NCBI RefSeq assembly: GCF_001282785.1 | Contig: NZ_CVUA01000001.1 | Span: 1,054,001 to 1,118,000, forward strand | Length of the DNA: 64,000 bases | Direction of reading: 5' to 3' | Source of the DNA: Halolamina sediminis | GTDB lineage: Archaea; Halobacteriota; Halobacteria; Halobacteriales; Haloferacaceae | Part shown: in pieces, positions 1-64,000 of the stretch | How the letters are laid out: every line of letters begins with the position of its first letter | How positions within the stretch are numbered: the stretch's first letter is position 1 | Translations under genes and position numbers: made by a program | Notes under the pieces: generated by a model | Database searches by the model: none | What the model was told of the DNA's origin: nothing | The model's input: only the letters and a program-made list of their open reading frames with translations

Positions 1-76
1 CGCCGACGGGCTCCTCTGGCCCGGTAGCCTTCCGATCCCGGCGTAGCGCAGCGCCCTCCCACTCTTCGACTGACTC

Positions 77-670
77 ATGACTGACGCCGACACACCCACT
101 GACCCAAAAGCCGATACGCCGGCGGACGACGCCCCGCCGGAGGACGACGAGATCGATCGCCGTCGACTGATCCGCTGGATCGCCGTGCTCGCGTTCGGCG
201 TCCCGGTCGTCGTCGAGGTGCTCACGTTCGGTAACATCATCAACGACGAGCTGCTCGGCGGCGGGGACGACCCCACGCCGACGGCCGCGGCGACGGAGAC
301 GGACCGCCCGGACGCGGTCGGCGTCGACGACGAACTGCTCCCGGAGACGGCGGCGACGGAGACGATCACGACCTCCGAGGTCCGGCAGACCGAGGGCGGT
401 CGGACGTACGTCTTCGGCGCCGAGGTGGAGAACACGACCGAGGAGCCGGTCGAACTCCGGACCCAACGCCTCCGGCTCCGCGACGGGGAGCGCGTCGACG
501 GCGTGTCGAGCACGGGCAGCATCGACCCCGGCGAGTCGGGGGTGGTCACCGCCGCGTGGTCGATCCCCGACAGCGCGATGCCCGGCGCCGTCGAGGTGAC
601 GGCAGTTCGGGGCGGCGAGACGGTGTTCGAGGGGTTCGTGCTGGTGGAGCAGCCCGTCGTCGTTGGTTGA
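77..670 (+). CDS. Membrane-anchored protein with C-terminal beta-rich extracellular domain
   Basis: This 197-residue protein of unknown function has an acidic N-terminus (about 27 residues) and one hydrophobic helix at about residues 30-50. A Thr/Asp/Pro-rich linker follows, then a beta-strand-rich domain (about 98-197). The C-terminal pattern (YVFGAEVENTTEEP, a run of alternating strands, then GSIDPGESG) resembles FxLYD-like or CARDB-like extracellular domains; that match is by eye. It probably sits in the membrane with the domain outside. The ATG is the first in frame. It stands alone, and the tRNA-derived repeats start about 30 nt after its stop. Confidence 0.75.
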   Translation: MTDADTPTDPKADTPADDAPPEDDEIDRRRLIRWIAVLAFGVPVVVEVLTFGNIINDELLGGGDDPTPTAAATETDRPDAVGVDDELLPETAATETITTSEVRQTEGGRTYVFGAEVENTTEEPVELRTQRLRLRDGERVDGVSSTGSIDPGESGVVTAAWSIPDSAMPGAVEVTAVRGGETVFEGFVLVEQPVVVG

Positions 671-697
671 GGAATCGTTTCGGGTCGACTATCTGCC

Positions 698-930
698 CGG
701 CGGAAGAGGGATTTCAACCACGATCGTTCCGCTCACTTCGTTCGCTTCACTCCCTGATTCAAATCCCACGTACGGCTTTCGCTGCTCACGTTGTTCGCAG
801 CAGAAAAGCCGGAGGAGGGATTGTGAACTACGCCCGGACTCGCTTCGCTCGTCCGGTCTAGTTCAAATCCCTCTCGGGGCTCTTCGACTCCGCTTCGCTC
901 CGTCAGAAGAGCCGGAGGAGGGATTTGAAC
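698..930. repeat. Ladder of degenerate tRNA-Thr 3'-end copies in inverted orientation
   Basis: The T-arm/acceptor sequence of the adjacent tRNA-Thr recurs in minus orientation at 701-718 and 811-828, besides the real tRNA at 911-930. It recurs in plus orientation at about 752-763 and 862-884. Each plus copy is followed by a hairpin and then a minus copy: GGCTCTTC (877-884) pairs with GAAGAGCC (905-912), and GGCTTT...AAAGCC spans about 775-810. The spacers carry further hairpins such as CCGGAC...GTCCGG (834-856) and the motif GCTTCGCTC. Minus copies are spaced 109 and 103 nt apart. The structure is seen directly; its origin by repeated duplication is inferred. Confidence 0.75.
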
Positions 931-982
931 CCTCGACCTATTCCTTACGAAGGAATCGCTCTGCCAGCTGAGCTACCCCGGC
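910..982 (-). tRNA. tRNA-Thr (anticodon CGU)
   Basis: The 73-nt cloverleaf reads on the minus strand. The acceptor stem is GCCGGGG with CTCCGGC (one G-U pair), the D-arm contains AGCTCAGCTGG, and the anticodon stem ATTCC/GGAAT closes the 7-nt loop TTCGTAA with anticodon CGT. The T-arm is GAGGG/CCCTC around TTCAAAT. The discriminator is U, as expected for archaeal tRNA-Thr, and CCA is not encoded. No intron is present. It decodes ACG. Confidence 0.95.
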
Positions 983-1012
983 GCGTCCATCCCCACGTAC
1001 CGGCAACGCAGA

Positions 1013-1018
1013 CATAAG
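1013..1018 (-). promoter_or_regulatory. TATA-like box for tRNA-Thr
   Basis: On the minus strand CTTATG lies about 34 nt upstream of the mature tRNA 5' end. That fits an archaeal TATA box with a transcription start about 8 nt before the tRNA. Inference from position and composition only. Confidence 0.4.
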
Positions 1019-1038
1019 GGTTCCGAAACCCGGCGCAG

Positions 1039-2040
1039 TCAGTCGATCCGGTCGAGCCGCGTGTCGAGGCAGACGTTCAGTTCGTGGGGCGCGTACGACC
1101 GCACGACGCGCTCTTCCAGCGTCGTCACCTCGTACTCGTCGCCGGCCGCTTCCTCCAGCGCCGACCGCCCGCGCTCGAAGGGGGCGTCCTCGTGCTGGAT
1201 GTCGTAGAGGTGGACCACGCACGACTCGCCGGCGAACGCGACCGCCGTGTCGGCGAACTCCGCGGCGGTGTGCGGGAGGTTCATCACCAGCCGGTCGGCC
1301 CAGTTCTCGTACTCTTCGGTCAGTTCCCGCACGTCGCCGACGTGGGTCGTGATCCGGTCGGCGACGCCGTTGCGCTCGGCGTTCTCCTCGAGGTACGCGA
1401 TCGCGTCGGGGTTGAGGTCGCAGGCCACGACCTCCGCGCCCGCGTCGGCCATCGGGATCGCGTACGGGCCCACGCCGGCGAACATGTCCAGCGCGTGCTC
1501 GCCGGGCTCGACCTGCTCGACGACCCGGTGGCGCTCGGTCGCGAGCCGGGGAGAGAAGTACACTTCGGCCACGTCGACGGCGAACTCGTGGCCGTACTCG
1601 CGGTGGACTGTCTCCGTCGGCGGGCGCTGTTCGCCCTCGTCGGCCAGCACCACCCAGTCCCGGACGCGGGTCTCGCCCTTGACTTTCGAGTCGCGGTTGA
1701 GCACGCTCCGGACCGGGATGTCCGACTCGACGATCGCCTCCGTGATCTCCTCGGCGCGCTCGGGGTCGTCCTCGTCGACGAGCACCACGTCGCCCAGCCG
1801 CTCGTACGTCGGCTCGAACCCAAGCAGGTCCGCGGGCGTGCGCTGGGGGGTGCGCGCGGGCACGTCGTGGCTTACGACGGGCAGATCCGCGGGGACCGAA
1901 TCGGGGTCCGTGACGGGGATGAACAGGTCGCCGTCGGAGTGTTCGATACCGTACTCCTGATCGACGAGATCCGCCTCGGCGAGACGCTGTCGTGTCGCCT
2001 CGCCGTCCTCGCGGGCGACGGCGACGCAGGGCCGCTCCAT
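1039..2040 (-). CDS. trm5: tRNA (guanine(37)-N1)-methyltransferase Trm5
   Basis: This enzyme methylates N1 of G37 next to the anticodon using S-adenosylmethionine, which prevents frameshifting. The 333-residue protein has the Trm5 layout: an N-terminal D1-like part, the middle domain, and a Rossmann methyltransferase with the SAM loop DMFAGVGPYAIPMA (about 186-199). The family motif NLPHTA lies near residue 255. Length and motifs fit archaeal Trm5b. The ATG start follows a short gap from upstream sequence, and the gene stands 47 nt downstream of btuD on the same strand. Confidence 0.92.
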   Translation of the reverse strand: MERPCVAVAREDGEATRQRLAEADLVDQEYGIEHSDGDLFIPVTDPDSVPADLPVVSHDVPARTPQRTPADLLGFEPTYERLGDVVLVDEDDPERAEEITEAIVESDIPVRSVLNRDSKVKGETRVRDWVVLADEGEQRPPTETVHREYGHEFAVDVAEVYFSPRLATERHRVVEQVEPGEHALDMFAGVGPYAIPMADAGAEVVACDLNPDAIAYLEENAERNGVADRITTHVGDVRELTEEYENWADRLVMNLPHTAAEFADTAVAFAGESCVVHLYDIQHEDAPFERGRSALEEAAGDEYEVTTLEERVVRSYAPHELNVCLDTRLDRID

Positions 2041-2087
2041 ACCGGGGTTCGGCGCCGGACCCGAGTAAGGGTAGCGATCAACCCCGC

Positions 2088-3392
2088 TCAGGTCAGGCTC
2101 TCCAGCAGCTCCGGCGCCGATCCCGCCACGCCGGCCTCGCCGCCGCGGAGGCGCCGGTAGCTTTCGGCGGCAGCCTGCGAGACCGTTCGCTCGGCCAGCG
2201 AGCGCTCCTCGACGGCGTACACCGGCGTCGACAGCTCGCCGATCCGATCGAGCACGGGGACGAGCCCGTCGGTGAGGTCGACGTCCGCGACGATCACGGC
2301 GTCGGCGACCGTCGCGTACTCCGCGGTCCGATCGAGCGTCCTCGCGTCGATCTCGCCGAAGGAGTCGAACTCGACGGTCTCGATCCCCAGCGCGTCCGCC
2401 ACGTCCGCGTCCCTGTCGCCCGCGGGCACCGGACCGACGGTCGTTTCCACGCCGGCGCGGTCGAGCCGCGTCAGCAGGGGGCCGGCACGGCCCCCGCCGG
2501 CGATCACGTGGACGCGCTCGACCGGCGGGATGTCCGGGCCGTCGCCGGCCTCGAGATCGTCGGGCAGCGCCGTCACGCGGGGGCGCTGGGTCACGGGGTC
2601 GGTCGTCACGACCGCGTCCACGTCGAACGCGTCGCCGATCGTCGATCCGGTCAGCACCGATTCCGGCGCCCCGTCGGCGACGATCCCGCCGTCGGCGACC
2701 ACGACGATCCGGTCGCAGTACCGCGCCGCGGTGTCGAGATCGTGGATCGCCGCGATCGCAGCTTTCCCCTCGTCGACCAGCGCCGAGACGGTCTCGAACG
2801 TCCGGAGACGGTGGTTCGGGTCGAGGCTGGCTGTCGGCTCGTCGAGCAGGAGCAGCGGGGTGTCCTGGGCGAGTGCGCGGGCCAGCAGCACGCGCGAGCG
2901 CTCGCCGCCGGAGACATCGGTCACCGGGCGGTCCGCGAACTCGGCGATCTCGGTCCGCTCCATCGCGCGCTCGACGGCCGCGTGGTCGGCCTCGTCCATC
3001 GAGCCGAACCGCGGGACATGGGGCGTTCGCCCCATCTCGACGATCTCCCTGACGTCGAACGAGAAGGAGATGGAGGTGTCCTGCGGGACGGTCGCGACCC
3101 GGCGGCCGACGGCTTTCGCCGAGAGTCCGTCGACGGCCTCGCCCGCGACCCGGACGCGGCCCGAATCAGGGGAGAGCGACCCGCGGGCCGCCCGAAGGAG
3201 CGTCGTCTTCCCTGCGCCGTTGGGCCCCACGAGCCCCACGAGCTCTCCCCGTTCCACGTCGAGGCTCACACCCGCGAGCACGTCCGTCTCCCCGAGCGTG
3301 ACCGAGAGATCGGCGATCGACAGCACTGGTCCGTCGGTCGCGACGTCGCCGTCGATCGGTGCCTCGTCGTCGGTCGGGTGTGCTCGACTCAT
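2088..3392 (-). CDS. btuD: Corrinoid ABC transporter ATP-binding protein with C-terminal extension
   Basis: ATPase of the cobalamin-type importer with the permease just upstream (start overlaps the permease stop by 4 nt). The N-terminal 260 residues hold Walker [10 protein letters not shown], signature VSGGERSRV, Walker [10 protein letters not shown] and the H-loop IHDLD. Residues about 270-434 form an extra alpha/beta domain with a glycine-rich [11 protein letters not shown] segment. This domain is absent from typical 250-260-residue BtuD/FecE proteins and looks like a Rossmann-type nucleotide or corrinoid-related module; its role is unknown. Assignment to corrinoids rests on the divergent btuF and on resemblance to the Halobacterium btuCDF set. 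Confidence 0.85.
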
Positions 3393-4462
3393 AGCTCGTG
3401 AACCCTCCGTTTGCGCAGCAGGAACAGGAAGAAGGGGGCGCCGACCGCGGCCGTCACGATCCCCACCGGGAGCTCCTGAGCGCCGCTCCGGGCGACCGTG
3501 TCGGCCGCCACGAGGAACGCCGACCCCGCGAGCGCGGCCGTCGGCAGGAGGATGCGGTGGTCCGGGCCGACGACGAGCCGCATCACGTGGGGGACGATCA
3601 GGCCGACGAAGCCGATCACCCCGGAGACGGCGACGCCGGCGCCGGTCATCACCGCCGACACCGCGAGGAGGAGGCGCTTGGTTCGCTCGACCTCGACCCC
3701 GAGGCCGGCGGCCTCCTCCTCGCCCAGCAGCATGACGTTCAGGTCACGCGCGTAGGCCAGCAGGAGGAGGAAACAGCAGCAGACGAACACCGGCAACACC
3801 GGCACGCCCGCCACGGGGACGAAATCCCCCCAGCCGGCGTTGTCGAGGTGGCCCATCAGCCAGTACACCACCTGCTCCATGCTCTCCCCGGAGTGCAGCA
3901 GGAGGAAGGAGGTGACTGCGCCGAGGAACGTCTGGATCGCCACCCCGGCCAAAAGGAGCGTCGCGACCGGGGTCTGCCCGTTCTCGGTCGCGATGGCGTA
4001 CACGCCGAAGGCGGTGATCAGCGCGCCGGCGAAGGCCGCCGGCTCCAGCCCCAACCCGAACGGGATCAGTGCCGGGACGACGATAGAGGCGACGGCGCCG
4101 ACCGCCGCGCCCGAGGAGACGCCGATGATCGAGGGGTCGGCCATCGGGTTTCGGAAGAACCCCTGCATCACCGTCCCGGCCGCCGAGAGCGCGAAGCCGA
4201 CCAGCGCACCCAGCAGGATTCGTGGTAGGCGGATCCGCATCACGATTGCCCGGTTGGACTCCCGCAGCGAGAACTCGAAGGGGCGCCGCCAGCCGAGCTC
4301 ACCCCCCACGAGGCTCGGCACCGCGACCGCCTCGAGCACAGCTTTGACGACCGCCTCGGCGGGGACCGCGACCGGGCCGATCCCCGCGCTGAGAACGACG
4401 GTTGCGCCGAGTGCGGCGGCTAACGCGGCCGACCAGCCGATCGCGCGCCTCGCGACGCCCAT
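3389..4462 (-). CDS. btuC: Corrinoid ABC transporter permease
   Basis: FecCD/BtuC-family permease of 357 residues with about ten membrane helices. Family signatures are seen: the [19 protein letters not shown] segment, [10 protein letters not shown], and the C-terminal [18 protein letters not shown]. The start chosen is the ATG at 4462 ([10 protein letters not shown]). A longer open frame to 4621 would run through the divergent promoter and into btuF, and encodes no membrane-like sequence. The ATP-binding gene follows with a 4-nt overlap. Confidence 0.9.
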
Positions 4463-4522
4463 GTACTCAAAGCTGAGTTGCGTTAGACAAATACTTGTTG
4501 CACTAGGCGCGAGTGGGAGGCG
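4463..4522. promoter_or_regulatory. Shared divergent promoter of btuCD and btuF
   Basis: Only 60 nt separate the two start codons. The single A/T-rich core (ACAAATACTTG, about 4487-4497) lies about 28-31 nt from both starts, so it can supply TATA boxes in both directions for leaderless or near-leaderless mRNAs. No cobalamin riboswitch-like structure fits in this space. Inference from spacing. Confidence 0.5.
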
Positions 4523-5683
4523 ATGCGAACGCGAACAACGCTGTTGATCGTACTGTGTACGCTTCTCGCTGGTGTCGCCCCGGCGGGCGCCGTCGGAGCA
4601 GTGGACGCGCCGACGGCCCACGCGAGCGTCGACAACGCCGCGGTCCAGCAGTCGGTCCCCGACTGCTCCTACCCGCTCTCATCGACCGACGCGACGGGGA
4701 CCGAAGTGACGATCGAGGAGGCGCCCGAGACCGTCACCACGCTGGGGCCGAGCGCCGCTCAGACGATGTGGGAGATCGGCGGCAAGGAGCAGGTCGTCGG
4801 ACTCGGCCAGAACGCCCAGTACCTCGCGGGCGCCGACAGCCGGACGAACGTCTCCGCGGCCGGGTTCGGCTACAGCACCGAGGCGGTCGTCGGGACCGAG
4901 GCTGACCTGGTGCTCGCGGCCAACGTCGTGAGCAACGACACCGTGGCCGCGCTGCGTGACGCGGGGATGACGGTGTACAAGTTCGAGTCGGCCACCTCCA
5001 TCGAGGACGTGGCGGACAAGACCGCGCTCATCGGCCGGCTCACCGGCAACTGTCAGGGGGCCGCCGAGACCAACGCCTGGATGAACGCGAACGTCGACAC
5101 CGCGAGGGAGGTCACCGCCGACAGTGACCGACCGCGCGTACTCGTCCCGCTCGGCGGCGGCTTCGTCGTCGGCAACGAGACGTTCATCGACGCGATGGTG
5201 ACCGCCGCGGGCGGCGAGAACGTCGCCGCCGAGCGGTACGGCAGCGGCTACTCCGAGGCGTCCGACGAGGTGATCGTCGAACTCGATCCCGAGATCATCG
5301 TGTTCCAGCCGTGGATGGCCAGCTACATCGGACAGGAGCCGTTCTCGCTGACGACCGCGGGCCAGAACAACGCCAGCGTGGTCGTGAACGCGAACTACCT
5401 CAACCAGCCCGCCCCGCGCTCGGTGGTGTACGCCACCCGGAACCTCACCGAGGGGTTCCACCCCGACGCGGTTGCGAGCGCTGAGTGGACCGCACGGGGC
5501 GACGTGAACGTCGCGACGGCGACTCCGACGCCGACCGAGACGGTCGCGATGTCCGAGACCGCGACGGCGACCGAGACGACGATGTCGGCTGACACGACGG
5601 AGACCTCCGGCCCCGGCTTCGGCGCGGGTGCCGCCGTGGCCGCCCTCGGCGCGGGTGCGGCGCTGCTCGGCCGCCGCGACTGA
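4523..5683 (+). CDS. btuF: PGF-CTERM-anchored corrinoid-binding protein
   Basis: Substrate-binding protein of the importer encoded divergently. The 386 residues comprise a Sec signal peptide (about 1-26), then a TroA/BtuF-type bilobal domain (about 45-330; [20 protein letters not shown] and [14 protein letters not shown] are characteristic). A Thr/Glu-rich stalk (about 335-360) and a C-terminal PGF-CTERM tail follow: SGPGFGAG, a hydrophobic segment, then RRD. The tail is known to be processed by an archaeosortase and lipid-anchored, so the protein should sit on the outer face of the membrane. The corrinoid ligand is inferred from family and operon. Confidence 0.87.
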
Positions 5684-5727
5684 GCGCCACCAAAACCGCT
5701 TTCCCCGCCGACGGTCTCTTCTCTCGC

Positions 5728-6006
5728 ATGATCGAGAACGTCGTCTACCCCGCGTACCTCGACGCGGACTACAGCCGGTCGGAGGGGCGGCGCGTCCCCG
5801 AGGACGAGGCGGTCGAAGACCCGTCGGTCGACGAGATCGCGAAGGCGGTCCAGCAGGTCGGCTACGACGCCGTCATCGAGCGGGACAAGAGCTACCCCCG
5901 GGAGTACGAGCAGCGCGGCCGCGTGCTCGTTCAGGGCGCCGAGGACGCCACGAAGAACGACCTCGTGCAGGCGATCGCGGCGTACGTCGCGATCCTGCGG
6001 GACTGA
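5728..6006 (+). CDS. srp19: Signal recognition particle subunit SRP19
   Basis: SRP19 binds the helix 6/8 tips of 7S RNA and lets SRP54 bind in archaeal signal recognition particle. The 92-residue protein has the family opening with [18 protein letters not shown] and the lysine/arginine-containing RNA-contact segment [16 protein letters not shown]. Its size is usual for archaea. The downstream gar1 ATG overlaps its TGA stop by one base, so the two are surely co-transcribed. Confidence 0.95.
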
Positions 6007-6233
6007 TGGAGCGAGTCGGCACGGTCGCCCGGACCGCACAGGGGCTCGCGATCGCGCGCTGTCCGGACGCCGACCACCCCCCAATCGGCCGCACGGTCGT
6101 CGACGAGAGCCTCGACACGGTCGGGCGCGTCGTCGACGTGTTCGGCCCCGTGGACAAGCCCTACGTCGCGGTCACGCCGAACGATCGCTCGGGGCTCGCC
6201 GCGCTGGTCGGCCAGAAGCTCTACGCGCGCTGA
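6006..6233 (+). CDS. gar1: H/ACA ribonucleoprotein subunit Gar1
   Basis: Gar1 is the small beta-barrel partner of Cbf5 in guide-RNA pseudouridylation. The 75-residue product has the conserved core: a VGRVVDVFGPVDKPYVAV segment followed by GLAALVGQKLYAR. The start is the ATG whose A is the last base of the srp19 stop (TGATG). A longer frame upstream is only the shadow of btuF and srp19. Coupling to srp19 is common in haloarchaea. Confidence 0.93.
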   Translation: MERVGTVARTAQGLAIARCPDADHPPIGRTVVDESLDTVGRVVDVFGPVDKPYVAVTPNDRSGLAALVGQKLYAR

Positions 6234-6281
6234 CGCCCCGGGACCACAACGGCCAAACCGCTCCCCGCTGAACCTCGGACA

Positions 6282-7268
6282 ATGAGTTCTCGTGCGTTCC
6301 GCGGGACGGCCTTCGCCGCCGTCGTCTTCCTGCTCGTCCAGCTGGGTGCGCTGGCGTTGGTCCCCTCCTTCGAGGCCAGCGGCTACCAGCAGTTCGAGAA
6401 CCCGCAGGATCCGACGAACAGTCTGATCTACATCCTGCTGATCCTGGTGATGACGGTGCTGATGCTCGCGGCGTTCAAGTACGACTTCGACTGGGTCGTC
6501 CGGGCGTTCGTCGTGTTCACCAGCGGCCTGCTGGCGTGGTACGTACTGGGTGTGTTCCTCCCCGCGATCGCCGCGATCCCCCTCTCCGCGCTGATCGCGG
6601 TCGCGCTGTGGGTGTACCCCGAGTGGTACGTCATCGACGCCGCGGGGGTGGTGATGGGCGCCGGCGCCGCGGGGCTGTTCGGCATCAGCTTCGGCATTCT
6701 GCCGGCGATCGTGCTGCTCGCGGTGCTGGCGGTGTACGACGCCATCTCGGTGTACGGCACCGAGCACATGCTCGAACTCGCGGAGGGCGTGATGGATCTC
6801 CGGGTGCCGGTGGTGCTGGTGATCCCGCTCACGTTGGGGTTCTCGATCTTGTCCGAGGACGAGGAAGCTGACGCGGAGGCCGACGAGGGCACCGACACGG
6901 ACGACGACACCGAGAGCGACCCGTCGGTCTCCGACGAGGCCGCCGTCGAGGGCGAAGGGCCGGACGTGGCCGACCGCGACGCGTTCTTCATCGGACTGGG
7001 CGACGCGGTGATGCCGACGGTGCTCGTCGCCAGCGCCGCCCACTTCTCGCCCGCCGCCCCGCTCGATATCGGGATCGACCTCGCGCTGAACCTCCCCGCG
7101 CTGACGGCGATGATCGGGACGTTCCTGGGCCTGTTCGTGCTCCTGCGGATGGTGTTCGCCGGGCGCGCCCACGCCGGCCTGCCGCTGCTCAACGGCGGCG
7201 CCATCGGCGGGTATCTCGTGGGCTCGGTCGCCGCCGGCGTGCCGATCCTGACGGCACTCGGTCTATAG
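6282..7268 (+). CDS. Presenilin-type intramembrane aspartyl protease (A22/PSH family)
   Basis: Multi-spanning protein of 328 residues with the diagnostic presenilin motifs: YD (Asp153) in one helix, GLGD (Asp241) in the next, and PAL (residues 272-274) in the C-terminal region. These are the two catalytic aspartates and the substrate-docking loop. Between the catalytic helices lies a very acidic cytoplasmic loop (about 191-231), the site that is cleaved in human presenilin. About nine hydrophobic segments are visible. Substrates are unknown; signal-peptide or membrane-stub cleavage is likely. The gene is monocistronic. Confidence 0.9.
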   Translation: MSSRAFRGTAFAAVVFLLVQLGALALVPSFEASGYQQFENPQDPTNSLIYILLILVMTVLMLAAFKYDFDWVVRAFVVFTSGLLAWYVLGVFLPAIAAIPLSALIAVALWVYPEWYVIDAAGVVMGAGAAGLFGISFGILPAIVLLAVLAVYDAISVYGTEHMLELAEGVMDLRVPVVLVIPLTLGFSILSEDEEADAEADEGTDTDDDTESDPSVSDEAAVEGEGPDVADRDAFFIGLGDAVMPTVLVASAAHFSPAAPLDIGIDLALNLPALTAMIGTFLGLFVLLRMVFAGRAHAGLPLLNGGAIGGYLVGSVAAGVPILTALGL

Positions 7269-7467
7269 AGACTTTCTGAAAATTGTGAACTTGGCGCGAA
7301 GCGGGCGCGGCCCTGTGCCGCGCCCGAGCGCGAGGGACGACTGACCGAGCGAAGCGACTGAGGAGCGCAGCGAGGCACAGCCGCCGAGCGGGCAGGGGCT
7401 TTCACGGTGTTGCAAACCCAGTAGCTACTCACAATCTCACAGACGTAACGGAGTCAAACACAGAAGT
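7269..7467. other. Intergenic region with hairpin and GCTTCGCTC-type sequence
   Basis: About 200 nt between convergent genes. It contains a perfect 9-bp hairpin, CGGGCGCGG (7302-7310) with CCGCGCCCG (7318-7326). GAGCGAAGCG (7347-7356) follows, the complement of the GCTTCGCTC motif that also recurs beside tRNA-Thr. An A/T-richer end (about 7395-7450) comes next. No open frame with coding character is seen. It may hold a terminator for the protease gene and a dispersed repeat. Confidence 0.5.
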
Positions 7468-7953
7468 CTACGAAGAGGAATCTACGTACTCATCGACGCC
7501 CTCCCGGACCATCACCGCCATCCCCGTCTCGAAATCCAGAATCTCCGACGCCGCCAGCTCCGCCCGGCCGACACCGAGTAGCTCCCCGCTCTCGTGGAGC
7601 ACCAGCACCTCGTCGCCCGCCCGGATCTCCTCCCCACACCGATCGATGAACTTCGCGAACGTGTTCTCGCCGTCGCGGACGAACGGTTCGGACTCGTCGC
7701 CGACATAGACGCGGTACGCCGCCGCGTCGAGCTGGTCGTGGAGCCGCCGCCCGCCCGCGAAGCCGAGGGTGAAGCGGCCGTCGGTGCCCATCGACGCCAG
7801 CCGGCCGTCCGGGGCGTGGATCTGGCTGGGCCGGCCGCCGGTGGAGTAGTCGATTTCGAGGTGGGCCGCCGCGGGGAACAGCGCCTCCCCGGCGCCACGG
7901 CCGAACTGATAGTCGGCCGTGGTCCGCAGGTCCGCACGCGAGGTCTTGGCCAT
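7468..7953 (-). CDS. PUA domain RNA-binding protein
   Basis: Predicted 161-residue protein of the archaeal PUA-domain family (related to the C-terminal domain of archaeosine tRNA-guanine transglycosylases). The C-terminal PUA-like barrel (about 85-155) shows FVRDGENTFAKFI, a strand with GDEVLVLHESGELLGVGRAEL, then the final strand of MAVMVREGVDEY. The start chosen is MAKTSRADLR at 7953; frames extending further upstream lack conserved features. It probably binds structured RNA, perhaps tRNA; the exact substrate is not known. Confidence 0.8.
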   Translation of the reverse strand: MAKTSRADLRTTADYQFGRGAGEALFPAAAHLEIDYSTGGRPSQIHAPDGRLASMGTDGRFTLGFAGGRRLHDQLDAAAYRVYVGDESEPFVRDGENTFAKFIDRCGEEIRAGDEVLVLHESGELLGVGRAELAASEILDFETGMAVMVREGVDEYVDSSS

Positions 7954-8077
7954 AGTCGAGGGGGCGGGCGCTCGGCGGAAAAGCGTCTCGAAGGGCTGGG
8001 GCAGCCACGCGATGGCCGCTCCTGTCGGGAAACCATCAACGTGGATCATAAGTGTCGGAAGGCTCTCCGCCGAGAGG

Positions 8078-8509
8078 ATGACTGCGATCCGGATGAACGA
8101 GGCGGAGATAGATACCCTTCTGAAGCAGCAAGGTGTCGGCGTGCTCTCTCTGGCGGCCGATGCGGACAGCTACGCGGTTCCCGAATCGTTCGGCTACGAC
8201 GGGGACCACCTCTACTTCCAACTCGTGTACGACGACGATAGTGAGAAGTACCAGTACCTCGATAAGACGGAGCTCGTGACGTTCACCGTGTTCTCCGAGG
8301 ACCCGGCTCGAAGCGTCGTCGTCCGCGGCAGGCTGGAACCCGTTTCGGCCGACGAGGAGCTCCTCGCGGCGGAGGCGATCGCGGAGAACGCCGACATCCC
8401 GACGCTGAACGTGATGCCGGAGACGCGGATAAGCGCGCTCACCGCCGAACACCACCGGCTCGTTCCCGAAGAGATGTCGGGCCGGGCCTTCGACGGCTCA
8501 CCTACCTGA
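8078..8509 (+). CDS. Pyridoxamine 5'-phosphate oxidase-like FMN-binding protein
   Basis: A 143-residue split-barrel flavoprotein of the PNPOx-like superfamily. The N-terminal helix with QGVGVLSLAADADSYAVPESF, the strand DHLYFQLVYD and later VVVRGRLEPVS follow the usual order of the fold. Such proteins bind FMN or F420; which one, and the substrate, cannot be told. The start is ATG 8078, with ATG 8093 as alternative. It is divergent from the PUA gene and is not in an operon. Confidence 0.8.
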   Translation: MTAIRMNEAEIDTLLKQQGVGVLSLAADADSYAVPESFGYDGDHLYFQLVYDDDSEKYQYLDKTELVTFTVFSEDPARSVVVRGRLEPVSADEELLAAEAIAENADIPTLNVMPETRISALTAEHHRLVPEEMSGRAFDGSPT

Positions 8510-8548
8510 TTCTCGGTCGCGTTCTCTCCCGGCCACCGCGGAGCACAC

Positions 8549-9046
8549 TCACAGCAGGAACTCCTCCTCCCGCTCGGCCATATCGTGGAACGCGTCGGCG
8601 GCATCGATCAACTCCTCGGCGGTCGAGCTCTCGAAGCAGAACACCTCTACCCGCACACCCTCGTGACGGAGGTGGGTACAGAGCCGCGCGAAGTCGCCGT
8701 CGCCGGAGGCCAGCACCAGCGTGTCCACCTTCTCAGCCAGCGTCACCGCGTCGAGCACGATTCCCACGTCCCAGTCGGCCTTCTGTGAGCCGTCGCCGAA
8801 CGTCTTGATCTCCTTGATCTTGCGTTCGAAGCCGATCTCCGAAAGCGCCTCGAAGAAGGACTCCTCCTCGGGCGAGTCCGCGCGGATCACGTACGCTAGC
8901 GCCCGCACGAGCTCGCGGTCCATCACTGCCTTCTCCAGCAGTCCCGAGTAGTCGATGTTCCGCGAGTAGAGGCTCTGGGCCGTGTGATAGAGGTTCTGCG
9001 CGTCGGCGAGTACCGCGACGCGTTGGCCCTCGTGAATCTCCGTCAT
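8549..9046 (-). CDS. NYN/LabA-like domain protein (DUF88), putative RNase
   Basis: The 165-residue protein has the NYN (PIN-like) fold with its acidic residues: VLADAQNLYH near the N-terminus (Asp15), DWDVGIVLDAV in the middle (Asp91, Asp93) and LASGDGDFARLC (Asp115, Asp117). These residues coordinate metal in PIN-type nucleases. RNA cleavage is a family inference. The start is supported by a T-rich TATA-like element about 28 nt upstream (9072-9079), suggesting a leaderless mRNA. Confidence 0.85.
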   Translation of the reverse strand: MTEIHEGQRVAVLADAQNLYHTAQSLYSRNIDYSGLLEKAVMDRELVRALAYVIRADSPEEESFFEALSEIGFERKIKEIKTFGDGSQKADWDVGIVLDAVTLAEKVDTLVLASGDGDFARLCTHLRHEGVRVEVFCFESSTAEELIDAADAFHDMAEREEEFLL

Positions 9047-9111
9047 TAGCCGTTCGTTGCCCGGCGTTCGTTAAAAAATGCCGTCTCCTCACCCACCCGG
9101 AGCCAGAACCG

Positions 9112-9116
9112 TTATG
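9112..9116 (+). promoter_or_regulatory. TATA-like box for the lysine operon leader
   Basis: CCGTTATGC carries a TATA-like core centred about 27 nt before the GTG at 9141. That is the spacing expected if transcription begins at that GTG. It is the only A/T-rich element between the divergent NYN gene promoter and dapA, so it is the best candidate promoter for the dap operon. Confidence 0.45.
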
Positions 9117-9140
9117 CGTGTCGGCTTCCCTCTCTCCCCT

Positions 9141-9227
9141 GTGACGCGACTGTCCGGGTTCGACGCCGCCGCTGCCCGCCGAGCCCCGGCTGTCGCACCC
9201 CGCCGCGGCAAACGCGGTAAACGCTGA
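9141..9227 (+). CDS. Possible 28-codon leader peptide of the lysine operon
   Basis: A GTG-initiated frame at the predicted transcription start encodes a 28-residue peptide ending RRGKRGKR. It has two lysines, both AAA codons, close to the stop. The frame ends 86 nt before dapA. After it come alternative hairpins (see 9249-9295). The layout resembles a transcription-attenuation leader that senses lysyl-tRNA, but two Lys codons are few and Arg and Ala are more frequent. Comparable leader control is not established in haloarchaea as far as I know. It may be a chance frame. Confidence 0.35.
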   Translation: MTRLSGFDAAAARRAPAVAPRRGKRGKR

Positions 9228-9248
9228 TTCTCCCGCTCTCGGCCGGGT

Positions 9249-9295
9249 AGCGTCCGGTCGCTGGCGGACTCCCGACCCGCATCGCGCAGCGACCG
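9249..9295 (+). promoter_or_regulatory. Mutually exclusive hairpins upstream of dapA
   Basis: CGGTCGCTG (9255-9263) pairs perfectly with CAGCGACCG (9287-9295). The first arm overlaps a smaller stem, AGCG (9249-9252) with CGCT (9259-9262). The two structures therefore compete. They lie between the possible leader peptide and the dapA ATG at 9314, where an attenuator would be expected. Function is inferred. Confidence 0.35.
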
Positions 9296-9313
9296 CTCCA
9301 CGCGACACACCAG

Positions 9314-10273
9314 ATGACGACACCGTTCAGCGGGGTCTACCCCGCCATGACCACTCCCTTCCGGGAGGACCGACGCATCGACCACGACCGACTCGCCGCC
9401 GACGCGCGGCGCCTCGAAGCCGCGGGCGTCGACGGGCTCGTCCCCGTCGGCTCCACCGGCGAGTCCGCGACGCTGACCCACGACGAGCACGCGCGGGTCG
9501 TCGAGACCGTCGTCGACGCCGTCGACGATGTCCCGGTGATCGCCGGCGCGGGCTCGAACGCGACCCACGAGGCCGTTTCCCTCGCCGAAGACGCCGAAGA
9601 AGCCGGGGCCGACGCCGTCCTGCTTATCTCGCCGTACTACAACAAGCCCGAGGCCGCGGGCTACCTCGACCACTACCGCACCATCGCCGACAGCGTCGAC
9701 CTGCCGGGGATCGTCTACAACGTCCCCTCCCGGACGGGGCGGAACGTCCCCGTCGACGTGGTGGCCGAACTCGCCGAACACCCGAACGTCCAGGGGTACA
9801 AGGCCGCCAGCGGCGACCTCGGCCGCGTCTCCGAGGTGATCGAACGGACGCGCGACGAGACGTTCTCGGTGCTCTCCGGCGACGACGGGCTCACGCTTCC
9901 GATCTGCTCGCTGGGCGGAACGGGAGCGATCAGCGTCGTCGCCAACGTCGAGCCCGAGCGCACGGGCGCGATGGTCGGCGCCGTCGCCGAGAACCAAAGG
10001 TTCTCGGCTGCCAACCAGAAATCGAAGATTTCTGGTGACGCCGCTGCCAGCGACATGGCCCGCGCCCGCGAGCTCCACTACGAGCTCGAACCCCTGATTC
10101 GCGACCTGTTCGTCGAGACCAACCCCATTCCGGTGACGGAGGCGATGGCGATCCGCGAGGACCACCCGCCGTACGTGCGCTCGCCGCTGACTCGGCTCTC
10201 CGAGGAACACCGTGAGGCGCTCCGCGAGACGCTCGCCGACCTCGCGGGCGGCGAGCCAGAGGTGACCACCTGA
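9314..10273 (+). CDS. dapA: 4-Hydroxy-tetrahydrodipicolinate synthase with in-frame palindromic insert
   Basis: First committed lysine-pathway enzyme; condenses pyruvate with aspartate semialdehyde. The 319-residue TIM barrel has the PVGSTGES pyruvate-binding loop, Tyr in IVYNVPSRTGRN, and the Schiff-base Lys163 in GYKAASGDL. Residues about 224-244 are an Asn/Lys/Ser-rich segment unlike the rest of the protein. The DNA there consists of two perfect 10-bp hairpins (9986-10008 and 10014-10036), yet the frame stays open. This segment falls before the helix MARARELHYEL and is probably a surface loop. dapB begins at the base after its stop codon. Confidence 0.93.
   Translation: MTTPFSGVYPAMTTPFREDRRIDHDRLAADARRLEAAGVDGLVPVGSTGESATLTHDEHARVVETVVDAVDDVPVIAGAGSNATHEAVSLAEDAEEAGADAVLLISPYYNKPEAAGYLDHYRTIADSVDLPGIVYNVPSRTGRNVPVDVVAELAEHPNVQGYKAASGDLGRVSEVIERTRDETFSVLSGDDGLTLPICSLGGTGAISVVANVEPERTGAMVGAVAENQRFSAANQKSKISGDAAASDMARARELHYELEPLIRDLFVETNPIPVTEAMAIREDHPPYVRSPLTRLSEEHREALRETLADLAGGEPEVTT
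9984..10036. repeat. Two adjacent perfect hairpins inside dapA
   Basis: GCCGAGAACC (9986-9995), loop AAA, GGTTCTCGGC (9999-10008); then ACCAGAAATC (10014-10023), loop GAA, GATTTCTGGT (10027-10036). On the minus strand the first unit occupies a 30-nt block (9984-10013) that begins TGGCAGCCG and ends CGGCGA, the same ends and length as the dapF unit. The A/T content is much higher than the surrounding gene, consistent with acquired sequence. Confidence 0.85.
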
Positions 10274-11055
10274 TGTCGGCCGACCCGACCCGGATCGTCA
10301 TCACGGGCGCGACGGGCCGGATGGGCGAGGAACTCATCGCCGGCGCCGGCGACCGAAACGACGTGTTGGTCGTCGCCGCCGTCTCGCGAACGCCGGGCTC
10401 CGTGACCGCCGAAGCAGCGGTCGGCACCCACCTCGACGCGACGCTCGCCGACGAGGACGACATCGACGCCGTCGTCGACTTCACCGCGCCGGAAGCGACC
10501 GCGGAGTACGCCGAGATCGCCGCCGACCACGGCGTCGCGTTCGTGACGGGGACGACCGGACTGGAGGACCACGACGCCGACCCGCTGGGCGCGCTCGACG
10601 CCGCCAGCGAGTCGATTCCAGTGCTCCACGCCAGCAACTTCTCCCGCGGGATCGCCGCGCTCCGCGGTGCAGTCCGGGAGGCCGCAAGCGCGCTGCCGGG
10701 CTACGACGTGGAGATCAGCGAGACCCACCACAACGGCAAGCGCGATGCCCCCAGCGGCACCGCGCTCACGCTCGTCGAGGACGTGGAAGCCGAGCGTCCC
10801 GATCTGACCGACCGCCAGCACGGCCGAGAGGGCGAGCAGCCCCGCGAAACCGACGAGATCGGCGTCCACGCCCGCCGGGCCGGCGACGTGACCGGCGAGC
10901 ACGAGGTGCTGTTCGCGGGCAACTGCGAGACCGTCTCGCTGTCGCACTCGGCGGGCGACCGCGGCGTGTTCGCCGAGGGGGCGCTCGACGCCGCCGTCGC
11001 CCTCGCGGACTGCGACCCCGGCCGTTACGAGCTCGCCGAACTACTACAGGATTGA
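10273..11055 (+). CDS. dapB: 4-Hydroxy-tetrahydrodipicolinate reductase
   Basis: NAD(P)H-dependent reductase of the diaminopimelate route, 260 residues. Seen are the N-terminal dinucleotide-binding GATGRMGEE, the catalytic segment ETHHNGKRDAPSGTAL containing the His-His and Lys residues, and ASNFSRGIAAL with family spacing. The ATG at 10273 overlaps the dapA stop (ATCTGATG arrangement), so translation is coupled. It follows dapA and precedes dapD. Confidence 0.95.
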   Translation: MSADPTRIVITGATGRMGEELIAGAGDRNDVLVVAAVSRTPGSVTAEAAVGTHLDATLADEDDIDAVVDFTAPEATAEYAEIAADHGVAFVTGTTGLEDHDADPLGALDAASESIPVLHASNFSRGIAALRGAVREAASALPGYDVEISETHHNGKRDAPSGTALTLVEDVEAERPDLTDRQHGREGEQPRETDEIGVHARRAGDVTGEHEVLFAGNCETVSLSHSAGDRGVFAEGALDAAVALADCDPGRYELAELLQD

Positions 11056-11085
11056 CCAACGACACACCTCATCCAACATCTACCA

Positions 11086-11919
11086 ATGAGCCTCGAAACC
11101 GAGATTTCGGACCTGTGGAACCGCTACGAAGACGGACTCACCGCCGCGGCGGCGGGCAGCAGCGAACTGGAGACGCTCGACGCGTTCCTCGCCGCGCTGG
11201 AGGCTGGCGAGTGCCGCGCCGCCGAGCAGGTCGGCCCCGCAGAGTGGGTGGCCGTCCCGTGGGTCAAGCGGGGCGTCCTGCTCAACTTCGGCCTGCGCGA
11301 GACCCAACCCCGCAGCTACGGGGGCGTCGACTACTACGACGTGCTCCCGCTGCGTTCGACCGACGACCTCGCGGAGCGCGGCACGCGGAACACGCCCGAC
11401 GGCACCGTCCTCCGTCCCGGCTCCTACCTCGGCGAGGACGTGATCATGATGTCGCCCAGCTTCGTCAACATCGGTGCCCGCGTCGGCGACGACAGCCTCG
11501 TCGACTCGAACGACGTGGTGGGTTCCTGCGCCCAGATCGGCGATGGCGTCAAGATCGGCGCCAACACGCTGATCGGCGGGGTGCTCGAACCCGTCGAGGA
11601 CGCCCCGGTCGTCGTCGAGGACGGCGTCTCGCTGGGCGCGGGCTGCCGCGTGACCTCGGGGTTCGTCGTCGGCGAGAACAGCGTCGTCGCCGAGAACACG
11701 CTGCTCACCCCGCGGATCCCCGTCTACGACCTCGTGGACGAAGAGGTCCACTACGGCCGGCTCCCGCCGGAGCGCCGCGCGTTCCAGCGGTACGTCGAGT
11801 CCGCCGTCTCCGAGGAGGAGCTGATCCCCGGGAAGGCGTACAAGCCCGCGGTCGTCGCGACGGGGCTGGAGCAGGAGACGCTCGAAGCGACCCAGCGCGA
11901 AGGCGCGCTCCGCGAATGA
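11086..11919 (+). CDS. dapD: Tetrahydrodipicolinate N-succinyltransferase
   Basis: Transfers succinyl from succinyl-CoA to tetrahydrodipicolinate. The 277-residue protein has an N-terminal helical part and a left-handed beta-helix built of hexapeptide repeats (VRPG-like turns, GARVGDDSLV, GDGVKIGANTLIGG, VEDGVSLGAGCRVT). Its size matches bacterial DapD. It implies the succinylase branch rather than the dehydrogenase or aminotransferase (DapL) branch. A 30-nt gap separates it from dapB; lysA overlaps its stop. Confidence 0.93.
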   Translation: MSLETEISDLWNRYEDGLTAAAAGSSELETLDAFLAALEAGECRAAEQVGPAEWVAVPWVKRGVLLNFGLRETQPRSYGGVDYYDVLPLRSTDDLAERGTRNTPDGTVLRPGSYLGEDVIMMSPSFVNIGARVGDDSLVDSNDVVGSCAQIGDGVKIGANTLIGGVLEPVEDAPVVVEDGVSLGAGCRVTSGFVVGENSVVAENTLLTPRIPVYDLVDEEVHYGRLPPERRAFQRYVESAVSEEELIPGKAYKPAVVATGLEQETLEATQREGALRE

Positions 11920-13193
11920 TGGTCGATCCCTCCGCAGTCCGGCGACTCACTGACTGGAACCGCGACACGCTGGACGCGCTCGCCGCGGCGCACGGCACGC
12001 CGCTGTACGTGTTCGACCCCGCGCGGGTCCGCGAGAACTGCCGGCGGCTCCGGGCGGCGTTCCCCGACGCCGAGATCCAGTACGCCGCGAAGGCCCACAC
12101 GGCCGAGGAAACGCTCCGGACCGTCCACGACGAGGGGCTGGCGGTGGAGTGCGCCTCCGCCGGCGAGGTCCGCCGCGCTCTCCGGGCCGGAGTCCCGGGC
12201 AGCGACGTGACCTACACCGCGGTCAATCCCCCTGCCCGCGACCTCGACAGCGTCGTCGAAGCGTGGGGGGAGCATCCCGAACTCACGATCACCGCCGGCG
12301 CCGCGGACACGGTCGACCGCCTCGCCGAACGCGGGTTCGACGGCCGTCTGCGGCTGCGAGTGAACCCCGGCGTCGGCGCCGGCCACCACGAGAAGGTGGT
12401 CACGGGCGGCCACCCCAAGTTCGGCGTCGGGCTCGACCGCGTGCCCGGCCTCGCCGCGCGGATCGACCGCGAGTTCGCGTTCGCGGGCATCCACGCCCAC
12501 GCCGGCTCGGGGATCTCGGGCGACGATCTCGACGACCACCGCGAGCTGGTCCGGCGGCTGGGCGATCTGGCTCGGGAGCTCCAACGGGACGGGATCTCGG
12601 TCGAGACGGTCGACGTGGGCGGCGGCTTCGGCGTCCCGTACCGCGAGGACGCCCCGGCGCTCGACCTCGACACTGTCGCGGACGCGACCCGCGAGGCGCT
12701 GGGTGAGATCGACGGCCGGCTCGCAATCGAGCCCGGGCGCTACGTCGTCGCCGACGCTGGCGTGCTGCTGACGCGGGTGAACACTGTGAAGGCGGCGCCG
12801 TCGACCGTGGTCGCGGGCGTCGACGCCGGGATGACGACGCTGCTGCGGCCGGCGATGTACGACGCCTACCACGCGATTCGGAACCTCAGTTCCGAGGACG
12901 ATCCCTCGCCGCGCGAGCAGGTCGGCGTCACCGTCGCCGGCCCGGTCTGTGAGACCGCGGACCTGCTCTGTGAGAACCGCCCGCTCTCCCGCCCCGAGTG
13001 CGGCGATCTGCTCGCGGTCGGCAACGCGGGCGCGTACGGCTACGAGATGGCGTCGACGTACAACTCCCGACCCCGACCCGCGGAGGTGACCGTCGACGGC
13101 GCGGTCCTGCGGCGGCGCGAGACGCTCGCGGACGTGCGCCGGCTCGACGCGGCGGGGGACTCAAACCGTCGGAACGACGAGGGGGACGTATGA
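11916..13193 (+). CDS. lysA: Diaminopimelate decarboxylase
   Basis: PLP enzyme that makes lysine from meso-diaminopimelate. The 425-residue product has the barrel start IQYAAKAH (PLP lysine), HAHAGSGISG, VDVGGGFGVPY, EPGRYVVADAG, and the C-terminal catalytic Cys in GPVCETADLLCENR. The start overlaps the dapD stop as ATGATG; ATG 11916 is used, with ATG 11919 equally possible. The dapF start overlaps its stop (ATGA). Confidence 0.94.
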   Translation: MMVDPSAVRRLTDWNRDTLDALAAAHGTPLYVFDPARVRENCRRLRAAFPDAEIQYAAKAHTAEETLRTVHDEGLAVECASAGEVRRALRAGVPGSDVTYTAVNPPARDLDSVVEAWGEHPELTITAGAADTVDRLAERGFDGRLRLRVNPGVGAGHHEKVVTGGHPKFGVGLDRVPGLAARIDREFAFAGIHAHAGSGISGDDLDDHRELVRRLGDLARELQRDGISVETVDVGGGFGVPYREDAPALDLDTVADATREALGEIDGRLAIEPGRYVVADAGVLLTRVNTVKAAPSTVVAGVDAGMTTLLRPAMYDAYHAIRNLSSEDDPSPREQVGVTVAGPVCETADLLCENRPLSRPECGDLLAVGNAGAYGYEMASTYNSRPRPAEVTVDGAVLRRRETLADVRRLDAAGDSNRRNDEGDV

Positions 13194-14182
13194 CGGTCGC
13201 GTTCGAGAAGTACGACGGCGCGGGCAACGACTTCGTGGTCGTCGACGTAGACGAGTGGAACTCGTCTGGCAGCCGGAACGCGCAGCGTTCCGGCGAGGCG
13301 GACGGGCACCCCGTCGAGGACCGCGCCGCATTCGTCCGCGTCCACTGCGACCGCGAGGTCGGCGTCGAGAACGAAGCCAGCGCCCGCCACGGCGCCGACG
13401 GCGTGCTGTTCCTCTCGTTGGACGCGGCCGCCGCCCCGGCGAGGGTGACGATGACGCTGGTCCAGCCCGACGGCTCCATCGCGGAGATGTGCGGCAACGG
13501 CGCACGCTGCGTGGCGGCGTGGGCCGCCGACCGCACGGATGCGTCGACGTTCGACATCGACACGCCCGCCGGCACTCGCCGCGCGGTCGTCGATGACGAG
13601 GTGGCCGTGGAGATGGGCGTGCCGACGTTCGACCCCGAAGACGTCCCACTCGCAGCCGACGAACCGCTCGTCGACGCGGCGCTCGACGAACTCGACGGCA
13701 CGCCCGCCGCGGGGCTAGCCGTCACAGCCGTGAACACCGGCGTCCCCCACGCAGTCGTCTTCGTCGGCGACGTGGACGCGGTCGAGATCGACGCCGTCGC
13801 GTCACCGATCCGTCACGCCGACGCGTTCCCGGACGGCGCGAACGTCACGTTCGCGTCGGCGGCGGACGAGGGGTTCCGACAGCGCACCTACGAGCGCGGC
13901 GTCGAGGGGGAGACGCGAGCCTGCGGCACCGGCGCGGTCGCGGTCGCCGCGGCGGCGAAGCGGCTCGGCCGGATTCAGGGGGGCGCCGGCTGGATCACGG
14001 TTTCCCCGCCGGGCGGCGATCTCGCCGTTGCGGTGCCCGAGGACGGCCCCGCACGGCTGCGTGGCCCCGCGAGAAAGCGCTTCGAGGGGGAGCTCCCTAT
14101 CCCCGAGGGCGACCGCGTCGCGGGCGTAAGCGGCGAGGCGGCGCTTGGCGCGGACCGTATCGACGACGGGCACGAGCGATGA
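13190..14182 (+). CDS. dapF: Diaminopimelate epimerase with in-frame palindromic insert
   Basis: Interconverts LL- and meso-diaminopimelate without a cofactor through two cysteines. Both are visible: Cys in EMCGNGARC and Cys in TRACGTGAVAV. The 330-residue protein is longer than usual 270-290-residue DapF. Residues about 20-38 (after VVVDVD) are a Ser/Gly/Arg-rich insert encoded by two hairpins (13249-13267 and 13272-13294). It lies in a loop after the second N-terminal strand, so activity is probably kept. The start overlaps the lysA stop and its own stop overlaps dapE. Confidence 0.93.
   Translation: MTVAFEKYDGAGNDFVVVDVDEWNSSGSRNAQRSGEADGHPVEDRAAFVRVHCDREVGVENEASARHGADGVLFLSLDAAAAPARVTMTLVQPDGSIAEMCGNGARCVAAWAADRTDASTFDIDTPAGTRRAVVDDEVAVEMGVPTFDPEDVPLAADEPLVDAALDELDGTPAAGLAVTAVNTGVPHAVVFVGDVDAVEIDAVASPIRHADAFPDGANVTFASAADEGFRQRTYERGVEGETRACGTGAVAVAAAAKRLGRIQGGAGWITVSPPGGDLAVAVPEDGPARLRGPARKRFEGELPIPEGDRVAGVSGEAALGADRIDDGHER
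13249..13296. repeat. Two adjacent hairpins inside dapF, ends matching the dapA unit
   Basis: AGACGAG (13249-13255) pairs with CTCGTCT (13261-13267). GCCGGAACG (13272-13280) pairs with CGTTCCGGC (13286-13294). The second lies in a 30-nt block (13267-13296) starting TGGCAGCCG and ending CGGCGA, identical at both ends to the block in dapA. The stems and loops differ between the two. Confidence 0.85.
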
Positions 14183-15360
14183 GTTTCGAGCCCGTCGCCT
14201 TCCTCGAAGACGCTGTCCGGGACGATTCTACCGAGGACGTGCGCGGCACCCGGGATTTACTGCTCGACGCGCTCCGGGAGCGTGGTCACGAGCCGCATGT
14301 CGACGCTGCCGGGAACGTCCGCGCCAGCCGCGGTTCCGGCTCGCCCCACCTCGTGTTCAACACCCACATCGACACCGTGGCGCCGCACGTTCCCTTCGAG
14401 CGGGACGGGAGAACGATCCGCGGCCGCGGCGCCTGCGACGCGAAGGGGCCGCTGGCCGCGCTGCTGTCGGCGTTTCTCGACGCCGAGATCGACCGGGGGA
14501 CGCTCACGCTCGCGGTCACGCCCGACGAGGAGACGCTTTCCACCGGCGCCCACGCGCTGATGACTGGCGAGGTGGCGCCGGGCGGCCCGGGCGAGACGGG
14601 GGCGAGCGTGGCCCCGCTCTCCGCGTCCGATCCCGAACCCGACGCCTACGTCGTCGGCGAGCCGACCGGCCTCGACGTCTGTACCGCTGCCCGCGGGCGG
14701 TTCGAGGGAACGATCACCGTCGAGGGGGTCGCCGCCCACGCCGCCAGCCCCGAGTCGGGCGTCAACGCCGTCTCGGCCGCGGGGAGACTGCTGGGGGCGC
14801 TGGCGTCGTTCGACAACGTCGAGGACCACCCGCAGTTGGGCGCCGCGACGCTGGTGCCGACGGGGGTCGCGGGCGGGGAGTCGACGAACCAGGTGCCCGC
14901 CCGCTGTGCGGTGACGATCGACCGCCGGAGCGTGCCGCCCGAGACGGCCGCGGGGTTCCGGGCGGCGCTCGAAACGCATCTCCGGTCGGCCCTCGGCGGC
15001 GACCCCGCTTCGGTCTCGGTCTCGCTGACCGAGCGGGAGACGCCGTTTCTCGAAGCGTTCGCGACCGACACCGACGCGCCGGTGGTCGGCGCGCTCGCGG
15101 ACGTGGCGAGGAGCGCGACCGAGGCGTCGGGGCTGGGCGAGCGCGGGGCGGTCAGGCCGTTCGGCGCGGCGACGGAGGCGTCGTACTTCGCGCCGGCGCC
15201 GACGGTCGTGTTCGGTCCGGGCCACCTCGCGGACGACGAGGGCGCGGTCGCCCACGCCGAAGGAGAGTACGTCGACGTCGAGACGGTTCGGGCGGCGGCG
15301 ACGGCGGTTCGTGATGCGACCGAGCGGCTGCTGGCCGACGACGCCCAGTTGCGGGGCTGA
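14179..15360 (+). CDS. dapE: Succinyl-diaminopimelate desuccinylase (M20 family)
   Basis: Zinc hydrolase that removes the succinyl group before epimerisation. The 393 residues hold M20 metal ligands: NTHIDTV (His), CDAKGPLAALL (Asp), PDEETLSTG (Glu pair), then the dimerisation lid with GVAAHAASPESGVNAV and late His in VVFGPGHLAD. The last gene of the lysine operon, its ATG overlaps the dapF stop by 4 nt. Promiscuous M20 deacylases look alike, but the operon decides the assignment. The aminotransferase step (DapC/ArgD) is not in this window. Confidence 0.9.
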   Translation: MSFEPVAFLEDAVRDDSTEDVRGTRDLLLDALRERGHEPHVDAAGNVRASRGSGSPHLVFNTHIDTVAPHVPFERDGRTIRGRGACDAKGPLAALLSAFLDAEIDRGTLTLAVTPDEETLSTGAHALMTGEVAPGGPGETGASVAPLSASDPEPDAYVVGEPTGLDVCTAARGRFEGTITVEGVAAHAASPESGVNAVSAAGRLLGALASFDNVEDHPQLGAATLVPTGVAGGESTNQVPARCAVTIDRRSVPPETAAGFRAALETHLRSALGGDPASVSVSLTERETPFLEAFATDTDAPVVGALADVARSATEASGLGERGAVRPFGAATEASYFAPAPTVVFGPGHLADDEGAVAHAEGEYVDVETVRAAATAVRDATERLLADDAQLRG

Positions 15361-15501
15361 GAGCCGCGGTGTCCGGTGAGAGTTCGCCTGTCGACGTGTC
15401 GAAGCCTCAAAACCCCGAAAATTGGCAGAAATTGTGGCCTGCGCCGGTCGTGGAGGAATTACTGCGGGCCGCTTATGTGGATGGGAGATGACGATTGCAG
15501 T

Positions 15502-16299
15502 ATGGGTGAGGATGGGACCCCCAACGGTCGGCCGGTTCTGGGGACGCTGCTCGACCCCGCGGGGGACACACAGGCACGCGACCTCTCGTTCGCGCTGGCT
15601 CGGGAAGCCGGCGCGCCGGTCCGCCTGCTCGCCCCACAGCGCGCGCCCGACGCGCAAGCCGCGTCGGTGCCGGCGATGTCGGCCGACGGTCCGCCGGTCC
15701 AGTTCACGTGTGCCGAGAGCGCGGCCGGCGCCGGGCGATCGTCGGCCGAGACGGTCGCCGAGGAGGCCTCGGACGTGAACGCCGACGTAGTCGTCCTCGA
15801 ACGGCCGGCGTCGGAGTCCTCGGGTGTCGGGATCCGACGGGGGACGACCGACCGCATCGTCGCGAACAGTCCGACTGACACGGTACTCGCGAACGGCACC
15901 GGGGAGCTGGACGATCTCGCGTCGATCCTCGTGCCGGTCACCGGCGGGCCCAACACCGAACTCACCGTTCGGGTGGCCCGGGCACTGGCAGAGCACGAGA
16001 ACGCGTGGATCGAGCTGTTCACCGTCGTCCCGTCGGACGCCGACGCCGAGCAGCGTTCGGAGGGCGCGGAGCATCTCGCGGAGGCGCGGCGTTTCCTCGG
16101 CGAGTTCGAGGAGTTCGACACGTGGCTGTACGAGGCCGACGACCCGACCGCGGCGATCGCCGAGCAGTCGGTGTACTACGACGCGGTCGTGATCGGCGCG
16201 CCGACGAAGGGCCGCCTCGAACGCGTGCTGTTCGGCTCGATGCCCGACAGCGTCGACGAGCGCGTCGACATCCCCGTGGTTATGGCGACCTCGAAGTAG
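15502..16299 (+). CDS. Double-domain universal stress protein (UspA family)
   Basis: A 265-residue protein with two Usp-like halves. The N-terminal half (LGTLLDPAGDTQARDLSFALA) is degenerate. The C-terminal half starts ILVPVTGGPNTELTVRVARALA and ends with the nucleotide-loop variant GAPTKGRLERVLFGSMPDSV and VMATSK. Such proteins bind ATP or act as stress-response helpers. ATG 15502 is favoured because CTTATG about 27 nt upstream can be its TATA box; ATG 15481 in the same frame is an alternative. It abuts the convergent zinc-ribbon gene. Confidence 0.8.
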   Translation: MGEDGTPNGRPVLGTLLDPAGDTQARDLSFALAREAGAPVRLLAPQRAPDAQAASVPAMSADGPPVQFTCAESAAGAGRSSAETVAEEASDVNADVVVLERPASESSGVGIRRGTTDRIVANSPTDTVLANGTGELDDLASILVPVTGGPNTELTVRVARALAEHENAWIELFTVVPSDADAEQRSEGAEHLAEARRFLGEFEEFDTWLYEADDPTAAIAEQSVYYDAVVIGAPTKGRLERVLFGSMPDSVDERVDIPVVMATSK

Positions 16300-16527
16300 C
16301 TAGCCGAGGAACAGGTCGACCATGTTCCCCGAACTCGTTCCCTTGTACAGCTCCGAGTAGCCGCAGTTCGAACAGGTCACGACCTTGAAGCTGCGGTTCT
16401 GGACGTCGAACATCTTCGAGAGGCCGGTACCGCTGGTGGCGATCTCGTCGATCTCCGTCTCGCCGTGACCACACTTGGGACAGCCGCTCTCGTCACCGTC
16501 GCCGAAATCGTCGGTCGGAGGGCACAT
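16300..16527 (-). CDS. Zinc-ribbon nucleic-acid-binding protein (YpzJ/COG3478 type)
   Basis: The 75-residue protein carries two zinc knuckles, CPKCG (about 16-20) and CSNCGYSELYKG (about 52-63). The intervening block IATSGTGLSKMFDVQNRSF is typical of the COG3478 family of predicted nucleic-acid-binding Zn-ribbons. Function is unknown. It ends one base after the convergent Usp gene, so the two transcripts must overlap at their 3' ends. Confidence 0.8.
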   Translation of the reverse strand: MCPPTDDFGDGDESGCPKCGHGETEIDEIATSGTGLSKMFDVQNRSFKVVTCSNCGYSELYKGTSSGNMVDLFLG

Positions 16528-16610
16528 GCGGCCGGGCGTTCGACCGACGCCAGCAAAAAACTACCGCGGGCGGCGAAACCTCTAACGGCTGTGCGGCCAA
16601 TCACTCGGCC

Positions 16611-16838
16611 ATGCCCGCCGTCGGAGCGCTGTTCGCCCTCCTGTTCGTCGCAACGATCGCCGGCACGATCGGACTCTGGTACGCGATCGACCGCGAAACC
16701 GACGACCCGCCGCGGATGGATCGGGCTGAGGCCGAGCGCGCGGCCCGGCAGGACGCCGACGAGAGCGAGGACCGGTCTTCGGACGAGGGCAACGACTGGG
16801 GGACGGAGACGGAGTGGGGCGTCGACGACCGGCAGTAA
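16611..16838 (+). CDS. Small single-pass membrane protein
   Basis: A 75-residue protein with one N-terminal transmembrane helix (about residues 4-25, ending GLWYAIDRE) and a highly acidic, soluble tail with WG-rich end (NDWGTETEWGV). No family is recognised. It is likely real because of its acidic haloarchaeal composition and clean spacing (8 nt from the convergent purB stop). The tail should face the cytoplasm if the positive-inside rule holds weakly; that is uncertain. Confidence 0.65.
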   Translation: MPAVGALFALLFVATIAGTIGLWYAIDRETDDPPRMDRAEAERAARQDADESEDRSSDEGNDWGTETEWGVDDRQ

Positions 16839-16845
16839 TCGCGGC

Positions 16846-18237
16846 TTACTGATCGAGCTCGTCGACCAGCTCCTCGGCGACGCCCGTGTAGCCAGCGGGC
16901 GTGAGCGCCCGGAGCTCCTCGCGGACCGACTCGTCCACGTCGAGCTCGTCGAACAGCTCGCGGAAGTCCGCGAGCGTTACCCGGCGACCGCGAGTGAGCT
17001 CCTTCACGCGCTCGTACGCCTCCGTATCGCCCTCGCGGCGGAGGATCGTCTGGACCGCTTCGCCGATGATCTCGGGCGTGGCCTCCAGCTCCTCGCGCAT
17101 CACCTGCTCGTTGGGGACGACCTTCTCCAGCCCCGCCGCCGTCTTCCGGTAGCCGATCAGGCAGTGGGCGAACGCGGCGCCGACGTTGCGCTTGACCGTC
17201 GAGTCCGAGAGGTCGCGCTGCAGCCGTGAGGAGGTGACGTAGTCCCGCAGGAACGTGAGGTCCGCGTTCGCTTTCGAGAGGTTCCCCTCGCTGTTCTCGA
17301 AGTCGATGGGATTGACCTTGTGAGGCATCGTCGACGAGCCCGTCTCCGAGTCCTCGCTCTCCTGGCCGAGGTAGCGATCCGAGACGTAGCGCCAGACGTC
17401 CCGGTTGAGGTCGAGCAGGACGTTGTTGACGCCCGAGAGCGCGTCGAACAGCGCCGCGAGATCGTCACAGGGGTTGATCTGGGTCGACAGCGGCGTGTGT
17501 TCGAGGCCGAGGTCGTCGACGAACGCCGTCGAGAACGCGCGCCAGTCGATCTCGGGGTAGGCGGCGACGTGGGCGGCGTACGTACCGGAGGCGCCGGCGA
17601 GCTTCCCTGAGAGTGCCTCCGTTGCCTCGCGGACGCGGGCTTCCGCGCGCCCGAGCCGTGCCGCGAAGACGGCCATCTCCTTGCCGAACGTCGTCGGTGT
17701 CGCCGGCTGCCCGTGGGTGCGCGCGAGCATCGGCACGTCGCGGTGCTCGCGGGCCATCGCGGTCAGCGACTCCCGTACGCCCTCGATCGCGGGCAGCAGC
17801 ACGTCCTCGACGGCGCCTTTGGCGTTCAGCCGGTGGGCGAGGTTGTTCACGTCCTCACTGGTGAGGCCGAAGTGGATCCACGGGTGGAGTCGCTCCGGCG
17901 TCTCGGTCCGGAGGAAGTACTCGACGGCTTTCACGTCGTGGTTGGTCGCCGCGAACCCCTCGGCGCCCTCGGTCTCGATCTGCTTGACGAGCGCGGCGTC
18001 GTCGGCGTCGAACTCCTCGACGACTTCCCTGAGGTGGGCGCGCTCCTCGGCGGTGAGTTCGCAGTCGACGGTCTCGTGGTCGGCGAGCGCGAGCAGGTAC
18101 GCCACCTCGACGCGCAGTCGTGCCTCGATCAACGCGGCCTCGCTGGCGTACGGCACCAGATCCGCGGTCCTGCCGGCGTACCGCCCGTCGAGTGGCGAGA
18201 CGGCCGAAAGCGGCGACTCCCGGGACAGCTCCTTCAT
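16846..18237 (-). CDS. purB: Adenylosuccinate lyase
   Basis: Cleaves adenylosuccinate to AMP and SAICAR to AICAR plus fumarate. The 463-residue protein shows the fumarase/aspartase superfamily signature GSSTMPHKVNPIDFEN (around residue 300), the conserved ARTHGQPATPTTFGKE segment and HFGLTSEDVNN. The length is normal. It is divergent from purNH with a 177-nt spacer, which links two consecutive uses of AICAR and IMP metabolism. Confidence 0.95.
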   Translation of the reverse strand: MKELSRESPLSAVSPLDGRYAGRTADLVPYASEAALIEARLRVEVAYLLALADHETVDCELTAEERAHLREVVEEFDADDAALVKQIETEGAEGFAATNHDVKAVEYFLRTETPERLHPWIHFGLTSEDVNNLAHRLNAKGAVEDVLLPAIEGVRESLTAMAREHRDVPMLARTHGQPATPTTFGKEMAVFAARLGRAEARVREATEALSGKLAGASGTYAAHVAAYPEIDWRAFSTAFVDDLGLEHTPLSTQINPCDDLAALFDALSGVNNVLLDLNRDVWRYVSDRYLGQESEDSETGSSTMPHKVNPIDFENSEGNLSKANADLTFLRDYVTSSRLQRDLSDSTVKRNVGAAFAHCLIGYRKTAAGLEKVVPNEQVMREELEATPEIIGEAVQTILRREGDTEAYERVKELTRGRRVTLADFRELFDELDVDESVREELRALTPAGYTGVAEELVDELDQ

Positions 18238-18414
18238 GCCGAACGCTCGGCGGGGCAGTCACAAAACCCTGCCGGAGCGTTGCCGCGCGTATCGCACTAC
18301 CGTGCATACGTGTGCCCGACGATCGGCAAATCGGGCAAGAATCTATACTCGAACGTGGGTATCACCGCTCACACGATCGCAACGCTCTTTGCGCGTTCGG
18401 CCCCGGGATCGCAC

Positions 18415-20031
18415 ATGAAGATCGCCGGCATCGCGGGTAACCGCGGTCGAAACCTTCTGCACATTGCGGACATCGCGCCCGGCGGCGCCGAGCTCTCGGT
18501 CGTCGTCGCGAACGGCGAGGACGCGCCCGCCCTCGACGGCGCCGACGAGCGAGGGATCCCGAACGTCGCCGTCGAGCGTGGTGACGACGAGTCCCGGGAG
18601 TCCCACGAACAGCGCATCCTCGACGCGCTGGCGGCGCACGAGTTCGACGTGCTCTGTCTGGACGGGTTCATGCGGATCCTGACGCCGGAATTTCTGGACA
18701 GCGTGGACACGGTACTCAACGTCCACCCGTCGCTGCTGCCGGCGTTCCCCGGCGCCGACGCCCACGGACAGGTGCTCGAATCGAACGTCCGGACGACGGG
18801 GGCGACGGTCCACGTCGTCACCGAAGGGGTCGACGAGGGGCCCATCGTCGCCCAGGAGTCGGCCCCGGTGTTCGAGGACGACGACGAGCAGTCGCTGAAG
18901 GAGCGCGTGCTGTACGAGGCAGAGTTCGAGGCGTACCCGCGGGCGATCCGGTGGTTCGCCGAGGGGAAAGTCGAGATCGAACGCGACGGCGAGGGCCGGC
19001 CCGTCGGCGTCGACATCGCGACCGACACGAAGGGCGACCTCCCGGCGCGGCGCACGGTCGCGACCCGTCGCGAGGACACGCTCCGCTACGGCGAGAACCC
19101 CCATCAGGACGCCGCAGTGTATGCGAGCGACGCGAGCGAGGAGCCGAGCGTCGTCCACGCCCCCCAACTGAACGAGGGCGCGAAGGACCTCTCCTACAAC
19201 AACTACAACGACGCCGACGGCGCGCTGAACCTCGTCAAGGAGTTCGAGGAACCCGCCGCGGCGGTGATCAAACACACCAACCCCGCGGGCTGTGCGACCG
19301 CCGACACGCTCGCCGACGCCTACCGCGACGCGCTCGCGACCGACGCGAAGTCGGCCTTCGGCGGCATCGTCGCGCTCAACCGCGAGTGCGACGCCGAGAC
19401 CGCCGCTGAGATCGTCGACTCGTTCAAGGAGGTCGTCGTCGCCCCGGGGTACACCGACGACGCGCTCGACACGCTGACCGAGAAAGAGAACCTCCGCGTG
19501 CTCGACGTTGGCGGCCGCACCGAGGACAACGCGCTGGGCCCCGCGGACCGCACCGAGCGCTTCACCGAGAAGGCACTCGTCGGCGGGCGACTGGTGCAGG
19601 AGCGGGACCGTTCGACGCTCACCCGCGAGGAGCTGGAGGTCGTCACCGAGCGCGAGCCGACCGACGAGCAGATCGAGACGATGCTGTTCGCTTGGAAGAC
19701 GCTCAAACACGTCAAGTCCAACGGGATCCTGTTCGCCGACGGCACCGAGACCGTCGGCGTCGGGATGGGGCAGGTCTCACGGGTCGACGCGGTGACGCTG
19801 GCGGCGATGAAAGCCGAGAACGACGCCGAGGGGAAGTCCGCCGAGGGCGCGGTCGTCGCCTCGGACGCGTTCTTCCCGTTCCCCGACGCGGTCGAGGCGG
19901 CCGCCGAGGCGGGCGTCGAGGCGGTGATCCAGCCCGGTGGCTCGGTCAACGACGACGACGTGATCGAGGCCGCGAACGAGTTGGGGCTGGCGATGGTGAT
20001 GACGGGTCAGCGCGCGTTCCGGCACGACTGA
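18415..20031 (+). CDS. purH: Fusion of PurN formyltransferase with AICAR transformylase (no IMP cyclohydrolase domain)
   Basis: Two enzymes in one 538-residue chain. Residues 1-200 are a GAR-formyltransferase-like PurN domain: the NVHPSLLPAFPGADAHGQ segment and DEGPIVAQE. Residues about 210-538 are the AICAR transformylase half of PurH: RYGENPHQDAAVY, KDLSYNNYNDADGAL, IKHTNPAGCAT, SNGILFADG, and the terminal RAFRHD. The N-terminal MGS-like IMP cyclohydrolase domain of bacterial PurH is missing. In archaea that ring closure is done by PurO, elsewhere. This PurN-PurH fusion is known in haloarchaea. The start ATG 18415 begins the PurN fold directly. Confidence 0.92.
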   Translation: MKIAGIAGNRGRNLLHIADIAPGGAELSVVVANGEDAPALDGADERGIPNVAVERGDDESRESHEQRILDALAAHEFDVLCLDGFMRILTPEFLDSVDTVLNVHPSLLPAFPGADAHGQVLESNVRTTGATVHVVTEGVDEGPIVAQESAPVFEDDDEQSLKERVLYEAEFEAYPRAIRWFAEGKVEIERDGEGRPVGVDIATDTKGDLPARRTVATRREDTLRYGENPHQDAAVYASDASEEPSVVHAPQLNEGAKDLSYNNYNDADGALNLVKEFEEPAAAVIKHTNPAGCATADTLADAYRDALATDAKSAFGGIVALNRECDAETAAEIVDSFKEVVVAPGYTDDALDTLTEKENLRVLDVGGRTEDNALGPADRTERFTEKALVGGRLVQERDRSTLTREELEVVTEREPTDEQIETMLFAWKTLKHVKSNGILFADGTETVGVGMGQVSRVDAVTLAAMKAENDAEGKSAEGAVVASDAFFPFPDAVEAAAEAGVEAVIQPGGSVNDDDVIEAANELGLAMVMTGQRAFRHD

Positions 20032-20079
20032 CCGGCCGCGTCCGAAACGGCCAAACGCCCACCGGTCACACCATCGACC

Positions 20080-22626
20080 ATGCAGTACCACGAGGCCGCG
20101 AACTTCCTGTTCGACCTCCGGCGGTTCGGCGTCGACCCCGGGGTCGAGGCGGTGCAGGACCTCCTCGCGGCGATGGACGTCTCCCCCACCGAGGGTTCAG
20201 GGCCCGCCTACGTGCAGGTCGCGGGCACCAACGGGAAGGGGAGCACCGCCCGCATGGTCGAGTCGATCCTGCGGGAGGCCGGGCTCTCGGTCGGCCTGTA
20301 CAGCTCCCCGCATCTCGAGCACCTGACCGAACGAGTCCGGATCGACGGCCGGGAGATGCCCCGATCGGCGGTCGCTGAGTTCGTCACCGAGGCCAAGCCG
20401 TGGCTGGTCGACCGCGCGGCCGACGGCGCCCCGCTCACCTTCTTCGAGGTCGTCACCGCGATGGGGATCTGGCAGTTCGAGCGCGCCGACGTGGACGTGG
20501 CGGTCCTCGAAGTCGGCCTCGGCGGCGAACTCGACGCCACTTCCGCGGTCGAGCCGATCGCCAGCGCGGTCACGAACGTCTCGCTCGAACATACCGGCGT
20601 TCTCGGCGAGACCGTCGAGGAAATCGCCGAGACGAAAGCCCACGTCGCCCCCAAGGGTCGGCGACTCGTCACCGGGACGGAGGGCGCGGCGCTCTCGACG
20701 GTCCGCGACGTGGCCGGGCAGGTCGGCGCCAGCGGCGTGATCACCGTGGGCGACGACGAGTGGATGGGCGAGGGCGCGACCGCGGACGACGAGGCTCACG
20801 CTGGCAGCGAAGCTGCCGTCAGCGGCGCGCACCCGCACGTGGCGGTGAGCTACGACGGTCGGGTCACCCACCAACAGGCCGCCGTCAGCGTGGCGGCCGA
20901 CGACTGGTCGGTCGACGCGGAAATCCCGCTTCTGGGGAAGCACCAGGCCGAGAACGCCGGGGTCGCGTGCGTCCTCGCCCGGCAGGTCGGCGACGAACTC
21001 GGCGTCGACGTGGATCGGACCGCGCTGAAGCGTGGCCTCGCCCGCGCCGACTGGCCCGGCCGGTTCGAAGTGATGGGCCAGTCGCCGCTGACCGTGCTCG
21101 ACGGCGCGCACAACCCCGAGGCCTGCGAGACCGTCGCGGAGACGCTCTCGACGTTCGAGCACGACGACTGCCACCTCGTCGTCGCCGCGATGCACGACAA
21201 GGATACCGCCGCGATGGCGGCGGCGTTGCCCGACGGCTCGGTGACCACCTGCGCGCCCGCGACAGACCGCGCGGAGGACCCCGAGGTGCTGGCCCGCACG
21301 TTCGAGGACGCGGGCTACGACGAGGTGCGCTCGACCGGCTCGGTCGCGAACGCGCTCTCGCTGGCCCGCGAGGACGCCGAGGCGGACGACGCGCTGCTCG
21401 TCACCGGCTCGCTGTACGCCGTCGCCGAAGCGAGGGCGACGTGGACCAGACTCCAGATCCCCAAGCGCGTCCAGTCTATCGACGAGGCCGAGACCGTCCT
21501 CCGGACCGCGCAGGTCTCGAAGCCGGGGATCTGGCGAATGCGCGGGAAAGCCGACCACCGCGTGTTGCACACCCGGGTCCAGCAGCGGCAGGCCGAGTAT
21601 CTCAAACAGGAGATGCTCTCGCTCGACGGCGAGTGCTCGGCGTCGGCGCTGCGCTCCGGCGGCGAACTCCACGACGTAGTGCTGTCGGGCACGATGGCAC
21701 AGTTCAAGCGGCTCGCCGAGAAGCTACAGGGCCAGCCGTGGGGGCTCTCCGAACTGGGCGAGGAGATCCGCGAGCGGTTGGGGATTCAACACAGCCCGCC
21801 CGAGCGCGACCTCCCGTGGCCGCAGGATCGGACGGCGGTGATGGGCGTCCTGAACGTGACGCCGGACTCGTTTCACGACGGCGGCGAGTACGAGCGCGTC
21901 GAGGACGCGGTCTCCCGGGCCGAGGCGATGGTCGAAGCCGGCGCGGACGTGATCGACGTTGGCGGGGAGAGCACCCGCCCGGGCGCCGACCCCGTCGAGG
22001 TCGAGGAGGAACTGGACCGCGTGCTCCCGGTCGTGGAGGAACTGAGCGAACTGGACGTGCCGACCTCGGTCGACACGCGCCGGCCCGAGGTGGCGCGCGC
22101 GGTCGTCGACGCCGGCGCCGACGTGCTCAACGACGTGGAGGGGCTACAGGACCCGGCGATGCGCCGCGTCGTCGCCGAGACCGGCGTCCCGGTAGTGCTG
22201 ATGCACTCGATCGAGGCGCCCGTCGACCCGAACACGGCGGTCGAGTACGACGACGTGGTCGAGGAGACGATCCGAGCGCTCGGCAACCGGCTGCTCGCCG
22301 CGGAGAAGGCCGGCATCGATCGCGAGCAGGTGATCGTCGACCCCGGGATCGGCTTCGGGAAGACCGCTCGCGAGTCGTTCGAACTGCTCGACCGGCTCGG
22401 GGAGTTCGAGGCGCTGGGCTGTCCGCTGCTGTTCGGTCACTCTCACAAATCCATGTTCGAACTGACCGGCGAGGAGGCGGGCGACGCGCCGCACTCGACG
22501 GTCGCGGCCTCCGCACTGGCGGCCCGAAACGGCGCGGACGTCGTCCGCGTCCACGACGTTGCCGAGAACGTCGCCGCCGTGAACGTCGCCGACGCGACCG
22601 ACGATCCGGAGGGGTTCGAGCCGTGA
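20080..22626 (+). CDS. folCP: Bifunctional folylpolyglutamate/dihydrofolate synthase - dihydropteroate synthase
   Basis: An 848-residue fusion known from haloarchaea. Residues 1-430 are FolC: the P-loop AGTNGKGSTARM (about 48-59), LEVGLGGELDATS, and DGAHNPEAC. A linker (about 440-580) follows. Residues about 585-848 are FolP: MGVLNVTPDSFHDGG, DVGGESTRPGAD, SVDTRRPEVA, DPGIGFGKT and FGHSHKSMF, with the pterin and pABA contacts. Residues about 237-250 (DDEAHAGSEAAVSGAHPH) are encoded by a hairpin (20799-20824) resembling the dapA/dapF inserts. The rpp30 GTG overlaps the stop. Confidence 0.93.
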   Translation: MQYHEAANFLFDLRRFGVDPGVEAVQDLLAAMDVSPTEGSGPAYVQVAGTNGKGSTARMVESILREAGLSVGLYSSPHLEHLTERVRIDGREMPRSAVAEFVTEAKPWLVDRAADGAPLTFFEVVTAMGIWQFERADVDVAVLEVGLGGELDATSAVEPIASAVTNVSLEHTGVLGETVEEIAETKAHVAPKGRRLVTGTEGAALSTVRDVAGQVGASGVITVGDDEWMGEGATADDEAHAGSEAAVSGAHPHVAVSYDGRVTHQQAAVSVAADDWSVDAEIPLLGKHQAENAGVACVLARQVGDELGVDVDRTALKRGLARADWPGRFEVMGQSPLTVLDGAHNPEACETVAETLSTFEHDDCHLVVAAMHDKDTAAMAAALPDGSVTTCAPATDRAEDPEVLARTFEDAGYDEVRSTGSVANALSLAREDAEADDALLVTGSLYAVAEARATWTRLQIPKRVQSIDEAETVLRTAQVSKPGIWRMRGKADHRVLHTRVQQRQAEYLKQEMLSLDGECSASALRSGGELHDVVLSGTMAQFKRLAEKLQGQPWGLSELGEEIRERLGIQHSPPERDLPWPQDRTAVMGVLNVTPDSFHDGGEYERVEDAVSRAEAMVEAGADVIDVGGESTRPGADPVEVEEELDRVLPVVEELSELDVPTSVDTRRPEVARAVVDAGADVLNDVEGLQDPAMRRVVAETGVPVVLMHSIEAPVDPNTAVEYDDVVEETIRALGNRLLAAEKAGIDREQVIVDPGIGFGKTARESFELLDRLGEFEALGCPLLFGHSHKSMFELTGEEAGDAPHSTVAASALAARNGADVVRVHDVAENVAAVNVADATDDPEGFEP
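20799..20824. repeat. In-frame hairpin inside folCP
   Basis: GGCAGC (20803-20808), loop GAA, GCTGCC (20812-20817), flanked by CGCT (20799-20802) and AGCG (20821-20824) with a 3-nt bulge. It contains TGGCAGC as in the dapA and dapF units and uses the GAA loop of the second dapA hairpin. The minus strand reads CGCTGCCAGCG, 11 nt also present just after the dapA hairpins. Confidence 0.6.
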
Positions 22627-23363
22627 GCGACGGGGAGGAGAGAGAAGCGGGCGACGCTGACGCCGATTTCGGCCCGTACGACGCCGTCTACGCCCACCCC
22701 GAGGGCGACGCCACGGCTGCGAGGCAGGTCAAAACCGCCGCGGAGTACGGCTTCGAGGGTGTCGTCGTCCGCACGCGCGAAGCCGAGTACGACTCCCGGG
22801 CGCTGACCGAGCGCCACGGGGTCGACGTAGTTCGCGGGGTCGAGATCGACGCCGCGGACCCACAGGAAGCCAGCGGCGCCGTCGGGAACTTCCGGAGCGA
22901 CTGTACCCTCCTGTTGGTTCGTGGCGGTACGGACGCAGTCAACCGCTTCGCGGTCGAGCAGGACCGCGTCGACGTGCTGACACGCCCGTTCGGCGACGGG
23001 GGCGACGTGAACCACGTGCTCGTGAAGGAGGCGATCGACCACGGCGTGCGCATCGAGTTCGACCTCGGCCCGGTGTTACGCGACGACGGCGGGACGCGAG
23101 TCCGACGGCTCCGGAAGCTCCGGAAGCTTCGGGAGTTGGTCGCCGACTTCGACGCGCCGTACGTCGTGAGCGCGACGCCCGAGAGCCACCTCCGACTGCG
23201 CGCGCCGCGGGAGCTCGCGGCCGTCGGCGAGGAAATCGGCTTCGGCGCCGAGGCTGTCCGCGAGGGGCTGGCCGAGTGGGGCCGCCTCGCTGCCCGGAAC
23301 CGCGAGCGCCTGTCCGATTCCTTCATCTCTCCGGGGGTCCAACGGGGGCGATACGACGAATGA
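22623..23363 (+). CDS. rnp3: Ribonuclease P protein subunit 3 (Rpp30)
   Basis: Protein subunit of archaeal RNase P with a TIM-barrel (PHP-like) fold. The 246 residues show DAVYAHPEGD at the first strand, VVVRTREAEYD, VRGVEIDAADP, RVDVLTRPF, HVLVKEAIDHGVRIEFDLGPVL and the late SATPESHLRLRAPRELAAVGEEIG, which is family-typical. It starts at GTG 22623, overlapping the folCP stop (GTGA). Pairing with pop5 two genes downstream matches the physical Rpp30-Pop5 complex. Confidence 0.92.
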   Translation: MSDGEEREAGDADADFGPYDAVYAHPEGDATAARQVKTAAEYGFEGVVVRTREAEYDSRALTERHGVDVVRGVEIDAADPQEASGAVGNFRSDCTLLLVRGGTDAVNRFAVEQDRVDVLTRPFGDGGDVNHVLVKEAIDHGVRIEFDLGPVLRDDGGTRVRRLRKLRKLRELVADFDAPYVVSATPESHLRLRAPRELAAVGEEIGFGAEAVREGLAEWGRLAARNRERLSDSFISPGVQRGRYDE

Positions 23364-23962
23364 AACGCTCGATCGAGGACCACGCCGAGCGGTTCTCCGC
23401 CGTCGCGGCGGAGTACGACGAACAGCAGGACAGCGAGGAGTACGGTGCCTGTGCTTCGCTGGTAATCGAGGCCGCCGACCCCGGGCCCGCCGAGACGGTG
23501 CTCGATCTCGGGACGGGCACGGGTGCGATCGCACTCGCACTCGCCCCCGAGGCCGACCGCGTGATCGGTCGGGACATCAGCGAGGGGATGCTCGCCGAGG
23601 CCCGGCGGAAAGCCGAGGCGGCGGGCGACGAGAACGTCACGTTCGACGAGGGGCGGTTCCGTGAACCGAACGTCGAGGAACCGGTCGACGTGATCGTCTC
23701 GAACTTCGCGATGCACCACCTCGGAGACGAGGAGAAGCGTGAGGCGATCCGGGTCATCGCCGCCCTCGAGCCGCGGCGGTTCGTGCTCGGCGACGTGATG
23801 CTGTCGGCGGCGATCCCCGAGGGCGAGGAGCAGTACTCTCCGGAAGTCGACGACCCCGCGACCGTCGGCGTGCTGGTGGAGGCGCTGACCGACGCCGGCT
23901 TCACCGTCGCCGATGCGACGCTCGTGAGCGAGCAGTACGGGGTGCTCGTCGCCGACCGATGA
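23360..23962 (+). CDS. Class I SAM-dependent methyltransferase
   Basis: A 200-residue Rossmann methyltransferase lying between the two RNase P subunit genes. Motif I is VLDLGTGTGAIALALAP, motif II DRVIGRDISEGML, and motif IV VIVSNFAMHHLGDEEK. The fold and the ubiquinone/menaquinone or small-molecule type of acceptor pocket are suggested, but the substrate is unknown. Its ATG overlaps the rnp3 stop and its stop overlaps pop5, so it is tightly co-expressed with RNase P proteins; an RNA target is possible but unproven. Confidence 0.85.
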   Translation: MKRSIEDHAERFSAVAAEYDEQQDSEEYGACASLVIEAADPGPAETVLDLGTGTGAIALALAPEADRVIGRDISEGMLAEARRKAEAAGDENVTFDEGRFREPNVEEPVDVIVSNFAMHHLGDEEKREAIRVIAALEPRRFVLGDVMLSAAIPEGEEQYSPEVDDPATVGVLVEALTDAGFTVADATLVSEQYGVLVADR

Positions 23963-24438
23963 AACACCTTCCCAAGCACCTCCAGCCGCGCTGGCGCTAC
24001 CTCGCGGTCGCGATCGAGAGCTGGCCCGACGCGGACGTCGGGCGGCGGGCGTTCCAGCGCGAACTCTGGTACGCCGGGCAGAACCTCTTGGGCGACTCGG
24101 GCAGCACCGACGCCGACCTGCGCGTGATGCGCTTCGCCCTCGAAGCGGGAAGCGGCGGTGCGATCGTCCGCGCCCGGCGGGGCGAGGTCGACGCCGCCCG
24201 CGCGGCGATCGCCTGCGTCGACGAGGTGGACGGCGAGCCAGTCGGCCTCCGCGTTTCCGGCGTCTCCGGCAGCGTCGACGCCGCTTCGGAAAGCTATTTA
24301 GGCGATCCAGCCGGCAGTTCGACACAGGAAGAGGTCGCGTTCGCGGGTGGCGAACACCCGGCCCGATCCCATGACGGCGCCGTCGACGTGGCGGCGCCGG
24401 CGGGGTGGATCGGCGCGACCGTTCGAGATATCGAGTGA
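23959..24438 (+). CDS. rnp2: Ribonuclease P protein subunit 2 (Pop5)
   Basis: Pop5 partners Rpp30 and activates the catalytic domain of RNase P RNA. The 159-residue protein has the family start KHLPKHLQPRWRYLAVAIES, the central GDSGSTDADLRVMRFALEAGSG and a strand GGAIVRARRG. The last 45 residues (after ESYLG) are an acidic/Ala-rich tail not needed for the RRM-like fold. Overlaps the methyltransferase stop by 4 nt; psmA follows after 2 nt, the usual archaeal order. Confidence 0.9.
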   Translation: MKHLPKHLQPRWRYLAVAIESWPDADVGRRAFQRELWYAGQNLLGDSGSTDADLRVMRFALEAGSGGAIVRARRGEVDAARAAIACVDEVDGEPVGLRVSGVSGSVDAASESYLGDPAGSSTQEEVAFAGGEHPARSHDGAVDVAAPAGWIGATVRDIE

Positions 24439-24440
24439 CC

Positions 24441-25193
24441 ATGCAAGGACAACAACAGCAGGCCTACGACCGCGGCATCACTATCTTCTCGCCCGACGGG
24501 CGACTGTACCAAGTCGAGTACGCCCGCGAGGCGGTCAAACGCGGCACGCCAAGCGTCGGCGTCCGCACGCCCGAAGGCGTCGTGCTCGCGGCGGACAAGC
24601 GCCGGCGCTCGAAGATGATCGAGCCGGACTCCGTCGAGAAGCTCCACAAGGTCGACGATCACATCGGGATCGCCAGCGCCGGCCACGTCGCCGACGCGCG
24701 CAAGCTGATCGACGTCGCCCGCCGGGAGGCACAGACCAACCGTCTGCGCTACGGCGAGCCGACCACCGTCGAGACGCTCTCGAAGACGGTGACGGACTTC
24801 ATCCAGCAGTACACCCAGTACGGCGGCGCCCGCCCGTTCGGCGTCTCGCTGATCGTCGGCGGCGTCACGAACGGCCGGCCGCGCCTGTTCGAGTGTGACC
24901 CAAGCGGCACCCCCTACGAGTGGCAGGCGCTCTCCGTCGGCGCGAACCGATCGGACATCCGTGACCACCTCGAAGCCGAGTACGAGGACGACATGAGTCT
25001 CGAAGACGGCGTCGGCCTCGCGCTCTCGGCGCTTTCGGTCCACGACGACGAGGAGATGACCCCTGACGGCGTCGACATCGCCACGATCGACGTCGACACC
25101 GAGGAGTACGTCCACCTCCCGCCCGCGGAGGTCGAGACGCACCTCGAGAAGCGAAACCTGCTGGCGGACGGCGAGGACGACGCCACCGAGTAA
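24441..25193 (+). CDS. psmA: Proteasome subunit alpha
   Basis: Alpha-ring subunit of the 20S proteasome, 250 residues. The N-terminal gating and H0 region QQQAYDRGITIFSPDGRLYQVEYA is the alpha signature, followed by REAVKRGTPSVGVR and the YTQYGGARPFGVSL block. The C-terminus is acidic and ends without an HbYX motif, which belongs to the ATPase. The ATG at 24441 follows pop5 by 2 nt. The A/T-rich stretch near 24290-24300 inside pop5 might be an additional internal promoter. Confidence 0.96.
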   Translation: MQGQQQQAYDRGITIFSPDGRLYQVEYAREAVKRGTPSVGVRTPEGVVLAADKRRRSKMIEPDSVEKLHKVDDHIGIASAGHVADARKLIDVARREAQTNRLRYGEPTTVETLSKTVTDFIQQYTQYGGARPFGVSLIVGGVTNGRPRLFECDPSGTPYEWQALSVGANRSDIRDHLEAEYEDDMSLEDGVGLALSALSVHDDEEMTPDGVDIATIDVDTEEYVHLPPAEVETHLEKRNLLADGEDDATE

Positions 25194-25201
25194 CTGCTCC
25201 G

Positions 25202-25612
25202 ATGGGGTACGAACTCCGTGAGTCGCGGCCGACGGTCGACCGGTTTCTCGAACTCCGCGACGCCGCGGGGATGGCCGAACGCTCCCGCGAGGCAGTCGAA
25301 CGGGGGCTTCCGAACAGCCGCTACGCGGTCACGGTCGTCGACGGGACGGGCGAGACTGTCGGGATGGCCCGGATCGTCGGTGATGGGGGAGCGGTGTACC
25401 ACGTCTGCGACATGGCGGTCCACCCGGACCACCAGCGGCAGGGGCTAGGGAGCCAAATGATGGACGCGCTGATGGACTGGATCGACGAGACCGCTCCGCT
25501 GAAGGCGTACGTGAACCTGATGGCAGACGTCGACGGCTTCTACGAACGGTGGGGGTTCGAACGGACGGCGCCCGCCTCGAAGGGGATGTACTACCGCGTC
25601 CCCGAGGCGTAG
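25202..25612 (+). CDS. GNAT family N-acetyltransferase
   Basis: A 136-residue acetyltransferase. The acetyl-CoA motif A is seen as DMAVHPDHQRQGLGSQMMDALMDW (Q/R-x-x-G-x-G/A type), preceded by VGMARIVGDGGAVYHVCD and followed by YVNLMADVDGFYERWGFER, the motif B arch. The substrate is unknown. It lies 8 nt after psmA on the same strand, so it may be co-transcribed. Confidence 0.88.
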   Translation: MGYELRESRPTVDRFLELRDAAGMAERSREAVERGLPNSRYAVTVVDGTGETVGMARIVGDGGAVYHVCDMAVHPDHQRQGLGSQMMDALMDWIDETAPLKAYVNLMADVDGFYERWGFERTAPASKGMYYRVPEA

Positions 25613-25664
25613 CGCCGGTACAAGCCGCGAGGCGACAACAGCGTCGCCCACTCGCGGCGATCGC

Positions 25665-26012
25665 TCAGTACTCTTCGTACGCGAGGTTCATCAGCCACTG
25701 CGAGAACGTGTCGGACTGCGGATCGATCTCTTCCTCGCCGATGAAGGGAGTGAGCTGGTCCCCGGCCATCAGCAGCGAGAACTCCAGATCGCGCGTGCGG
25801 GGCTTCAGCAGGTACGTGTTGTGTCCGTCGTACACCGCCTCCTCACGCTGGATCAACCCCTCTTCGGCGAGGCCCTCCGCGATACGGCTCCCCTTCCGGG
25901 AGGTGATGTCCAGTTCCTTCCAGAAGTCGCTCTGGTAGATGCCGCCGGAGTCACGGATCAGCTCCAGGGCCCGGCGCTCGTCGTCGCTGAGGTCGTACTC
26001 GGCCGCGCTCAT
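25665..26012 (-). CDS. Winged helix-turn-helix transcriptional regulator
   Basis: A 115-residue DNA-binding protein. Residues 8-60 form a winged HTH (LSDDERRALELIRDSGGIYQ, then SDFWKELDITSRKGSRIAEGLAEEGLIQRE with the recognition helix). A short C-terminal region (about 70-115) may mediate dimerisation. It resembles small MarR/Lrp-like archaeal regulators with no ligand domain. The gene is divergent from the glutaredoxin-like gene with 88 nt between starts, so it could control it. The targets are unknown. Confidence 0.8.
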   Translation of the reverse strand: MSAAEYDLSDDERRALELIRDSGGIYQSDFWKELDITSRKGSRIAEGLAEEGLIQREEAVYDGHNTYLLKPRTRDLEFSLLMAGDQLTPFIGEEEIDPQSDTFSQWLMNLAYEEY

Positions 26013-26100
26013 GTGTGTCCGGGTTTAGGGGCCGGAGGTTAAAGGCTACCGTCCCCACGGCGCAACCGTTATCCGAGCAACCCTCCTATCTTGTACCGAA

Positions 26101-26436
26101 ATGAGCACTCAGAGCGAACTCACCGAAGAGGAAGTCCGCGAGCAGGTCGAGGAGGTTCTCGAGGAGAACGAGGTCGTCCTGTTCATGAAGGGGAACCGGC
26201 TGATGCCCCAGTGTGGCTACTCCCAGCGTGCGGTGCAACTGCTCTCGCAGCACCGTGCGGAGTTCGAGACCGTCGACGTGCTCCCCGCGCTGCCGCAGTA
26301 TCGGGCCGTGCTCGAGCAGGAGTCCGGCTGGGAGACGATCCCGCAGACGTTCGTCGACGGCGAGTTCGTCGGCGGCAGCGACATCCTCGCCGAGCTCGAC
26401 GAGCGCGACGAGCTCGCCGAGACCGTCAACGCCTGA
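26101..26436 (+). CDS. Monothiol glutaredoxin-like protein
   Basis: A 111-residue thioredoxin-fold protein of the monothiol (CGFS-type) glutaredoxin family. It has VVLFMKGNRLMPQCGYSQRAVQLL with active-site CGYS, the cis-Pro in ETIPQTFVDGEFVGGSDI and the C-terminal GG glutathione-binding loop. In this family the single cysteine carries [2Fe-2S] clusters rather than reducing disulfides. Haloarchaea use gamma-glutamylcysteine instead of glutathione, so the thiol ligand probably differs. Start ATG 26101. Confidence 0.88.
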   Translation: MSTQSELTEEEVREQVEEVLEENEVVLFMKGNRLMPQCGYSQRAVQLLSQHRAEFETVDVLPALPQYRAVLEQESGWETIPQTFVDGEFVGGSDILAELDERDELAETVNA

Positions 26437-26546
26437 ACACCGGTAACAACAGCTAAAAGGCTCGACAGCCTACCATCCGACGTACTATCGCGGTTTCGCC
26501 GCCTGCCGCCACCGAACTCCCACACAACCCCATCCCACACCTACAA

Positions 26547-27110
26547 ATGACTGGTCGCGTATTCCGACTCCACTCGACCCTCGAACTGCCACTCGAAGAC
26601 CTCGAAGCGTTCCTCGAGGACCCGGATCTCCCCCCCGAGCTCGACGACGTCGAGCTCACCCGCCGGAACAACACCCTGATCCTGAAAGCGGTCGCGGAGG
26701 ACGCCGACATCGGGAAGTACACCCCGACCGCTCAGCTCAAAGCCAGCGTCTCCGAGACGCGGGTGTACGAGGAGGAGCCCCCCAAGACCGCCCCGACGTG
26801 GGGCCAGGAGGAGGAAGAGGAGGAGATCCCCTCCGAACTCGTCGAGTTCGCCTGCTTCAAGGGGGACCGCGAGACGGTGCTCCAGAACAGCGCGCTGCGG
26901 TTCCCGATGTTCCTCGTCCTCCGGGAGCTTGCGCTCATCTCCGAGAAAGGTACCCTCACCGCGGTGCTGGAGAAGGACGGCGACCTCCAGGCCGTCCGCA
27001 TCGTCGAGGGCGAGGAGCGTCCCGCCAGCGTCGAAGTCGTCGAGAACCCACGACAGGGCGACGGCGAGGACGGCGGCGTCAACTGGCGCGACAACGAGTT
27101 CATCAGCTAA
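26547..27110 (+). CDS. Haloarchaeal conserved protein (DUF7110-like)
   Basis: A soluble, very acidic 187-residue protein. The opening MTGRVFRLHSTLELPLEDLE, the YTPTAQLKASVSETRVYEEEPP segment and the central ELVEFACFKGDRETVLQNSALRFPMFLVLRELA helices are features I associate with the haloarchaeal DUF7110 family; this identification is from memory. No catalytic motif stands out. The gene stands alone between the glutaredoxin-like and PAPS-reductase-like genes. Confidence 0.75.
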   Translation: MTGRVFRLHSTLELPLEDLEAFLEDPDLPPELDDVELTRRNNTLILKAVAEDADIGKYTPTAQLKASVSETRVYEEEPPKTAPTWGQEEEEEEIPSELVEFACFKGDRETVLQNSALRFPMFLVLRELALISEKGTLTAVLEKDGDLQAVRIVEGEERPASVEVVENPRQGDGEDGGVNWRDNEFIS

Positions 27111-27215
27111 TCGGTCCCCGTTCTGTGGACGTGATGTGCGGTCGGCGTCGGCTGTGAACCCCCGCCAGCCGAGCGGCCGTCCCCCGCGATCGAACAAAAG
27201 AGATTTGAGGCCGAC

Positions 27216-27231
27216 TAATTATATCTAATTA
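27216..27231. promoter_or_regulatory. TAATTA palindrome at the start of the PAPS-reductase-like gene
   Basis: TAATTA-TATC-TAATTA is a perfect inverted (and direct) repeat ending 3 nt before the ATG at 27235. It is striking in G+C-rich DNA. It overlaps the expected transcription start region rather than the -27 position, so it could be an operator or an unusual promoter element. Confidence 0.5.
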
Positions 27232-27234
27232 CGT

Positions 27235-28203
27235 ATGACCGAGTTCCCCGACTACTTAGACGTCGACTACACCGACGGCGAGGGCGAGACCCCCGAGGAC
27301 TACCCGAGCCTCGAACACAAGATCGAGAAGGCCATCGAGGTCACTCGACAGGGGCTGGAGCAGTACGAGAACCCGGCGATCATGTGGACCGGCGGGAAGG
27401 ACTCCACGCTCACGCTGTACTTCGTGAAGGAGGTCGCCGAGCGCCACGACCTGGAGGTGCCGCCGGCGGTGTTCCTCGATCACTACCAGCACTTCGACGA
27501 GCTCATCGACTTCGTCGAGCACTGGGCCGACGAGTGGGATCTCGACGTGCACTTCGCGCGCAACGACGACGTCGGCGCCTACGTCGACGAGCACGACCTC
27601 ACGCCCGGTGACGACATCGAGATTTCGGCGCTCAACGACCAAAACCAGCACCACATCCGGAACATCCTCGAGTACGAGGAGGAGACGTTCCCGTTCCTGC
27701 TCGACACGTACGTCGGCAACCACCTGCTGAAGACGGTCCCGCTGAACAACGCTATCGAGGAGCTGAACATCGACGGCATCGTCTCCGGCGTCCGCTGGGA
27801 CGAGCAGGAGGCCCGGGCCGACGAGACGTTCTTCAGCCCGCGCCACGACCCCGACATCTACCCGCCCCACGACCGCATCCAGCCGATCCTGCAGTTCGAC
27901 GAGCGCGCGGTCTGGGACTGCTTCTGGCACTACGTCGTGCCGGACACCGTCGAGGGGTATCCCGAGGAGGGCTACGTTCCCGACGACGCCGACGACCTGC
28001 CCAACGGGCTGACCCAGGACGACATCCCGGTGTCGCCGAAGTACTTCGCCGGCTTCCGCTCGCTGGGCTCGGAGGTCTCCACCGAAAAGAGCGAGGAGGA
28101 GCCCGCGTGGCACCAGGACCTCGAGAACACGACCGAGCGCGCCGGCCGCGCCCAGGACAAGGAGGACCTCATGGAGCGCCTCCGCGACCTGGGCTACATG
28201 TAG
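27235..28203 (+). CDS. PAPS reductase/sulfotransferase-family protein (PP-loop ATP pyrophosphatase)
   Basis: A 322-residue member of the adenine nucleotide alpha-hydrolase superfamily related to CysH/CysD. The PP-loop is MWTGGKDSTLTLYFVKE (about 50-66), followed by PAVFLDHYQHFDELIDF and, in the C-terminal half, GIVSGVRWDEQEARADETFFSPR and FDERAVWDCFWHYV, where the arginine-rich loop and the sulfate/adenylate pocket lie. Sulfate assimilation (APS or PAPS reduction) or a sulfur-transfer role is likely. No CysN or CysC neighbour decides it. Confidence 0.82.
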   Translation: MTEFPDYLDVDYTDGEGETPEDYPSLEHKIEKAIEVTRQGLEQYENPAIMWTGGKDSTLTLYFVKEVAERHDLEVPPAVFLDHYQHFDELIDFVEHWADEWDLDVHFARNDDVGAYVDEHDLTPGDDIEISALNDQNQHHIRNILEYEEETFPFLLDTYVGNHLLKTVPLNNAIEELNIDGIVSGVRWDEQEARADETFFSPRHDPDIYPPHDRIQPILQFDERAVWDCFWHYVVPDTVEGYPEEGYVPDDADDLPNGLTQDDIPVSPKYFAGFRSLGSEVSTEKSEEEPAWHQDLENTTERAGRAQDKEDLMERLRDLGYM

Positions 28204-28228
28204 ACGGCGGCGATTCGGCCCGGTACAC

Positions 28229-28240
28229 CTTTCTTTGATC
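28229..28240 (+). terminator. T-rich terminator candidate after the PAPS-reductase-like gene
   Basis: CCTTTCTTTG about 25 nt past the stop is a short pyrimidine run with two T-tracts, the type of archaeal U-rich terminator. No strong hairpin precedes it. Weak evidence. Confidence 0.3.
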
Positions 28241-28284
28241 GTCGCGCCCGAAACCCGAAGTCCCCCGAGCGCGAGCTGGGGCAC

Positions 28285-28773
28285 ATGGGCTCGTTCGCGG
28301 ACGACGTGGGCGCGTACCTCCGCCGGGAGCTCTCGGCGCGTCGCCCCACGGTCCCGTGGGAGACGGAGTACCGGATCGGCGGTACCCCCGTCGATCTCGG
28401 CGGCCGCACGGGCGAGCGCCTCGTCCTCGTCGAACTGGAGTGGCGCCGGGCCGACCCCGCGGACAACACCGCGAAGCTCTGCAGACACGTCGCGGAGGGC
28501 AGCATCGAGGCCGACACAGTCGTCGTGTTCCAACTGTTCACTCGGTACTACGACCTCGCCAGCGGCGGCGTCTCCTCGAAGCGGAAAAACGCCGAGTTCG
28601 TCGGCCGGACCGTCGCCGACGTGTCCGATCACGTGACGTACTACCCCCTCGACTTCGACGTGGCGCCGCCCAAGCGCGGCGGCGACCGGCCGGACGGGTG
28701 GCGCGACGCCGCCAACGCGATCGCCACGGCGATCTGTGACCGCTTGGACGGGAGCAGCGCCCCCGAGGAGTGA
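28285..28773 (+). CDS. Uncharacterised protein, possible PD-(D/E)XK nuclease fold
   Basis: A 162-residue protein not recognised as a named family. After two helices comes WETEYRIGGTPVDLGGRTGERLVLVELEWRRADP: an Asp at a turn, then a strand with Glu-x-Glu and Arg, the pattern (D-(E/Q)xK-like) of PD-(D/E)XK nucleases. TADTVVVFQLFTRYYD follows as a further strand. The canonical Lys is missing, so nuclease activity is doubtful. It is adjacent to the small membrane gene of the CHAT cassette but separated by a promoter, so a link is not shown. Confidence 0.6.
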   Translation: MGSFADDVGAYLRRELSARRPTVPWETEYRIGGTPVDLGGRTGERLVLVELEWRRADPADNTAKLCRHVAEGSIEADTVVVFQLFTRYYDLASGGVSSKRKNAEFVGRTVADVSDHVTYYPLDFDVAPPKRGGDRPDGWRDAANAIATAICDRLDGSSAPEE

Positions 28774-28865
28774 CTCCGGACGGCGCGTGCAGGGAATCAC
28801 CGATCGTTGTCGAGCCGCCCCGCACGATCTTTTCGAACACGGTTACCTATCTGAACTCTTAAGAT

Positions 28866-28876
28866 AAATTATTAAT
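28866..28876 (+). promoter_or_regulatory. A/T-rich promoter of the small membrane-protein gene
   Basis: AAATTATTAAT, within an A/T-rich stretch from 28859 to 28880, lies about 28 nt before the ATG at 28899. That is the haloarchaeal TATA spacing for a leaderless mRNA. This supports the reality of the 46-residue gene. Confidence 0.55.
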
Positions 28877-28898
28877 TGAACAGCCTCACGAGTGGAAC

Positions 28899-29039
28899 AT
28901 GGAAGCAGACAGTTCCAGCACGGCGGCGTACCTCGCGGAGCACCCGAAGATGGTCGGCGTCCTGTTCACGGCGATGCTGCTGCTCTCACAGGCCGGCAGC
29001 GTCGCAGCAAGCGGGACGGGTACTACGATCGGTCCGTAA
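28899..29039 (+). CDS. Tiny single-pass membrane protein (DUF7503-like)
   Basis: A 46-residue protein: a soluble N-terminus (EADSSSTAAYLAEHPKM), one hydrophobic helix (about 19-38, VGVLFTAMLLLSQAGSVAA) and a short Gly/Thr tail ending IGP. The LAEHPKMVGVLF...SQAGSVAA pattern matches what I recall of haloarchaeal DUF7503. It has its own A/T-rich promoter. Its last 17 nt overlap the 3' end of the convergent CHAT-domain gene. Function unknown; possibly a membrane partner or substrate of the protease cassette. Confidence 0.72.
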   Translation: MEADSSSTAAYLAEHPKMVGVLFTAMLLLSQAGSVAASGTGTTIGP

Positions 29040-31095
29040 TCGACTCGAAGCACAGCGAGTTCGTCCAGCGTAGCTCTCCGTCGACGATGATCGGCGTGCG
29101 CTGCTCGGCGAGCTCTGCCTCGTAGCTCTCAGCCGAGAGCAGGTACTCCGCGATGTCGCCCACGGAGACGTACTGTGTCCCGGTCTCTTCGACGTACGGG
29201 TGGGTCATCGCACCAACTTGGTACCGCGAGGTGGGGTACGTCCGGTAGGTGACGCGGGCCTGCTCCCCGACGACCTCCTCGACTTCGAGCAGTAGCGGCG
29301 TCCCCGTCTCCGACTGCGAGATCGTCACCCGGCCGTCGCCGACGACGACGTAGTTCTGCCGCGAGATCCGCATCCGCCGGATCACGTCGAGGGCGCCGTG
29401 GAAGTCGAAGCCGATGTCGAGCAGGCGTGCCAAGTGACGCCCGGTCTCGGTGGCTTTCGCGTTGCTCACGCTTGTCAGCGTCACCACGCCGCCGAAGGCG
29501 CCGGCGTCGACCAGCGCTTGGCCCTGCTGGTAGGAGGTACAGCCGTTGAGCAGGAACGCCTCCACCCCGGTTCCGGAGAGGGTCCCAAGGTCGAGGTGGC
29601 CGTCGGCGCACTGTACCCCCTCGTCCTCGACGTGGCCGACGTAGTGGAGGAAACTCGTCTCCTCCCGGAGTACCTCGCGGAGTTCGGCCGTCGTCAGGTC
29701 GTGGTGGCTCCGGATCTCGAACCGGAGCATGTCGAGGAAGCCGTACAGCTCCTCGTCGACCTCCTCGAGCATCTCCTCGTCGTTACAGACCAGCGTCACT
29801 GTCGTCGTGCTGTCGTCGGCGGGCTGGCGGTCGAGCCGGCGCTGGTAGGCGTCGATCGTCGGCTTCGAGGCGCCCATCGGGAACCCCTCGCCGACCCAGA
29901 CGTGGCCGTACGTCTCGGTGTCGATCGGCGAGCGGACCGCCTCCCCGACGGCGTCGGCGTTCTGCGTCGTCCGGGCCGACCGCAACAGCCCGCGGGCGTC
30001 GTCGGTTCGGAAGAACTCCTCGAGCTCGTCGGGCTCGCCCGGCGCACTCCCCCGATCCGACAGCGGGGTCGGCGACCGCACGATCGCGAGGTCGTCGACG
30101 ACGAACGGGAGGATCTCCGCGTTCCGCACGGCCGGCTCGACGTCGGCAGTCAGGTGCCACTCAAGCAGATCATCAGTGGCGGATCGCGGCACCGAGAGGT
30201 ACGCCGCGGTCCGCCGGTCGACGGGCATCTCGTACCAGCGTTCGGGCGCGATCGAGGTTCGCTCGGCCAGCACCTCACGTTCGTGGAGGTCGACCGGGTA
30301 GAGCCCCTCGGTTCGGGTGATGCAGTCGAGCAGGAAGCAGTGCCGGAGCGTGTCGGCCGCGGCGGCCGGCAGCTCGCCGGTCAGCGGGAACGACTCGCCG
30401 TCGGCGACGATCCGTGGCGTCTCGGCGCCGGTGTGGACCGCCGCGCCGAGGTAGTACGACAGCGGCGCGACGGTGAACACGCTGCTGTACTCGTCGGGGA
30501 CGTGAATCTCGATCCCCGTCTCCGGCCGTTCGAGCCCGTCGGGATCGAACGCGTCGCCGAACTCCAGCAGGGGCGGGTGGCCCCTGAGCGTCGGAAACGA
30601 GCGCTCGGGCGAGGTGGTCTTGAGCGCCGAGGCGAACAGCGAGACGCCCCGTGCGACACCCGACGGCGTTCGCGGGACGGTGACCGTGCCGGCGGGCTGC
30701 TGGTGGAGCGAGCGCGCGCCGACGACCACCGTCGACTCCTCCTCGAAGCTGACTCGGATTCCGTGTTCACCCTCCCCGATCGTCGCGGGCCCGTCGACGC
30801 GGAGGTAGAGCTTCATCGGCGTGTTCGTCGCTTCGATGAACGTGGTTCCGGTCACCGACTGCTCGCCGTCGACGACGAGTTGTCGTGCCCCGTCCTCCTC
30901 CCGGAGGTGATAGTCGACCACCGTCGGGAGGTAGAATCGCCCGGTCCGGATCCGGGCGGCGTCGTCGACCGGAACGGGGAAGGGGTCCGTCGGCCCCGGC
31001 TGTGGCTCGACGGGGCCGGCTTCGACGACGTACTCGACCTCCTCGACCGTGTCGACCACGCGGAGCCCACGGTCGACGGCGTCGAATCCGATCAC
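29023..31095 (-). CDS. CHAT-domain (caspase-like) protease
   Basis: A 690-residue protein with a C-terminal caspase-HetF-associated (CHAT) domain (about 400-600). The catalytic dyad is visible as FLHYVGHVEDEG (His488) and FLLNGCTSYQQG (Cys519), followed by GAFGGVVTLTSVSNAKATETG, as in CHAT proteases. The first 400 residues carry a haloarchaeal beta-rich region of unknown role; the last 70 form another strand-rich part. It starts at GTG 31095, overlapping the stop of the upstream DUF7504-like gene (GTGA), so the two are translationally coupled. CHAT proteases elsewhere cleave gasdermins or Csx partners in defence; the substrate here is unknown. Confidence 0.85.
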   Translation of the reverse strand: MIGFDAVDRGLRVVDTVEEVEYVVEAGPVEPQPGPTDPFPVPVDDAARIRTGRFYLPTVVDYHLREEDGARQLVVDGEQSVTGTTFIEATNTPMKLYLRVDGPATIGEGEHGIRVSFEEESTVVVGARSLHQQPAGTVTVPRTPSGVARGVSLFASALKTTSPERSFPTLRGHPPLLEFGDAFDPDGLERPETGIEIHVPDEYSSVFTVAPLSYYLGAAVHTGAETPRIVADGESFPLTGELPAAAADTLRHCFLLDCITRTEGLYPVDLHEREVLAERTSIAPERWYEMPVDRRTAAYLSVPRSATDDLLEWHLTADVEPAVRNAEILPFVVDDLAIVRSPTPLSDRGSAPGEPDELEEFFRTDDARGLLRSARTTQNADAVGEAVRSPIDTETYGHVWVGEGFPMGASKPTIDAYQRRLDRQPADDSTTTVTLVCNDEEMLEEVDEELYGFLDMLRFEIRSHHDLTTAELREVLREETSFLHYVGHVEDEGVQCADGHLDLGTLSGTGVEAFLLNGCTSYQQGQALVDAGAFGGVVTLTSVSNAKATETGRHLARLLDIGFDFHGALDVIRRMRISRQNYVVVGDGRVTISQSETGTPLLLEVEEVVGEQARVTYRTYPTSRYQVGAMTHPYVEETGTQYVSVGDIAEYLLSAESYEAELAEQRTPIIVDGELRWTNSLCFESITDRS

Positions 31096-31760
31096 GGCTC
31101 GTCGAGCGCGACCCAGTTCGTGGTGCCCCGCCCCGGGAGATGCCACCGCTGTTCGGGGCCGCCGGCGCCGGTCCGGAGCTCCAACCGGGCGTCGAACACG
31201 AACTGGAGGTCAGCCACGGCGTCGGCGTCGGCCGCACGCGGGAGGTGGTAGTGACCCATCCCGCGGGCCCGACGCACCTCGCCGGTCAGGCGGTAGGCCA
31301 GCCGCCGCACCGTCTCGATCCCGTGAGTCTCCAGCAACGTCTCGAGGGAGTAGAGCCCCACACGGAGCATCGCCGGCGGGAGCGTGTCGTCGTCGGGGCA
31401 CCGGCTCCGGATCTCGCCGTCGATCCGACGGACGAGCGTATCCTCGCCGCCGCCGTCGGCTGACCCGTCCACGACGACGTTGCCCCGGAGCTCGCCCCCG
31501 CTGATCAGCGTCGAACGCTCGTCGGCGGGCGAGCGGTCCCCGGGGAACCACCGCTCGGCCGCGGCGTCGCCGTCGGTGAGCGCGAACACGCGGTGGCGCT
31601 TTTCCTCGGGATGGCCCAACAGCCGTCTGGTCGCCTGCCGGGAGACCGCCTCCGGCACGTCGCCGGTGACGAGCACCTGCGGCCCGCGCTGTTTGAGTTC
31701 GCGGAACGTCTCCCGGAGCCCACCACCCTCCCCCCGGGCCGATCTGACCGGACTGCTCAT
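31092..31760 (-). CDS. DUF7504-like protein
   Basis: A 222-residue protein upstream of and coupled to the CHAT gene. Its N-terminal half (ETFRELKQRGPQVLVTGDVPEAVSRQATRRLLG, then RVFALTDGDAAAERWFPGD) looks like a RecA/ATPase-type alpha/beta domain without a clear P-loop, as in the haloarchaeal DUF7504 family. The C-terminal half has LLETHGIETVRRLAYRLTGEVRRARGMGHYHLPR. The start chosen is ATG 31760; a longer frame upstream is Pro/Arg-rich and non-coding in character. A regulatory or sensor role next to a protease is an inference. Confidence 0.72.
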   Translation of the reverse strand: MSSPVRSARGEGGGLRETFRELKQRGPQVLVTGDVPEAVSRQATRRLLGHPEEKRHRVFALTDGDAAAERWFPGDRSPADERSTLISGGELRGNVVVDGSADGGGEDTLVRRIDGEIRSRCPDDDTLPPAMLRVGLYSLETLLETHGIETVRRLAYRLTGEVRRARGMGHYHLPRAADADAVADLQFVFDARLELRTGAGGPEQRWHLPGRGTTNWVALDEP

Positions 31761-31861
31761 ACGCGTCGATCGGCCCCCGAGGTGAAAAAGTTCGCCCCGG
31801 TCCGGGCTGAAACCGCCGGCGAACCGGTGCCCGTATGTTCCCGGCCCGGCTGGTGACGCCC

Positions 31862-32566
31862 ATGAGTTGGGTGAGCCTGTTCTCGGGCGGGAAGGACTCC
31901 TCGTGGGCGCTCTACCGGGCCCAGCAGGAGGGGCTGGACGTGGAACGCCTCCTGACGGTCCACCCGGCGGGCGACTCGTACATGTACCACACGCCGGCGA
32001 CACATCTCGCGAGGCTGGCCGCAGAGAGCATCGGCCTGCCGCTCGTGGAGGTCGAACCGGACGACTTCGGCGCCGACGACGTGCCCGACGCGGGCGCACA
32101 GGGCGACGCCGAGCTCGAACCCTTGGAGGCCGCGCTCCGAGAGATCGCCGCCGACACCGACCTGACGGGTGTCACCGCCGGCGCCGTCGAGAGTGAGTAC
32201 CAGACCTCCCGGATCGAGGGGCTCTGTGACCGCCTCGGGATCGACCTGTTCGCGCCGCTGTGGCAGCGCGACCCCGAGACGCTCGCGACCGAGATGCTCG
32301 ACGCCGGCTTCGAGATCGTGATCGTCCAAGTCGCGGCCGCGGGCCTGGACGAGTCCTGGCTCGGCCGGACGCTCGACGCCGACGCGCTGGCGGAGCTGCA
32401 GGCGCTCAACGACGAGTACGGCGTCCACGTGCTCGGCGAGGGCGGGGAGTTCGAGACGTTCGTCGTCGACGGCCCGCACATGGACCGCCGGATCGGGCTG
32501 GACCTTGCGACCGAGTGGGAGCGGACGCGCGGACACGTCGTCGTCGAGGACGCCTGGCTCGAGTAG
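31862..32566 (+). CDS. dph6: Diphthine-ammonia ligase
   Basis: Final ATP-dependent amidation of diphthine to diphthamide on elongation factor 2. The 234-residue protein has the PP-loop LFSGGKDSSWALYRAQ near the N-terminus, then the family blocks GVTAGAVESEYQTSRIEGLCDRLGI, PLWQRDPETLATEMLDAGFE and GEGGEFETFVVDGP, all typical of the MJ0570/Dph6 family. The start ATG 31862 places the PP-loop at residue 9. The gene is monocistronic. Confidence 0.92.
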   Translation: MSWVSLFSGGKDSSWALYRAQQEGLDVERLLTVHPAGDSYMYHTPATHLARLAAESIGLPLVEVEPDDFGADDVPDAGAQGDAELEPLEAALREIAADTDLTGVTAGAVESEYQTSRIEGLCDRLGIDLFAPLWQRDPETLATEMLDAGFEIVIVQVAAAGLDESWLGRTLDADALAELQALNDEYGVHVLGEGGEFETFVVDGPHMDRRIGLDLATEWERTRGHVVVEDAWLE

Positions 32567-32681
32567 TCGTCCGATCGAACCCCGACCTGTTTCTCGCCGC
32601 CGTTGACCAGCTTCACTGCCGGTGGTTTTATGTAGACTTCCCCGTGAGAGACTAGCCGTCACGGTAAGAGGTAACATATGT

Positions 32682-32704
32682 CACAAACGTTACTCCCAGA
32701 CGAT
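32682..32704. promoter_or_regulatory. Near-palindrome upstream of the NhaC-type gene
   Basis: GTAACATATGTCAC overlaps a longer inverted repeat, GTAAC...GTTAC (about 32671-32693). It lies 60-80 nt before the ATG at 32754. It may be an operator. The TATA-like TTTTATG (about 32624) is further upstream. Position and role are tentative. Confidence 0.3.
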
Positions 32705-32753
32705 ACGGGCACTGGTCGGGATCAGACGACGCGTCGTTCGGGGGGTGGCCCCG

Positions 32754-34388
32754 ATGTCTGAACTGGGGGCGCTCGCCCTCCAGACGTCGGAGTTCGGCGC
32801 GCTCTCGCTTTTGCCGCCGCTGTTGGCAATCTTCCTCGCGATGATCACCCGTCGGGCGATCCTCTCGCTGTTCCTGGGGGTCTGGTCCGGCGCGGTCATC
32901 TACACGGGCGGGCACGGGTTCGTCACGACACTCGAGTGGACCGCCGAGTCGATCGGTGCGAGCCTGTTCAACGCCAAGATCCTGATGATCGTGATGTTCC
33001 TCGGCGCGGGGGTCGCCATGATCTGGCGGCTCGGTGGTGCGCTGGCCATCGCTAACTACGCCACCTCCCGGCTCGACTCCCAGCGCAGGGTCGGCCTAGC
33101 GACGTGGATCTTCGGGATGCTGTGGTTCTTCGGCGACTACTCCAACACCGCGATCGTCGGGACGACGATGCGGGACATGGCCGACGAGATGCGGATGTCC
33201 CGGGAGAAGCTCTCCTACATCGTCGACTCCACGGCCGCGCCGGTCGCGACGTTCGGCATCTCTAGCTGGGTGGTGTACCAGCTGAGCATGATCGACCAGG
33301 GGTACGAGTCCGCGGGGATCGCCGAGCAGGCGCCCGGCTCGTTTACGGTGTTCCTCCAGAGCATCCCGTTCAACATGTACTGCATCTTCGCGGTCGTGAT
33401 GGTCGGGATCATCGTCCTGACCCAGCGCGACTTCGGCGAGATGCTCGACGCCGAACACCGCTCTTGGAAGGAGGGGAAGGTGCTGCGTGACGACGCGACG
33501 CCGATGCAGAGCGCCGAGGACAGCCTCGGCGACGTGGTGACTGACACGCCCAGCCTTCGGTTCTTCCTCATCCCGGTCGGCTCGCTGATCACGGTCGTGT
33601 TCGTCGGCGCCGCCTTCACCGGCGTCACCGGCGCGGGCGCGGGCGCCTCGTTCATCGAGATCGTCGACAACGCGGCGTTCGTCGACGCGCTGCTGTGGGG
33701 TTCGTTCACGATGGTGTCGGTAGGGATCATCTCCGGCACCATCGCGGGCCTGATGGATCTGGAGGAGGCGATGGAGACGGTGATCGACGGGTTCAGTATG
33801 ATGCTGACTGCGGCGTCGATCCTGATCATGGCGTGGACGATCGGCGGCGTCACCACGTCGCTGGGAACGGGGACGTACGTCACCAACACGGCGGAGCCGT
33901 TCATCACGCCGACGCTGTTGCCCGTGGTGATCCTGCTGGCCTCGGCGGTGATCGCGTTCTCGACCGGCACGTCCTGGGGGACGATGGCGATCGTGACGCC
34001 GATCGCGATCCCGCTGGCGTGGCAGATCGGCGGTACTACCCCGGAACTGCTGCCGGTCGCGGTCGGGACGGTGTTCAGCGGCGCCATCTTCGGCGACCAC
34101 TGCTCGCCGATCTCCGACACGACGATCCTCTCCTCGACGTTCACGGGGGCGGACCACATCGACCACGTCCGGACCCAGATCTACTACGCGCTGACGGTGA
34201 TCTCGGTCGCGATCACGATGCTGCTCGTCTGGGGCGTCACCCGGATCACGCCGCTGGTCCTGCTCCCAGTCGGGATCGGCGTGCTGTACGGCGTCGTGTA
34301 CGGGCTCTCGGAGTGGGACGCCGCCCGGAAGGGGGTCGACCCCAAGGCGTCGACGACCGAGCAGACGGTCGCGCCGTCGGACGACTGA
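32754..34388 (+). CDS. nhaC: NhaC-family Na+/H+ antiporter
   Basis: A 544-residue secondary transporter with about twelve membrane helices. Family features include LPPLLAIFLAMITRRAILSLFLGVWSG at the start, WFFGDYSNTAIVGTTMRDMADEMRMSREKLSYIVDSTAAPVA in the middle, FSTGTSWGTMAIVTPIAIPLA, and SGAIFGDHCSPISDTTILSST in the later half. The conserved D/S residues there are those of the IT superfamily. The likely cargo is Na+ for H+ (or an organic-cation variant), central to salt homeostasis. ATG 32754 is chosen since earlier ATGs give no membrane-like sequence. Confidence 0.88.
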   Translation: MSELGALALQTSEFGALSLLPPLLAIFLAMITRRAILSLFLGVWSGAVIYTGGHGFVTTLEWTAESIGASLFNAKILMIVMFLGAGVAMIWRLGGALAIANYATSRLDSQRRVGLATWIFGMLWFFGDYSNTAIVGTTMRDMADEMRMSREKLSYIVDSTAAPVATFGISSWVVYQLSMIDQGYESAGIAEQAPGSFTVFLQSIPFNMYCIFAVVMVGIIVLTQRDFGEMLDAEHRSWKEGKVLRDDATPMQSAEDSLGDVVTDTPSLRFFLIPVGSLITVVFVGAAFTGVTGAGAGASFIEIVDNAAFVDALLWGSFTMVSVGIISGTIAGLMDLEEAMETVIDGFSMMLTAASILIMAWTIGGVTTSLGTGTYVTNTAEPFITPTLLPVVILLASAVIAFSTGTSWGTMAIVTPIAIPLAWQIGGTTPELLPVAVGTVFSGAIFGDHCSPISDTTILSSTFTGADHIDHVRTQIYYALTVISVAITMLLVWGVTRITPLVLLPVGIGVLYGVVYGLSEWDAARKGVDPKASTTEQTVAPSDD

Positions 34389-34412
34389 CCCCCGGCTCCC
34401 GCGCCGGGCGGC

Positions 34413-36296
34413 TCACTCGGTGCGGTGCCACGCCGGGAAGTCCCAGCCGTTGAAGTACGTCCGGCTGGGCCCCTCGATGTCGCTGGCGTAGCCGATCGTG
34501 TTCGCGGGGAAGGAAAGCATTCCCATCGGCTGATCCTCGGTGATGTGCCGGAAGATCTCCGTGAGCGTCTCCTGGAGCTCCGCCTCGCTCTGGGCGGCCC
34601 GGGCCTCCTCGAACAGCCCTCGGGCGTCCCAGTCGGGGTAGTAGCCGTAGGGGTTGTAGTCGTCGTCCTTGACGAAGAAGCTGCTCGCAGTCGTGGGGTT
34701 CAGCGGGTAGGTGTTCAGCCCCCAGACGATCTCCATGTCCCACGCGTTGGCGCTGGTGACCTCCCGAGGTCCGGCGTTGAACGAGCCGTTCGACCACTCG
34801 TAGGCGTCGGGGTTCTCGGGGATCTCCTGCTGCCAGTACCCCGTGTTGAACGTCGTCGTGTCGATCGCCTCGGGCTCGACGACGATGCCGGCGTTGGCCT
34901 CGATCTCGCTGGCGATGAACTGCGCCTTGCTCCGTTCGATATTGCTGCCGGCGCTGTAGTAGAGGTCGATCTGACACCGCGTCCCGCTGGGGTTCAGCAG
35001 ATACTCGCCGCCGTACTCGTAGTCGGTGTCAGCGATCGCCTCGCGGATCCGGCTCCGGGTTGGTTCGGGCCCGTACAGCTCGCCGACGCCGTACTCCGTG
35101 ATCTCCGCCTCGTCGGGGTACCACCGCGACCAGCGGGGCTGCCACGTGTGCTCGACGTTCGCGTACCCGCGCTGGATTCCCGTGACCATCCGCTGCTTGT
35201 CGACGGCGCAGGCCAGCCCCTGCCGGAACGCTTTCTTCCGGAAGAGGTTCCCGGGACCGGCGTTCCAGCCGTTGTCCCGCATGTTGTACGTGAGCACGTC
35301 GTTGTACGGCTGGGGAACGATCTCCACGTTGACGGCGTCGAGGTCGTCCAGCCGGGAGACCTGGTTCGGCGGGACGCCGGCGCTGTCGGTCTCGCCCGTC
35401 TCGAGCGCGCCAACGCGCGAGGACTGCTCGGCCACGACCTCGGAGACGAGCCGCTCGAAGTACGGCGCTTTCTCGAACGCTCGGGGCGCGTCCCCGACGT
35501 CCCGCAGGTAGTAGTCGTCGTTGCGGCTGAACACGCGGCTGCTCCCCCGGTTCCACTCCTCCAGCGTGTAGGCGCCGAGGTTGCCGGTGAACGAAAGCGT
35601 CAGCAGCTCTTGGTCCTGCTGGAGCCCCTGTTCGTCAGTCTCGGCGACGTACGGTTCGAGCAGCGCCTTCGGAACGGGGTACAGCAGCGGGTCCTGGGTC
35701 TCGGGGTAGAGGAGGTTCGCGGTTTCGAGCTCGATCTGGAACTCGAGCTCCCCGGTCTGCTCGATCGTCACGGAGTCGGGCCAGCTGCTCGCGGCGGCGG
35801 TCGCCGCCCAGTCGGACTGGTGGAGCTCCCGGACCTGATAGACGAAGTCCTCGGCGGTCACCTGCCCGTACGGGTCGCTGAACTCGAGCCCGTCCCGGAC
35901 CGATGCGGTCCACACCTCGCCGCGGTCGGACGACAGCTCGTAGAGCTGGTCGAACCGGTCGTTGCCCGGCCGGTAGGTGTAACCGCCGTCGAGGGCGAAG
36001 CCGATGATCGTTCCCGCGCCCCCCGCGCGGTTGTACAGGGGGTTGAGCGTGTTCACCCGGCCCGCAGTCACCGTCCGGTAGGTTCCGCGTACGTCCGGCA
36101 GCTCCCCGTCGGTCGCCGTCGGCTCCTCGGTGCCGAACGCGTCCCCCTCCGTCGTCGGCGTGTCTGAGCTCTCGGTGCCGTCACCGCCGGTACAGCCGGC
36201 GAGTCCAGCCGTCCCCGCGACACCCAGCGCCTGCAGCCAGCGCCGTCGAGTACTCGTTCCGTCGTCGTGCCGTCGATCCGCAGTCGAACGTCGCAC
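34413..36296 (-). CDS. Oligopeptide-type ABC transporter substrate-binding lipoprotein
   Basis: A 627-residue family 5 solute-binding protein (DppA/OppA/NikA type). It starts at GTG 36296. The Tat signal TRRRWLQALGVAG and lipobox LAGC (about residues 30-34) show twin-arginine export and lipid anchoring. An acidic stalk follows. The mature part shows FVYQVRELH, GAYTLEEWNRGSSRVFSRND and SPS-like family patches. No permease or ATPase gene is near, so it is an orphan here. The ligand may be peptides or nickel; the sequence alone does not decide. Confidence 0.85.
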   Translation of the reverse strand: MRRSTADRRHDDGTSTRRRWLQALGVAGTAGLAGCTGGDGTESSDTPTTEGDAFGTEEPTATDGELPDVRGTYRTVTAGRVNTLNPLYNRAGGAGTIIGFALDGGYTYRPGNDRFDQLYELSSDRGEVWTASVRDGLEFSDPYGQVTAEDFVYQVRELHQSDWAATAAASSWPDSVTIEQTGELEFQIELETANLLYPETQDPLLYPVPKALLEPYVAETDEQGLQQDQELLTLSFTGNLGAYTLEEWNRGSSRVFSRNDDYYLRDVGDAPRAFEKAPYFERLVSEVVAEQSSRVGALETGETDSAGVPPNQVSRLDDLDAVNVEIVPQPYNDVLTYNMRDNGWNAGPGNLFRKKAFRQGLACAVDKQRMVTGIQRGYANVEHTWQPRWSRWYPDEAEITEYGVGELYGPEPTRSRIREAIADTDYEYGGEYLLNPSGTRCQIDLYYSAGSNIERSKAQFIASEIEANAGIVVEPEAIDTTTFNTGYWQQEIPENPDAYEWSNGSFNAGPREVTSANAWDMEIVWGLNTYPLNPTTASSFFVKDDDYNPYGYYPDWDARGLFEEARAAQSEAELQETLTEIFRHITEDQPMGMLSFPANTIGYASDIEGPSRTYFNGWDFPAWHRTE

Positions 36297-36332
36297 TGTA
36301 CCGCGTTATTTCTCTTGGGTATTGAAAGGACT

Positions 36333-36348
36333 TTCTAAATGCTTAGAA
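36333..36348. promoter_or_regulatory. TTCTAA-ATGC-TTAGAA palindrome upstream of the binding-protein gene
   Basis: A perfect 6-bp inverted repeat with a 4-nt spacer sits 37-52 nt before the GTG of the solute-binding protein, over the likely TATA region. It could be an operator. A second inverted repeat, CACAA...TTGTG, lies near 36380-36397. Confidence 0.45.
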
Positions 36349-36459
36349 GTAATACAGCCGTTAGCGGGGTCCTCAATGGGCACAATAGTGATTTGTGAAT
36401 GCAACCCACGCAAAATTTGGCGTCGTCACTCCCCATCGACGCCGGACTGGAACGGACGG

Positions 36460-36693
36460 CTACTCGTCCCGGTACAGCGGCGACTCGGTGTCGGTACAGC
36501 CCGGGCGGCCGCAGACGCCGGCTTCCTCGCCCGCGCGCTCGACCCCTGACGCGAGCGAGGGGAGCTCCCACGTCGGGTCGTGGCCCGTCTCGGTCCGGTG
36601 CTCCTCGACGAACGCCCGGGCCGCACCCAGCGAGTCGAACGTCTCGGCGAGGGCACAGTCGTCACAGGTGACCGTGACTCGGTCGTCGCTCAT
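36460..36693 (-). CDS. Small haloarchaeal protein with Cys pairs (DUF7542-like)
   Basis: A 77-residue protein. VTCDDCALAETFDSLGAARAFVEEHRTETGHD resembles a C2H2-like zinc finger (CxxC then HxxxxGH). The C-terminus has VCGRPGCTD, a second Cys pair. I recall the family name DUF7542 but cannot verify it. The ATG at 36693 is used; upstream codons are atypical. The zinc-binding role is inferred. Confidence 0.7.
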   Translation of the reverse strand: MSDDRVTVTCDDCALAETFDSLGAARAFVEEHRTETGHDPTWELPSLASGVERAGEEAGVCGRPGCTDTESPLYRDE

Positions 36694-36806
36694 TACCGGT
36701 CCTACCGGGGCCGTACACTTAGCACCCGCGTCCCCGACACCGTCGCGCCGAACCCGTGAACGTGTTCGGCACAACTGGGAGCCGGGCGCCGGACGGACCT
36801 CAACGC

Positions 36807-37175
36807 ATGCCCGCGACGAGCCTCGACGCCGAACGCACGTACAGCGACGGTCGGTTCACCGCCCGCGAGGTGTCCAAAACGACACACAGCAAGACTGTCT
36901 GTGGCTACTTCGAGCCCGGCCAGTTCATCCCCGTCCACGCACCCGACAGCGACGTGACCGTCGTCGTTCAGTCGGGCCACGGCGTCGTCCGGGACGGCAA
37001 GCGAACTCACGAGGTCGAACCCGGGTCGGTCGTGACAGTCCCCGCCGGCGAGAAGCGCGGCGTCAAAGCCGGCGACGAGCGGCTGGCGGCCGTGCTCGTG
37101 ACTGCGCCGCCGCCGAGCGACGCCGAGCACGAGCCCGTCCGACGGGGGATAAAGAACGACGAGTTCGAACCGTAG
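36807..37175 (+). CDS. Cupin-domain protein
   Basis: A 122-residue single-domain cupin. Strands with FEPGQFIPVHAPDSDVTVVVQSGHGVVRDG and HEVEPGSVVTVPAGEKRGVKAGDERLAAVLV follow the two cupin motifs, but the usual metal His residues are partly replaced (PVHAPDSDV in motif 1; no clear His in motif 2). It may bind a ligand rather than act as an enzyme. It is convergent with the next gene; the stops are adjacent. Confidence 0.8.
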   Translation: MPATSLDAERTYSDGRFTAREVSKTTHSKTVCGYFEPGQFIPVHAPDSDVTVVVQSGHGVVRDGKRTHEVEPGSVVTVPAGEKRGVKAGDERLAAVLVTAPPPSDAEHEPVRRGIKNDEFEP

Positions 37176-37913
37176 CTACCCCTCGTCGACCATCGCTAGC
37201 CGGCGGGTGTAGCGTCTGACCATCGTGCCGTCGTCGTCCTGCAGCAGGACGGTGAACCGCTTCTCCCCGGCGACGGTCTCGATCTCCCGGTCGTGGATCG
37301 TGAACTCGTAGGGGGGATCCTCGTCCGTGAGCAGCCGGCTGTCGCCGCTTCGCACCTCGATCCGGTCGACGCCGTCGGTTTCGCTCAGGTGGCAGTGAAC
37401 TGTCGTCCCGTTCGCCGTCGTCGACTTCGTACAGAGCAGGTCCGGGCTCACGTCGGCGCCGCTTGACTCCAGTGCGCTCTGGAAGTCGACGACCATCGGC
37501 CCGGCCGGGAACGTCCCGAGCACGACGACGACGGCGAGAAACGCCGCCAGCATCCCGTTGGGCAGTCGCTTCCCGACGCGCTGTCTGAGCCCCGGGCGCC
37601 GCCGCCACCGGAACGCGAGCGGGAGCACCACGAGGTGGTGGATCGGCCCGTAGACGATCAGCAGGAACCCGTACGCCATCGGGTAACGCAGCACGCCGAG
37701 CCCGGGGTTGTACGAGTAGACGAGGTTCGATCCGGCCCAGAGGAAGAAGCCGAAAAAGACCAGCCCGCCGGCTTTCAGCACCCGCCAGCTGACCGAGTTG
37801 GCGTAGTACACCGTCTTGAGCGCTCCCCAGGCGTTGCCGAGGAGGTCGCCGACGCTAACCGACGGCTCCTCGGCGTTCGCCCCGCCGTCGGTAGAGTCGC
37901 CGGACATCGTCAC
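37176..37913 (-). CDS. Membrane protein with extracellular C-terminal domain
   Basis: A 245-residue protein of unknown family. After an acidic N-terminus, four helix-like hydrophobic stretches are seen (about 45-65, 75-100, 118-140 and weak others). A C-terminal strand-rich domain follows (about 150-245; DGVDRIEVRSGDSRLLTDEDPPYEF, an Ig-like/bacterial surface pattern). It overlaps the ctaB stop by 4 nt, and so is in the same transcript as the heme-copper reductase cluster; a role in that enzyme's assembly is possible but not shown. Confidence 0.65.
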   Translation of the reverse strand: MTMSGDSTDGGANAEEPSVSVGDLLGNAWGALKTVYYANSVSWRVLKAGGLVFFGFFLWAGSNLVYSYNPGLGVLRYPMAYGFLLIVYGPIHHLVVLPLAFRWRRRPGLRQRVGKRLPNGMLAAFLAVVVVLGTFPAGPMVVDFQSALESSGADVSPDLLCTKSTTANGTTVHCHLSETDGVDRIEVRSGDSRLLTDEDPPYEFTIHDREIETVAGEKRFTVLLQDDDGTMVRRYTRRLAMVDEG

Positions 37914-38965
37914 TCACCTTTTCCCGGCCGGTCGTGCTCTCCGGAGAGCCGGAGTCGGAACGCCGCCACCCCGGCGCTCAGCCGGTCGGTAACAGGCCGC
38001 CACTCCCCGCCGACCGACGCCGGCACGCCCCGGAGCGACGGCTGTGCGGTCCACATCCCGACGAACAGCGCCGGCACCGTGGCCAGCGCCAGCAGACCGC
38101 TCCACGGCGCCAGCCCCGGGGCGACCCCGCCGGCGCCCCACGCGGCGAACAGGACGGCGAGGAACAGGTTCGACGTGAAAAAGGCCCGGACCGCGGCGCG
38201 CTCGGTGCCGACCCTGAGGAACGGGCGGAACCCGAGCACGAACAGCGCGCTCCCGACGACGGCGGTGGCGGCGTACGGCGGGCCGGCAAAGATGCCGACG
38301 GCGGCGACGGTCGCGACTGTCGACCAGACCGCGTACCGGATCCCGCGCTGGACCGTCGCCGTCGAGACGACGACCGGGAGCGTCGGCACGTCCACCGACG
38401 CGAACTCGTCGCGGTAGACGTACGCAAGCGCCCACGCGTGGGCGGGCGTCCACGCGAACACGACTAGCGCCATCAGCACTGGCTCGACCGTGAGCGGCCG
38501 GACGGCGCTCCAGCCGGCGAGGACGGGGAACGAGCCCGCGGAGCCGCCCAGCACCACGCCGAGCCAGTGGTGTCGCTTGAGCGCCACCGTGTAGAGGCCG
38601 ACGTACGCGGCGAACCCGAGCAGCATGTACACCACGGAGCGAAGCGGGAGCAGCGCGAGCCCTAGCGCCGTCCCGGCGAGCAGCAGCGCCGTCGCGAACG
38701 CGGCGGCGACGCGGTGGTCGAGGCGGCCGCTGGGGAGCGGCCTGTCGGCGGTCCGCGCCATGTGTTGGTCGAGGTTGCGGTCGTACCAGCAGTTCCACGC
38801 CGCCGCGCTCGCGGCGACGCAGGCGCCGGCGACGACAAAGCCCGCGAGCGTCACCGCCGACGCGCCGCCGGCGGCGAGCAGCGAGAACGCGCCGGTGACA
38901 CAGAGCAGCGTCACGATGCGGGGCTTGACCAACGACCAGAGGTGTGTGGGGAGTTCGGTGTCCAT
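37910..38965 (-). CDS. ctaB: Protoheme IX farnesyltransferase (heme O synthase)
   Basis: Polytopic UbiA-family prenyltransferase of 351 residues. The diagnostic aspartate motif is NCWYDRNLDQHMARTADRPLPSG. A second aspartate region is usual in the family near YRDEFASVDVPTLPVV. It makes heme O, the precursor of heme A, for the oxidoreductase encoded just upstream (3 nt away). The last 40 residues are soluble. About eight membrane helices are visible. Confidence 0.9.
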   Translation of the reverse strand: MDTELPTHLWSLVKPRIVTLLCVTGAFSLLAAGGASAVTLAGFVVAGACVAASAAAWNCWYDRNLDQHMARTADRPLPSGRLDHRVAAAFATALLLAGTALGLALLPLRSVVYMLLGFAAYVGLYTVALKRHHWLGVVLGGSAGSFPVLAGWSAVRPLTVEPVLMALVVFAWTPAHAWALAYVYRDEFASVDVPTLPVVVSTATVQRGIRYAVWSTVATVAAVGIFAGPPYAATAVVGSALFVLGFRPFLRVGTERAAVRAFFTSNLFLAVLFAAWGAGGVAPGLAPWSGLLALATVPALFVGMWTAQPSLRGVPASVGGEWRPVTDRLSAGVAAFRLRLSGEHDRPGKGE

Positions 38966-38968
38966 GAG

Positions 38969-40696
38969 TTAGGGGCCGATCTGCCAGATCGTCGAGAGCA
39001 GGTACCAGTTCAGCGCCCAGAGCGTGACGAAGGCGCCGAGGAACACGAGACAGAGCACGAACGTCCCGCGCATGCTGTAGGCGTGGGCGGCCTTCCCGTC
39101 GCCGTCGGTTCGCTCACCGCCGTCGGCCGCCGCGCGCTGCACGTCGCCGACGGGGCCGCCGTCGAACGGCTCCCCGAACAGCAGCGACGCCAGGGCGACG
39201 ACGACGAACAGCGCGCCGCCGAGGATGGCCAGTATCGCGGCGACGCCGAACACCGCGAAGAACGGCTTGGCCGCCGAGAAGCTGAACGCTGTCCCGGGGA
39301 TATCCATCACCGAGGGGTGGCGCCGGGGCACGCCGAACAGGATGCCGGTGTACATCATCATCAGGACGGTCAGCCCCATCGCGCCGCCGTAGAGATACGG
39401 CTGGATCTTCGCGAGAAGGCCCAGCGACCAGTCACGCCCGAACACCAGCCGGAGGACGTAGTAGCCCAGCCCCATGAACGCCAGCGTCGTCCCGGTCGCG
39501 ACGGTGGCGTGGAAGTGGCCGACCGTCGCGAGCGTGTTGTGCCAGGTCATGTTGAGCTGCATCTGGCCCATCATGACGCCGGTGATCCCGCCGAGGAAGC
39601 CGAAGAGGATGATGCTCAGAATCGTCGCCGAGAACCCCGGATCGTCCCAGGGGCTGGACCAGAGCCAGCCGAACAGGCCGCCGGCTTTCCCCTTCGCCCG
39701 GCGGCCGACTTCGAGGCCGGCCGGGATCGCAAAGGCGTGTATCATACTCGCCAGCACCGCGCCGTAGGCGGCGTAGGAGGTGTTCCACATCCGCCAGCCG
39801 GCGGAGACCACCGGGTCGGACATCAGGTGGTGGGCCGCGCCGAGGTTGATGAAGAACAGGTACAGCACGAACGCCGCCCGGGAGACTTTCTGGCTCGCGA
39901 CGACGGCGCCGCCGACGACGTGGGTCAGGAAGTACCAGACGGTGATCATCGCCAGCAGGTTGATCTGCTGGCTCCCGTGGCCGATGATCCAGTACATCTG
40001 CCGGTAGAACGCGGGGTCGATACTCTCGAAGTAGCCGACGCGCCACAGCAGCGTCGGCACGTAGGTGATCAGCCCGCCCAGCAGCGCCTCCAGCGCGACG
40101 ATGCTCGTGATGAACGCGCCGAACGTCACCAGCGGGAGCGTCTTGCTCGGGTTCTCCTGCTGGTGGTTCCAGAGAGTCGCGAGGAACGGCACCGCCGCGA
40201 CGATGGCGCCGAGGACGAACACGCTCGCGCCGAGGTAGAACTGCCAGCTCGACGGCAGCGGGACGTAGGAGGTGAGCAGCGGCGCCTGGTTGGGGTACTC
40301 GGTGAGCAGGATGGCGGCGTTGACGAGCACGGCGCCCGCGGCCATCACCACCCAGCCGACTTTCGCGACCCGCGGTAGCGAGAGCCGGCGGCCGAGCACG
40401 AACGGGCCGCCGACGTAGAGGATCGCGATCTCCATGAACACCATCCAGAAGATGAGCAGGTTCCAGGCGTGAACGCTGAGGTACGTGTAGAAGTCGCCCG
40501 CCGAGAGCAGGCCGATCGCCTCCCAGCGGGTCAGCGCCACGGCCACCGCGAACGCGCCCCCGATCGCGAGCGCGAGGATCGCGGTCAGGCCGTACAGCTT
40601 CACCATGTCCTCCGCGGACTTGTGGATGCTGAGCCCGGTGACGTTACACTCTCGGAAACCGTCGCTGTCGTACTCGTAGGTGCTGAAACCGAACAT
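38969..40696 (-). CDS. Heme-copper reductase subunit I lacking the active-site tyrosine
   Basis: A 575-residue catalytic subunit. His ligands are seen: His76 (low-spin heme, SVHAWNLL), His240, His289, His290 (copper B, GHGSQQ and AAHHLM), and His394 and His396 (GHFHA) for the heme irons. In oxygen reductases the sequence after the first copper His is HPEVY or HPIVY; here it is HGSQQ, so Gln244 replaces the cross-linked Tyr and Ser242 the channel Glu. Archaeal families with Tyr replaced (eNOR type, as I recall) are nitric oxide reductases. About twelve to thirteen membrane helices. It may therefore reduce NO rather than O2. Confidence 0.85.
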   Translation of the reverse strand: MFGFSTYEYDSDGFRECNVTGLSIHKSAEDMVKLYGLTAILALAIGGAFAVAVALTRWEAIGLLSAGDFYTYLSVHAWNLLIFWMVFMEIAILYVGGPFVLGRRLSLPRVAKVGWVVMAAGAVLVNAAILLTEYPNQAPLLTSYVPLPSSWQFYLGASVFVLGAIVAAVPFLATLWNHQQENPSKTLPLVTFGAFITSIVALEALLGGLITYVPTLLWRVGYFESIDPAFYRQMYWIIGHGSQQINLLAMITVWYFLTHVVGGAVVASQKVSRAAFVLYLFFINLGAAHHLMSDPVVSAGWRMWNTSYAAYGAVLASMIHAFAIPAGLEVGRRAKGKAGGLFGWLWSSPWDDPGFSATILSIILFGFLGGITGVMMGQMQLNMTWHNTLATVGHFHATVATGTTLAFMGLGYYVLRLVFGRDWSLGLLAKIQPYLYGGAMGLTVLMMMYTGILFGVPRRHPSVMDIPGTAFSFSAAKPFFAVFGVAAILAILGGALFVVVALASLLFGEPFDGGPVGDVQRAAADGGERTDGDGKAAHAYSMRGTFVLCLVFLGAFVTLWALNWYLLSTIWQIGP

Positions 40697-41677
40697 CTAG
40701 ACCACCTCCACGACGCCCTTCATCCCGATGCCGAGATGGGGCTCGCAGTAGTACGCGTACACGCCACCCGTCTCGAACGTATGTTCGACGCTGAACCCCT
40801 CGTTCTCGAGGGGCTCGTGTCCACCCCAGTTTGCACCGTCGGGCTGGGAGTCGACCAGGAGATTGTGGTTGTTCGACGCCCACTCGAACGTCACCGTCGT
40901 CCCCTCCGAGACGGAGACCGCGGGCGGGTCGAACGCGGCGGTCCCACCCTCGCCGTCGCTGCCGACGGTGACGGTGACCTGATCGGCGCCGGTCTCGTCG
41001 ACGGTCGTCCCGTCGTAGTTCTCCGTCGCGCCGCCGGCGGCGTCGCCGGTGAACCAGCCGCCGTAGTCGGCGTCGCCCCCAGACCCGTTCTCGCTCTCCT
41101 CGGGGGCAGTGACGGCGGACTCGTCGTAGTCCTGCACGACGAACTTCCCGTGCATCGAGCGGTGCCCCTCGCCGCAGAACTCGTTGCAGACGACGTGGTA
41201 CGTGCCCGGGTCGTCGAACGTCATCTCCAGCACCCACTCGTAGCCGGGGAGCACCTGCAGCGAGATCTGCTGGCTCAGGTTGTCCGCGTTGCGCACGGAG
41301 AAGCCGTGCTGGACGTCGTAGGAGCCGAGGTGGAACCGGTACGTCTCGCCGGGTCTGAGCACCGCCGGCAGCCCGTCCCACCCCCACTGGAGCGCGCCGA
41401 CGTACACGTCGTTCTCCGCGGGGACGAGCAGCTCCTCGCCGTCGACGGTGAGCGTGCCCGCCGACTGCTTGTACGTCTGGACCTTCTGCCGGAGCGCCTC
41501 GGTCGAGACCTCGTACGTCTCGCCGGTCTGGTTCTGCGCGCCGAACTCGGTCCAGCCGAGCATCCAGCCGAACAGCGTCAGGGCCCAGACGCCGCTGATG
41601 CCCAGCCAGATCGACTCGCGTCGGTTGATCTTCTCGCTCCACCAGTCGCCGTCGGGTGCGGTGATCGGGGAGTCCAT
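40697..41677 (-). CDS. Heme-copper reductase subunit II with CuA and blue-copper domains
   Basis: A 326-residue protein with one N-terminal helix (about 22-42). The first cupredoxin (about 75-185) has all CuA ligands: His124 (DVQHGF), Cys164, Glu166, Cys168, His172 and Met175 in CNEFCGEGHRSMHG. The second (about 235-326) is a halocyanin-like blue-copper domain with His271 (SNNHNLL) and Cys311, His314, Met319 (CEPHLGIGM). The fusion puts an electron-donating cupredoxin on subunit II. The stop abuts the subunit I start. Confidence 0.9.
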   Translation of the reverse strand: MDSPITAPDGDWWSEKINRRESIWLGISGVWALTLFGWMLGWTEFGAQNQTGETYEVSTEALRQKVQTYKQSAGTLTVDGEELLVPAENDVYVGALQWGWDGLPAVLRPGETYRFHLGSYDVQHGFSVRNADNLSQQISLQVLPGYEWVLEMTFDDPGTYHVVCNEFCGEGHRSMHGKFVVQDYDESAVTAPEESENGSGGDADYGGWFTGDAAGGATENYDGTTVDETGADQVTVTVGSDGEGGTAAFDPPAVSVSEGTTVTFEWASNNHNLLVDSQPDGANWGGHEPLENEGFSVEHTFETGGVYAYYCEPHLGIGMKGVVEVV

Positions 41678-41683
41678 CGGCGA

Positions 41684-41827
41684 TCACCCCATCGGGACCG
41701 TCAGCACGTCCACGACCCCCCAGACGACGTACGCCAACATCCAGTAGATGATGGCGGCGAGCGCGAGCAGCCAGATGCTGTCCAGCAACTGCTGTGGCCA
41801 CGGTGGCGTCTCACTCTCCGTCGACAT
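41684..41827 (-). CDS. Small accessory subunit, single-pass membrane protein
   Basis: A 47-residue protein: a soluble start MSTESETPPWPQ and a single membrane helix (LLDSIWLLALAAIIYWMLAYVVW) with a short tail ending VPMG. It lies 6 nt upstream of subunit II. Small one-helix subunits of this size are common in type-B and related heme-copper enzymes. Function inferred from position. Confidence 0.65.
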   Translation of the reverse strand: MSTESETPPWPQQLLDSIWLLALAAIIYWMLAYVVWGVVDVLTVPMG

Positions 41828-41947
41828 ACCCGGAACACGACGCAACAACCCCCTGAACCTACTCCCGAACGTATTCGCCGTGGCGGCCACGGCGGGTGAT
41901 GCGACTCGCGGTTCGGAACGGGTGTGAGAACGGCGGCCGCGGACGTC

Positions 41948-42916
41948 CTACTCCTCGCGGTCCGCGATCTCGGAGTGAGCGCCGACGAGCGCCCCCGAGA
42001 GGTCCAGCCCCTCGACGTAGCTCGCCGTGTCGACGATCGAGTTCCGCAGCGAGGAGTCGACGACCGTGGCGTCGTCGAACACGACGCTCCGGTCGAGTGT
42101 GCCCCCCTCGACGGTCGCGCCGGACATGACGTGGACGTTCTCGCCCAGTTCGGCGTCGACGGTCGCGTCCTCGGCGATCATGTTTTCCCCGTCGAGCTTC
42201 CACGCGACGGCGTCGAGGTAGCTCTCGGGCGTGCCGATGTCGAACCACGCGCCGTCGAAGGTAAAGGCGTGGACGGCCTCACGGGACTGGAGCCACTGGA
42301 CGAACCAGCCGGGCTCGTCGGGGTTGTTCTCGCCGGCGAGGTACTCGTCGAACTGCGGCAGCGTCTCCGCGGGGAACGCGTAGCAGGCGATGGAGACCAG
42401 CGTACTCTTGGGCTGGTCGGGCTTCTCTTGGAAGTCGACGATGCGGTCGCCCTCCAGATCGACGAGGCCGTACGAGCTGGCTCGCTCCTTCGAGCCGACG
42501 TCGTACGCGGCGAGACAGGGCGTCCCCTTCTCTTGGAAGAAGTCGCCGAACTCCGCGAGATCGAACGAGATGAGGTTGTCGCCGGCGACGACGAGCAGGT
42601 CGTCCTCGATCCCCTCGCGGTCGATGAGCTGGGCCAAGGCGCCGACGACGCCGAACTTCTCGTCCTCGTCGACGGTCTCCTCGACGGAGACGATCGGTTT
42701 CTCGAACTCGCTGTCGGCGAGGTACTCGCGGAAGTCGTCGGCGAAGCGCTCGTTGGTCGAGACGTACACCTCGTCGACGCGCTCGTCGGCCTCCAGATCG
42801 GCGAACACGTCGTCGATGACGGTCCCCTCGCCGACGGGGAGGAACATCTTCGGGCGGTTGCGGGTGATCGGCCAGAGACGCGTGGCGTAGCCGCCCGCGA
42901 GAACGATAGCCTTCAT
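41948..42916 (-). CDS. Sugar-phosphate nucleotidyltransferase
   Basis: A 322-residue enzyme of the glucose-1-phosphate thymidylyl/uridylyltransferase family. N-terminal nucleotide-binding signature: LAGGYATRLWPITRNRPKMF. It continues with DNLISFDLAEF and DGAWFDIGTPESYLDA. After residue about 250 a left-handed beta-helix-like tail appears (IAEDATVDAELGENVHVMSGATVEGGTLDRS). It should make an activated sugar for glycoprotein, S-layer or glycolipid synthesis, as AglF does; specificity unknown. The gene is isolated. Confidence 0.87.
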   Translation of the reverse strand: MKAIVLAGGYATRLWPITRNRPKMFLPVGEGTVIDDVFADLEADERVDEVYVSTNERFADDFREYLADSEFEKPIVSVEETVDEDEKFGVVGALAQLIDREGIEDDLLVVAGDNLISFDLAEFGDFFQEKGTPCLAAYDVGSKERASSYGLVDLEGDRIVDFQEKPDQPKSTLVSIACYAFPAETLPQFDEYLAGENNPDEPGWFVQWLQSREAVHAFTFDGAWFDIGTPESYLDAVAWKLDGENMIAEDATVDAELGENVHVMSGATVEGGTLDRSVVFDDATVVDSSLRNSIVDTASYVEGLDLSGALVGAHSEIADREE

Positions 42917-43008
42917 GGCACCCTGCTCGGGGGGGAGACGGTAAACGCTTTTTCAATTCTCCTCCGGCCAGCGGAAAGGCGTTTGTTCGCGCCGCCCCAA
43001 CGGCGCCC

Positions 43009-43299
43009 ATGGAGGAGTCGACCACCCGCCAGCGGATCGTCGACGCGCTCCGGGGCGAGCCGGCAACGCCGCGAGAGCTGTCAAAGCGCGTCGGCGTGCC
43101 CACGAGCGTCGTCTACGACCACGCCCGCCACGTCGCCAAGAGCCTCGCGAACGACGACGAGCAGCTGCTGGTCGCGCCGCCGGAGTGCAAGGACTGTGGG
43201 TTTGCGGGGTTCGACGACCCGCTGTCGGCGCCGAGCCGGTGTCCGGAGTGCAACTGCGAGCGACTCGCCGAGCCGCAGTTGGTGGTGGAGTCGCGGTAG
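43009..43299 (+). CDS. HTH/zinc-ribbon transcriptional regulator (COG3357)
   Basis: A 96-residue protein. Residues 1-55 form a winged-helix with TTRQRIVDALRGEPATPRELSKRVGVPTSVVYDHARHV. The C-terminal part has a zinc ribbon, CKDCGFAGF and CPECNCERL. This HTH plus Zn-ribbon combination is a named predicted regulator family of archaea. Its target genes are unknown. It lies just upstream of, and on the same strand as, the RCK-DHH gene (54 nt). Confidence 0.85.
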   Translation: MEESTTRQRIVDALRGEPATPRELSKRVGVPTSVVYDHARHVAKSLANDDEQLLVAPPECKDCGFAGFDDPLSAPSRCPECNCERLAEPQLVVESR

Positions 43300-43352
43300 C
43301 GCTCTCTCCGCGGGACGGTAAGGCTTTCCCGCACCCACCTACTGCCACGGGT

Positions 43353-44867
43353 ATGGTCACCCGGCTGGTGCTGGGCTGCGGTGCGGTCGGCTTCGATCTC
43401 ATCCAGCGACTGCCCCACGGGGAGACGACCGTCGTCACCGACGACGAACCCCGCGCGGAGAGCCTCCGTGAGGCCAGCATCGCCGCCGTCGAGGGCGACC
43501 CCACGGATCCGGCGGCTCACGCGCCCGACGCCGACATCGTGCTCGTCGCGAGCGACGAGCCCGAGCGCAACCGGACCGTCGCCGCGGCCGCCCGCGAGAC
43601 GTTCCCCGACGCGATGCTGATCGCCTACGCCGGCGAGGGGGCACGGCCCGACACCGTCGACGCGATCCGCGACACGGTCGACCGCCTGATCGACCCGACC
43701 GAGGCGCTGGCCGGGCGCGTGCTCGACCGGACGGTCGGCTTCGAGAGCGAGCGCGCCCGCGGCCTGCGCGGGGCGCTGCTCGACGCCGAGGAGCCAGTCG
43801 CCGTCGTCGCCCACGACAACCCCGACCCCGACGCCATCGCGAGCGCGGTCGCGCTCTGTCGGCTGGCCGACCGGATCGGCGTCGACGCCGATCCCTGCTA
43901 CCACGGCGAGATCAGCCACCAGGAGAACCGCGCGCTGGTGAACCTGCTCGACCTCCCGATCGTCCGGCTCGAAGCCGGCGATATCGAGGCGTACGGTGGC
44001 GTCGCACTCGTCGATCACTCCCGGGCCGGCGTCAACGACAGCCTCCCCGAAGACACGGAGATCGACATCGTGATCGACCACCACCCGCCGCGGGGGGCAG
44101 TCGATGGCGAGTTCGTCGACCTCCGCAGCGGCGTCGGCGCGACGAGCACGCTGCTGACGGAGTACCTCGACCGGTTCGACGTGCCCATAGACACGACGAC
44201 CGCGAGTGCGCTGCTGTACGGCATCCAGGTCGACACCAAGGAGTTCACCCGCGAGGTGTCGAAGGCCGACTTCGCGGCGGCGGCGTCGCTGATTCCCGAC
44301 GTGGACGCCGACACGCTCTCGCGGGTGGAGTCGCCCAGCCTCTCGATCGAGACGGTGTCCGTGCTGGCCGCGGCGATCGAGAACCGCACGGTCGACGACG
44401 GCGCGCTCTCGACCTGTGTCGGCGAGGTCCGCGACCGCGACGCGCTGGCACAGGCCGCCGAGCGCCTGCTCGACATGGAGGCTGTCCAGATCACGCTCGT
44501 CTACGGGTTCATGGACGAGACGATCTACGTCTCCGGCCGGGCACGTGGCTCGGAGCTCGACCTCGGCGAGACGCTGCGGGACGCGTTCGGCGCCATCGGC
44601 GACGCCGGCGGCCACGCCGACATGGCCGGCGCCCAGATCCCGCTGGGGATCCTCGCCGAGACTGGCTCCGACCGCACCGGCTCGCTGACGGAGATCGTCA
44701 CGGAGGTAATCGAGGGGCGCTTCTTCGACGCGCTGTCGGACGCGCCGGACGCTCCCACGGCCGACGACTCGCTGGAGTACGACTACGCCCCCGAGGGGGC
44801 GGCGTCGGTCGCGCTGCCCGACGAGTCGGGACGCACTGACACTGCGGACGACGACACCGAGGGCTGA
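43353..44867 (+). CDS. RCK N-domain fused to DHH phosphoesterase
   Basis: A 504-residue protein. Residues 1-110 resemble a TrkA-N/RCK nucleotide-binding domain (VLGCGAVGFDLIQRL). The DHH phosphoesterase then shows VAVVAHDNPDPDAIASAVALCRLAD, VALVDHSRAG and VIDHHPPRGAVDGEFVD, the acidic/His metal motifs. A DHHA1 domain follows (about 380-470) ending GGHADMAGAQIP. Related domain pairs act on c-di-AMP or nano-oligonucleotides. The Lys/Asp-rich tail is acidic. Whether it cleaves c-di-AMP or linear oligos is not shown. Confidence 0.87.
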   Translation: MVTRLVLGCGAVGFDLIQRLPHGETTVVTDDEPRAESLREASIAAVEGDPTDPAAHAPDADIVLVASDEPERNRTVAAAARETFPDAMLIAYAGEGARPDTVDAIRDTVDRLIDPTEALAGRVLDRTVGFESERARGLRGALLDAEEPVAVVAHDNPDPDAIASAVALCRLADRIGVDADPCYHGEISHQENRALVNLLDLPIVRLEAGDIEAYGGVALVDHSRAGVNDSLPEDTEIDIVIDHHPPRGAVDGEFVDLRSGVGATSTLLTEYLDRFDVPIDTTTASALLYGIQVDTKEFTREVSKADFAAAASLIPDVDADTLSRVESPSLSIETVSVLAAAIENRTVDDGALSTCVGEVRDRDALAQAAERLLDMEAVQITLVYGFMDETIYVSGRARGSELDLGETLRDAFGAIGDAGGHADMAGAQIPLGILAETGSDRTGSLTEIVTEVIEGRFFDALSDAPDAPTADDSLEYDYAPEGAASVALPDESGRTDTADDDTEG

Positions 44868-44882
44868 GCCTGTCCCTTTTTC
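44868..44882 (+). terminator. T-run terminator candidate
   Basis: Five T residues (44877-44881) occur about 10 nt after the RCK-DHH stop and before the CBS gene. This is a typical archaeal U-tract without a strong hairpin. Confidence 0.35.
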
Positions 44883-44906
44883 GTCGCCGGGCCCGAACGG
44901 CGAGTG

Positions 44907-45704
44907 ATGAGTGCCAAAACGCGGGTCAAGGAGTACATGACCCGGGAGGTCGCGACGGTCGACGCCGAGGACACGGTCGGCGACGTGGCGCGACAGATCG
45001 CCGAGAGCGACCACAACGGGTTCCCCGTGACCGACGGCCGGAAAGTCGAGGGGTTCGTCTCCGCGCGGGACCTGCTGTTGGCCGACGAGGCGGCACCGAT
45101 CTTCACCGTGATGGTGGAGGACATCGTCGTCGCCCACCCCGAGATGGACGTGACCGACGCCGCGCGAGTGATCCTCCGCTCGGGGATCCAGAAGCTGCCC
45201 GTCGTCGACGACGCGGGCAACCTCACGGGCATCATCTCCAACACCGACGTGGTGCGTAGCCAGATCGAGCGCGCCACCCCCGAGAAGGTGGGCGAGCTGA
45301 TGGAGACGCTCCAGCACATCCACGACGTGACGGTCAGCGAGGAGCGCCGGCAGGTCCGCCTCGACGACCTCGTCCCCACGCAGGACCGGGTGTACGCCGA
45401 CGAACTCGAAGGGCGACGCTACGAGCTCGAACACGGGCTCGCCGAGCCGCTCGTCGTCATCGCCAACGCGACCGGGGAGAAGGAGCTCCTGCTGTTGACC
45501 GACGGCCACCACCGCGCGCTGGCCGCCGACCGGTCGAATATCGAGGAGATGGACGCCTACGTCATCGTCGTCGAGGCCGCCGAGCCGATCACGCTGGGGA
45601 TGGAGCGCACCGCCGAGCAGGAGGGACTCGACTCCATCGACGACGTGGCGGTGGTCGACTACGCCCGCCACCCGCTGATCGAGACGACCAAGCGACTGCA
45701 GTAG
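44907..45704 (+). CDS. CBS-domain protein with ParB-like domain
   Basis: A 265-residue protein. Two CBS motifs occupy residues about 1-120 (VKEYMTREVATVDAEDTVGDVARQIAESDHNGFPVTDG, then VEDIVVAHPEMDVTDAARVILRSGIQKLPVVDD). The C-terminal region has DDLVPTQDRVYADELEGRRYELEHG and LLLTDGHHRALAADR, the GxHR pattern of the ParB/sulfiredoxin-like fold. CBS pairs usually bind adenine nucleotides. It follows the RCK-DHH gene after 39 nt, and may be regulated with it. ATG 44907 is preferred over the overlapping GTG. Confidence 0.85.
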   Translation: MSAKTRVKEYMTREVATVDAEDTVGDVARQIAESDHNGFPVTDGRKVEGFVSARDLLLADEAAPIFTVMVEDIVVAHPEMDVTDAARVILRSGIQKLPVVDDAGNLTGIISNTDVVRSQIERATPEKVGELMETLQHIHDVTVSEERRQVRLDDLVPTQDRVYADELEGRRYELEHGLAEPLVVIANATGEKELLLLTDGHHRALAADRSNIEEMDAYVIVVEAAEPITLGMERTAEQEGLDSIDDVAVVDYARHPLIETTKRLQ

Positions 45705-45741
45705 GCGGCAGCTATTCCTCCCCCGCGGCGTACCTCTCCTT

Positions 45742-46854
45742 GTGCACGACGACAGCTTCCGACGGCGAACACGGGATGCCCAGCAACGACTCCGCGACCG
45801 CAGCGACGACGGGCTCGTCCTGTTCCCCAGCCGGAACCTCCGCTACCTCGCGGGCTACTCGGAGGACCCCGGCGAACGCCACTTCCTCCTCTTCGTCCCG
45901 GCCGAGGGTGAGCCCGTCTTCTTCGTCCCGGAGCTCTCCGGCGAGCAGGTCCGCGAGGCGTCGTGGGTCGGCGAGGTGCGGACGTGGAGCGACGCCGAGG
46001 ACCCCGTCCCGACGATCGCCCAGATCGCCGCCGAACTCGGGATGAGCGAGGGCCGCCTGCTCGTCGACGACACGATGTGGGCGCTGTTCACGCAGGACCT
46101 CCGCGAGGCGCTCCCCGGCGCGACGTTCGGCCTCGCGAGCGAGGTGCTGGGCGAGCTTCGGGTCCGGAAGGACGACGCCGAACTCGACGCGATGCGCCGG
46201 GCCGGCGCCGTCGCCGACGAGACGGTGCGGGAGCTCCGGGCGATGGGCGCGGACGCGCTCGGGCTGACCGAGGCCGAGCTCGCCGCCGAGATCGAAGAAC
46301 TGCTCGACGCGAACGGCGGCACGGGCGTCGCCTTCGAGACGATCGTCGGTGTCGGCCCGAACGGTGCGAAGCCACACCACCACCACTCCGACCGAGAGAT
46401 CGCGCCCGGCGAGCCGGTGGTGCTCGACTTCGGCACCCGTGTCGACGGCTACCCCGCCGACCAGACGCGAACGCTCGTGTTCGGCGGCGAGCCCAGCGAG
46501 CGGTACCGCGAGGTGCACGAGATCGTCCGCGAGGCCCAGCAGGCGGGCGTGGATGCAGTCGAACCGGGCGTCACCGCGGAGTCCGTCGACGCCGCCACCC
46601 GGGCGGTGATCGAGGACGCGGGCTACGGCGAGGAGTTCATCCACCGCACCGGCCACGGCGTCGGTCTCGACGTGCACGAGGAGCCGTACGTCGTCGAGGG
46701 GAACGACCGCGAACTCCGGCCGGGGATGGTGTTCAGTGTCGAGCCGGGGATCTACCTGCCCGGGGAGTTCGGCGTCCGGATCGAGGATCTCGTCGTCGTC
46801 ACCGAGGACGGCTGCGAGCGACTGAACGACACCGACCGTGGCTGGCGCTGCTGA
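45742..46854 (+). CDS. M24 family peptidase (Xaa-Pro aminopeptidase type)
   Basis: A 370-residue pita-bread metallopeptidase. Metal ligands are seen in order: DFGTRVDGYPADQTRTLVFGG (two Asp), HRTGHGVGLDVHEEPYV (His) and SVEPGIYLPGEFGVRIEDLVVV (two Glu). A N-terminal creatinase-like domain precedes them (about 1-150). This is the Xaa-Pro dipeptidase/aminopeptidase branch. It starts at GTG 45742, there being no ATG nearby. The gene is alone and convergent with 46855. Confidence 0.9.
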   Translation: MHDDSFRRRTRDAQQRLRDRSDDGLVLFPSRNLRYLAGYSEDPGERHFLLFVPAEGEPVFFVPELSGEQVREASWVGEVRTWSDAEDPVPTIAQIAAELGMSEGRLLVDDTMWALFTQDLREALPGATFGLASEVLGELRVRKDDAELDAMRRAGAVADETVRELRAMGADALGLTEAELAAEIEELLDANGGTGVAFETIVGVGPNGAKPHHHHSDREIAPGEPVVLDFGTRVDGYPADQTRTLVFGGEPSERYREVHEIVREAQQAGVDAVEPGVTAESVDAATRAVIEDAGYGEEFIHRTGHGVGLDVHEEPYVVEGNDRELRPGMVFSVEPGIYLPGEFGVRIEDLVVVTEDGCERLNDTDRGWRC

Positions 46855-47139
46855 CTAGATTAGGTCGTCGGGGTCGTGCTGGGCGGCCATGCGCTCGGCC
46901 TCGGCGGCGTACTGTTCGCGCTTGTCGTCGCCGGTCTCGCCGAGGTTGCCGGGGTCTGCGTCGATCCCCGCGGTGGTGTCCCGCCGGTCGCCGAAGGAGG
47001 TGAGCGCCCGCTCCTTCCGGAGGTAGCGCTCGCCGTCGGGGGTGGCGTAGACGAGGATGACGATGTTCTGCTCGTCGTCGGAGTAGGTGCGTTCGACGAG
47101 CCAGACGCGGACGGTGTCGGCGTCGCTGTCGTCGGCCAT
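46855..47139 (-). CDS. Conserved haloarchaeal small protein
   Basis: An unrecognised 94-residue acidic protein. Pattern: a strand-rich start VRVWLVERTYSDDEQNIVILVYATPDGERYLRKERALTSFG, then a helical, charged end (EQYAAEAERMAAQHDPDDLI). The regular strand-turn-strand and acidic bias support coding. No motif suggests function. It begins at ATG 47139 and ends beside the convergent peptidase stop. Confidence 0.65.
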   Translation of the reverse strand: MADDSDADTVRVWLVERTYSDDEQNIVILVYATPDGERYLRKERALTSFGDRRDTTAGIDADPGNLGETGDDKREQYAAEAERMAAQHDPDDLI

Positions 47140-47217
47140 GTCGGTACTGACGGCGGGCGGCGTGAAAACCCTTCAGGCCAGCCCCGGCGTGTGAGAACGC
47201 GGATGGGGCCGGCGACC

Positions 47218-48090
47218 TCACTCCTCGTCGACGGGCTTGCGAGGGACGATCGTCGGCCCCTCCGGGCCGAACCCGACCTCGGCCTCGACGCCGAACACGT
47301 CCGCCAGCAGATCCGGCGTCACCACCTCATCGGGCGGCCCCCACTCGTAGGGCTCGCCGTCACGGAGCGCGATGAGGTTGTCCGCGAAGCGGGCGGCCTG
47401 CCCGATGTCGTGGAGGACGACACAGACCGTGACGCCGCGCTCCTCGTTGAGTTCGCGGGCGGCCCGCAGCACGCGGAGCTGGTGGTGCAGGTCGAGAAAC
47501 GTCGTCGGCTCGTCCAGCAGCAGCGCGTCGGTCTCCTGTGCGAACGTCATCGCGAGCCACGCGAGCTGTTGCTGCCCGCCGGAGAGCCCGCCGACCGCCC
47601 GATCGGCGAGGTGGGAGACGCCGACGCGTTCGAGTGCGCGGTCGATCGCCTCGTGGTCTTCCTCGCTCAGCGACTCGAAGAAGCCGCGATGGGGGTAGCG
47701 CCCGTGGGCGGCGAGCTCCCGCACCGTCGTCGACGCCGGGGCGTCGTTCTGCTGGGAGAGCAGCCCCAGCTTCCGGGCGAACTCGGTCGTCTCGTACTGT
47801 TCGACGTCCCGGCCGTCGAAGTACACCGTCCCGTTCTCCGGCGAGAGCTCGGCGTTCATCGACTTCAGCAGCGTCGACTTCCCGCTGCCGTTCGGGCCGA
47901 CCAGCGCGGTCACTTCGCCGGCGGGCACGGTCAGCCGGTCGAGTTCGACGACCGGCTCGCCCGGCTCGTAGGCGAGGCTGAGGTCGCTCGCCTCGATCCC
48001 GGGCGGCGCCTCCTCGCCGTCGGCGTCGACCGTCGTGTCGTCGTTTGGTCCGGCAGTGCTGTCGCCGTCGTGGGTGTCCCGTTTGCTCAC
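47218..48090 (-). CDS. Iron/siderophore-type ABC transporter ATP-binding protein
   Basis: A 290-residue FecE/BtuD-type ATPase. The first 36 residues are acidic. Then Walker A GPNGSGKSTLLKSM, signature GLSGGQQQLAWLAM, Walker B ALLLDEPTTFLDL and the VLHDIGQA H-loop. GTG 48090 overlaps the permease stop (GTGA). It powers the FecCD-type permease upstream and should import ferric-siderophore; this is inferred from the DtxR-like box and family. Confidence 0.9.
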   Translation of the reverse strand: MSKRDTHDGDSTAGPNDDTTVDADGEEAPPGIEASDLSLAYEPGEPVVELDRLTVPAGEVTALVGPNGSGKSTLLKSMNAELSPENGTVYFDGRDVEQYETTEFARKLGLLSQQNDAPASTTVRELAAHGRYPHRGFFESLSEEDHEAIDRALERVGVSHLADRAVGGLSGGQQQLAWLAMTFAQETDALLLDEPTTFLDLHHQLRVLRAARELNEERGVTVCVVLHDIGQAARFADNLIALRDGEPYEWGPPDEVVTPDLLADVFGVEAEVGFGPEGPTIVPRKPVDEE

Positions 48091-49232
48091 AGTTGACCGA
48101 CCTCCGTGCGGCGCATCAGGTAGAGGAAGTACGGGCCGCCGACCAGCCCGGTGAGGATCCCGACCGGGAGCTGGGTGCCGGGGATCGCCAGCCGCGCGCC
48201 GACGTCGGCGACGACGACCAGCGCCGGGCCGGCGAAGGCGCTGCCGAGCACCACGCGCTTGTAGTCCGAGCCGACGAGCTGGCGCACCATGTGCGGGACG
48301 ATCAGTCCGACGAAGCTGACGATCCCCGCGACCGCGATCGCGGTGCCGGCCGCGAGCACCGCCACGCCGGAGAGTAAGAATCGCACGCGCTCGACGGACA
48401 TCCCCAGCGAGCGCGCGGTGCGCTCGCCCAGCAGCAGGACGTTGAGCTGGCGGGCGCCCGCGAGCGTGATCGGTACGGTCGCGATCGTCCACGGCAGCGC
48501 GATCCGGACCTGCTCCCAGTCGACCCCGGTCAGCGAGCCGGTCGTCCACGAGATCGCCGACTGGACGACGCCCAGATCGTCGGTGAAGAAGAACAGTCCC
48601 GTCTGGAGTGAGTTGAACACCGTCGAGACGATCACGCCCGCGAGCACCAGCCGGACGGGGTTGGTACCGCCCTTCCACGCGATCGCGTAGACGAGACCGA
48701 ACGCGACGGCGCCGCCGCCGGCGGCGATCAGCGGGAGAAACGGCGCCAGCCCGGCGAACACGACGAGCGTGAGCAGGATCGCCAGCCCCGCGCCCGCGGA
48801 GACACCGAGGATGAACGGGGAAGCGAGCTCGTTGCGCGTCACCGCCTGAAACACCGCGCCCGAGATCGCGAGGTTCGTCCCGACCATCATCGCGACGAGC
48901 ACCCGCGGCAGACGGATCCCCCAGACGATCAGCGTCTCGCGGCCGAGCTCGACCTCTGCGGTCGAGAAGCCAAGTAGCTCCGCGACGCGCGTCCCCAGCC
49001 CGTCGCCGAGCAGCAGGCGGAGCGGGTACTGAGGGTTGGTCCAGACGGCCGGGTCGAACACGGCGCGCCACGCGTCGAGTATCGACATCGTGTACGTCCC
49101 GAAGCTCACCTGCACCAGCCCGCCGAAGCCGACGATCAGACAGCTCCCGAGGATCAGCGCCGCCACCCGGGAGTCGATCCACGAGACCGCGGCGCGGAGC
49201 TCGGGGACGATCTCGCCCGTCTCACTCGCCAC
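48087..49232 (-). CDS. Iron/siderophore-type ABC transporter permease
   Basis: A 381-residue FecCD/BtuC permease with about ten helices. Signatures: [69 protein letters not shown] and GARLAIPGTQLPVGILTGLVGGPYFLYLM. The ATG 49232 lies downstream of a TATA box and the metal-regulator palindrome. No substrate-binding protein gene follows or precedes it here; it must be encoded elsewhere or shared. Confidence 0.9.
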   Translation of the reverse strand: MASETGEIVPELRAAVSWIDSRVAALILGSCLIVGFGGLVQVSFGTYTMSILDAWRAVFDPAVWTNPQYPLRLLLGDGLGTRVAELLGFSTAEVELGRETLIVWGIRLPRVLVAMMVGTNLAISGAVFQAVTRNELASPFILGVSAGAGLAILLTLVVFAGLAPFLPLIAAGGGAVAFGLVYAIAWKGGTNPVRLVLAGVIVSTVFNSLQTGLFFFTDDLGVVQSAISWTTGSLTGVDWEQVRIALPWTIATVPITLAGARQLNVLLLGERTARSLGMSVERVRFLLSGVAVLAAGTAIAVAGIVSFVGLIVPHMVRQLVGSDYKRVVLGSAFAGPALVVVADVGARLAIPGTQLPVGILTGLVGGPYFLYLMRRTEVGQL

Positions 49233-49258
49233 GACGACCTCCCCCGCGTTGCATATGA

Positions 49259-49274
49259 TTTAGGCAGACCTAAA
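49259..49274. promoter_or_regulatory. DtxR-type iron box
   Basis: TTTAGG-CAGA-CCTAAA is a perfect 6-bp inverted repeat of the DtxR/SirR consensus form (TTAGG...CCTAA). It lies just downstream of the TATA box (49278-49283 on the minus strand) and over the likely transcription start. A metal-loaded DtxR repressor there would switch the iron transporter off when iron is ample. Confidence 0.85.
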
Positions 49275-49277
49275 CAT

Positions 49278-49283
49278 GTATAA
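49278..49283 (-). promoter_or_regulatory. TATA box of the iron-type transporter operon
   Basis: Minus-strand CTTATACATG places a TATA box (TTATAC) about 25 nt ahead of a transcription start near 49253. The short untranslated leader runs to the ATG at 49232. Confidence 0.6.
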
Positions 49284-49312
49284 GGGTAGCGATCCGGCGC
49301 CACCCGATCGCG

Positions 49313-49792
49313 TCACTCGGTGAAGGTGACGGCCTCGCCGTCGGCCGTTTCGCGGAGGCGTTCGGGCTCGATCTCCCACACCGACGTCGGCGTGCCGGCG
49401 GCGGCCCAGACCGTCCCGTACTCGAGCAGCGCGGGGTCGAACAGCGTCGGCAGCTCCCGCTCGTGACAGATCGGCGGAACGCCGCCGATCGCCCACCCCG
49501 TCGCCTCCCGGACGAGGTCGGGCGACGCCATCGAGACCTCGCTCGCGGCGACGCCCGCCCACTCGGCGATGGCGCTCTCGTCGACGTGTTCCGCACCAGA
49601 GGTCAGGCAGAGAACGGGATCGTTGTCCACGGAGAACACGAGGCTCTTCACGATCTGTCCGACCTCGCAGCCGACCGCGTCGGCGGCGTCCTCGGCGGTC
49701 GGCGTCCCCGCCTCGGGGAACTCGACCGGCTCGATCGACAGCCCGTAGCGCTCCTTCGCCACCTCGGTGAACTCCGTGACGCGTGCGTGCAT
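49313..49792 (-). CDS. YbaK/aminoacyl-tRNA deacylase-like protein
   Basis: A 159-residue YbaK/ProX/INS-family protein. Family patches: TAEDAADAVGCEVGQIVKSLVFSVDNDPVLCLTSGAEHVDE (the Lys of GQIVKSL is catalytic in ProX/YbaK) and EATGWAIGGVPPICHERELP (GGVPP loop). These remove mischarged Ala or Cys from tRNA-Pro or similar; which tRNA is unknown. The start MHARVTEFTEVA at 49792 is used; the longer frame has no conserved residues. Confidence 0.88.
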   Translation of the reverse strand: MHARVTEFTEVAKERYGLSIEPVEFPEAGTPTAEDAADAVGCEVGQIVKSLVFSVDNDPVLCLTSGAEHVDESAIAEWAGVAASEVSMASPDLVREATGWAIGGVPPICHERELPTLFDPALLEYGTVWAAAGTPTSVWEIEPERLRETADGEAVTFTE

Positions 49793-49880
49793 ACACCGTG
49801 ACTCGCTCTCGGGGAGTATGTGCTTATCGGGGGCGTGCCCGGCGATAGATTGATAATCGTGTGCATTGTTACTGGGTAAC

Positions 49881-50273
49881 ATGGTTCGATCGGCGGACAA
49901 CGCGACCGACCAGCGGCTGAGCGCTCTCGAACACGCCTGCCGGGGCGTCGTCGGCGACCGGCTCCGCAGCGTCAGCGTCGACGGCCCGGAGTACAGCGGG
50001 ACGCTCTACCGCCGCAGCGATCTCGCGCCGGGCACCGACGGGCCGGTCCACGAGGCGATGGCGGAGGGAGCCTCGTGTGAGGTGCTCACCGACGGTGGTC
50101 GATCGTCACCGCCGTCCGCCGATCCCGATGGTGGGCAAACGGTGTGTGAGTTCGACCGTGGCTACGTCGCCCGTATGCAGATCGGCGAAACCAGCGTCGT
50201 CGCGACGACGGACGGGCTGAAGATGGACCGTGAGTCGGAGCTCTCGGCGGCGGTGCGTGGCGTCTTCGAGTAA
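49881..50273 (+). CDS. Uncharacterised haloarchaeal protein
   Basis: A 130-residue acidic protein without recognised family. ALEHACRGVVGDRLRSVSVDGPEYSGTLYRRSDL and VCEFDRGYVARMQIGETSVVATTDGLKMDRESELSAAVRGVF look like a small alpha/beta domain, similar in plan to other single-domain haloarchaeal DUFs. The stretch LTDGGRSSPPSADPDGG (about residues 69-85) is a probable insert; its DNA forms a hairpin (50091-50116) and starts like the nuoJ2 insert. Divergent from the YbaK gene with an 88-nt spacer. Confidence 0.65.
   Translation: MVRSADNATDQRLSALEHACRGVVGDRLRSVSVDGPEYSGTLYRRSDLAPGTDGPVHEAMAEGASCEVLTDGGRSSPPSADPDGGQTVCEFDRGYVARMQIGETSVVATTDGLKMDRESELSAAVRGVFE
50091..50116. repeat. Hairpin in the 130-residue gene
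   Basis: GACGGTGGT (50091-50099) pairs with ACCGCCGTC (50108-50116), one G-U pair, loop of 8. The codons CTCACCGACGG(T/C)GGTCG shared with nuoJ2 encode LTDGGR in both proteins. Confidence 0.45.
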
Positions 50274-50289
50274 AAGGACGCGGTGCCGG

Positions 50290-51770
50290 TCAGGCGAACA
50301 GCGCCGTCGCGGCTTCCTGTGCGGTCTCGATCACCGGCCCGAACCCGGGCAGCAGTAGCACCGTACCGATCAGCGCGATCGCCAGCGCGGCGTACAGCGC
50401 CGTCGGCGCGCCGGCGAGGTCGTGCTCGCCCTCCTCGAACCACATCGCCCGCACGACGCGGGAGTAGTAGTACAGCGAGAGCGAGCTGTTGATCACGGCG
50501 ACCACGACCAGCCACCAGAGGCCGGCCTCGACGGCGCCCGCGAACAGGAACAGCTTCGAGAAGAAGCCGCCCAGCGGCGGGACGCCCGCCAGCGAGAACA
50601 GGAACGCCGTCATCGCCACCGCGGCGAACGGCTTCTCGGCGCCCAGCCCGTTGTAGTCCTCGAACCGGCGCCCGACGCCCCAGTTCTCGGCCAGCGCGAC
50701 GAACAGGAACGCACCCGTGTTCATGAAGCCGTAGACGAACAGGTGGGCCATCGCGGCGCCCATCACGTCGCCGTTCGTCGTGGCCTCAGCGGAGATCGCG
50801 GCGAGACCGATCAGCACGTAGCCGGCGTGCCCGATCGAGGAGTACGCCAGCATTCGCTTGACTTTCTCCTGGGTGGCGGCGGCGAAGTTACCGAGCACCA
50901 TCGTCGCCACCGCGAGGATCTGGAACAGCAACGCCCAGTCGATCCCCGCGCCCGTCGCGGCCCCGATCGGGAAGCCGACGACGAACACGCGGAACGCCAG
51001 CGCGAAGCCCGCGGCCTTCGAGGCAGAGGAGAGGTACGCCGAGACCGGCGCGGGCGCACCCTCGTACGCCTCGGGCGCCCAGAAGTGGAACGGCACCGCG
51101 GCGGTCTTGAACAGGAACCCCCCGGCGACCATCAGCACGCCGACGCCGGCGATCCCGGTTCGGTCGCCGAGCCCGGACTCGAACGCCGCTGCCACGTCGG
51201 GCAGCAGCAGCGAGCCCGTGGCGCCGTAGATCAGCGAGACGCCGAACACGAAGATCGCCGAGGAGAGTGCGCCGATCAAGAAGTACTTCAGGCCGGCCTC
51301 GCTGCTCCCGCGGTCCTCTTTCAGGAACGCGACCATCGCGTACGACGGCAGACTGACCAGCTCCAGCGCGACGAACGCGGTCGCCAGCGAGTTCGCACTC
51401 GCCATCAGCGACATCCCCGTCGTCGCGAGCAGCATCAGCCCGTACAGCTCGCCGCGGTTCCCGCCGCCGAAGTAGTCGTACGCCGCCAGCGACACCAGGA
51501 TCGTCACCGCGGCAAACAGCGCGGTGAAGAACAGCGACATCCCGTCGACGACGATCGCGTCGGCGTACAGCGAGATGCCTTCGGTCGCCAGCCCGGTGTC
51601 GGCGGATAGGAACCAGCCCGCGGTCGCGAGCGACGCCAGCGAGCCGACCACGGAGATACCCGTGAGCACGCTCGCGTCGGTCGAATCGGGCCACACGCTG
51701 TCGTAGAGCAACACCGCAAGCGCCGTGAGCCCCAGCAGGAAGGTCGGCGTCAGCGGCGGTGCCGTCACCA

Positions 51771-51771
<1 letters not shown>
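50290..51771 (-). CDS. nuoN: Respiratory complex I-like subunit N
   Basis: Antiporter-like proton-pumping membrane subunit, 493 residues and about fourteen helices. Family segments: AFVALELVSLPSYAMVAFLKED, GLKYFLIGALSSAIFVFGVSLIYG, PFHFWAPEAYEGAPAPVSAYLSSASKAAGF and AYSSIGHAGYVLIGL, with the Glu and Lys of the hydrophilic axis. Last gene of the nuo operon (its start overlaps the nuoM stop by one base). Electron donor is discussed at nuoB. Confidence 0.95.
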
Positions 51772-53300
<1,529 letters not shown>

Positions 53301-55385
53301 TCAGAACCACCCTCCGTAGATCGCAAACCCGACGAGTAACACGGTCAGCCCGACCGTGAGCATCGCGGCGTAGTGTGTCACCAGCCCGTCCTGGATCCGC
53401 TTGATCCGGGAGCCGCCGAACAGGCTCACGCTGGAGACGCCGTTGACGATGCCGTCGACGACCGCCTGATCGAACGTGTCGGCGACCTTCGACAGCGGGA
53501 GCACGACGCGCTCGGCGATCCAAACCTGGTACTCGTCCTGGTAGTAGTTGTTGTACAGCACCTCCCGCAGGCTGCCCAGCTTCTCGGTGTGGGGCTCGGG
53601 GTCGGCGCCGCCGTAGAGGACGTACGCCGAGCCCGCGCCGAACAGCGCGAGCGCAAGCGAGAGCAGCCCCACCAGGTACGACGGCAGGTCCGCCGCCGCC
53701 ATGCCGGCGCCGTAGTCGGCGAACAGCAGGTGGTGGTAGTGGTAGCCGCTGGTGCCGAGCGCTTCGGCCCAGCCGGCGCCCTCGGTCCCGTAGAGCCACT
53801 GATGCAGGAAGTCGATCTCCGCACCCGTGAGGTCCTTGACCGGGACCATGTTGACGAACCCGACGGTCGTCGCCAGGATCCCCAGCACGACCAGCGGGAG
53901 CTTCACGTTCCAGCCGCCCTCGTTGGCCTCCTCGGCCGTCTCGGAGCGGGGCTCGCCGTGGAAGGTGAGCATCACCATCCGGAACGTGTAGAAGCCGGTG
54001 AACAGCACCGCGATCAGGCCCATCCCGTAGGCGACCAGCAGCGCGGTGCCGAGGCCGCTCGTGGTGCCCAGCCCGTGGACGAGCGCCTCGTACAGCACCT
54101 CGTCCTTCGACCAGAAGCCGGCGAAGGGGACGATGCCCGCGAGCGCGAGCGAGCCCGCGAGGAACGTGTAGTAGGTGACGGGCATCTTGTCTTTGAGCCC
54201 GCCCATCTCCCACATGTCCTCGTTGTGGTGCATCGCGATGATCACCGAGCCGGCGCCGAGGAACAGCAGCGCCTTGAAGAACGCGTGGGTGAGCAGGTGG
54301 AACGTGCCGGCGACGTAGCCGCCGGCGCCAAGCCCCAGCATGATGTAGCCGTACTGGGAGATGGTGGAGTACGCGAGCACCTGCTTGATCTCGTTTTTGA
54401 CGAGCCCCATCGACGCCGCGAACAGCGCGGTGAACGCGCCGACGAGCGCGATCACCGCAAGCGCGGTCGGCGAGAGCGCGTAGAACCCGTACATCCGGGC
54501 GACGAGGTAGACGCCGGCCGCGACCATCGTCGCCGCGTGGATCAGCGCCGAGACGGGGGTCGGACCCTCCATCGCGTCGGGTAGCCACGTATGCAGCGGG
54601 AACTGGGCGGACTTGCCGATCACGCCGCCCAGCACCAGCAGCCCGATCGCGGTGAACCACGCCTCGGGACCGAGTCCGAGGAACGTGTTCACCGTCACCT
54701 CGCCGTTGATCGCCTGCTCGGCGAGATGCGGGAACGAGTGCTCGCCCGCGAACTGCGCGGTGCCGAACGTCGCGAACACGGCGACGACGCCGATCAGGAA
54801 GAAGTAGTCACCGAAGCGGGTGACCAAGAAGGCCTTCTTCGCGGCGCTGGGCGGGCCGGCCTGGCGGAACCAGAAGCCGATCAGCAGGTACGAGCAGAGC
54901 CCGACCAGCTCGAAGAACATGAACGCCATCAGGAGGTTGTCGGCGACGACGAACCCCAGCATCGAGGCGGTGAACAGGCCCAGCCCGGCGTAGTACCGGG
55001 GCAGCCCCGTCTCGTTCTCGTCGTTCATGTAACCGAGCGAGAACACGTGGACCAGCAGCGCGACCAGCGAGACGATGAGCAGCATCATCGCCGACAGCGG
55101 GTCGAGCAGCAGCCCGAACGTGAGTTCGAGCGGCTGGCTCAGGCTACCGGTCGCTTCGGTGCCGGCGGCCCACGTGTAGATCGTCTCGTTGTACGTCTCG
55201 CCGCCGCTGACGGTGAGGAACACCCACGCGGAGAGCAGCAGCGAGCCGGCGGTCGCCGCGATTCCGGGGAGTGCGCCACCTTTCGGTAGTAGGTCCCGCC
55301 CGGAGAGGGCGACCCCGACCGCGAGACAGAACGAGAGGAACGGTAGCAGTACGATCGCCGGTGCGTAGTCGAATGCTCCTACCAT
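53301..55385 (-). CDS. nuoL: Respiratory complex I-like subunit L
   Basis: Largest pumping subunit, 694 residues. Shown: FFELVGLCSYLLIGFWF, PLHTWLPDAMEGPTPVSALIHAATMVAAGVYLVAR, LAYSTISQYGYIMLGLGAG, THAFFKALLFLGAGSVI and a C-terminal lateral-helix region (about 540-690). The piston-like helix HL is consistent with the long C-terminus. Start abuts nuoK stop by 1 nt. Confidence 0.95.
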   Translation of the reverse strand: MVGAFDYAPAIVLLPFLSFCLAVGVALSGRDLLPKGGALPGIAATAGSLLLSAWVFLTVSGGETYNETIYTWAAGTEATGSLSQPLELTFGLLLDPLSAMMLLIVSLVALLVHVFSLGYMNDENETGLPRYYAGLGLFTASMLGFVVADNLLMAFMFFELVGLCSYLLIGFWFRQAGPPSAAKKAFLVTRFGDYFFLIGVVAVFATFGTAQFAGEHSFPHLAEQAINGEVTVNTFLGLGPEAWFTAIGLLVLGGVIGKSAQFPLHTWLPDAMEGPTPVSALIHAATMVAAGVYLVARMYGFYALSPTALAVIALVGAFTALFAASMGLVKNEIKQVLAYSTISQYGYIMLGLGAGGYVAGTFHLLTHAFFKALLFLGAGSVIIAMHHNEDMWEMGGLKDKMPVTYYTFLAGSLALAGIVPFAGFWSKDEVLYEALVHGLGTTSGLGTALLVAYGMGLIAVLFTGFYTFRMVMLTFHGEPRSETAEEANEGGWNVKLPLVVLGILATTVGFVNMVPVKDLTGAEIDFLHQWLYGTEGAGWAEALGTSGYHYHHLLFADYGAGMAAADLPSYLVGLLSLALALFGAGSAYVLYGGADPEPHTEKLGSLREVLYNNYYQDEYQVWIAERVVLPLSKVADTFDQAVVDGIVNGVSSVSLFGGSRIKRIQDGLVTHYAAMLTVGLTVLLVGFAIYGGWF

Positions 55386-55386
55386 C

Positions 55387-55689
55387 TTACCACCTCATCG
55401 ACTGCGGAAGGGTCACGTCGACGTCGTTGAAGTTGCGGTACAGCACGAGGATGATGCCGATGCCGACAGCCACTTCGGCCGCAGCCAGCCCCATCACGAA
55501 CAGGCTCATCACCTGCCCGGTGAGGTTTCCCCACTGGAGGCTGAACGCCACGAAGTTGATGTTCGCGGCGTTGAGCATCAGTTCGACCGACATCAGGAAC
55601 AGCAGCGCGTTCTCTCGGGTCAGCAGGCCGTAGAGGCCGATGGAGAACACCGCTGCCGACAGTACGAGGTAGTACTCGATGGGGACCAT
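55387..55689 (-). CDS. nuoK: Respiratory complex I-like subunit K
   Basis: A 100-residue three-helix subunit. YLVLSAAVFSIGLYGLLTRENALLFLMSVELMLNAANINFVAF contains the conserved helix-2 Glu (SVELML); MGLAAAEVAVGIGIILVLYRNF has the second Glu region. Its start codon overlaps the nuoJ2 stop by one base. Confidence 0.95.
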   Translation of the reverse strand: MVPIEYYLVLSAAVFSIGLYGLLTRENALLFLMSVELMLNAANINFVAFSLQWGNLTGQVMSLFVMGLAAAEVAVGIGIILVLYRNFNDVDVTLPQSMRW

Positions 55690-56069
55690 CAGTCCGCCAC
55701 CTCCTCGTCAGGCTCCTCGCTACTTTCCGAGGAGCGTTGCTCTTCGCGACCGCCGTCGGTGAGGGCGGTCACGTACGAGCCGTCGGTCTGTCGGCGCGCC
55801 AGCGTCACGGCGGCGACGGTCGCGACCACCAGCACGAGGCCGATGATCTCGAACGCCGCGAGAAAGCCCTCGACGGCGATCGCCGACATGCTCTGTAAGT
55901 CCATCAGCGCGTAGCCGATCCCCGCGACCAGCGACGCGTCCTCGGCGAAGCCCGCGACCTCGCCAAAGCCGCTCGTGAGGAACACTGCCGCGAGCACGAC
56001 GAACAACACCGACGCCGCCAGCCCGTTGGCGTAGTTGGTGTCCTCCTTGAGTTCGGGTCGCGTGACCAT
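55689..56069 (-). CDS. nuoJ2: Respiratory complex I-like subunit J, C-terminal half
   Basis: Subunit J is split into two genes. This 126-residue part carries helices of the C-terminal half (ASVLFVVLAAVFLTSGFGEV and AVEGFLAAFEIIGLVLVVATVAAVTLARR). The end (TDGSYVTALTDGGREEQRSSESSEEPDEEVAD) is hydrophilic. The DNA of this tail holds two perfect hairpins (55712-55735 and 55748-55770). Its start follows nuoJ1 by 1 nt. Confidence 0.9.
   Translation of the reverse strand: MVTRPELKEDTNYANGLAASVLFVVLAAVFLTSGFGEVAGFAEDASLVAGIGYALMDLQSMSAIAVEGFLAAFEIIGLVLVVATVAAVTLARRQTDGSYVTALTDGGREEQRSSESSEEPDEEVAD
55712..55770. repeat. Two hairpins in the tail of nuoJ2
   Basis: GCTCCTCG (55712-55719) pairs with CGAGGAGC (55728-55735) around an 8-nt loop. 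GACCGCC (55748-55754) pairs with GGCGGTC (55764-55770). They lie in the coding sequence of the non-conserved C-terminal tail, as an adjacent pair like those in dapA and dapF, but without the shared TGGCAGCCG ends. Confidence 0.6.
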
Positions 56070-56336
56070 CTAGCTGTACACCTCCGGTTTCGGCTGTTCG
56101 GTTCGCGTGAGCATGACGGCGAACGTGATGAGCACGAGCACGCCCCCGATGTAGACGAGAATCTGCATCGTCGCCGGGAACGTGGCCTGCAGCATCACGT
56201 AGTGGACCGCCAGACTCGTCAGCGCACCGCCGAGCAGGAGTGCCGAGTGCCAGGGGTCCTTCACGAGGACGACCCCCAGCGCACACCCGACCGTCACGGC
56301 GGCGAACAGCGCGAACGTGATTGTCTCTGTGACCAT
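56070..56336 (-). CDS. nuoJ1: Respiratory complex I-like subunit J, N-terminal half
   Basis: An 88-residue membrane protein with the first three helices of subunit J: ITFALFAAVTVGCALGVVLVKDPWHSALLLGGALTSLAVHYVMLQATFPATMQILVYIGGVLVLITFAVML. The tail RTEQPKPEVYS is soluble. The ATG at 56336 is 5 nt from the nuoI stop. Splitting of J is usual in haloarchaea. Confidence 0.92.
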   Translation of the reverse strand: MVTETITFALFAAVTVGCALGVVLVKDPWHSALLLGGALTSLAVHYVMLQATFPATMQILVYIGGVLVLITFAVMLTRTEQPKPEVYS

Positions 56337-56341
56337 TGTGT

Positions 56342-56803
56342 TTACTGGTAGTCGACCTCGCCGGCACCCTCGCCGACCCACGCGGATCGGTCGGGGTTGC
56401 GGGCTTCGAGGGGGTCGCTCCCCTTGTACCACGGCACGTTCTTCAGCTGTTCCTTGTTGTAGGCGAACTCGTCTTTCGTGTCCGCCGTGAACTCGAAGTT
56501 CTGGGTCAGCAGGATCGCGTCGACGGGACAGACCTCCTCGCACAGCCGGCAGTAGATACACTGCCCGATGTGGAGGTTGTACTGCTCGCCGTTGCGCTGC
56601 TCGTCCATCACGATCTGGATCGTGTCGTTCGGGCAGACGTTCTCACACTGCCGACACCAGATACAGCGCTCCTGGCTGAACTTGTGGACCCCGCGGAATC
56701 GCGGGCTCACTTCGGGCGCGACCTCCGGGTACTCGACCGTGAAGGTGTTGCCGTCCAACGCGTGCTTCATCGTCGTTGCCATGCCTTTCAGGATTCCGAT
56801 CAT
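56342..56803 (-). CDS. nuoI: Respiratory complex I-like subunit I (two [4Fe-4S] clusters)
   Basis: A 153-residue ferredoxin-like subunit that transfers electrons to NuoB. The two clusters N6a/N6b are in CIWCRQCENVCP and CIYCRLCEEVCP. The start MIGILKGMATTMKHALDG at 56803 overlaps the nuoH stop by 4 nt; earlier codons lie in nuoH and are not part of it. Confidence 0.95.
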   Translation of the reverse strand: MIGILKGMATTMKHALDGNTFTVEYPEVAPEVSPRFRGVHKFSQERCIWCRQCENVCPNDTIQIVMDEQRNGEQYNLHIGQCIYCRLCEEVCPVDAILLTQNFEFTADTKDEFAYNKEQLKNVPWYKGSDPLEARNPDRSAWVGEGAGEVDYQ

Positions 56804-57864
56804 ACAACCACCCCCACGATTAGGGCCGTGAGCACCAGATTGAGGAAGGAGAGTTCGAGCATCCCCTTCCAGCCGACTTCGATCAGCTGGTCGATACGCA
56901 GCCGCGGCGCCGCCGAGCGCAGCCACTGAGTGAACAGGAAGAAGGCCCAGATCTTCACCACGAACCAGAGGAAGCCGATGCTCTCCGGGCCGGGGCCGGC
57001 CGCGCCACCGAGGAACAGCACCGCGGTGATGGCACCGCCGAGGAAGATGTGCAGGAACTCACCCAGGTACAGCAGCACAAAGTACACCGAGGAGTACTCG
57101 GTCTGGAACCCGGCGACGATCTCCGTCGGCGCCTCGGGGATGTCGAACGGGTTCCGCCCCACCTCGGCGACGTTGGCCACGAGGAACAGGACGAACGCGA
57201 ACGGGTTGACGATCGCGAACCACGACGGGATCGCGATGCCGCCGATGGAGACCAGCGTCTCCTGCTGGACGGCGACGATCTCGCTCATCCGGAGCGAGCC
57301 CGTAAACAGCACCACCGAGATCCCCGTCACGACCAGCGGGATCTCGTAGGCGAGGTTCTGGGCGACCGCGCGCAGCGCGCCCAGCATCGAGTACTTGTTG
57401 TTCGACGCGTAGCCCGCCATCACCATGCCGAGGCTGGCGATCGACGCGACCGCGAACACGTACGCGAGCCCGACCTCGGGGTCGGCGAGCTGGATGCCGC
57501 TGCCCATCGGGATCACCGCGAAGCCGAGCATCGCCGAACCGGCGACGATCAGCGGCGCCACGTCCCACGCCGGGCGGTCGGCGCCCTCGGGGACGATCAG
57601 CTCCTTCGAGAGGAGCCGGAGCGCGTCGGCCGGGATCGTCCCGATCCCCTTCGGACCGATTCGGTCGGCGGCGATGCGGTCGGTGAACGCCGCGGTGATC
57701 TTCCGCTTTGCCCACGGGCCGGCGACGCCGGTCATCGCGAGCATCACGTTGCCGACGATGAAGGCCGCCAGCAGCGCGGCGACGAACTCGCCGACTGCGC
57801 CGGAGCCACCGAGCCCGAGCAGGTTCACGAGCAGGTCCGGCAGCGGGGTCTCGGCCTGCAGCAT
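56800..57864 (-). CDS. nuoH: Respiratory complex I-like subunit H
   Basis: A 354-residue membrane subunit at the quinone site. Features: RKITAAFTDRIAADRIGPKGIGTIPADALRLLSKELIVPEGADR, EIPLVVTGISVVLFTG and NPFDIPEAPTEIVAGFQTEYSSVYFVLLYLGEFLHIF, with the conserved acidic residues of the E-channel. ATG 57864 shares its base with the nuoCD stop (TGATG); a TTG one codon earlier is not needed. Confidence 0.95.
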   Translation of the reverse strand: MLQAETPLPDLLVNLLGLGGSGAVGEFVAALLAAFIVGNVMLAMTGVAGPWAKRKITAAFTDRIAADRIGPKGIGTIPADALRLLSKELIVPEGADRPAWDVAPLIVAGSAMLGFAVIPMGSGIQLADPEVGLAYVFAVASIASLGMVMAGYASNNKYSMLGALRAVAQNLAYEIPLVVTGISVVLFTGSLRMSEIVAVQQETLVSIGGIAIPSWFAIVNPFAFVLFLVANVAEVGRNPFDIPEAPTEIVAGFQTEYSSVYFVLLYLGEFLHIFLGGAITAVLFLGGAAGPGPESIGFLWFVVKIWAFFLFTQWLRSAAPRLRIDQLIEVGWKGMLELSFLNLVLTALIVGVVV

Positions 57865-59525
57865 CAACGGTCCACCTCCCCGAGTACGATGTCGAGGCTA
57901 CCCAGCGCGGCGATCATGTCGGGGATGTACTCCCCGTTGCTCATCTCCGGCAGCGTCTGGAGGTTCGAGAAGCACGGGCTCCGGATCTTGAACCGGGCGG
58001 GCTTCTCGGTGCCGTCGGCCCGGATGTACACGCCGAGTTCGCCCTTCGCGCCCTCGACGGTGCGGTAGATCTCCGTATCGTCGTCCGGTCGCAGCGTCCG
58101 CGGGACGTTGGCCTGGATGTTGCGCTCCTCTTCGGGCCAGTCCTCGAGCAGATCGACACACTGGTCGATGATCTTCGCGGACTCCTCGACTTCCCGGAGG
58201 CGGACGAGCAGTCGGCTGAAGTTGTCACAGCCGTCCTCGACGGGCACCTCCCAGTCGAGCTCGTCGTAGTAGCCGTACGGGTCGTCACGCCGGATGTCGT
58301 AGTCGATGCCGGAGCCACGCGCGACCGGGCCGGTGGCGCCGTAGTTCTTCGCGACCTCCTTCGGCAGGATCCCGGTGTCGACGGTCCGCATCTGGAGGAT
58401 CTCGTTGCCCGTGATCAGGTCGTGGTACTCCTCCAGCCGCTCGGGGAGCCCGTTCACGAACTCGCGGATCGACTCGAAGAACTCCTCGCGGGGTTCGGGC
58501 AGGTCCCAGACGACGCCGCCGAGTCGGAAGTAGTTGAACATCAGCCGCTGCCCCGTGAGGTCCTCGAGGATGTTCTGGACCTCCTCGCGGTCACGGATCG
58601 CGTACATGAAGATCGCGGTGAAGTCGCCGTAGATGTCGAGCGCGAACGTCCCGACGGCGAGCATGTGGGCCGCGATCCGGCAGAGCTCCGCGCCCATGGT
58701 GCGGATGATCTGTGCGTACTCGGGCACCTCGATGTCCGCGAGGTCCTCGGCCGCGCGGGCATACGCCCACTCGTTGAGCAGCCCCGCCGAGATGTAGTCC
58801 CAGCGGTCCGGGTACGGCATGATCTGGTGGCGGTACGTGCTCTTCTGGGCCATCTGCTCCTCGTTGCGGTGGAGGTAGCCGATGTCCGGCTCCACGTCGA
58901 TCACCTGCTCGCCGTCGAGTGTGGTCTCGAGGTGGAGCACCCCGTGGGTCGCCGGGTGGTGGGGCCCGATGTTGACGAACATCGTGTCCGAGTCGGAGTC
59001 GGCACGCTGGTCCTCCTGCAGCGGGTTCGCGTTCTCCCGCAGCGGGACCATCTGGGGCCGATCCTGGTCGTAGTCCAGCCCCATCGGGTGGCCCTGCCAC
59101 GTCTCGGGCAGCAGGATCCGCCGCAGGTCGGGGTGGTCGTCGTACTCGACGCCCACCAGGTCGTACGCCTCGCGCTCGTGCCAGTCGGCGGTCCGGAACA
59201 CGGGCTCCGCCGACTCGCTGACGGGGTTCTCCGAGTCGGTCGGCACGACGACGCTGACCTCGTCGGTCGGGTCGTCGAACTTCTTCAGGTGGTAGATCGA
59301 CTCGTAGCGGTCGGGGTACTCCTCGGCGGTGACCAGCGAGAGATGGTCGTAGCCCGCCTCGTTCTTGAGCCGATCGAGGGTCTCCTGGACCGTGTCGGGC
59401 CGGATCACGAACGCCGGCGCGTTCTCGTGGTCGTCGCGGTCGACCACGAGGTCGCCGAGCAGCGCCTCGAGTTCGGTCTCGCCGGACTCGATCTCCGGGG
59501 TCTCCGACTCTTCCTGTAGGCTCAT
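57864..59525 (-). CDS. nuoCD: Respiratory complex I-like fused subunits C and D
   Basis: One 553-residue chain. Residues 1-170 are NuoC (ADWHEREAYDLVGVEYDDHPDLRRILLPETWQGHPMGLDY). Residues about 180-553 are NuoD: NIGPHHPATHGVLHLETTLDGEQV, the quinone-site histidine region, DIGYLHRNEEQ, and GELGVYIRADGTEKPARFKIRSPCF. The C/D fusion is common to haloarchaea and E. coli. It contains the electron-accepting quinone pocket. Confidence 0.95.
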   Translation of the reverse strand: MSLQEESETPEIESGETELEALLGDLVVDRDDHENAPAFVIRPDTVQETLDRLKNEAGYDHLSLVTAEEYPDRYESIYHLKKFDDPTDEVSVVVPTDSENPVSESAEPVFRTADWHEREAYDLVGVEYDDHPDLRRILLPETWQGHPMGLDYDQDRPQMVPLRENANPLQEDQRADSDSDTMFVNIGPHHPATHGVLHLETTLDGEQVIDVEPDIGYLHRNEEQMAQKSTYRHQIMPYPDRWDYISAGLLNEWAYARAAEDLADIEVPEYAQIIRTMGAELCRIAAHMLAVGTFALDIYGDFTAIFMYAIRDREEVQNILEDLTGQRLMFNYFRLGGVVWDLPEPREEFFESIREFVNGLPERLEEYHDLITGNEILQMRTVDTGILPKEVAKNYGATGPVARGSGIDYDIRRDDPYGYYDELDWEVPVEDGCDNFSRLLVRLREVEESAKIIDQCVDLLEDWPEEERNIQANVPRTLRPDDDTEIYRTVEGAKGELGVYIRADGTEKPARFKIRSPCFSNLQTLPEMSNGEYIPDMIAALGSLDIVLGEVDR

Positions 59526-60223
59526 GGTGAATCAGCCCAGTTGTAGCGCATCACGAGGTCTTCCTCGTCGATCTCGGACGCGAGTTCGTCGACGATCTCG
59601 TCGCGTTCGAGGTCGCCGAACTGTTCGAGCTCGTAGGGCTTGACCGTCACCGGCGACGCCTCGCCGTTGGCGATCCGCTCCTGGAGCTTCGCGACGCCGT
59701 ACACCAGCGCCTCGGGGCGGGGGGGGCAGCCCGGGACGTGGATGTCGACCGGGATGACTTCCTCGGCGCCCTTGATCACGTTGTACCCCTCCTGGAACGG
59801 GCCGCCGGAGATGGTACAGGAGCCCATGCCGACGACGAACTTCGGCTCGGGCATCTGGTCGTAGACGCGCTTCATCCGCGGGGCGAACTTCGAGACGATC
59901 GTCCCCGGGACGATCATCACGTCGGCCTGCCGGGGCGAGGCCCGGGGGACGCCGGCGTGGAAGCGGTCGAGGTCGTGCTTGACCGCGTACGTGTGCATCA
60001 TCTCGATGCTGCAGCAGGCGATCCCGAACTGCAGCATGAACATCGACGAGCCCCGGACCCAGTTCATGAACTTATCGAACTTCGTGAGGATGAACGGCGA
60101 GGAGCCAAAGGCCTCGCGAAGCTTGGAGTTGAACCGGTCGCCCTGGCCGCTCATACGGGCGTCGCGGGTCTCGGTCTGTACTTGTGCGTCGTCGGTGCGG
60201 AAGAGTTCTCGTTCGCTACTCAT
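59522..60223 (-). CDS. nuoB: Respiratory complex I-like subunit B (cluster N2)
   Basis: A 233-residue subunit holding the terminal [4Fe-4S] cluster N2. Ligands: the Cys pair in QFGIACCSIEMMHTYA, Cys in VVGMGSCTISGGPF and Cys in VDIHVPGCPPRPE. The N-terminus (MSSERELFRTDDAQVQTETRDARM) is longer than usual. In haloarchaea the NADH module NuoEFG is missing, so the electron donor is probably reduced ferredoxin or F420H2; none is coded here. Confidence 0.95.
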   Translation of the reverse strand: MSSERELFRTDDAQVQTETRDARMSGQGDRFNSKLREAFGSSPFILTKFDKFMNWVRGSSMFMLQFGIACCSIEMMHTYAVKHDLDRFHAGVPRASPRQADVMIVPGTIVSKFAPRMKRVYDQMPEPKFVVGMGSCTISGGPFQEGYNVIKGAEEVIPVDIHVPGCPPRPEALVYGVAKLQERIANGEASPVTVKPYELEQFGDLERDEIVDELASEIDEEDLVMRYNWADSP

Positions 60224-60633
60224 TGGTTTGCCTCCGTCTTCTCTTCGAGTGCGCGCGGACTGGACACCCACTGCACGGCGCCCTGCCGCCACGCCCAGAC
60301 GAGCCCGACGACCAGCACGCCGATGAACACGAGCATCGGCGCGAGCACCTCCATCATGGAGGCGCCCCCTTCGAGGGCCGGTCGGTAGATGACCGTCCAC
60401 GGGAAGATGAGGACGGTCTCGATGTCGAAGACGACGAACAGCAGCGCAACCATGTAGTACTGGATGTTGAACCGGATGCGCGTCGTCCCCGTCGGGATCT
60501 CGCCGCTCTCGTAGACGGCGCTTTTCCCCTGTTCGGGCACGCTGGGACGAAGCAGGGCCGATACCCCCATCATCGCGACGGGGATGCCGACCGCAACAAG
60601 CGCCAGCGCGCCGATAGCTATCCATGGATTCAT
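60220..60633 (-). CDS. nuoA: Respiratory complex I-like subunit A
   Basis: First gene of the operon; 137 residues with three helices. The middle part YESGEIPTGTTRIRFNIQYYMVALLFVVFDIETVLIFPW contains the conserved acidic residues (YESG, FDIE). ATG 60633; the operon promoter must lie in the 164 nt before purE. Confidence 0.95.
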   Translation of the reverse strand: MNPWIAIGALALVAVGIPVAMMGVSALLRPSVPEQGKSAVYESGEIPTGTTRIRFNIQYYMVALLFVVFDIETVLIFPWTVIYRPALEGGASMMEVLAPMLVFIGVLVVGLVWAWRQGAVQWVSSPRALEEKTEANQ

Positions 60634-60797
60634 ATCGGGTTCTCCGTAACGTTTCCGGGGTTCGACCCCACGGCTCTTAAGCGTTCATTTCCCCGCGCGG
60701 GCGAGCGTGCGGACCAGTACCGTGGAGGAGCGGGATCTGGGACCGTGGTGGACGGGGATCTGTGGAGGAACGTGGCGGCTCCCTCGACCGGCCCGGG
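60634..60797. other. Gap between nuoA and purE
   Basis: 164 nt carrying the promoter of the nuo operon (minus strand). CTCTTAAGCG (about 60672) has a TATA-like TTAAG core about 40 nt upstream of nuoA. Nothing else convincing is seen. Confidence 0.4.
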
Positions 60798-61412
60798 TCA
60801 CTCCTCGCGCTCGCGGAACCCACGGACGCCGAGGTCGTGCAGCGCGGCCGACACGTCGCCGACGCCCTCGCGGCGCTCGTCGTGGAGCGTCTCGAGTCGG
60901 TCTCGGACCTCCGAGTACTCACGTGCGAGGATCTGCGCGGCCGACAGCGCGGCGTTGTACGACTTCCCGGCGTCGACGGCGGTGATCGGCGCACCCGTGG
61001 GCATCCCGATCACGGAGTCGACGGACTTCTCCTGGACGGGAACGCCGATAACGGGCAGCGGGAACGCGATCGAGGCGGTCATGTTCGGCAGGTCCGCGGA
61101 TTTCCCGCCCGCGCCAGCGATCACCACGTCCAGCCCGCGGTCTTCGGCGGTCTCGGCGTAGGCGTACAGCAGGTCGGGCGTGCGGTGGGCCGAGACCACG
61201 TAGGACTCGTAGCTGAACCGCCCCGCGGGCGGGTCGGCGTGGTCGGTCTGCTCCGAGAAGTCCAGCGCGTCGAGCGCGTCGAAGGCGCCCTGCATCGTGT
61301 CGAGGTCGGAGTCCGACCCCATGATTATCCCCACGTCGGGGGTGGCGTCGCCCGGGCGGTCGGCGGCGGCGTCCGATTCGAGTCGGTCGATCAGGTCGGT
61401 GACTGAAGGCAT
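60798..61412 (-). CDS. purE: N5-carboxyaminoimidazole ribonucleotide mutase
   Basis: PurE class I enzyme, the partner of PurK. The 204-residue chain shows GIIMGSDSDLDTM, YVVSAHRTPD, GAGGKSADLPNMTASIAFPLPVIGVPV and the active-site SVDSVIGMPTGAPITAVD. It moves the carboxyl group of N5-CAIR to C4. The start lies 2 nt after the purK stop. Confidence 0.95.
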   Translation of the reverse strand: MPSVTDLIDRLESDAAADRPGDATPDVGIIMGSDSDLDTMQGAFDALDALDFSEQTDHADPPAGRFSYESYVVSAHRTPDLLYAYAETAEDRGLDVVIAGAGGKSADLPNMTASIAFPLPVIGVPVQEKSVDSVIGMPTGAPITAVDAGKSYNAALSAAQILAREYSEVRDRLETLHDERREGVGDVSAALHDLGVRGFREREE

Positions 61413-61414
61413 AG

Positions 61415-62566
61415 TTACTCGGTGAAGGTGAGGCGCTCGCGCAGCGATTCGGCGGTCGTCAGGGCGTCGGTCGCGTCCTCGGCACCCGGATCGGTGACGG
61501 TGAGGTGGCCCATCTTCCGCAGCGGCCGGGCCTCCCGCTTCCCGTACCAGTGGAGGCTCGCGTCCGGGGCCGAGAGCACGGCGTCGACGCCTGAAAGCGT
61601 CGCCGGCCCCGGCTCGGCCACGTCGCCGAGCACGTTCGCTGAGGCAGTGGGGGCGATGCGGTCGACCGGGCCGAGCGGCCAGCCGAGCACGGCGCGGACG
61701 TGCTGCTCGAACTGCGACGTCGCGGCGCCCTCGATCGTCCAGTGGCCGGAGTTGTGGGGCCGGGGAGCGATCTCGTTGACGAGGATCTCCCCATCAACGT
61801 CGAACAGCTCGACGCCGAACACGCCGCGGCCGTCGAGTTCGGCGAGTACCTGCTCGACCACCGCACGCGCCCGCTCTCGGGTCGCGTCGTCGACCCGCGC
61901 CGGCGAGACGGTCCCGCGCAGGATCTCTTCGTGGTGAATCGTCTCGGTCACGGGGAACACGCGGGTCTCGTCGTCGGCCCCGCGGACGCCGATCGCGGCG
62001 AGCTCGCGGTCGAAGTCGAGCAGCTCCTCGGCGACCGCGTCGCCGCCGACCGTCTCCAGCGTCTGCTCGGCGTTGGCGGTGTCGGTCACGGGCTCGTTCC
62101 CCCGACCGTCGTAGCCGCCCGTCCGGGCTTTCAGCATCGTCCCGCCGAAGCGTTCGACGGCGGTCTCCGCGGCGGCCGGCGAGCCTGCGGGGACGAACTC
62201 CGGGACGGGGATCTCCGCGCCCGCGAGGGTCTCCTTCTCTCGGAGCTTGTCGCCCGTGACCGCCAGCGTCTCGGGGTCCGGGTGGACCGGCGTCCCGGTC
62301 TCGGCCCGAACGTCGGCGAGTAGCTCGGGGTCGGCGGTCTCGATCTCGAAGGTGAGCACATCGGCGCGCTCGGCCAGTTCGCGGACCGCCTCGGGGTCGT
62401 CCAGATCACCCTCGATCTGGTCGGCGACCCGCGCGGCCGGGCAGTCGGGTGTCGGGTCGAGCACGACCACGTCGACGCCCAGCGGCGAGGCGGCCTCGGC
62501 GAGCATCCGGCCGAGCTGGCCACCGCCGACGACGCCGAGCGTGGGTCCGGGCAGCGTGACGCTCAT
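61415..62566 (-). CDS. purK: N5-carboxyaminoimidazole ribonucleotide synthase
   Basis: ATP-grasp enzyme of 383 residues. Features: the opening LGVVGGGQLGRMLAEAASPLGVDVVVLD, GGTMLKARTGGYDGRGN (glycine loop), and GVFGVELFDVDGEILVNEIAPRPHNSGHWTIEGAATSQFEQHVRAV. It forms N5-CAIR from AIR, bicarbonate and ATP. purK precedes purE, giving the complete two-step AIR carboxylation. Confidence 0.95.
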   Translation of the reverse strand: MSVTLPGPTLGVVGGGQLGRMLAEAASPLGVDVVVLDPTPDCPAARVADQIEGDLDDPEAVRELAERADVLTFEIETADPELLADVRAETGTPVHPDPETLAVTGDKLREKETLAGAEIPVPEFVPAGSPAAAETAVERFGGTMLKARTGGYDGRGNEPVTDTANAEQTLETVGGDAVAEELLDFDRELAAIGVRGADDETRVFPVTETIHHEEILRGTVSPARVDDATRERARAVVEQVLAELDGRGVFGVELFDVDGEILVNEIAPRPHNSGHWTIEGAATSQFEQHVRAVLGWPLGPVDRIAPTASANVLGDVAEPGPATLSGVDAVLSAPDASLHWYGKREARPLRKMGHLTVTDPGAEDATDALTTAESLRERLTFTE

Positions 62567-62633
62567 GCGCGACGCTTCCGGACGAGTGTGTATAAGGATT
62601 GCTGGATCGGGATAGATATAGGCACGTTCGTGG

Positions 62634-64000
62634 TCATACGCTCGCCAGCGCGTCGCGGTCGAGGAACACGACGATCTCCTCGCTCCAGAGCTTGAACCGG
62701 TGCTCGCGAACCGCGTACCCGTCGAGTTCGGCGGCGACCTCCTCGCGGGCGTCGTCGTGGGCGATCACGACCGGCGGCGCGTCCGCGAGCGCCCGCTCGG
62801 GCGGCGTGTCGGGCGCGCTGGAGCGCACGTTCGCGCCGGCGCGTTCGAGATACCACGGGAGCGGCAGCCGGGAGTGCCACGACGGCCCGCCCGGCGGCGG
62901 CTGGTCGAGGCTCGACTCGTTCGCGACGTAGAACTGCGTCCCGCCGCCGGCACTGGTGCCGTAGAACAGCACGTCCGTCCCGTCGTTCCCGTCGGCGATG
63001 GCCGCCACGTCGTCCATCGTCCGCTGAAGGTCGTTCTCGGGTTGGGCCCACTGGAGCACCTGTCGGTCCTCCCCGCTCGCGCTGTTCCAGTAGTCGACGT
63101 TCAGGCCGACGACGCCGACGGTGCCGGCAGTGAGCAGGAGCACCGCGATCAGGGCCGTCGTTCCGAGTTGGGGTCGTTCACCCCCAATAACGCCCCGGAG
63201 CGCGTCGACGGCCGACTCGTTCCCCGTCGTCAACTCCCGATCGACGACGCCGACGAGCGCGGCGGCGCCGACTGCGGCGGGCACCGTCAGCGGGAGCACT
63301 GCGTGGGTCCCCGCCCACGGCGCCTGAATGTCGGTCGCGATCGGGTAGCCGGCGACGCTGGCGGCTGCCCAGTAGAGGCAGAACGCGACGAGCAGGCGGC
63401 GGCGCGGCTCGCCCCCGCGAGCGTCGGCGACCCCGTAGCCGTCAGCGAGGAAGCCGACGAGTGCCAGCCCGAGGACGACGGGCGCGCCGAACGCGAGCGT
63501 CTCCAAGGTGTCGTGGACGAACGCGAGGTAGGAGCGGTCGCCGCCGTCGCGTTCGATCCACGTGCTCACCAGCTCCTCGCCCGTCTCCACCAGCGCGGCG
63601 TCGAGCACGTCGAGCAGGCTCCCTACGGAGGAGAACGCGCCCCAGATCTCCGGTCGGGGGGCGTACATGACGGCCGTGACCGCGAGAAACGCCCCCGCCA
63701 GCGCGGCGAGTGCGCCCCCGAGCCAGAGCACGACGGGGACCGAGCGGCGGTCGAGCCACTCCCCGATCGCGTCGACGTCGCCTCGAACCCGGGCCGTGGC
63801 GCCCGATCCGTCGCTGGCGGTCGCGGCCCGGATCAGCCGGTGGTCGTAGCAGACGGCCGCGGCGCCGCCGAAGCAGGCGACGTAGAGGATCGCGTTCTCC
63901 TTGCTCGCGAAGCCGAGCGCGAGCGCCGCGCTCGCCGCGACCGCGGGCCCGAGCCGGCGAGTGTCGAACGCCCGCACGAGCAGCGCGAACGCCGCGAACG
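62634..64000 (-). CDS. Agl23/TIGR03663-like membrane protein, 5' end outside the window
   Basis: The C-terminal about 455 residues of a polytopic protein (about eight helices here) that resembles the TIGR03663 glycosyltransferase-39-like family (Agl23, called flippase activity-associated). ALALGFASKENAILYVACF with the acidic ExN and APWAGTHAVLPLTV are family-like. The soluble C-terminal part (about the last 130 residues) ends at the stop at 62634. The frame stays open to base 64000, so the N-terminus is beyond the edge. Confidence 0.75.
   Translation of the reverse strand, partial: FAAFALLVRAFDTRRLGPAVAASAALALGFASKENAILYVACFGGAAAVCYDHRLIRAATASDGSGATARVRGDVDAIGEWLDRRSVPVVLWLGGALAALAGAFLAVTAVMYAPRPEIWGAFSSVGSLLDVLDAALVETGEELVSTWIERDGGDRSYLAFVHDTLETLAFGAPVVLGLALVGFLADGYGVADARGGEPRRRLLVAFCLYWAAASVAGYPIATDIQAPWAGTHAVLPLTVPAAVGAAALVGVVDRELTTGNESAVDALRGVIGGERPQLGTTALIAVLLLTAGTVGVVGLNVDYWNSASGEDRQVLQWAQPENDLQRTMDDVAAIADGNDGTDVLFYGTSAGGGTQFYVANESSLDQPPPGGPSWHSRLPLPWYLERAGANVRSSAPDTPPERALADAPPVVIAHDDAREEVAAELDGYAVREHRFKLWSEEIVVFLDRDALASV

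Follow-up and report, generated by a model that had tools for sequence, protein, structure and literature searches.

Ribosome-mediated attenuators of bacteria, such as those of the trp, his, ilv and thr operons, have a leader open reading frame (ORF) that ends in codons for the product of the operon, with a hairpin closely downstream. Such control of amino-acid operons, by a ribosome that pauses within the leader, belongs to the textbook repertoire of bacteria and needs translation to follow close behind transcription. In the part of the open-access literature that was surveyed, no case of it was found reported for an archaeon. Lysine genes of bacteria are also controlled by the lysine riboswitch. 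The leuA-Halobacteria RNA (RF03001) is a cis element of Halobacteria that lies before a leuA-family paralog. In the available part of a study of Haloferax volcanii, 16 short ORFs of 15–31 amino acids are described in long 5'-UTRs, and its table 2 places ORFs of 26 amino acids before HVO_2948 (pheS) and 23 amino acids before HVO_A0127 (tryptophan-tRNA ligase) (Babski 2016, PMC4983044). These two ORFs could be further amino-acid leaders. According to the authors, all the tabled ORFs have a low isoelectric point; dapA is not among the genes tabled, and no amino-acid sensing is proposed for the ORFs in that part of the paper (PMC4983044).

The window analysed here is a stretch of 64,000 nucleotides of Halolamina sediminis (contig NZ_CVUA01000001.1, positions 1,054,001 to 1,118,000), in which a leader precedes the lysine operon. 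The dapA leader resembles the bacterial attenuators in its ORF, in end-product codons a few codons before the stop and in a hairpin nearby. It differs from them in being archaeal and apparently leaderless, in its single dominant hairpin, which has two parts and a conserved loop, and in lacking both a U-run terminator and a class-wide antiterminator pairing. Like RF03001, it is a cis element of Halobacteria upstream of an amino-acid biosynthesis gene, but the gene and the sequence are different. No Rfam family, the lysine riboswitch included, matched positions 8500–10500 of the window or seven related dapA loci at the gathering score, and at about 35 nt the dapA hairpin is also much smaller than that riboswitch.

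Leader ORF and promoter upstream of dapA

The lysine operon of the window comprises dapA (9314–10273, TIGR00674 equivalog), dapB (10273–11055, TIGR00036), dapD (11086–11919, NF008808), lysA (11916–13193, TIGR01048), dapF (13190–14182, TIGR00652) and dapE (14179–15360, NF006402), all on the forward strand downstream of the leader, the starts of lysA and dapF being assigned in this analysis. The leader ORF occupies 9141–9227 on the same strand, with a GTG start, 28 codons and a TGA at 9225–9227, and translates as VTRLSGFDAAAARRAPAVAPRRGKRGKR. Its two lysine codons, both AAA, lie at 9210–9212 and 9219–9221, 5 and 2 codons ahead of the stop. The promoter at 9104–9116 has a BRE-like C at -37, AA at -34/-33 and a TATA-like TTATG (9112–9116) spanning -29 to -25, all relative to the leader start. 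The sequence-only reading had proposed a leader-peptide attenuator here, and its frame, both AAA codons, the TATA-like box and both of its inverted repeats were all found where it had placed them. Within dapA, some 50 nt at 9985–10038 that keep the reading frame carry the palindromes GAACC..GGTTC and CCAGAAATC-GAA-GATTTCTGG. A matching two-palindrome stretch is present in dapA of Halolamina salifodinae (L004, at about 3672–3724), and L005, L014, L015, L029 and L031 gave no such pattern. The stretch resembles a palindromic element that has entered a coding gene.

A DapA relative was present in 117/119 and 116/116 genomes searched, and 109 upstream regions that form part of these, 11 from named records and the others from family and class searches, were compared. 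With lysine demanded close to the ORF end, an initial screen found a leader in 106/109 of them. Under a strict rule, with 18–42 codons, an AT-rich box at -36 to -20 and K..[KR] within the final 9 residues, a leader is present in 89/109 dapA upstream regions, in 0/150 control regions upstream of trpC, hisG, ilvB, thrC and trpD, in 39/2180 Markov-resampled dapA upstream regions and in 0/109 antisense strands of the dapA upstream regions. The leader frame is far above chance.

Since lysine forms part of these rules, a hairpin-anchored test was designed to avoid circularity: the hairpin was placed by a covariance model (CM), and the ORF with its stop at the hairpin was picked by promoter box and length, with no use of lysine content. 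When the copies L027, L028, L030 and L072 are excluded, 105 non-duplicate dapA loci are left; the hairpin is present at 104 of them, and an ORF with a median of 26 codons ends at it in 101/104. At 40 further loci outside the model building, one of which (L379) duplicates L009, the hairpin was found in 39/40 and the ORF in 37/40. The frame is therefore conserved in relatives at 138/144 loci (101/104 and 37/40), a point on which the sequence-only reading had staked its proposal. By the CM, L121 and L381 are the loci without the hairpin among the 105 and 40. Three loci (L069, L354 and L376) have the hairpin and no ORF that satisfies the rule; by eye, L376 has KRKRKR before a stop, without a usable start. 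A diverged hairpin-like block (GTCTTGGGCA...GTCCTTGGC) with no clean leader ORF is seen in L354, L376 and L381, where dapA control may have changed. In the related genomes of L081 and L083, the leader lacks the usual stop and continues into the hairpin (KRKRACECSRRA), a naturally occurring variant suited to probing the model.

Alignment of 102 unique leader starts shows C at -37 in 90%, A at -34 in 92%, A at -33 in 91%, T at -28 in 85% and A at -27 in 82%, with a pyrimidine at -1 in 96%, and an AT-rich box (5 of 6) accompanies 85/101 hairpin-anchored leaders. Such a BRE/TATA spacing in archaea fits a transcript that begins at the start codon. Since TATA and BRE elements at about -27 and -34 of the start codon leave no room for a ribosome-binding site, a leaderless transcript is implied, and so the promoter indicates that the leader ORF, with its counterparts throughout the class, is probably leaderless. 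The AT profile from -40 to -1 of the dapA starts is flat (n=104), with no class-wide TATA element for a promoter of dapA itself.

All 101 hairpin-anchored ORFs have lysine in the final seven codons, one residue in 12, two in 83 and three in 6 of them, and the same holds for 37/37 ORFs of the further loci. Lysine accounts for 196/707 tail residues (28%) versus 7/1940 body residues (0.4%) in the hairpin-anchored set, and for 74/259 versus 2/749 in the further loci. The first lysine is mostly 4–5 codons and the last mostly 3–4 codons ahead of the stop. The tail lysine codons are AAA in 168 cases (86%) and AAG in 28, and in the further loci AAA in 66 and AAG in 8, whereas the dapA genes themselves use AAG 134 times and AAA 8 times, and the counts for eight genes of the window, among them dapA, are 21 AAG and one AAA. 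Since 109/151 arginine codons of the leader tails end in C or G, the AAA preference is no effect of local composition or AT-richness. AAR triplets number 179 in the leader frame versus 37 and 42 in the other frames, in a set selected by lysine. The N-terminal two thirds of the leader vary freely between families, and the body is near neutral: among 24-codon leaders, 495/1468 single-difference codons are synonymous, 34% versus an expected 30%, as would be expected where only decoding of the tail matters. The AAA choice and the near-neutral body, both read from sequence comparison, thus point to lysine decoding rather than to the peptide.

The conserved hairpin

The hairpin is built of an outer helix P1 (GCUCG/CGGGC) around an inner helix P2 (GCGGG/CCCGU), with a loop that contains GURGC, and a short pyrimidine stretch and then GAC follow P1. 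In the window it spans 9233–9267 on the forward strand, with P1 at 9233–9237/9263–9267, P2 at 9240–9247/9253–9260 and the loop UAGCG, and starts 6 nt past the leader stop; in most loci the modelled hairpin begins no more than about 2 nt past the end of the stop codon. Over 50 distinct sequences, 91.7% of the cells of its 12 pairs are paired and both sides have changed in 9/12 pairs. The covariation score is equalled by 0/500 shuffles, and slid versions of the hairpin pair at 39–53%. The window hairpin scores 35.3 bits with the CM, its own copy being among the 50 training rows. When the leader RNA is folded over its whole length, P2 comes out as the preferred pairing in just 66/102 predictions.

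A CM search of 78 genomes of the class, many of which contributed to the model themselves or through relatives, gave 73 strong matches (E <= 1.4e-4), one each in 73 genomes and all on the dapA strand, 45–238 nt upstream of dapA. There was no strong match at any other gene in these 78 genomes, the next CM matches having E values of 4.7e-4 or weaker. Elsewhere in the phylum, outside the class, 0/124 other genomes matched in a search of low sensitivity, under strict filters that also missed the genome of the window itself, so that absence there is weakly supported.

What holds class-wide of the sequence-only reading is a short ORF with terminal lysine codons that precedes the lysine operon and that its promoter spacing marks as leaderless; the competing hairpins that it had proposed as the switch differ from the class-wide element. 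One of these, the pair AGCG/CGCT at 9249–9252/9259–9262, has the P2 loop as its 5' half. The other is a 9-bp inverted repeat, CGGTCGCTG/CAGCGACCG, at 9255–9263/9287–9295 on the forward strand, which could compete with P1 and P2 and is found in Halolamina only. The hairpin under selection is P1/P2, which that reading had not listed. A class-wide alternative partner for the hairpin was not detected, with mean z-scores of 0.26 and -0.06 over 102 leaders, and of the four leaders with the lowest values, three (L004, L026 and L029) are from Halolamina. A conserved switch between the two proposed pairings was rejected on these grounds.

A bacterial-type terminator was rejected as well, since a run of four or more T within 20 nt past the hairpin occurs in 5/101 loci only. 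With neither a class-wide competing hairpin nor a U-run, the output step of the bacterial attenuators is not seen here. For Haloferax volcanii, 503 termination sites are reported to have a hairpin at most 10 nt upstream (PMC7237163), and so hairpin-linked termination is conceivable there.

A second leader upstream of ilvB

Upstream of ilvB, 28/30 genomes carry a short ORF whose stop codon is spanned by a hairpin, GUAGGGG/CCCC, and in many genomes this leader sits between a leuA-like gene and ilvB. In the source genome, the ilvB leader lies at 1254–1319 of L224 (about 1498568–1498633 of G000:C1), with the ORF MTRRRHTGSLGVSVSLIIVGV and the hairpin across the stop. The hairpin motif occurs in 0/120 upstream regions of trpC, hisG, thrC and trpD, and no Rfam match was obtained in two ilvB loci tested. 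Since the hairpin arm itself encodes Val-Gly through its conserved nucleotides, only residues before the arm were counted. In the 7 residues before the arm, Ile, Leu and Val make up 51% (Ile 24%) versus 12% earlier in the ORF (Ile 0), making ilvB a second operon with leader residues that match its products. At trpC, hisG, thrC and trpD, with 30 loci each, neither promoter score nor residue content nor the dapA criteria revealed a leader, and so no general rule for amino-acid genes holds.

A candidate leader at a second leuA-like gene was discarded because the block conserved at that gene proved to be RF03001, which is already known (L260 2689–2741, L266 1364–1416, L269 1373–1425, L277 1376–1428 and L283 1370–1422). 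A short ORF, preceded at promoter distance by an AT-rich box, overlaps RF03001 at this gene.

Proposed mechanism and alternative explanations

Comparison of loci shows the ORF with its lysine bias, its promoter, and a hairpin that follows the ORF closely; leader translation, sensing of tRNA-Lys charge and the direction of control are inferred from them. On this basis, the dapA leader is likely to be an archaeal leader-peptide attenuator of the lysine operon that senses charged tRNA-Lys and is near-universal in the Halobacteria sampled. Transcription would begin at the start codon of the leader, and ribosomes would load on the leaderless GTG or ATG ORF and decode usually two AAA codons, which are rare in these genomes and mostly 3–5 codons before the stop. 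A shortage of charged tRNA-Lys would stall the ribosome at these lysine codons. The ribosome footprint reaches about 12 nt beyond the start of the A site. With this footprint assumed, the edge of the stalled ribosome would lie near the stop codon, allowing the whole of P1 and P2 to form. When lysine is plentiful, ribosomes at the stop codon would cover the 5' arm of P1, and P2 alone would remain. P1 would then be a switch that reports the position of the ribosome, with lysine shortage turning the dap operon up. Candidate outputs of the hairpin are transcript elongation, for example through a site of factor-dependent termination that is shielded or exposed, translation of dapA, and mRNA stability. 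It is also fairly probable that leaderless leader peptides sense both lysine at dapA and branched-chain amino acids at ilvB, each with its own new hairpin, through a two-state reading of ribosome position and without a U-run.

A different use of the same ORF would be an arrest peptide. Its basic end (K-K-R), while still in the exit tunnel, would slow the ribosome, with lysine or a different ligand serving as cofactor, and the hairpin would respond to this arrest rather than to tRNA charging. The raised arginine content of the tail, 21% versus 14%, and its loosely conserved K/R order (KKRA, KRKR and KPKR) are consistent with such an arrest. However, sequence-specific arrest would constrain more residues than the near-neutral body allows, and lysine is present in every leader while arginine also occurs in the body; the prevalence of the rare AAA codon points to decoding, leaving arrest an unlikely explanation. 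The basic peptide might alternatively work in trans as a functional microprotein, for which the conserved C-terminal K/R motif could be taken as evidence, but the near-neutral, freely varying N-terminal two thirds and an ORF end held close to a hairpin in cis at 101/104 loci make this very improbable.

If the hairpin were a cis-regulator that binds a protein or a ligand, the ORF being incidental or an insulating upstream ORF, the conserved GURGC loop, the covariation and the lack of a visible partner strand would be accounted for. Such an RNA-only element would leave unexplained the lysine in 138/138 ORFs, the frame bias, the fixed distance between TATA and start, and the pathway-matched Ile/Leu/Val leader at ilvB, and there is little probability in its favor. 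A chance ORF is conceivable from the window by itself, short frames being common in GC-rich DNA, but it is excluded by the strict-rule counts in dapA upstream regions against those in control, resampled and antisense sequences, and its probability is negligible.

If attenuation by lysine decoding is confirmed, archaea would sense amino acids in a manner similar to bacteria, through leaderless ORFs, and the coupling of transcription to translation in haloarchaea would gain a readout that is open to genetics. The catalogue of RNA elements would then gain two members.

Follow-up and report, generated by a model that had tools for sequence, protein, structure and literature searches.

A double-hairpin insert in the dapA gene of Halolamina sediminis and a probable family of mobile palindromic mini-elements in haloarchaea

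An in-frame palindromic insert in dapA

The window analyzed here, a 64,000-nucleotide stretch of the Halolamina sediminis genome (contig NZ_CVUA01000001.1, positions 1,054,001 to 1,118,000), carries a dapA gene that harbors two adjacent hairpins flanked by short tags (Table 1). A preliminary description had reported two perfect 10-bp hairpins with the loops AAA and GAA in this gene, and both lie exactly where it placed them; the reading frame likewise stays open across the insert, as it had noted. The bounds that it gave (9984–10040, about residues 224–244) are shifted by 2 bp in the alignment, which yields 9982–10038 and residues 224–242. Compared with the congeners, the insertion measures exactly 57 bp (19 codons), lies in frame between GGCGC and CG, and adds the residues VAENQRFSAANQKSKISGD to DapA. 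Both stems are 100% complementary over 10 bp each, and an outer 3-bp pair, CGT/ACG, also encloses the unit. Energy minimization of the 59-nt unit (9982–10040) yields a fold made up of both stems and this outer pair, with z-scores of −7.4 (RNA) and −7.6 (DNA); none of 200 shuffled sequences was equally stable.

Table 1. Features of the dapA insert and of the related dapF copy (window coordinates; G000 denotes the H. sediminis genome)
Feature	Positions	Strand	Remarks
Host gene dapA	9314..10273	+	open frame, 319 aa; residues 224-242 are the 19-aa insert
Inserted element, 57 bp, CGTC...GA	9982..10038	+	H. salifodinae has the element; 5 congeners and every other haloarchaeal DapA in the alignment show an exact gap here
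Left tag CGTC (family: CGTY)	9982..9985	+	from copy comparison
Hairpin 1, stem 10 bp, loop AAA	9986..10008	+	arms 9986-9995/9999-10008
Spacer TGCCA joining the two hairpins	10009..10013	+	
Hairpin 2, stem 10 bp, loop GAA	10014..10036	+	arms 10014-10023/10027-10036
Right tag GACG (inverted CGTC)	10037..10040	+	CG of the tag is most simply the target site
dapF copy, shorter, in frame just after the GAGNDFVVVD motif (VDEWNSSGSRNAQRSGE)	13246..13298 (G000:1067246-1067298)	+	

Among the other haloarchaeal dapA genes aligned, 29 of 30 lack the insert, which is present in one of six congeners (H. salifodinae, G003) and in none of the 24 genes from other genera. Orthologues without the segment, for which the preliminary description had proposed a search, are thus the rule, five of the six congeners included, and most of the aligned haloarchaeal DapA proteins do not share it as they would share an ordinary loop. 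The AlphaFold model of DapA is confident in its fold (mean pLDDT 87, about 58–74 in the insert) and has the insert lengthen the turn between the predicted helices 214–234 and 242–265; the effect on DapA is likely neutral.

A dispersed repeat family with conserved structure

A search of the 2.84-Mb genome with 101 bp around the dapA insert returned 18 other matches, with E-values down to 1e-15. The consensus of 20 copies reads CGTC-GACGAGAATCnnnGATTCTCGTC-TGCCA-ACCAGAACGCnnnGCGTTCTGGT-GACG, and the family plan is CGTY-hairpin-(T)GCCA-hairpin-GACG, the left tag being CGTC or CGTT and the right tag GACG in nearly all copies. The net length of the unit is mostly 55 or 57 bp, with a minimum of 45 bp. 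Pairing within the stems is maintained by covariation: 97.8% of the cells are paired and 44 are doubly changed, a level reached by none of 500 shuffles, and pairing is destroyed when the partner column is slid by 1–3 columns.

A covariance model (R1) recovers about 50 distinct members of the family in H. sediminis. The search of this and related genomes for the hairpins, which the preliminary description had recommended, thus returned recurrent copies with compensatory changes. At E ≤ 1e-3, R1 matches occur in 160 of 170 Haloferacaceae genomes and 27 of 28 genera; these E-values are rough, and weak matches may represent other hairpin pairs, while strong ones share the core GCCAACCAGAA...TTCTGGTGACG. 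At E ≤ 1e-8, matches occur in 45 of 53 halobacterial genomes, as against zero of about 240 genomes from elsewhere in the phylum. Most copies are intergenic or lie within other mobile DNA. Many intergenic copies of H. sediminis (e.g., at 705415, 188382, and 2387905) are located within mosaic repeats of several hundred bp that are common to several loci.

Empty sites and insertion target

Exact empty sites in congeners were found for dapA, VOC, and both S9 peptidase genes (57 bp each) and for uvrC (45 bp); since indel variation is general at the dapF, MFS, and kinase sites, these constitute weaker evidence for insertion. Two IS200/IS605 families with further empty sites prove insertion independently. 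In the first, the left end (GGGGATACAG^CGCCG) is occupied by the unit in 3 of 14 copies, and the tnpB 3′ end in 2 further ones; in the second, 6 of 14 copies carry a 51-bp in-frame unit at the C-terminus of tnpB (CTGCCAG^CGACGACTGA). Read in the orientation of the unit, the inserted block is followed by CG in all eight sites, in genes and IS elements alike. Insertion thus takes place immediately 5′ of a CG dinucleotide. The units have entered these sites as insertions, with exact empty counterparts, genome-wide dispersal, covarying stems, and, within genes, a uniform frame and strand. Because element and target both begin with CG, a target-site duplication cannot be told apart from the element. 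With regard to the hallmarks of a MITE, terminal inverted repeats that match a transposon and a duplicated target, the unit has 3-bp CGT/ACG ends, and the flanking CGs may represent either a 2-bp duplication or element sequence. A 4-bp duplication (CGTC/CGTT) would fit VOC, uvrC, dapA of H. salifodinae, and one IS site; it fails at the S9 genes and the other IS sites, and only CG is common to all.

Copies within genes

Nine copies reside within genes of this genome—dapA, dapF, uvrC, two S9 peptidases, MFS, VOC, a histidine kinase, and tnpB—where genes were called from open frames, composition, and homology rather than annotation, and named from sequence motifs. Every one of the nine has the sense orientation and is read in one shared frame (C|GTY ... 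GAG), and the net length is divisible by 3 in each of them, versus 24 of the 44 other copies. Since 60% of the CGs in the window genes have their C at codon position 3, the probability that all nine share strand and codon phase is 2e-5, assuming random orientation and the CG phase frequencies of the window. Five of the six consensus frames are stop-free, and stop codons alone therefore do not force this uniformity. The encoded peptide, V-(D/A/H)E-...-S-G-D, is hydrophilic.

The dapF unit is absent in most congeners, one of which (G001) has another long insert at this position instead. Units are thus found in two lysine-pathway genes of one cluster, dapA and dapF. The same frame is used in other species, in an FtsJ-type rRNA methyltransferase, an SDR, the C-terminus of a VapB-like antitoxin, and others, in a tally that leaves out a Natronococcus copy (L143) whose strand is not assignable. 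The FtsJ-type methyltransferase carries one unit in H. pelagica and two in tandem in H. salifodinae.

Taken together, the dapA insert very probably belongs to a family of palindromic mini-elements, mobile but non-autonomous, that extends across the haloarchaea. The unit would comprise two tagged hairpins, back to back, which enter DNA immediately 5′ of CG. Within a gene, it would survive if it arrives in its one harmless frame, in which it encodes a hydrophilic linker, and if its length is divisible by three; in DapA, this linker would extend the turn between two C-terminal helices. Units in other frames would be removed by selection rather than avoided through an insertion bias. Mobility itself is read from presence and absence at orthologous sites.

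Insertion history

The dapA insert is common to H. sediminis and H. salifodinae, while an identical 45-bp uvrC unit occurs in H. sediminis (G000:2395059-2395105, L109) and H. pelagica (G002, L195), with flanks that are 88.5% identical. A five-locus Halolamina tree, with all nodes at 100, groups the genomes as (G000,G005), (G001,G003), and (G002,G004). Inheritance of the dapA insert from the common ancestor of two sister species is ruled out by this tree, which pairs H. sediminis with G005 and H. salifodinae with G001. The presence of the dapA and uvrC inserts in non-sister species implies that the same base was hit twice, that precise loss is frequent, or that short tracts were exchanged.

The loops evolve very differently from the arms. 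Between the six similar tnpB hosts (L223, L225, L226, L227, L231, and L239), pairwise differences amount to 68% in the loop triplets and 3% in the arms, and the IS flanks differ by 10–16%, the upstream figure being ungapped and hence too high. Likewise, the dapA arms of H. sediminis and H. salifodinae are identical, while the loops read AAA/CAG and GAA/TTC, the latter being an inversion. Given this divergence of loops and arms and the dapA and uvrC inserts of non-sister species, a more specific reading can be entertained tentatively: a haloarchaea-specific, protein-coding mobile hairpin pair without a recognized transposase, which may repeatedly enter the same base in different species and undergo rewriting at the hairpin tips that leaves the arms intact. 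The near-random triplets of the loops, set against the invariant arms, may preserve a readable record of hairpin processing.

A possible mobilizing enzyme and alternative interpretations

No dedicated transposase for the unit was found. The mini-elements would move via a hairpin intermediate of single-stranded DNA on which some enzyme acts in trans. Of 30 Y1-transposase loci sampled, 12 contain units, which mostly occupy the left end or the tnpB 3′ end, and short palindromes suit an HUH enzyme. Moreover, the PATEs of Haloquadratum walsbyi, which share the near-terminal palindromes of IS605, shrink to 52 bp (PMC3119063). It is conceivable, if rather unlikely, that the unit is such an IS200/IS605-derived PATE, consisting of fused IS605-type ends and moved in trans by a Y1 TnpA. 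However, in the Y1 loci that were aligned, the units prove to be polymorphic cargo. Among the members of the two aligned IS families, most or about half have an exact empty site in place of the unit, and the ends of both families are unlike its CGTY/GACG ends. For these two families, polymorphic cargo and unrelated ends rule out IS605 as the source of the unit. No Y1 gene was found that has units as its own ends, and many unit-rich genomes are devoid of a detectable Y1 gene; Y1 transposase genes (PF01797) went undetected in G001, G011, G012, G018, and G100 despite 10–23 unit matches each, and the H. sediminis genome itself contains Y1 fragments only.

Guide RNAs are encoded at the tnpB 3′ end in TnpB systems, and several IS elements carry the unit at this position. 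Together with the compensatory changes and the very stable RNA fold, this might indicate a conserved RNA structure, e.g., a protein-binding site or part of a guide RNA, that is selected as RNA wherever it is located. Such a function is improbable in view of the exact presence and absence of the unit at orthologous sites, its occurrence in both orientations within IS elements, and the existence of tnpB copies without it. Rfam contained nothing above a gathering score for six copies with their flanks, and hairpins in DNA are expected to covary just as much. Domestication of the encoded peptide for the benefit of DapA, for instance in salt adaptation, would account for the uniform frame, the hydrophilic peptide, and the presence of the insert in two species, but it appears more improbable still, as similar peptides occur at unrelated places of unrelated proteins and sister species lack the unit in dapA and uvrC. 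Finally, an ordinary lineage-specific DapA loop that is palindromic by chance, for which only the location in a tolerant turn speaks, is ruled out for practical purposes by about 50 genomic copies, exact empty sites in genes for unrelated proteins, and the fold z-score of −7.4.

Relation to described repeats and implications

Protein-coding palindromes have so far been mainly an oddity of Rickettsia and Wolbachia. The reading of the dapA insert as a protein-coding palindromic mini-element, proposed in the preliminary description, is supported by the present data. Its analogy with the Rickettsia palindromic elements (RPE) holds functionally, but in structure the units stand nearest to CGTC-tagged REPs arranged as head-to-head dimers (PMC3733652). 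These REPs, which a survey places in five bacterial phyla only, form a superfamily that includes the rickettsial RPE-4 and RPE-6 (PMC3733652). They resemble the haloarchaeal units in the outer CGTC tag, the perfect short stems, the head-to-head dimer, the partly intragenic and in-frame location, and the lack of an apparent dedicated transposase (for the bacterial REPs, PMC3733652). Variants of the REP tag read TGTC or CCTC. As to the unpaired CCA tail of the REPs, the spacer TGCCA gives CCA for hairpin 1 but TGGCA for hairpin 2. In contrast to CGTC REPs, whose stems of 8–9 bp start with AT and whose loops span 4–5 nt, the haloarchaeal units have stems of mostly 10 bp that do not start with AT, hypervariable loops of mostly 3 nt, and a left tag that is often CGTT, and their hosts are haloarchaea. 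Because stem start, loop length, and host differ, the units are not assigned to the CGTC REPs.

RPE and the Wolbachia elements (WPE) are likewise repeated palindromes that lie in frame in unrelated genes and add a conserved peptide (RPE: PMC10969869); RPE are, however, long stem-loops of about 105–150 bp, whereas the haloarchaeal units comprise 45–57 bp and two hairpins in GC-rich archaea. REPIN/RAYT systems share the dispersed inverted hairpin doublets, but these GTAG REPs feature a GTAG tag and a RAYT gene flanked by the repeat, in place of the CGTY tag of the units. Among haloarchaeal repeats, the nearest described ones are the Haloquadratum PATEs and SMRs (PMC3119063). They include SMR-A of H. 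walsbyi, which measures about 110 bp, has prominent inverted ends, and, like the units, inserts into IS605-type elements. Both PATEs and SMR-A are small, mobile, and transposase-free; in-frame protein insertions, which the units do form, are not described for them in the passages considered.

The preliminary description knew of no haloarchaeal equivalent, and no haloarchaeal report of such coding palindromes was found, although a search of open-licence PMC papers only is weak evidence. For archaea in general, a precedent exists in Methanocaldococcus jannaschii, whose palindromic elements with coding potential (Suyama et al. 2005, as cited in PMC2229807) are, judging from that secondary description, likewise archaeal, palindromic, and fused into protein genes. 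Archaeal coding palindromes as such are thus not new; the present family is apparently new to haloarchaea and seemingly undescribed. With a range across the Halobacteria and empty sites in culturable, partly genetically tractable hosts, it renders the origin, the movement, and the protein effect of such elements testable. It also constitutes a warning for annotation, since SANQ..SGD-type inserts in haloarchaeal enzymes would represent mobile DNA rather than functional loops.

Further observations

Some copies occupy unusual positions within or next to genes. A tenth unit of H. sediminis (G000:442194-442252, L068) ends a Hef-like nuclease gene, contributing its last residues and its stop codon, a TGA located in a loop of the unit. 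The histidine kinase unit (G000:1299044-1299090, L110) is situated between two copies of AVEHG (NAVEHG-STGNQTQSGD-AVEHG). In four haloarchaea (L119, L130, L135, and L140), the unit is located at the C-terminus of a VapB/AbrB-like antitoxin, directly before a PIN-like toxin gene.

Follow-up and report, generated by a model that had tools for sequence, protein, structure and literature searches.

The window, the whole stretch of 64,000 nucleotides of the Halolamina sediminis genome that was analysed, carries the genes dapA and dapF, and each of them contains a short segment made of two adjacent hairpins (all coordinates are on the plus strand). The dapA gene for 4-hydroxy-tetrahydrodipicolinate synthase (9314–10273) is an open reading frame of 319 amino acids whose product shows 83–89% protein identity with that of the intact dapA of other Halolamina-group genomes. 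Alignment with empty and filled orthologues placed a CGTC tag at the left end of the dapA copy (9982–9985), which is one side of an apparent 4-bp direct repeat as seen in the relative G066. It is followed by hairpin 1 of the GAG type, a 10-bp perfect palindrome with the sequence GCCGAGAACC-AAA-GGTTCTCGGC (9986–10008), the constant spacer TGCCA, which is TGGCA on the minus strand (10009–10013), hairpin 2 of the RGA type with the sequence ACCAGAAATC-GAA-GATTTCTGGT (10014–10036) and a GACG tag at the right end (10037–10040). By protein and DNA alignments, a segment of 57 bp or 19 codons (9986–10042) is common to H. sediminis and G066 and is missing in five other genomes of the genus and in Halobaculum. 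In the dapA of G086 (G086:C1:1395745-1396628, L193), the gene is broken into two frames near codon 138, which could be a frameshift or an assembly error.

The dapF gene for diaminopimelate epimerase (13190–14182), delimited by its open reading frame and orthologue alignment, contains a GAG-type hairpin 1 with the sequence AGACGAGT-GGA-ACTCGTCT (13249–13267), the final T of which doubles as the first base of the constant spacer TGGCA (13267–13271), and an RGA-type hairpin 2 with the sequence GCCGGAACGC-GCA-GCGTTCCGGC (13272–13294). The aligned segment spans 51 bp or 17 codons (13249–13299, edges ambiguous by a few bases) and is missing in five of six other genomes of the genus. The remaining one, G050, has a different insert of ~60 bp at the same place (L190 5341-5480), possibly a decayed copy of the element. 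The expectation that the segment is not universal among orthologues was thus borne out, as most DapF and DapA proteins are without it. The AlphaFold model of DapF has pLDDT <50 at residues 28–39 inside the insert and confident structure on either side, and the model of DapA, with a mean pLDDT of 62.7, was too low to place its insert.

The first-pass annotation of this DNA had described a 30-nt block in each gene, with identical ends and a palindrome between them. The coordinates given for both blocks were correct, and the blocks are the sole matches in the window to the pattern TGGCAGCCG-N5..30-CGGCGA, for which 0.03 matches were expected from 100 dinucleotide shuffles. Across the genome, nine matches were found forward as against four for the pattern read backwards, and the palindrome between the ends was present in eight of the nine; at L002, the second stem is unpaired at its outermost bases. 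The extra hairpin noticed beside the dapF block (13249–13267) is real and has its dapA counterpart at 10014–10036. The proposal of one element family in both genes stands, and the 30-nt block has to be replaced as its unit by the double hairpin. The identical “CCG...CGG” ends turned out to be variable stem bases agreeing by coincidence in the two copies, whereas the TGSCA spacer and the CGTC/GACG tags are the fixed parts of the unit. The opposite orientation ascribed to the two copies rested solely on TGGCA versus TGCCA, which are one base apart, and was abandoned; on the coding strand both copies have the GAG type first and then the RGA type. The dapF segment and the dapA segment both belong to this double-hairpin family, one copy each, and the family is real and beyond chance.

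The general plan of the element was found to be CGTC-[hairpin]-TGSCA-[hairpin]-GACG, with stems of 7–10 bp and loops mostly of 3 nt. About 60 double hairpins of this kind were counted in the 2.84-Mb genome, far above the shuffle and backwards-pattern controls as the annotation had anticipated, and this count is a lower bound compiled from sequence stretches, a covariance model and patterns, with 150 of 1385 model candidates scored. When 400 kb were scanned for adjacent hairpin pairs with any spacer, 52 were found as compared to 7–14 in simulated sequence, and TGGCA stood between the hairpins in 10 cases as compared to none in five simulations with equal dinucleotide content. The covariance model, which was built from six copies, matched at least 108 places in the genome with both strands counted. 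A structured census gave 69 double hairpins, eight of which belong to an intergenic repeat termed family X, and 58 were used for the family statistics. The GAG type includes GACGAGAGC, GCCGAGAACC and others, the RGA type includes ACCAGAACGC, ATCAGAAATC and others, and fifty distinct stem sequences were recorded. The loops occur together with their reverse complements (GGA 16 and TCC 15; GAA 14 and TTC 24). The left tag is exactly CGTC in 34 of the 58 copies and the right tag is GACG in 24, and many of the remaining tags are near variants of these, with a minority of CAGG. A pattern for the short class matched once backwards in seven genomes as against dozens of times forward. Most copies in the genome were not classed as intragenic. 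Many of the intergenic ones are within a larger repeat, and such copies need not have moved independently.

Several arrangements were observed besides the common plan. Four copies (G000:C1:95599, 392186, 596606 and 2797226) form a sub-type in which the first hairpin has stems of the kind GAGGGAC/GCGGGACC and CGTC is replaced by a CAGG-like tag. Family X is several hundred bases long, has one CAGG-tagged double hairpin within it and is present at G000:C1:47213, 85034, 106944, 122738, 280361, 1507868 and 2388036; a compensated stem change (GCGAGACC/GCGGGACC) and the loop, GAA versus TTC, distinguish its copies from each other, and at one site within some of them a CGTC-type element is present. 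At G000:C1:170585-170735 (L018), six consecutive hairpins make up three tandem units with GACGT between them. At L004 1315-1560 (G000:C1 about 958270-958515), a double hairpin is flanked by an intact tRNA gene and by a second copy of the 3' end of this tRNA, an arrangement resembling an integration site footprint; for this locus ARAGORN returned no tRNA and Rfam only the intact one.

Pairing and covariation of the stems were measured in two classes. In the long class (17 copies), 98–99% of stem cells are paired and 14 of 20 stem pairs show change on both sides; the two-sided cells numbered 57 as compared to 17.3 ± 2.7 in shuffles, and pairing fell from 95% to 31–44% in slid controls. The short class (37 copies from six genomes) had 98.3% of cells paired and 138 two-sided cells as compared to 41.7 ± 8.6 in shuffles, which retain the bias of the gathering pattern towards purine-pyrimidine matching at some positions, and sliding the partner abolished the pairing signal. 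Covariation above chance, which the first-pass annotation had raised from two copies, was therefore confirmed, and because the copies are mostly paralogous these counts represent shared structure and not independent events.

A first comparison of flanks gave 542 pairs that were mostly paralogous intergenic repeats, and the comparison was hence restricted to pairs in unique genes whose flanks match over a long stretch. The seven orthologous filled pairs so obtained (dapA, lysS, uvrC, GT39, L337/L327, L340/L344 and, with weaker flanks, L061/L063) contain exactly two stem pair changes, both two-sided: C-G to T-A in the GT39 gene between H. sediminis and G002, and G-C to A-T between L337 and L327. 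In dapA, the loop of hairpin 2 is GAA in H. sediminis and TTC in G066 with the stems unchanged, an apparent loop inversion. The outermost A-T pair of the H. sediminis lysS copy is G-T in the relative, and no clear one-sided stem change was found at the orthologous filled sites. With an identity of about 84–96%, the flanks of the clearest pairs are less conserved than the stems. For uvrC, however, identity is 97–100% in the flanks closest to the element, pointing to local gene exchange. Exchange of genes between species, and not constraint, may thus account for the low stem divergence at orthologous sites.

Twelve intragenic copies of the H. sediminis genome were compared with relatives. Their hosts, named by reading the sequences except for DapA and DapF, are DapA, DapF, a PPC/DUF296-like protein, a GT39-like membrane protein, class I lysyl-tRNA synthetase, a histidine kinase, two S9 peptidases, an MFS transporter, UvrC, a phosphodiesterase and leucyl-tRNA synthetase. 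Empty sites in Halolamina relatives were found for the majority of the 12 (with a less clean alignment for the MFS transporter, and with the histidine kinase and GT39 outside the aligned set), and the length added relative to the empty site is 45, 51 or 57 bp, every one a multiple of three. The partners sharing a filled site vary, being G066 for dapA and lysS, G086 for uvrC and G002 for GT39, consistent with an insertion polymorphism that recombination has moved. At the junctions, CGTC usually stands on one side with GACG opposite, and the empty relatives have CGTC or GACG at or near the insertion point, while either motif occurs in 12% of 7-nt windows. The simplest reading of these alignments would be a 4-bp direct repeat with an element of core plus 2 bp, and the repeat may alternatively be a tag that the element itself carries.

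Strand and frame are identical in all 26 clearly intragenic copies across the genus, with the GAG-type hairpin first. Four of these had been assigned to phase 1 or 2 as the core boundary was off by one base, and their peptides still align; the number of events is somewhat below 26 because the dapA, L337/L327 and GT39 copies are orthologous to others in the list. The encoded peptide is like VDERSSSANRTQSDDV, with the general form V-[DA]-E-...-S-A-[NS]-[QR]-...-S-[GD]-D. Cores within genes have lengths of 39 or 51, plus one of 45 and one-base boundary variants, and lengths of 43, 46, 48, 49 and 50 occur as well among the non-coding copies. The 39-bp core class makes up 11 of 26 coding copies as compared to 2 of 86 non-coding ones in the genus, and 6 of 12 intragenic copies as compared to 0 of 46 others in H. 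sediminis. In the short element, the other reading frames are frequently open too, and the use of a single frame is therefore not explained by stop codons alone; selection for harmless hydrophilic loops would account for strand, frame and length. In one gene of G030 (L060 1454-1556), two tandem units are both in frame and encode the peptide VDETRSVSSASQTQSDDVDESRRLSSANQNASRSGDVD.

The covariance model found matches in 110 of 119 genomes of the same taxonomic family (E ≤0.001) and in 161 of 194 haloarchaeal genomes covering 62 of 65 genera (E ≤1e-6), and the copies in other haloarchaeal genera have the same plan. In a phylum-wide sample, only three genomes outside the haloarchaeal class gave matches (G277, G286 and G293), and these are of one genus in the same phylum.

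These results together suggest that the segments probably belong to a haloarchaeal family of short palindromic mobile elements that are non-autonomous and would be recognised by shape and moved in trans. In the strongest competing explanation, the segments would be the left- and right-end hairpins of a core-deleted PATE-like element of IS200/IS605 type, moved as single-stranded DNA by a Y1 transposase. Y1 proteins read hairpins, which makes Y1 an attractive candidate; structure-based recognition would permit variable stems, and the two near-terminal hairpins and the very short unit fit this origin, as do the abundance of PATEs and IS605-type elements in Haloquadratum in the available text of PMC3119063 and the intact Y1 genes in four genomes of the genus. 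However, the H. sediminis genome has no intact Y1 gene, only broken PF01797 fragments, and the relatives G050 and G086 carry elements without any Y1. Copy number also does not track Y1 number, G066 having one Y1 match and at least 45 element matches. Furthermore, PATEs make no target duplication according to the same text, as against the apparent 4-bp CGTC/GACG repeat seen here, which is possibly the element's own. No full-length element ending in these hairpins was encountered in the course of the comparisons. We therefore regard a Y1 remnant as possible but rather unlikely. The lack of an intact Y1 in H. sediminis and these two relatives also means that the family may no longer move there.

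A structured RNA or DNA-binding site under selection, such as a terminator, an mRNA stabiliser or a nucleoid-protein site, would agree with the nearly always perfect pairing and with most H. sediminis copies not being classed as intragenic. Nevertheless, it appears improbable, as copies are found within unrelated enzyme genes and are missing from orthologues, the reading frame is respected in every intragenic copy, no Rfam family matched the copies tested and a constrained RNA function does not account for insertion polymorphism. Chance GC-rich palindromes or codon bias at the DNA level can be set aside with near certainty even in a genome of 69% G+C that has more hairpins of ≥6 bp in 400 kb than simulated sequence (1635 versus about 1260), being refuted by the simulation and backwards-pattern controls above and by the precise absence of the segments in orthologues. 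A terminator or riboswitch, tandem repeats and a RAYT-driven REPIN were also rejected.

For the mobile palindromic family, the unit consists of a GAG-type and then an RGA-type hairpin with the TGSCA joint and outward CGTC/GACG tags. Movement, as judged by genome comparison, would occur by insertion at or beside an existing CGTC/GACG, and each insertion adds the core and a further 6 bp, which makes 45 or 57 bp and, in dapF, 51 bp. The mobilising enzyme, acting in trans, would presumably read the hairpin shape and not the stem sequence. A folded hairpin intermediate, in which one arm serves as the template for correcting the other and the loop can invert, would yield both the compensated stems and the flipped loops, and this model draws on three orthologous events and paralogue comparisons. 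Within genes, only frame-keeping insertions in the fitting orientation and frame would survive as extra loops, and the surviving frame gives a hydrophilic peptide rich in Asp, Glu, Ser, Gln and Asn.

Fungal mitochondria contain mobile double-hairpin elements with two tandem hairpins whose stems are said to vary with pairing kept; the haloarchaeal element differs in having CGTC tags and a non-mitochondrial host. The closest bacterial comparison is with the CGTC-tagged REPs (Di Nocera et al, 2013; PMC3733652), which form head-to-head dimers, are in some cases intragenic, have no dedicated transposase known and are described only in five bacterial phyla. Like these, the haloarchaeal palindromes are CGTC-tagged with the tags outward in the dimer, show complementary stem changes between copies and lie in some cases within genes. 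The REPs, however, have loops of 4–5 nt and stems of 8–9 bp with A-T almost always at the first two positions (PMC3733652), whereas the haloarchaeal loops are 3 nt in nearly all copies and the stems are 7–10 bp with A-T or G-C as the first pair and any second pair. Since loop length and stem start differ, membership of the CGTC-REP family is only partial. The haloarchaeal dimer also differs in joining two distinct hairpin types by a constant TGSCA spacer. REPs have an unpaired tail fitting CCA on the untagged side, and the TGSCA spacer, which the two hairpins share, contains CCA on one strand only.

The Rickettsia RPEs, including the CGTC-type RPE-4 and RPE-6, are likewise palindromic in-frame inserts in many unrelated genes, essential enzymes included. 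They are about 150 bp long (PMC10969869), and compared by description, the haloarchaeal insertion is distinguished by its 45–57 bp, its fixed two-hairpin plan and its archaeal host. GTAG REPs and REPINs (RAYT, TnpA-REP) resemble it as short hairpin pairs spread genome-wide without a gene of their own and recognised by structure, but the haloarchaeal element has CGTC/GACG and in a minority CAGG in place of the GTAG tag, the H. sediminis genome has no cognate intact Y1 enzyme, and in archaea only the IS200-type subclass 1.1 is reported and no RAYT-class enzymes (PMC6006769). The PATEs and small mobile repeats of Haloquadratum walsbyi share the haloarchaeal host and the small, transposase-free mobile form. 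In the available text of PMC3119063, the PATEs have near-terminal palindromes and are tied to IS605-type ends, and the small mobile repeats are about 80–110 bp with terminal inverted repeats and conserved sequence; for neither does this text mention in-frame insertion into genes with covarying stems. No archaeal example of such a palindromic element was found in the open-licence literature searched on the genomes of Halolamina, on REPs in archaea and on short repeats in haloarchaea. The best reading by analogy is that the haloarchaeal element is a variant working like the CGTC-REP head-to-head dimers and the Rickettsia RPEs, and not a REP member.

More tentatively, we propose a haloarchaea-wide class of shape-defined mobile DNA, which would pass through a hairpin state with arm copying and loop inversion, would be served by a non-Y1 enzyme and would include a gene-borne subclass with 7-bp stems spreading as a ready-made hydrophilic peptide of 15 codons in one strand and frame. 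Palindromic inserts within genes are known in bacteria as RPEs and REPs, and the CGTC class among them is without a known mobiliser. The natural filled and empty sites in close species, the compensated orthologous stems and the many genomes available in haloarchaea make the mobilisation mechanism and the origin of the paired stems testable. The element would also provide a route by which essential enzymes such as DapA, DapF, UvrC and the lysyl- and leucyl-tRNA synthetases gain hydrophilic loops, which may suit high salt.

Follow-up and report, generated by a model that had tools for sequence, protein, structure and literature searches.

A haloarchaeal heme–copper reductase operon with glutamine at the tyrosine site probably encodes an eNOR-type nitric oxide reductase

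The question raised by the present locus is which reaction is catalysed by a heme–copper enzyme whose subunit I carries glutamine in place of the catalytic tyrosine of O2 reductases. The locus lies within a window of 64,000 nucleotides of the Halolamina sediminis genome, the window being the whole stretch of DNA that was analysed, and its features are collected in Table 1. Subunit I is matched by the COX1 profile PF00115 in a Pfam profile search (181 bits); the original prediction had placed its gene correctly at 38969–40696, although the strand has to be corrected to minus. The predicted reading of the active site, HGSQQ after the CuB ligand His240 with Gln244 at the position of the O2-reductase tyrosine, was borne out by translation and alignment, and the remaining heme and copper ligands (H76, H289, H290, H394 and H396), which had been described as complete, were all found, all six histidines being present.

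Table 1. Features of the putative eNOR operon, in window positions
Feature	Position	Strand	Basis or remark
Putative eNOR subunit I, heme–copper catalytic subunit, 575 aa	38969..40696	minus	translation, PF00115, tree, orthologues
Active-site motif H240-G-S-Q243-Q244	39965..39979	minus	CuB ligand His240 and Gln in place of cross-linked Tyr
Subunit II, 326 aa: CuA cupredoxin domain with a single TM stretch at the N-terminus and halocyanin at the C-terminus	40697..41677	minus	profile matches
C-terminal halocyanin (type-1 blue copper) domain of subunit II, residues about 217–325	40703..41029	minus	TIGR03102
Small single-TM subunit, ba3 subunit IIa counterpart	41684..41827	minus	47 aa from internal ATG
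Heme O synthase (CyoE/CtaB, UbiA family)	37910..38965	minus	PF01040 and heme o synthase models
Uncharacterised membrane protein, 245 aa	37176..37913	minus	N-terminal TM helices, C-terminal beta-sandwich domain, two invariant Cys

Three full heme–copper subunit I genes are present in the same genome. The A-type O2 reductase (HPEVY) and the ba3-type O2 reductase (HPVVY; G000:C1:1052409-1053782, just left of the window) both keep the tyrosine, and the glutamine substitution is therefore specific to the eNOR gene. The motif H-[GS]-[ST]-Q-Q was found in 42/42 haloarchaeal orthologues at the loci read, a set gathered by BLAST without using the motif and hence unbiased by it. QQ is also present in all 83 bacterial relatives, 80 of which were fetched by two scan patterns; since one of these contained QQ, the motif itself in part determined which bacterial sequences were collected. 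Plasmid-borne relatives from Thermus, Thermomicrobium and Defluviimonas read H-[GS]-[SA]-Q-Q. Across 126 eNORs, Q243, Q244 and N246 are invariant, whereas six B-family O2 reductases have V, Y and W at these positions, and the eNOR-specific polar residues of subunit I include E89, Y231, Y279, N305 and Y308. Judged from these sequences, the glutamine at the tyrosine site is neither chance nor a sequencing error. Other substitutions were also seen: four bacterial eNORs, Thermus among them (including L035 12001-13659), have HFK in place of HFH at alignment position 396, and thus Lys at the expected position of a low-spin heme ligand, and an A-family-like oxidase of Dechloromonas (L176 1438-3033, plus strand) reads HPAVH, with His at the tyrosine position, its close relative L175 reading HPAVY.

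As a check, a phylogeny of the heme–copper families had been proposed. In a maximum-likelihood tree of 56 sequences, sampling A-, B- and C-family enzymes and, of the other NO reductases, cNOR and qNOR, 28 Gln-bearing proteins including the window protein and bacterial eNORs form one clade (100/100), which is sister to, and not inside, the B-family (ba3) O2 reductases (99/96), with the A-family, the C-family, cNOR and qNOR far from it. The traits of cNOR and qNOR are absent, Gln rather than Glu standing at the site and a CuA subunit II in place of NorC or a quinol-fed single chain. The AlphaFold2 model of subunit I (pLDDT 84, pTM 0.89) has the oxidase fold; in a structural search with this model the A- and B-family oxidases tie (Z 35–37), and the fold by itself thus cannot discriminate between these families, the structural-alignment identity being 27–28% to ba3 versus about 16–22% to the A-type, with Thermus ba3 giving the closest solved-structure sequences (E about 1e-40).

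The eNOR family is reportedly described by Hemp & Gennis (2008) and Murali et al. (2024, PNAS), and its characterised member is said to come from Rhodothermus marinus. Gln at the tyrosine site is the published diagnostic of eNOR, with Asn in sNOR and CuANOR and Asp in gNOR (PMC8756737, Table A4), and, according to a further paper, eNOR has been characterised biochemically, is a relative of the B-family O2 reductases and can reduce NO under microoxic conditions (PMC11388526). The occurrence of eNOR in Natronomonas and other Halobacteria is already on record in Schwartz et al. (2022), who also treat the family and note its misannotation as cytochrome c oxidase (PMC8756737). The public bacterial relatives of the window protein are indeed annotated as 'cbb3-type' or 'b(o/a)3-type cytochrome c oxidase', as had been expected of genes of this kind. 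Gln, which the original prediction named for some archaeal eNOR-type enzymes, is the right residue, but eNOR is not mainly archaeal: a scan of species genomes gave at least 493 confirmed relatives, and the 80 of these examined are all bacterial (Deinococcota, Pseudomonadota, Nitrospirota, Gemmatimonadota, Bacteroidota, Acidobacteriota and others) and all QQ. Bacterial eNOR members are 39–45% identical to the window subunit I. The assignment of the window protein as a haloarchaeal member of the known eNOR family is well supported, agreeing with every eNOR criterion that can be checked by sequence. The CuA-type NO reductase suggested by the original prediction is thus supported, as an enzyme of the eNOR kind, by the Gln diagnostic, the clade and the complete CuA site of subunit II, and the operon very probably encodes an eNOR-type nitric oxide reductase, whose NO chemistry we infer. 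An eNOR (GH-S-S-QQ) is also encoded, together with a cNOR, by Candidatus Nitricoxidireducens bremensis (L147), an organism enriched on NO as the sole electron acceptor, in whose description the text leaves eNOR unmentioned (PMC10390337).

The operon runs on the minus strand in the order small single-TM protein, subunit II, subunit I, heme O synthase and 245-aa membrane protein. The gene immediately upstream of subunit I encodes subunit II, whose CuA site is intact, with the ligands H124, C164, E166, C168, H172 and M175 conserved. The small subunit would be 68 aa long from an alternative GTG start at 41890 and may be compared with the small subunit of ba3 (PMC3128077); a homologue of it immediately precedes subunit II in most haloarchaeal eNOR loci and in 50/80 bacterial ones. 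A heme O synthase homologue is found in 55/80 bacterial eNOR loci. Among the 42 haloarchaeal loci, a protein of roughly 470 aa is encoded upstream in 28, being a fused heme A/O synthase in the one member scanned, and a copper-ATPase-like gene lies upstream in 25. Beside eNOR in bacteria lie genes for an Rrf2 regulator, a DUF542 protein, cytochrome P460 and a hemerythrin, in keeping with an NO reductase. The operon thus resembles the eNOR family in Gln at the tyrosine site, the CuA cupredoxin subunit II, B-family kinship, a predicted retained proton path and occurrence in Halobacteria, and differs from the bacterial eNOR loci examined in its additional 245-aa membrane protein and in the halocyanin of its subunit II. 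Other genes were noted nearby: a cupin protein is encoded beside the operon (window 36756-37175, plus strand), cupin-type genes also lying near eNOR in Thermus and near a ba3 locus of Deinococcus, and Complex I (nuo-type) genes lie a few kilobases upstream on the same strand as the operon (window 50290-59525, minus strand). In several bacteria a degenerate COX1-like protein of 439–481 aa is encoded near eNOR (L201 16001-17320, minus; L202 9673-11118, plus; L207 4496-6520, minus), the one in L207 being fused to SCO1.

The genomic setting was examined in 292 genomes of the same class, the haloarchaea, in which eNOR was identified by a BLAST-type search and NirK above a curated cut-off. eNOR is present in 53/292 genomes (about 18%), with 61–100% identity. 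NirK is present in 156/292, namely in 50/53 genomes with eNOR versus 106/239 without (Fisher p 1.5e-12), and, among the genomes lacking qNOR, in 17/18 with eNOR versus 21/110 without (p 7e-10). The effect persisted in a within-genus permutation covering the genomes among the NirK matches listed (35 observed versus 23.9 expected, a value reached in 0/200,000 permutations). In at least 16 genomes, eNOR and NirK are no more than 12 kb apart. This co-occurrence is association, not catalysis. qNOR is found in 118/156 NirK-positive genomes and also in 35/53 eNOR genomes, so eNOR and qNOR are not simple substitutes; 17 of the 18 eNOR genomes without qNOR have NirK.

In the Halolamina sediminis genome, NirK (446 bits) is accompanied by a NosZ-like protein, which is full-length but scores 525 bits against a cut-off of 625. 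Neither cNOR nor qNOR is detectable, which leaves eNOR as the only evident NO reductase of this genome, although qNOR is present in all five other sampled members of the genus. NarG had no match in this genome, and nitrate respiration is therefore not evident. About 7 kb from the NosZ-like gene, the same genome encodes a degenerate 451-aa COX1-like protein (L004 1303-2658, minus strand); PF05940 (NnrS) gave no match to this weak COX1-like protein, nor to the PF05940 controls.

According to a survey of haloarchaea, these organisms have no NOR class other than qNOR (NorZ) (PMC8400030). The haloarchaeal eNOR is like qNOR in its predicted conversion of NO to N2O, and qNOR is likewise tied to NirK in haloarchaea; unlike eNOR, qNOR is single-chain, quinol-fed and C-family derived, with Glu at the site, and is absent from the Halolamina sediminis genome. 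The gene content suggests that haloarchaeal eNOR also reduces NO, which would be at odds with qNOR as the only class (PMC8400030). The recently recognised eNOR has been missed by denitrification surveys of haloarchaea, and since it occurs in about 18% of the sampled genomes, with 18/53 of these lacking qNOR, calls of partial pathways and predictions of hypersaline N2O need correction. Strains with NirK, a NosZ-like gene and eNOR, and with no detectable qNOR, suit a direct genetic test of eNOR-based NO respiration. What is added here is the gene-content case in haloarchaea, the 245-aa partner protein and the halocyanin fusions, the family itself being already known.

Even if NO is the substrate, the enzyme may serve NO detoxification under oxygen rather than energy-conserving denitrification, a reading to which we give the smaller but still a substantial share of belief. 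It draws on the unmatched NarG, on the NO-stress-type genes that adjoin eNOR in Thermus and Defluviimonas, and on the retention of qNOR in 35/53 eNOR haloarchaea, which is compatible with a separate role; set against these, NirK and a NosZ-like gene occur together in the Halolamina sediminis genome, as fits respiration from nitrite to N2, and the K-channel residues described below suggest electrogenic turnover.

It is far less probable, and indeed very improbable, that the enzyme is a B-family O2 reductase with O2 respiration as its main role, in which Gln stands for Tyr and the redox tyrosine either comes from another helix, as it does in cbb3, or is not needed. The closeness of Thermus ba3 in sequence and structural alignment, the annotation of the public relatives as oxidases and the eNOR-invariant Tyr279 on helix VII would agree with such an enzyme. 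The tyrosine of cbb3 lies on helix VII at a position that we take to be six residues before the CuB HH pair, and in the alignment this position (283) is Ile/Leu in 125/125 relatives, with no Tyr there in subunit I either, so that the cbb3 solution was rejected; Tyr279, invariant and eNOR-specific, lies ten residues before the HH pair and hence not at the cbb3 position. According to the original prediction, clustering within the O2 reductases with a tyrosine from another helix would have spoken against an NO reductase, and what was found is a clade outside them and Ile/Leu at position 283. All B-family O2 reductases moreover fall outside the eNOR clade (100/100), two normal Tyr-bearing O2 reductases are already present in the genome, and an O2 reductase does not predict the within-genus tie to NirK. 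That the enzyme belongs to another CuA-bearing NOR subfamily (sNOR, gNOR or bNOR/CuANOR) is scarcely credible: all of these likewise have subunit II of the cupredoxin type, and a B-family origin holds for several (PMC8756737, PMC11388526), but Gln stands in 126/126 sequences where the published residue is Asn (sNOR, CuANOR) or Asp (gNOR) (PMC8756737, Table A4).

For the eNOR-type NO reductase we consider the following working. Electrons would pass from the halocyanin tethered to subunit II to CuA and on to the low-spin heme (H76/H396), and then to the heme/CuB centre (heme H394; CuB H240, H289 and H290), where two NO would be converted to N2O and water; Gln244 stands in the place of the cross-linked redox tyrosine, which is needed for O2 splitting and not for NO reduction. 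Subunit I Y255, S317 and H320 and subunit II E21 are invariant or nearly so in eNORs and align with the K-channel positions of ba3, which we take to be Y248, S309, T312 and E15-II, His in eNOR standing where ba3 has Thr. These residues predict one conserved proton channel, and protons would probably be taken from the cytoplasm by this K-channel-like path (Glu21 of subunit II, His320, Ser317 and Tyr255), so NO reduction would conserve energy, unlike that by cNOR. In Halolamina sediminis, eNOR may thus remove the NO made by NirK and hand N2O to the NosZ-like enzyme. The enzyme resembles the ba3 oxidases of Thermus and Natronomonas in its subunit I fold, small subunit IIa, CuA subunit II and K-channel residues, and differs from them in the missing cross-linked tyrosine, in Q-Q..N for V-Y..W, in His at the T312 position and in its separate clade.

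The halocyanin domain of subunit II is matched by TIGR03102 with 102 bits, above the cut-off, and is 46% identical to the halocyanin domain on NirK of the same genome. This NirK (484 aa; G000:C1 about 826478–827932, L200:6479-7933, minus strand) carries its own C-terminal halocyanin domain. Subunit II is clearly extended (323–376 aa) in 10/42 haloarchaeal loci read, most others ending at about 180 aa, and none of the bacterial eNOR loci examined shows halocyanin fused to subunit II. Halocyanin is the redox partner of the haloarchaeal ba3 oxidase as well, being fused there to the small subunit (PMC3128077), and the fusion found here extends this theme to eNOR. No earlier report of halocyanin fused to subunit II of eNOR was seen in the literature.

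A profile derived from an alignment of the 245-aa protein was run over the 292 haloarchaeal genomes. The full-length protein is present in 52/53 eNOR genomes, i.e. in 52/52 testable ones, the contig of the 53rd ending inside the eNOR gene, and was found by this search in 0/239 eNOR-free genomes; where one genome carries two eNORs, the protein is likewise present twice. It was not seen in the bacterial eNOR loci examined, and no report of its tie to haloarchaeal eNOR was seen in the literature. No Pfam or NCBIfam family matched the protein, Pfam and PDB profile searches with its family gave weak bacterial-Ig-like hints only, and its single-sequence model has a pLDDT of 62 (about 80 in the C-terminal beta-sandwich), with SoxY, fibronectin III and Ig-like folds as the best matches, none significant (E above 0.001). 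The protein is a candidate for an extra eNOR subunit or an assembly factor, and its invariant presence makes it a specific marker for haloarchaeal eNOR and a candidate new component. In the boldest reading, for which the chances appear close to balanced but slightly adverse, haloarchaeal eNOR would be a larger, distinct enzyme: the 245-aa protein would be a dedicated subunit, or a factor obligatory for assembly, halocyanin on a tether would replace the diffusible donor, and the enzyme would be the energy-conserving, sole NO step in denitrifiers without qNOR.

Relics of the eNOR operon were observed in two eNOR-free haloarchaea (L223 7081-7855; L224 7405-7873). In one of them the small subunit is kept, and the N-terminal 76 residues of subunit II are followed by the C-terminal 133 of the 245-aa protein, as a deletion inside the eNOR operon would leave them; the other is a frameshifted fragment of the 245-aa gene.
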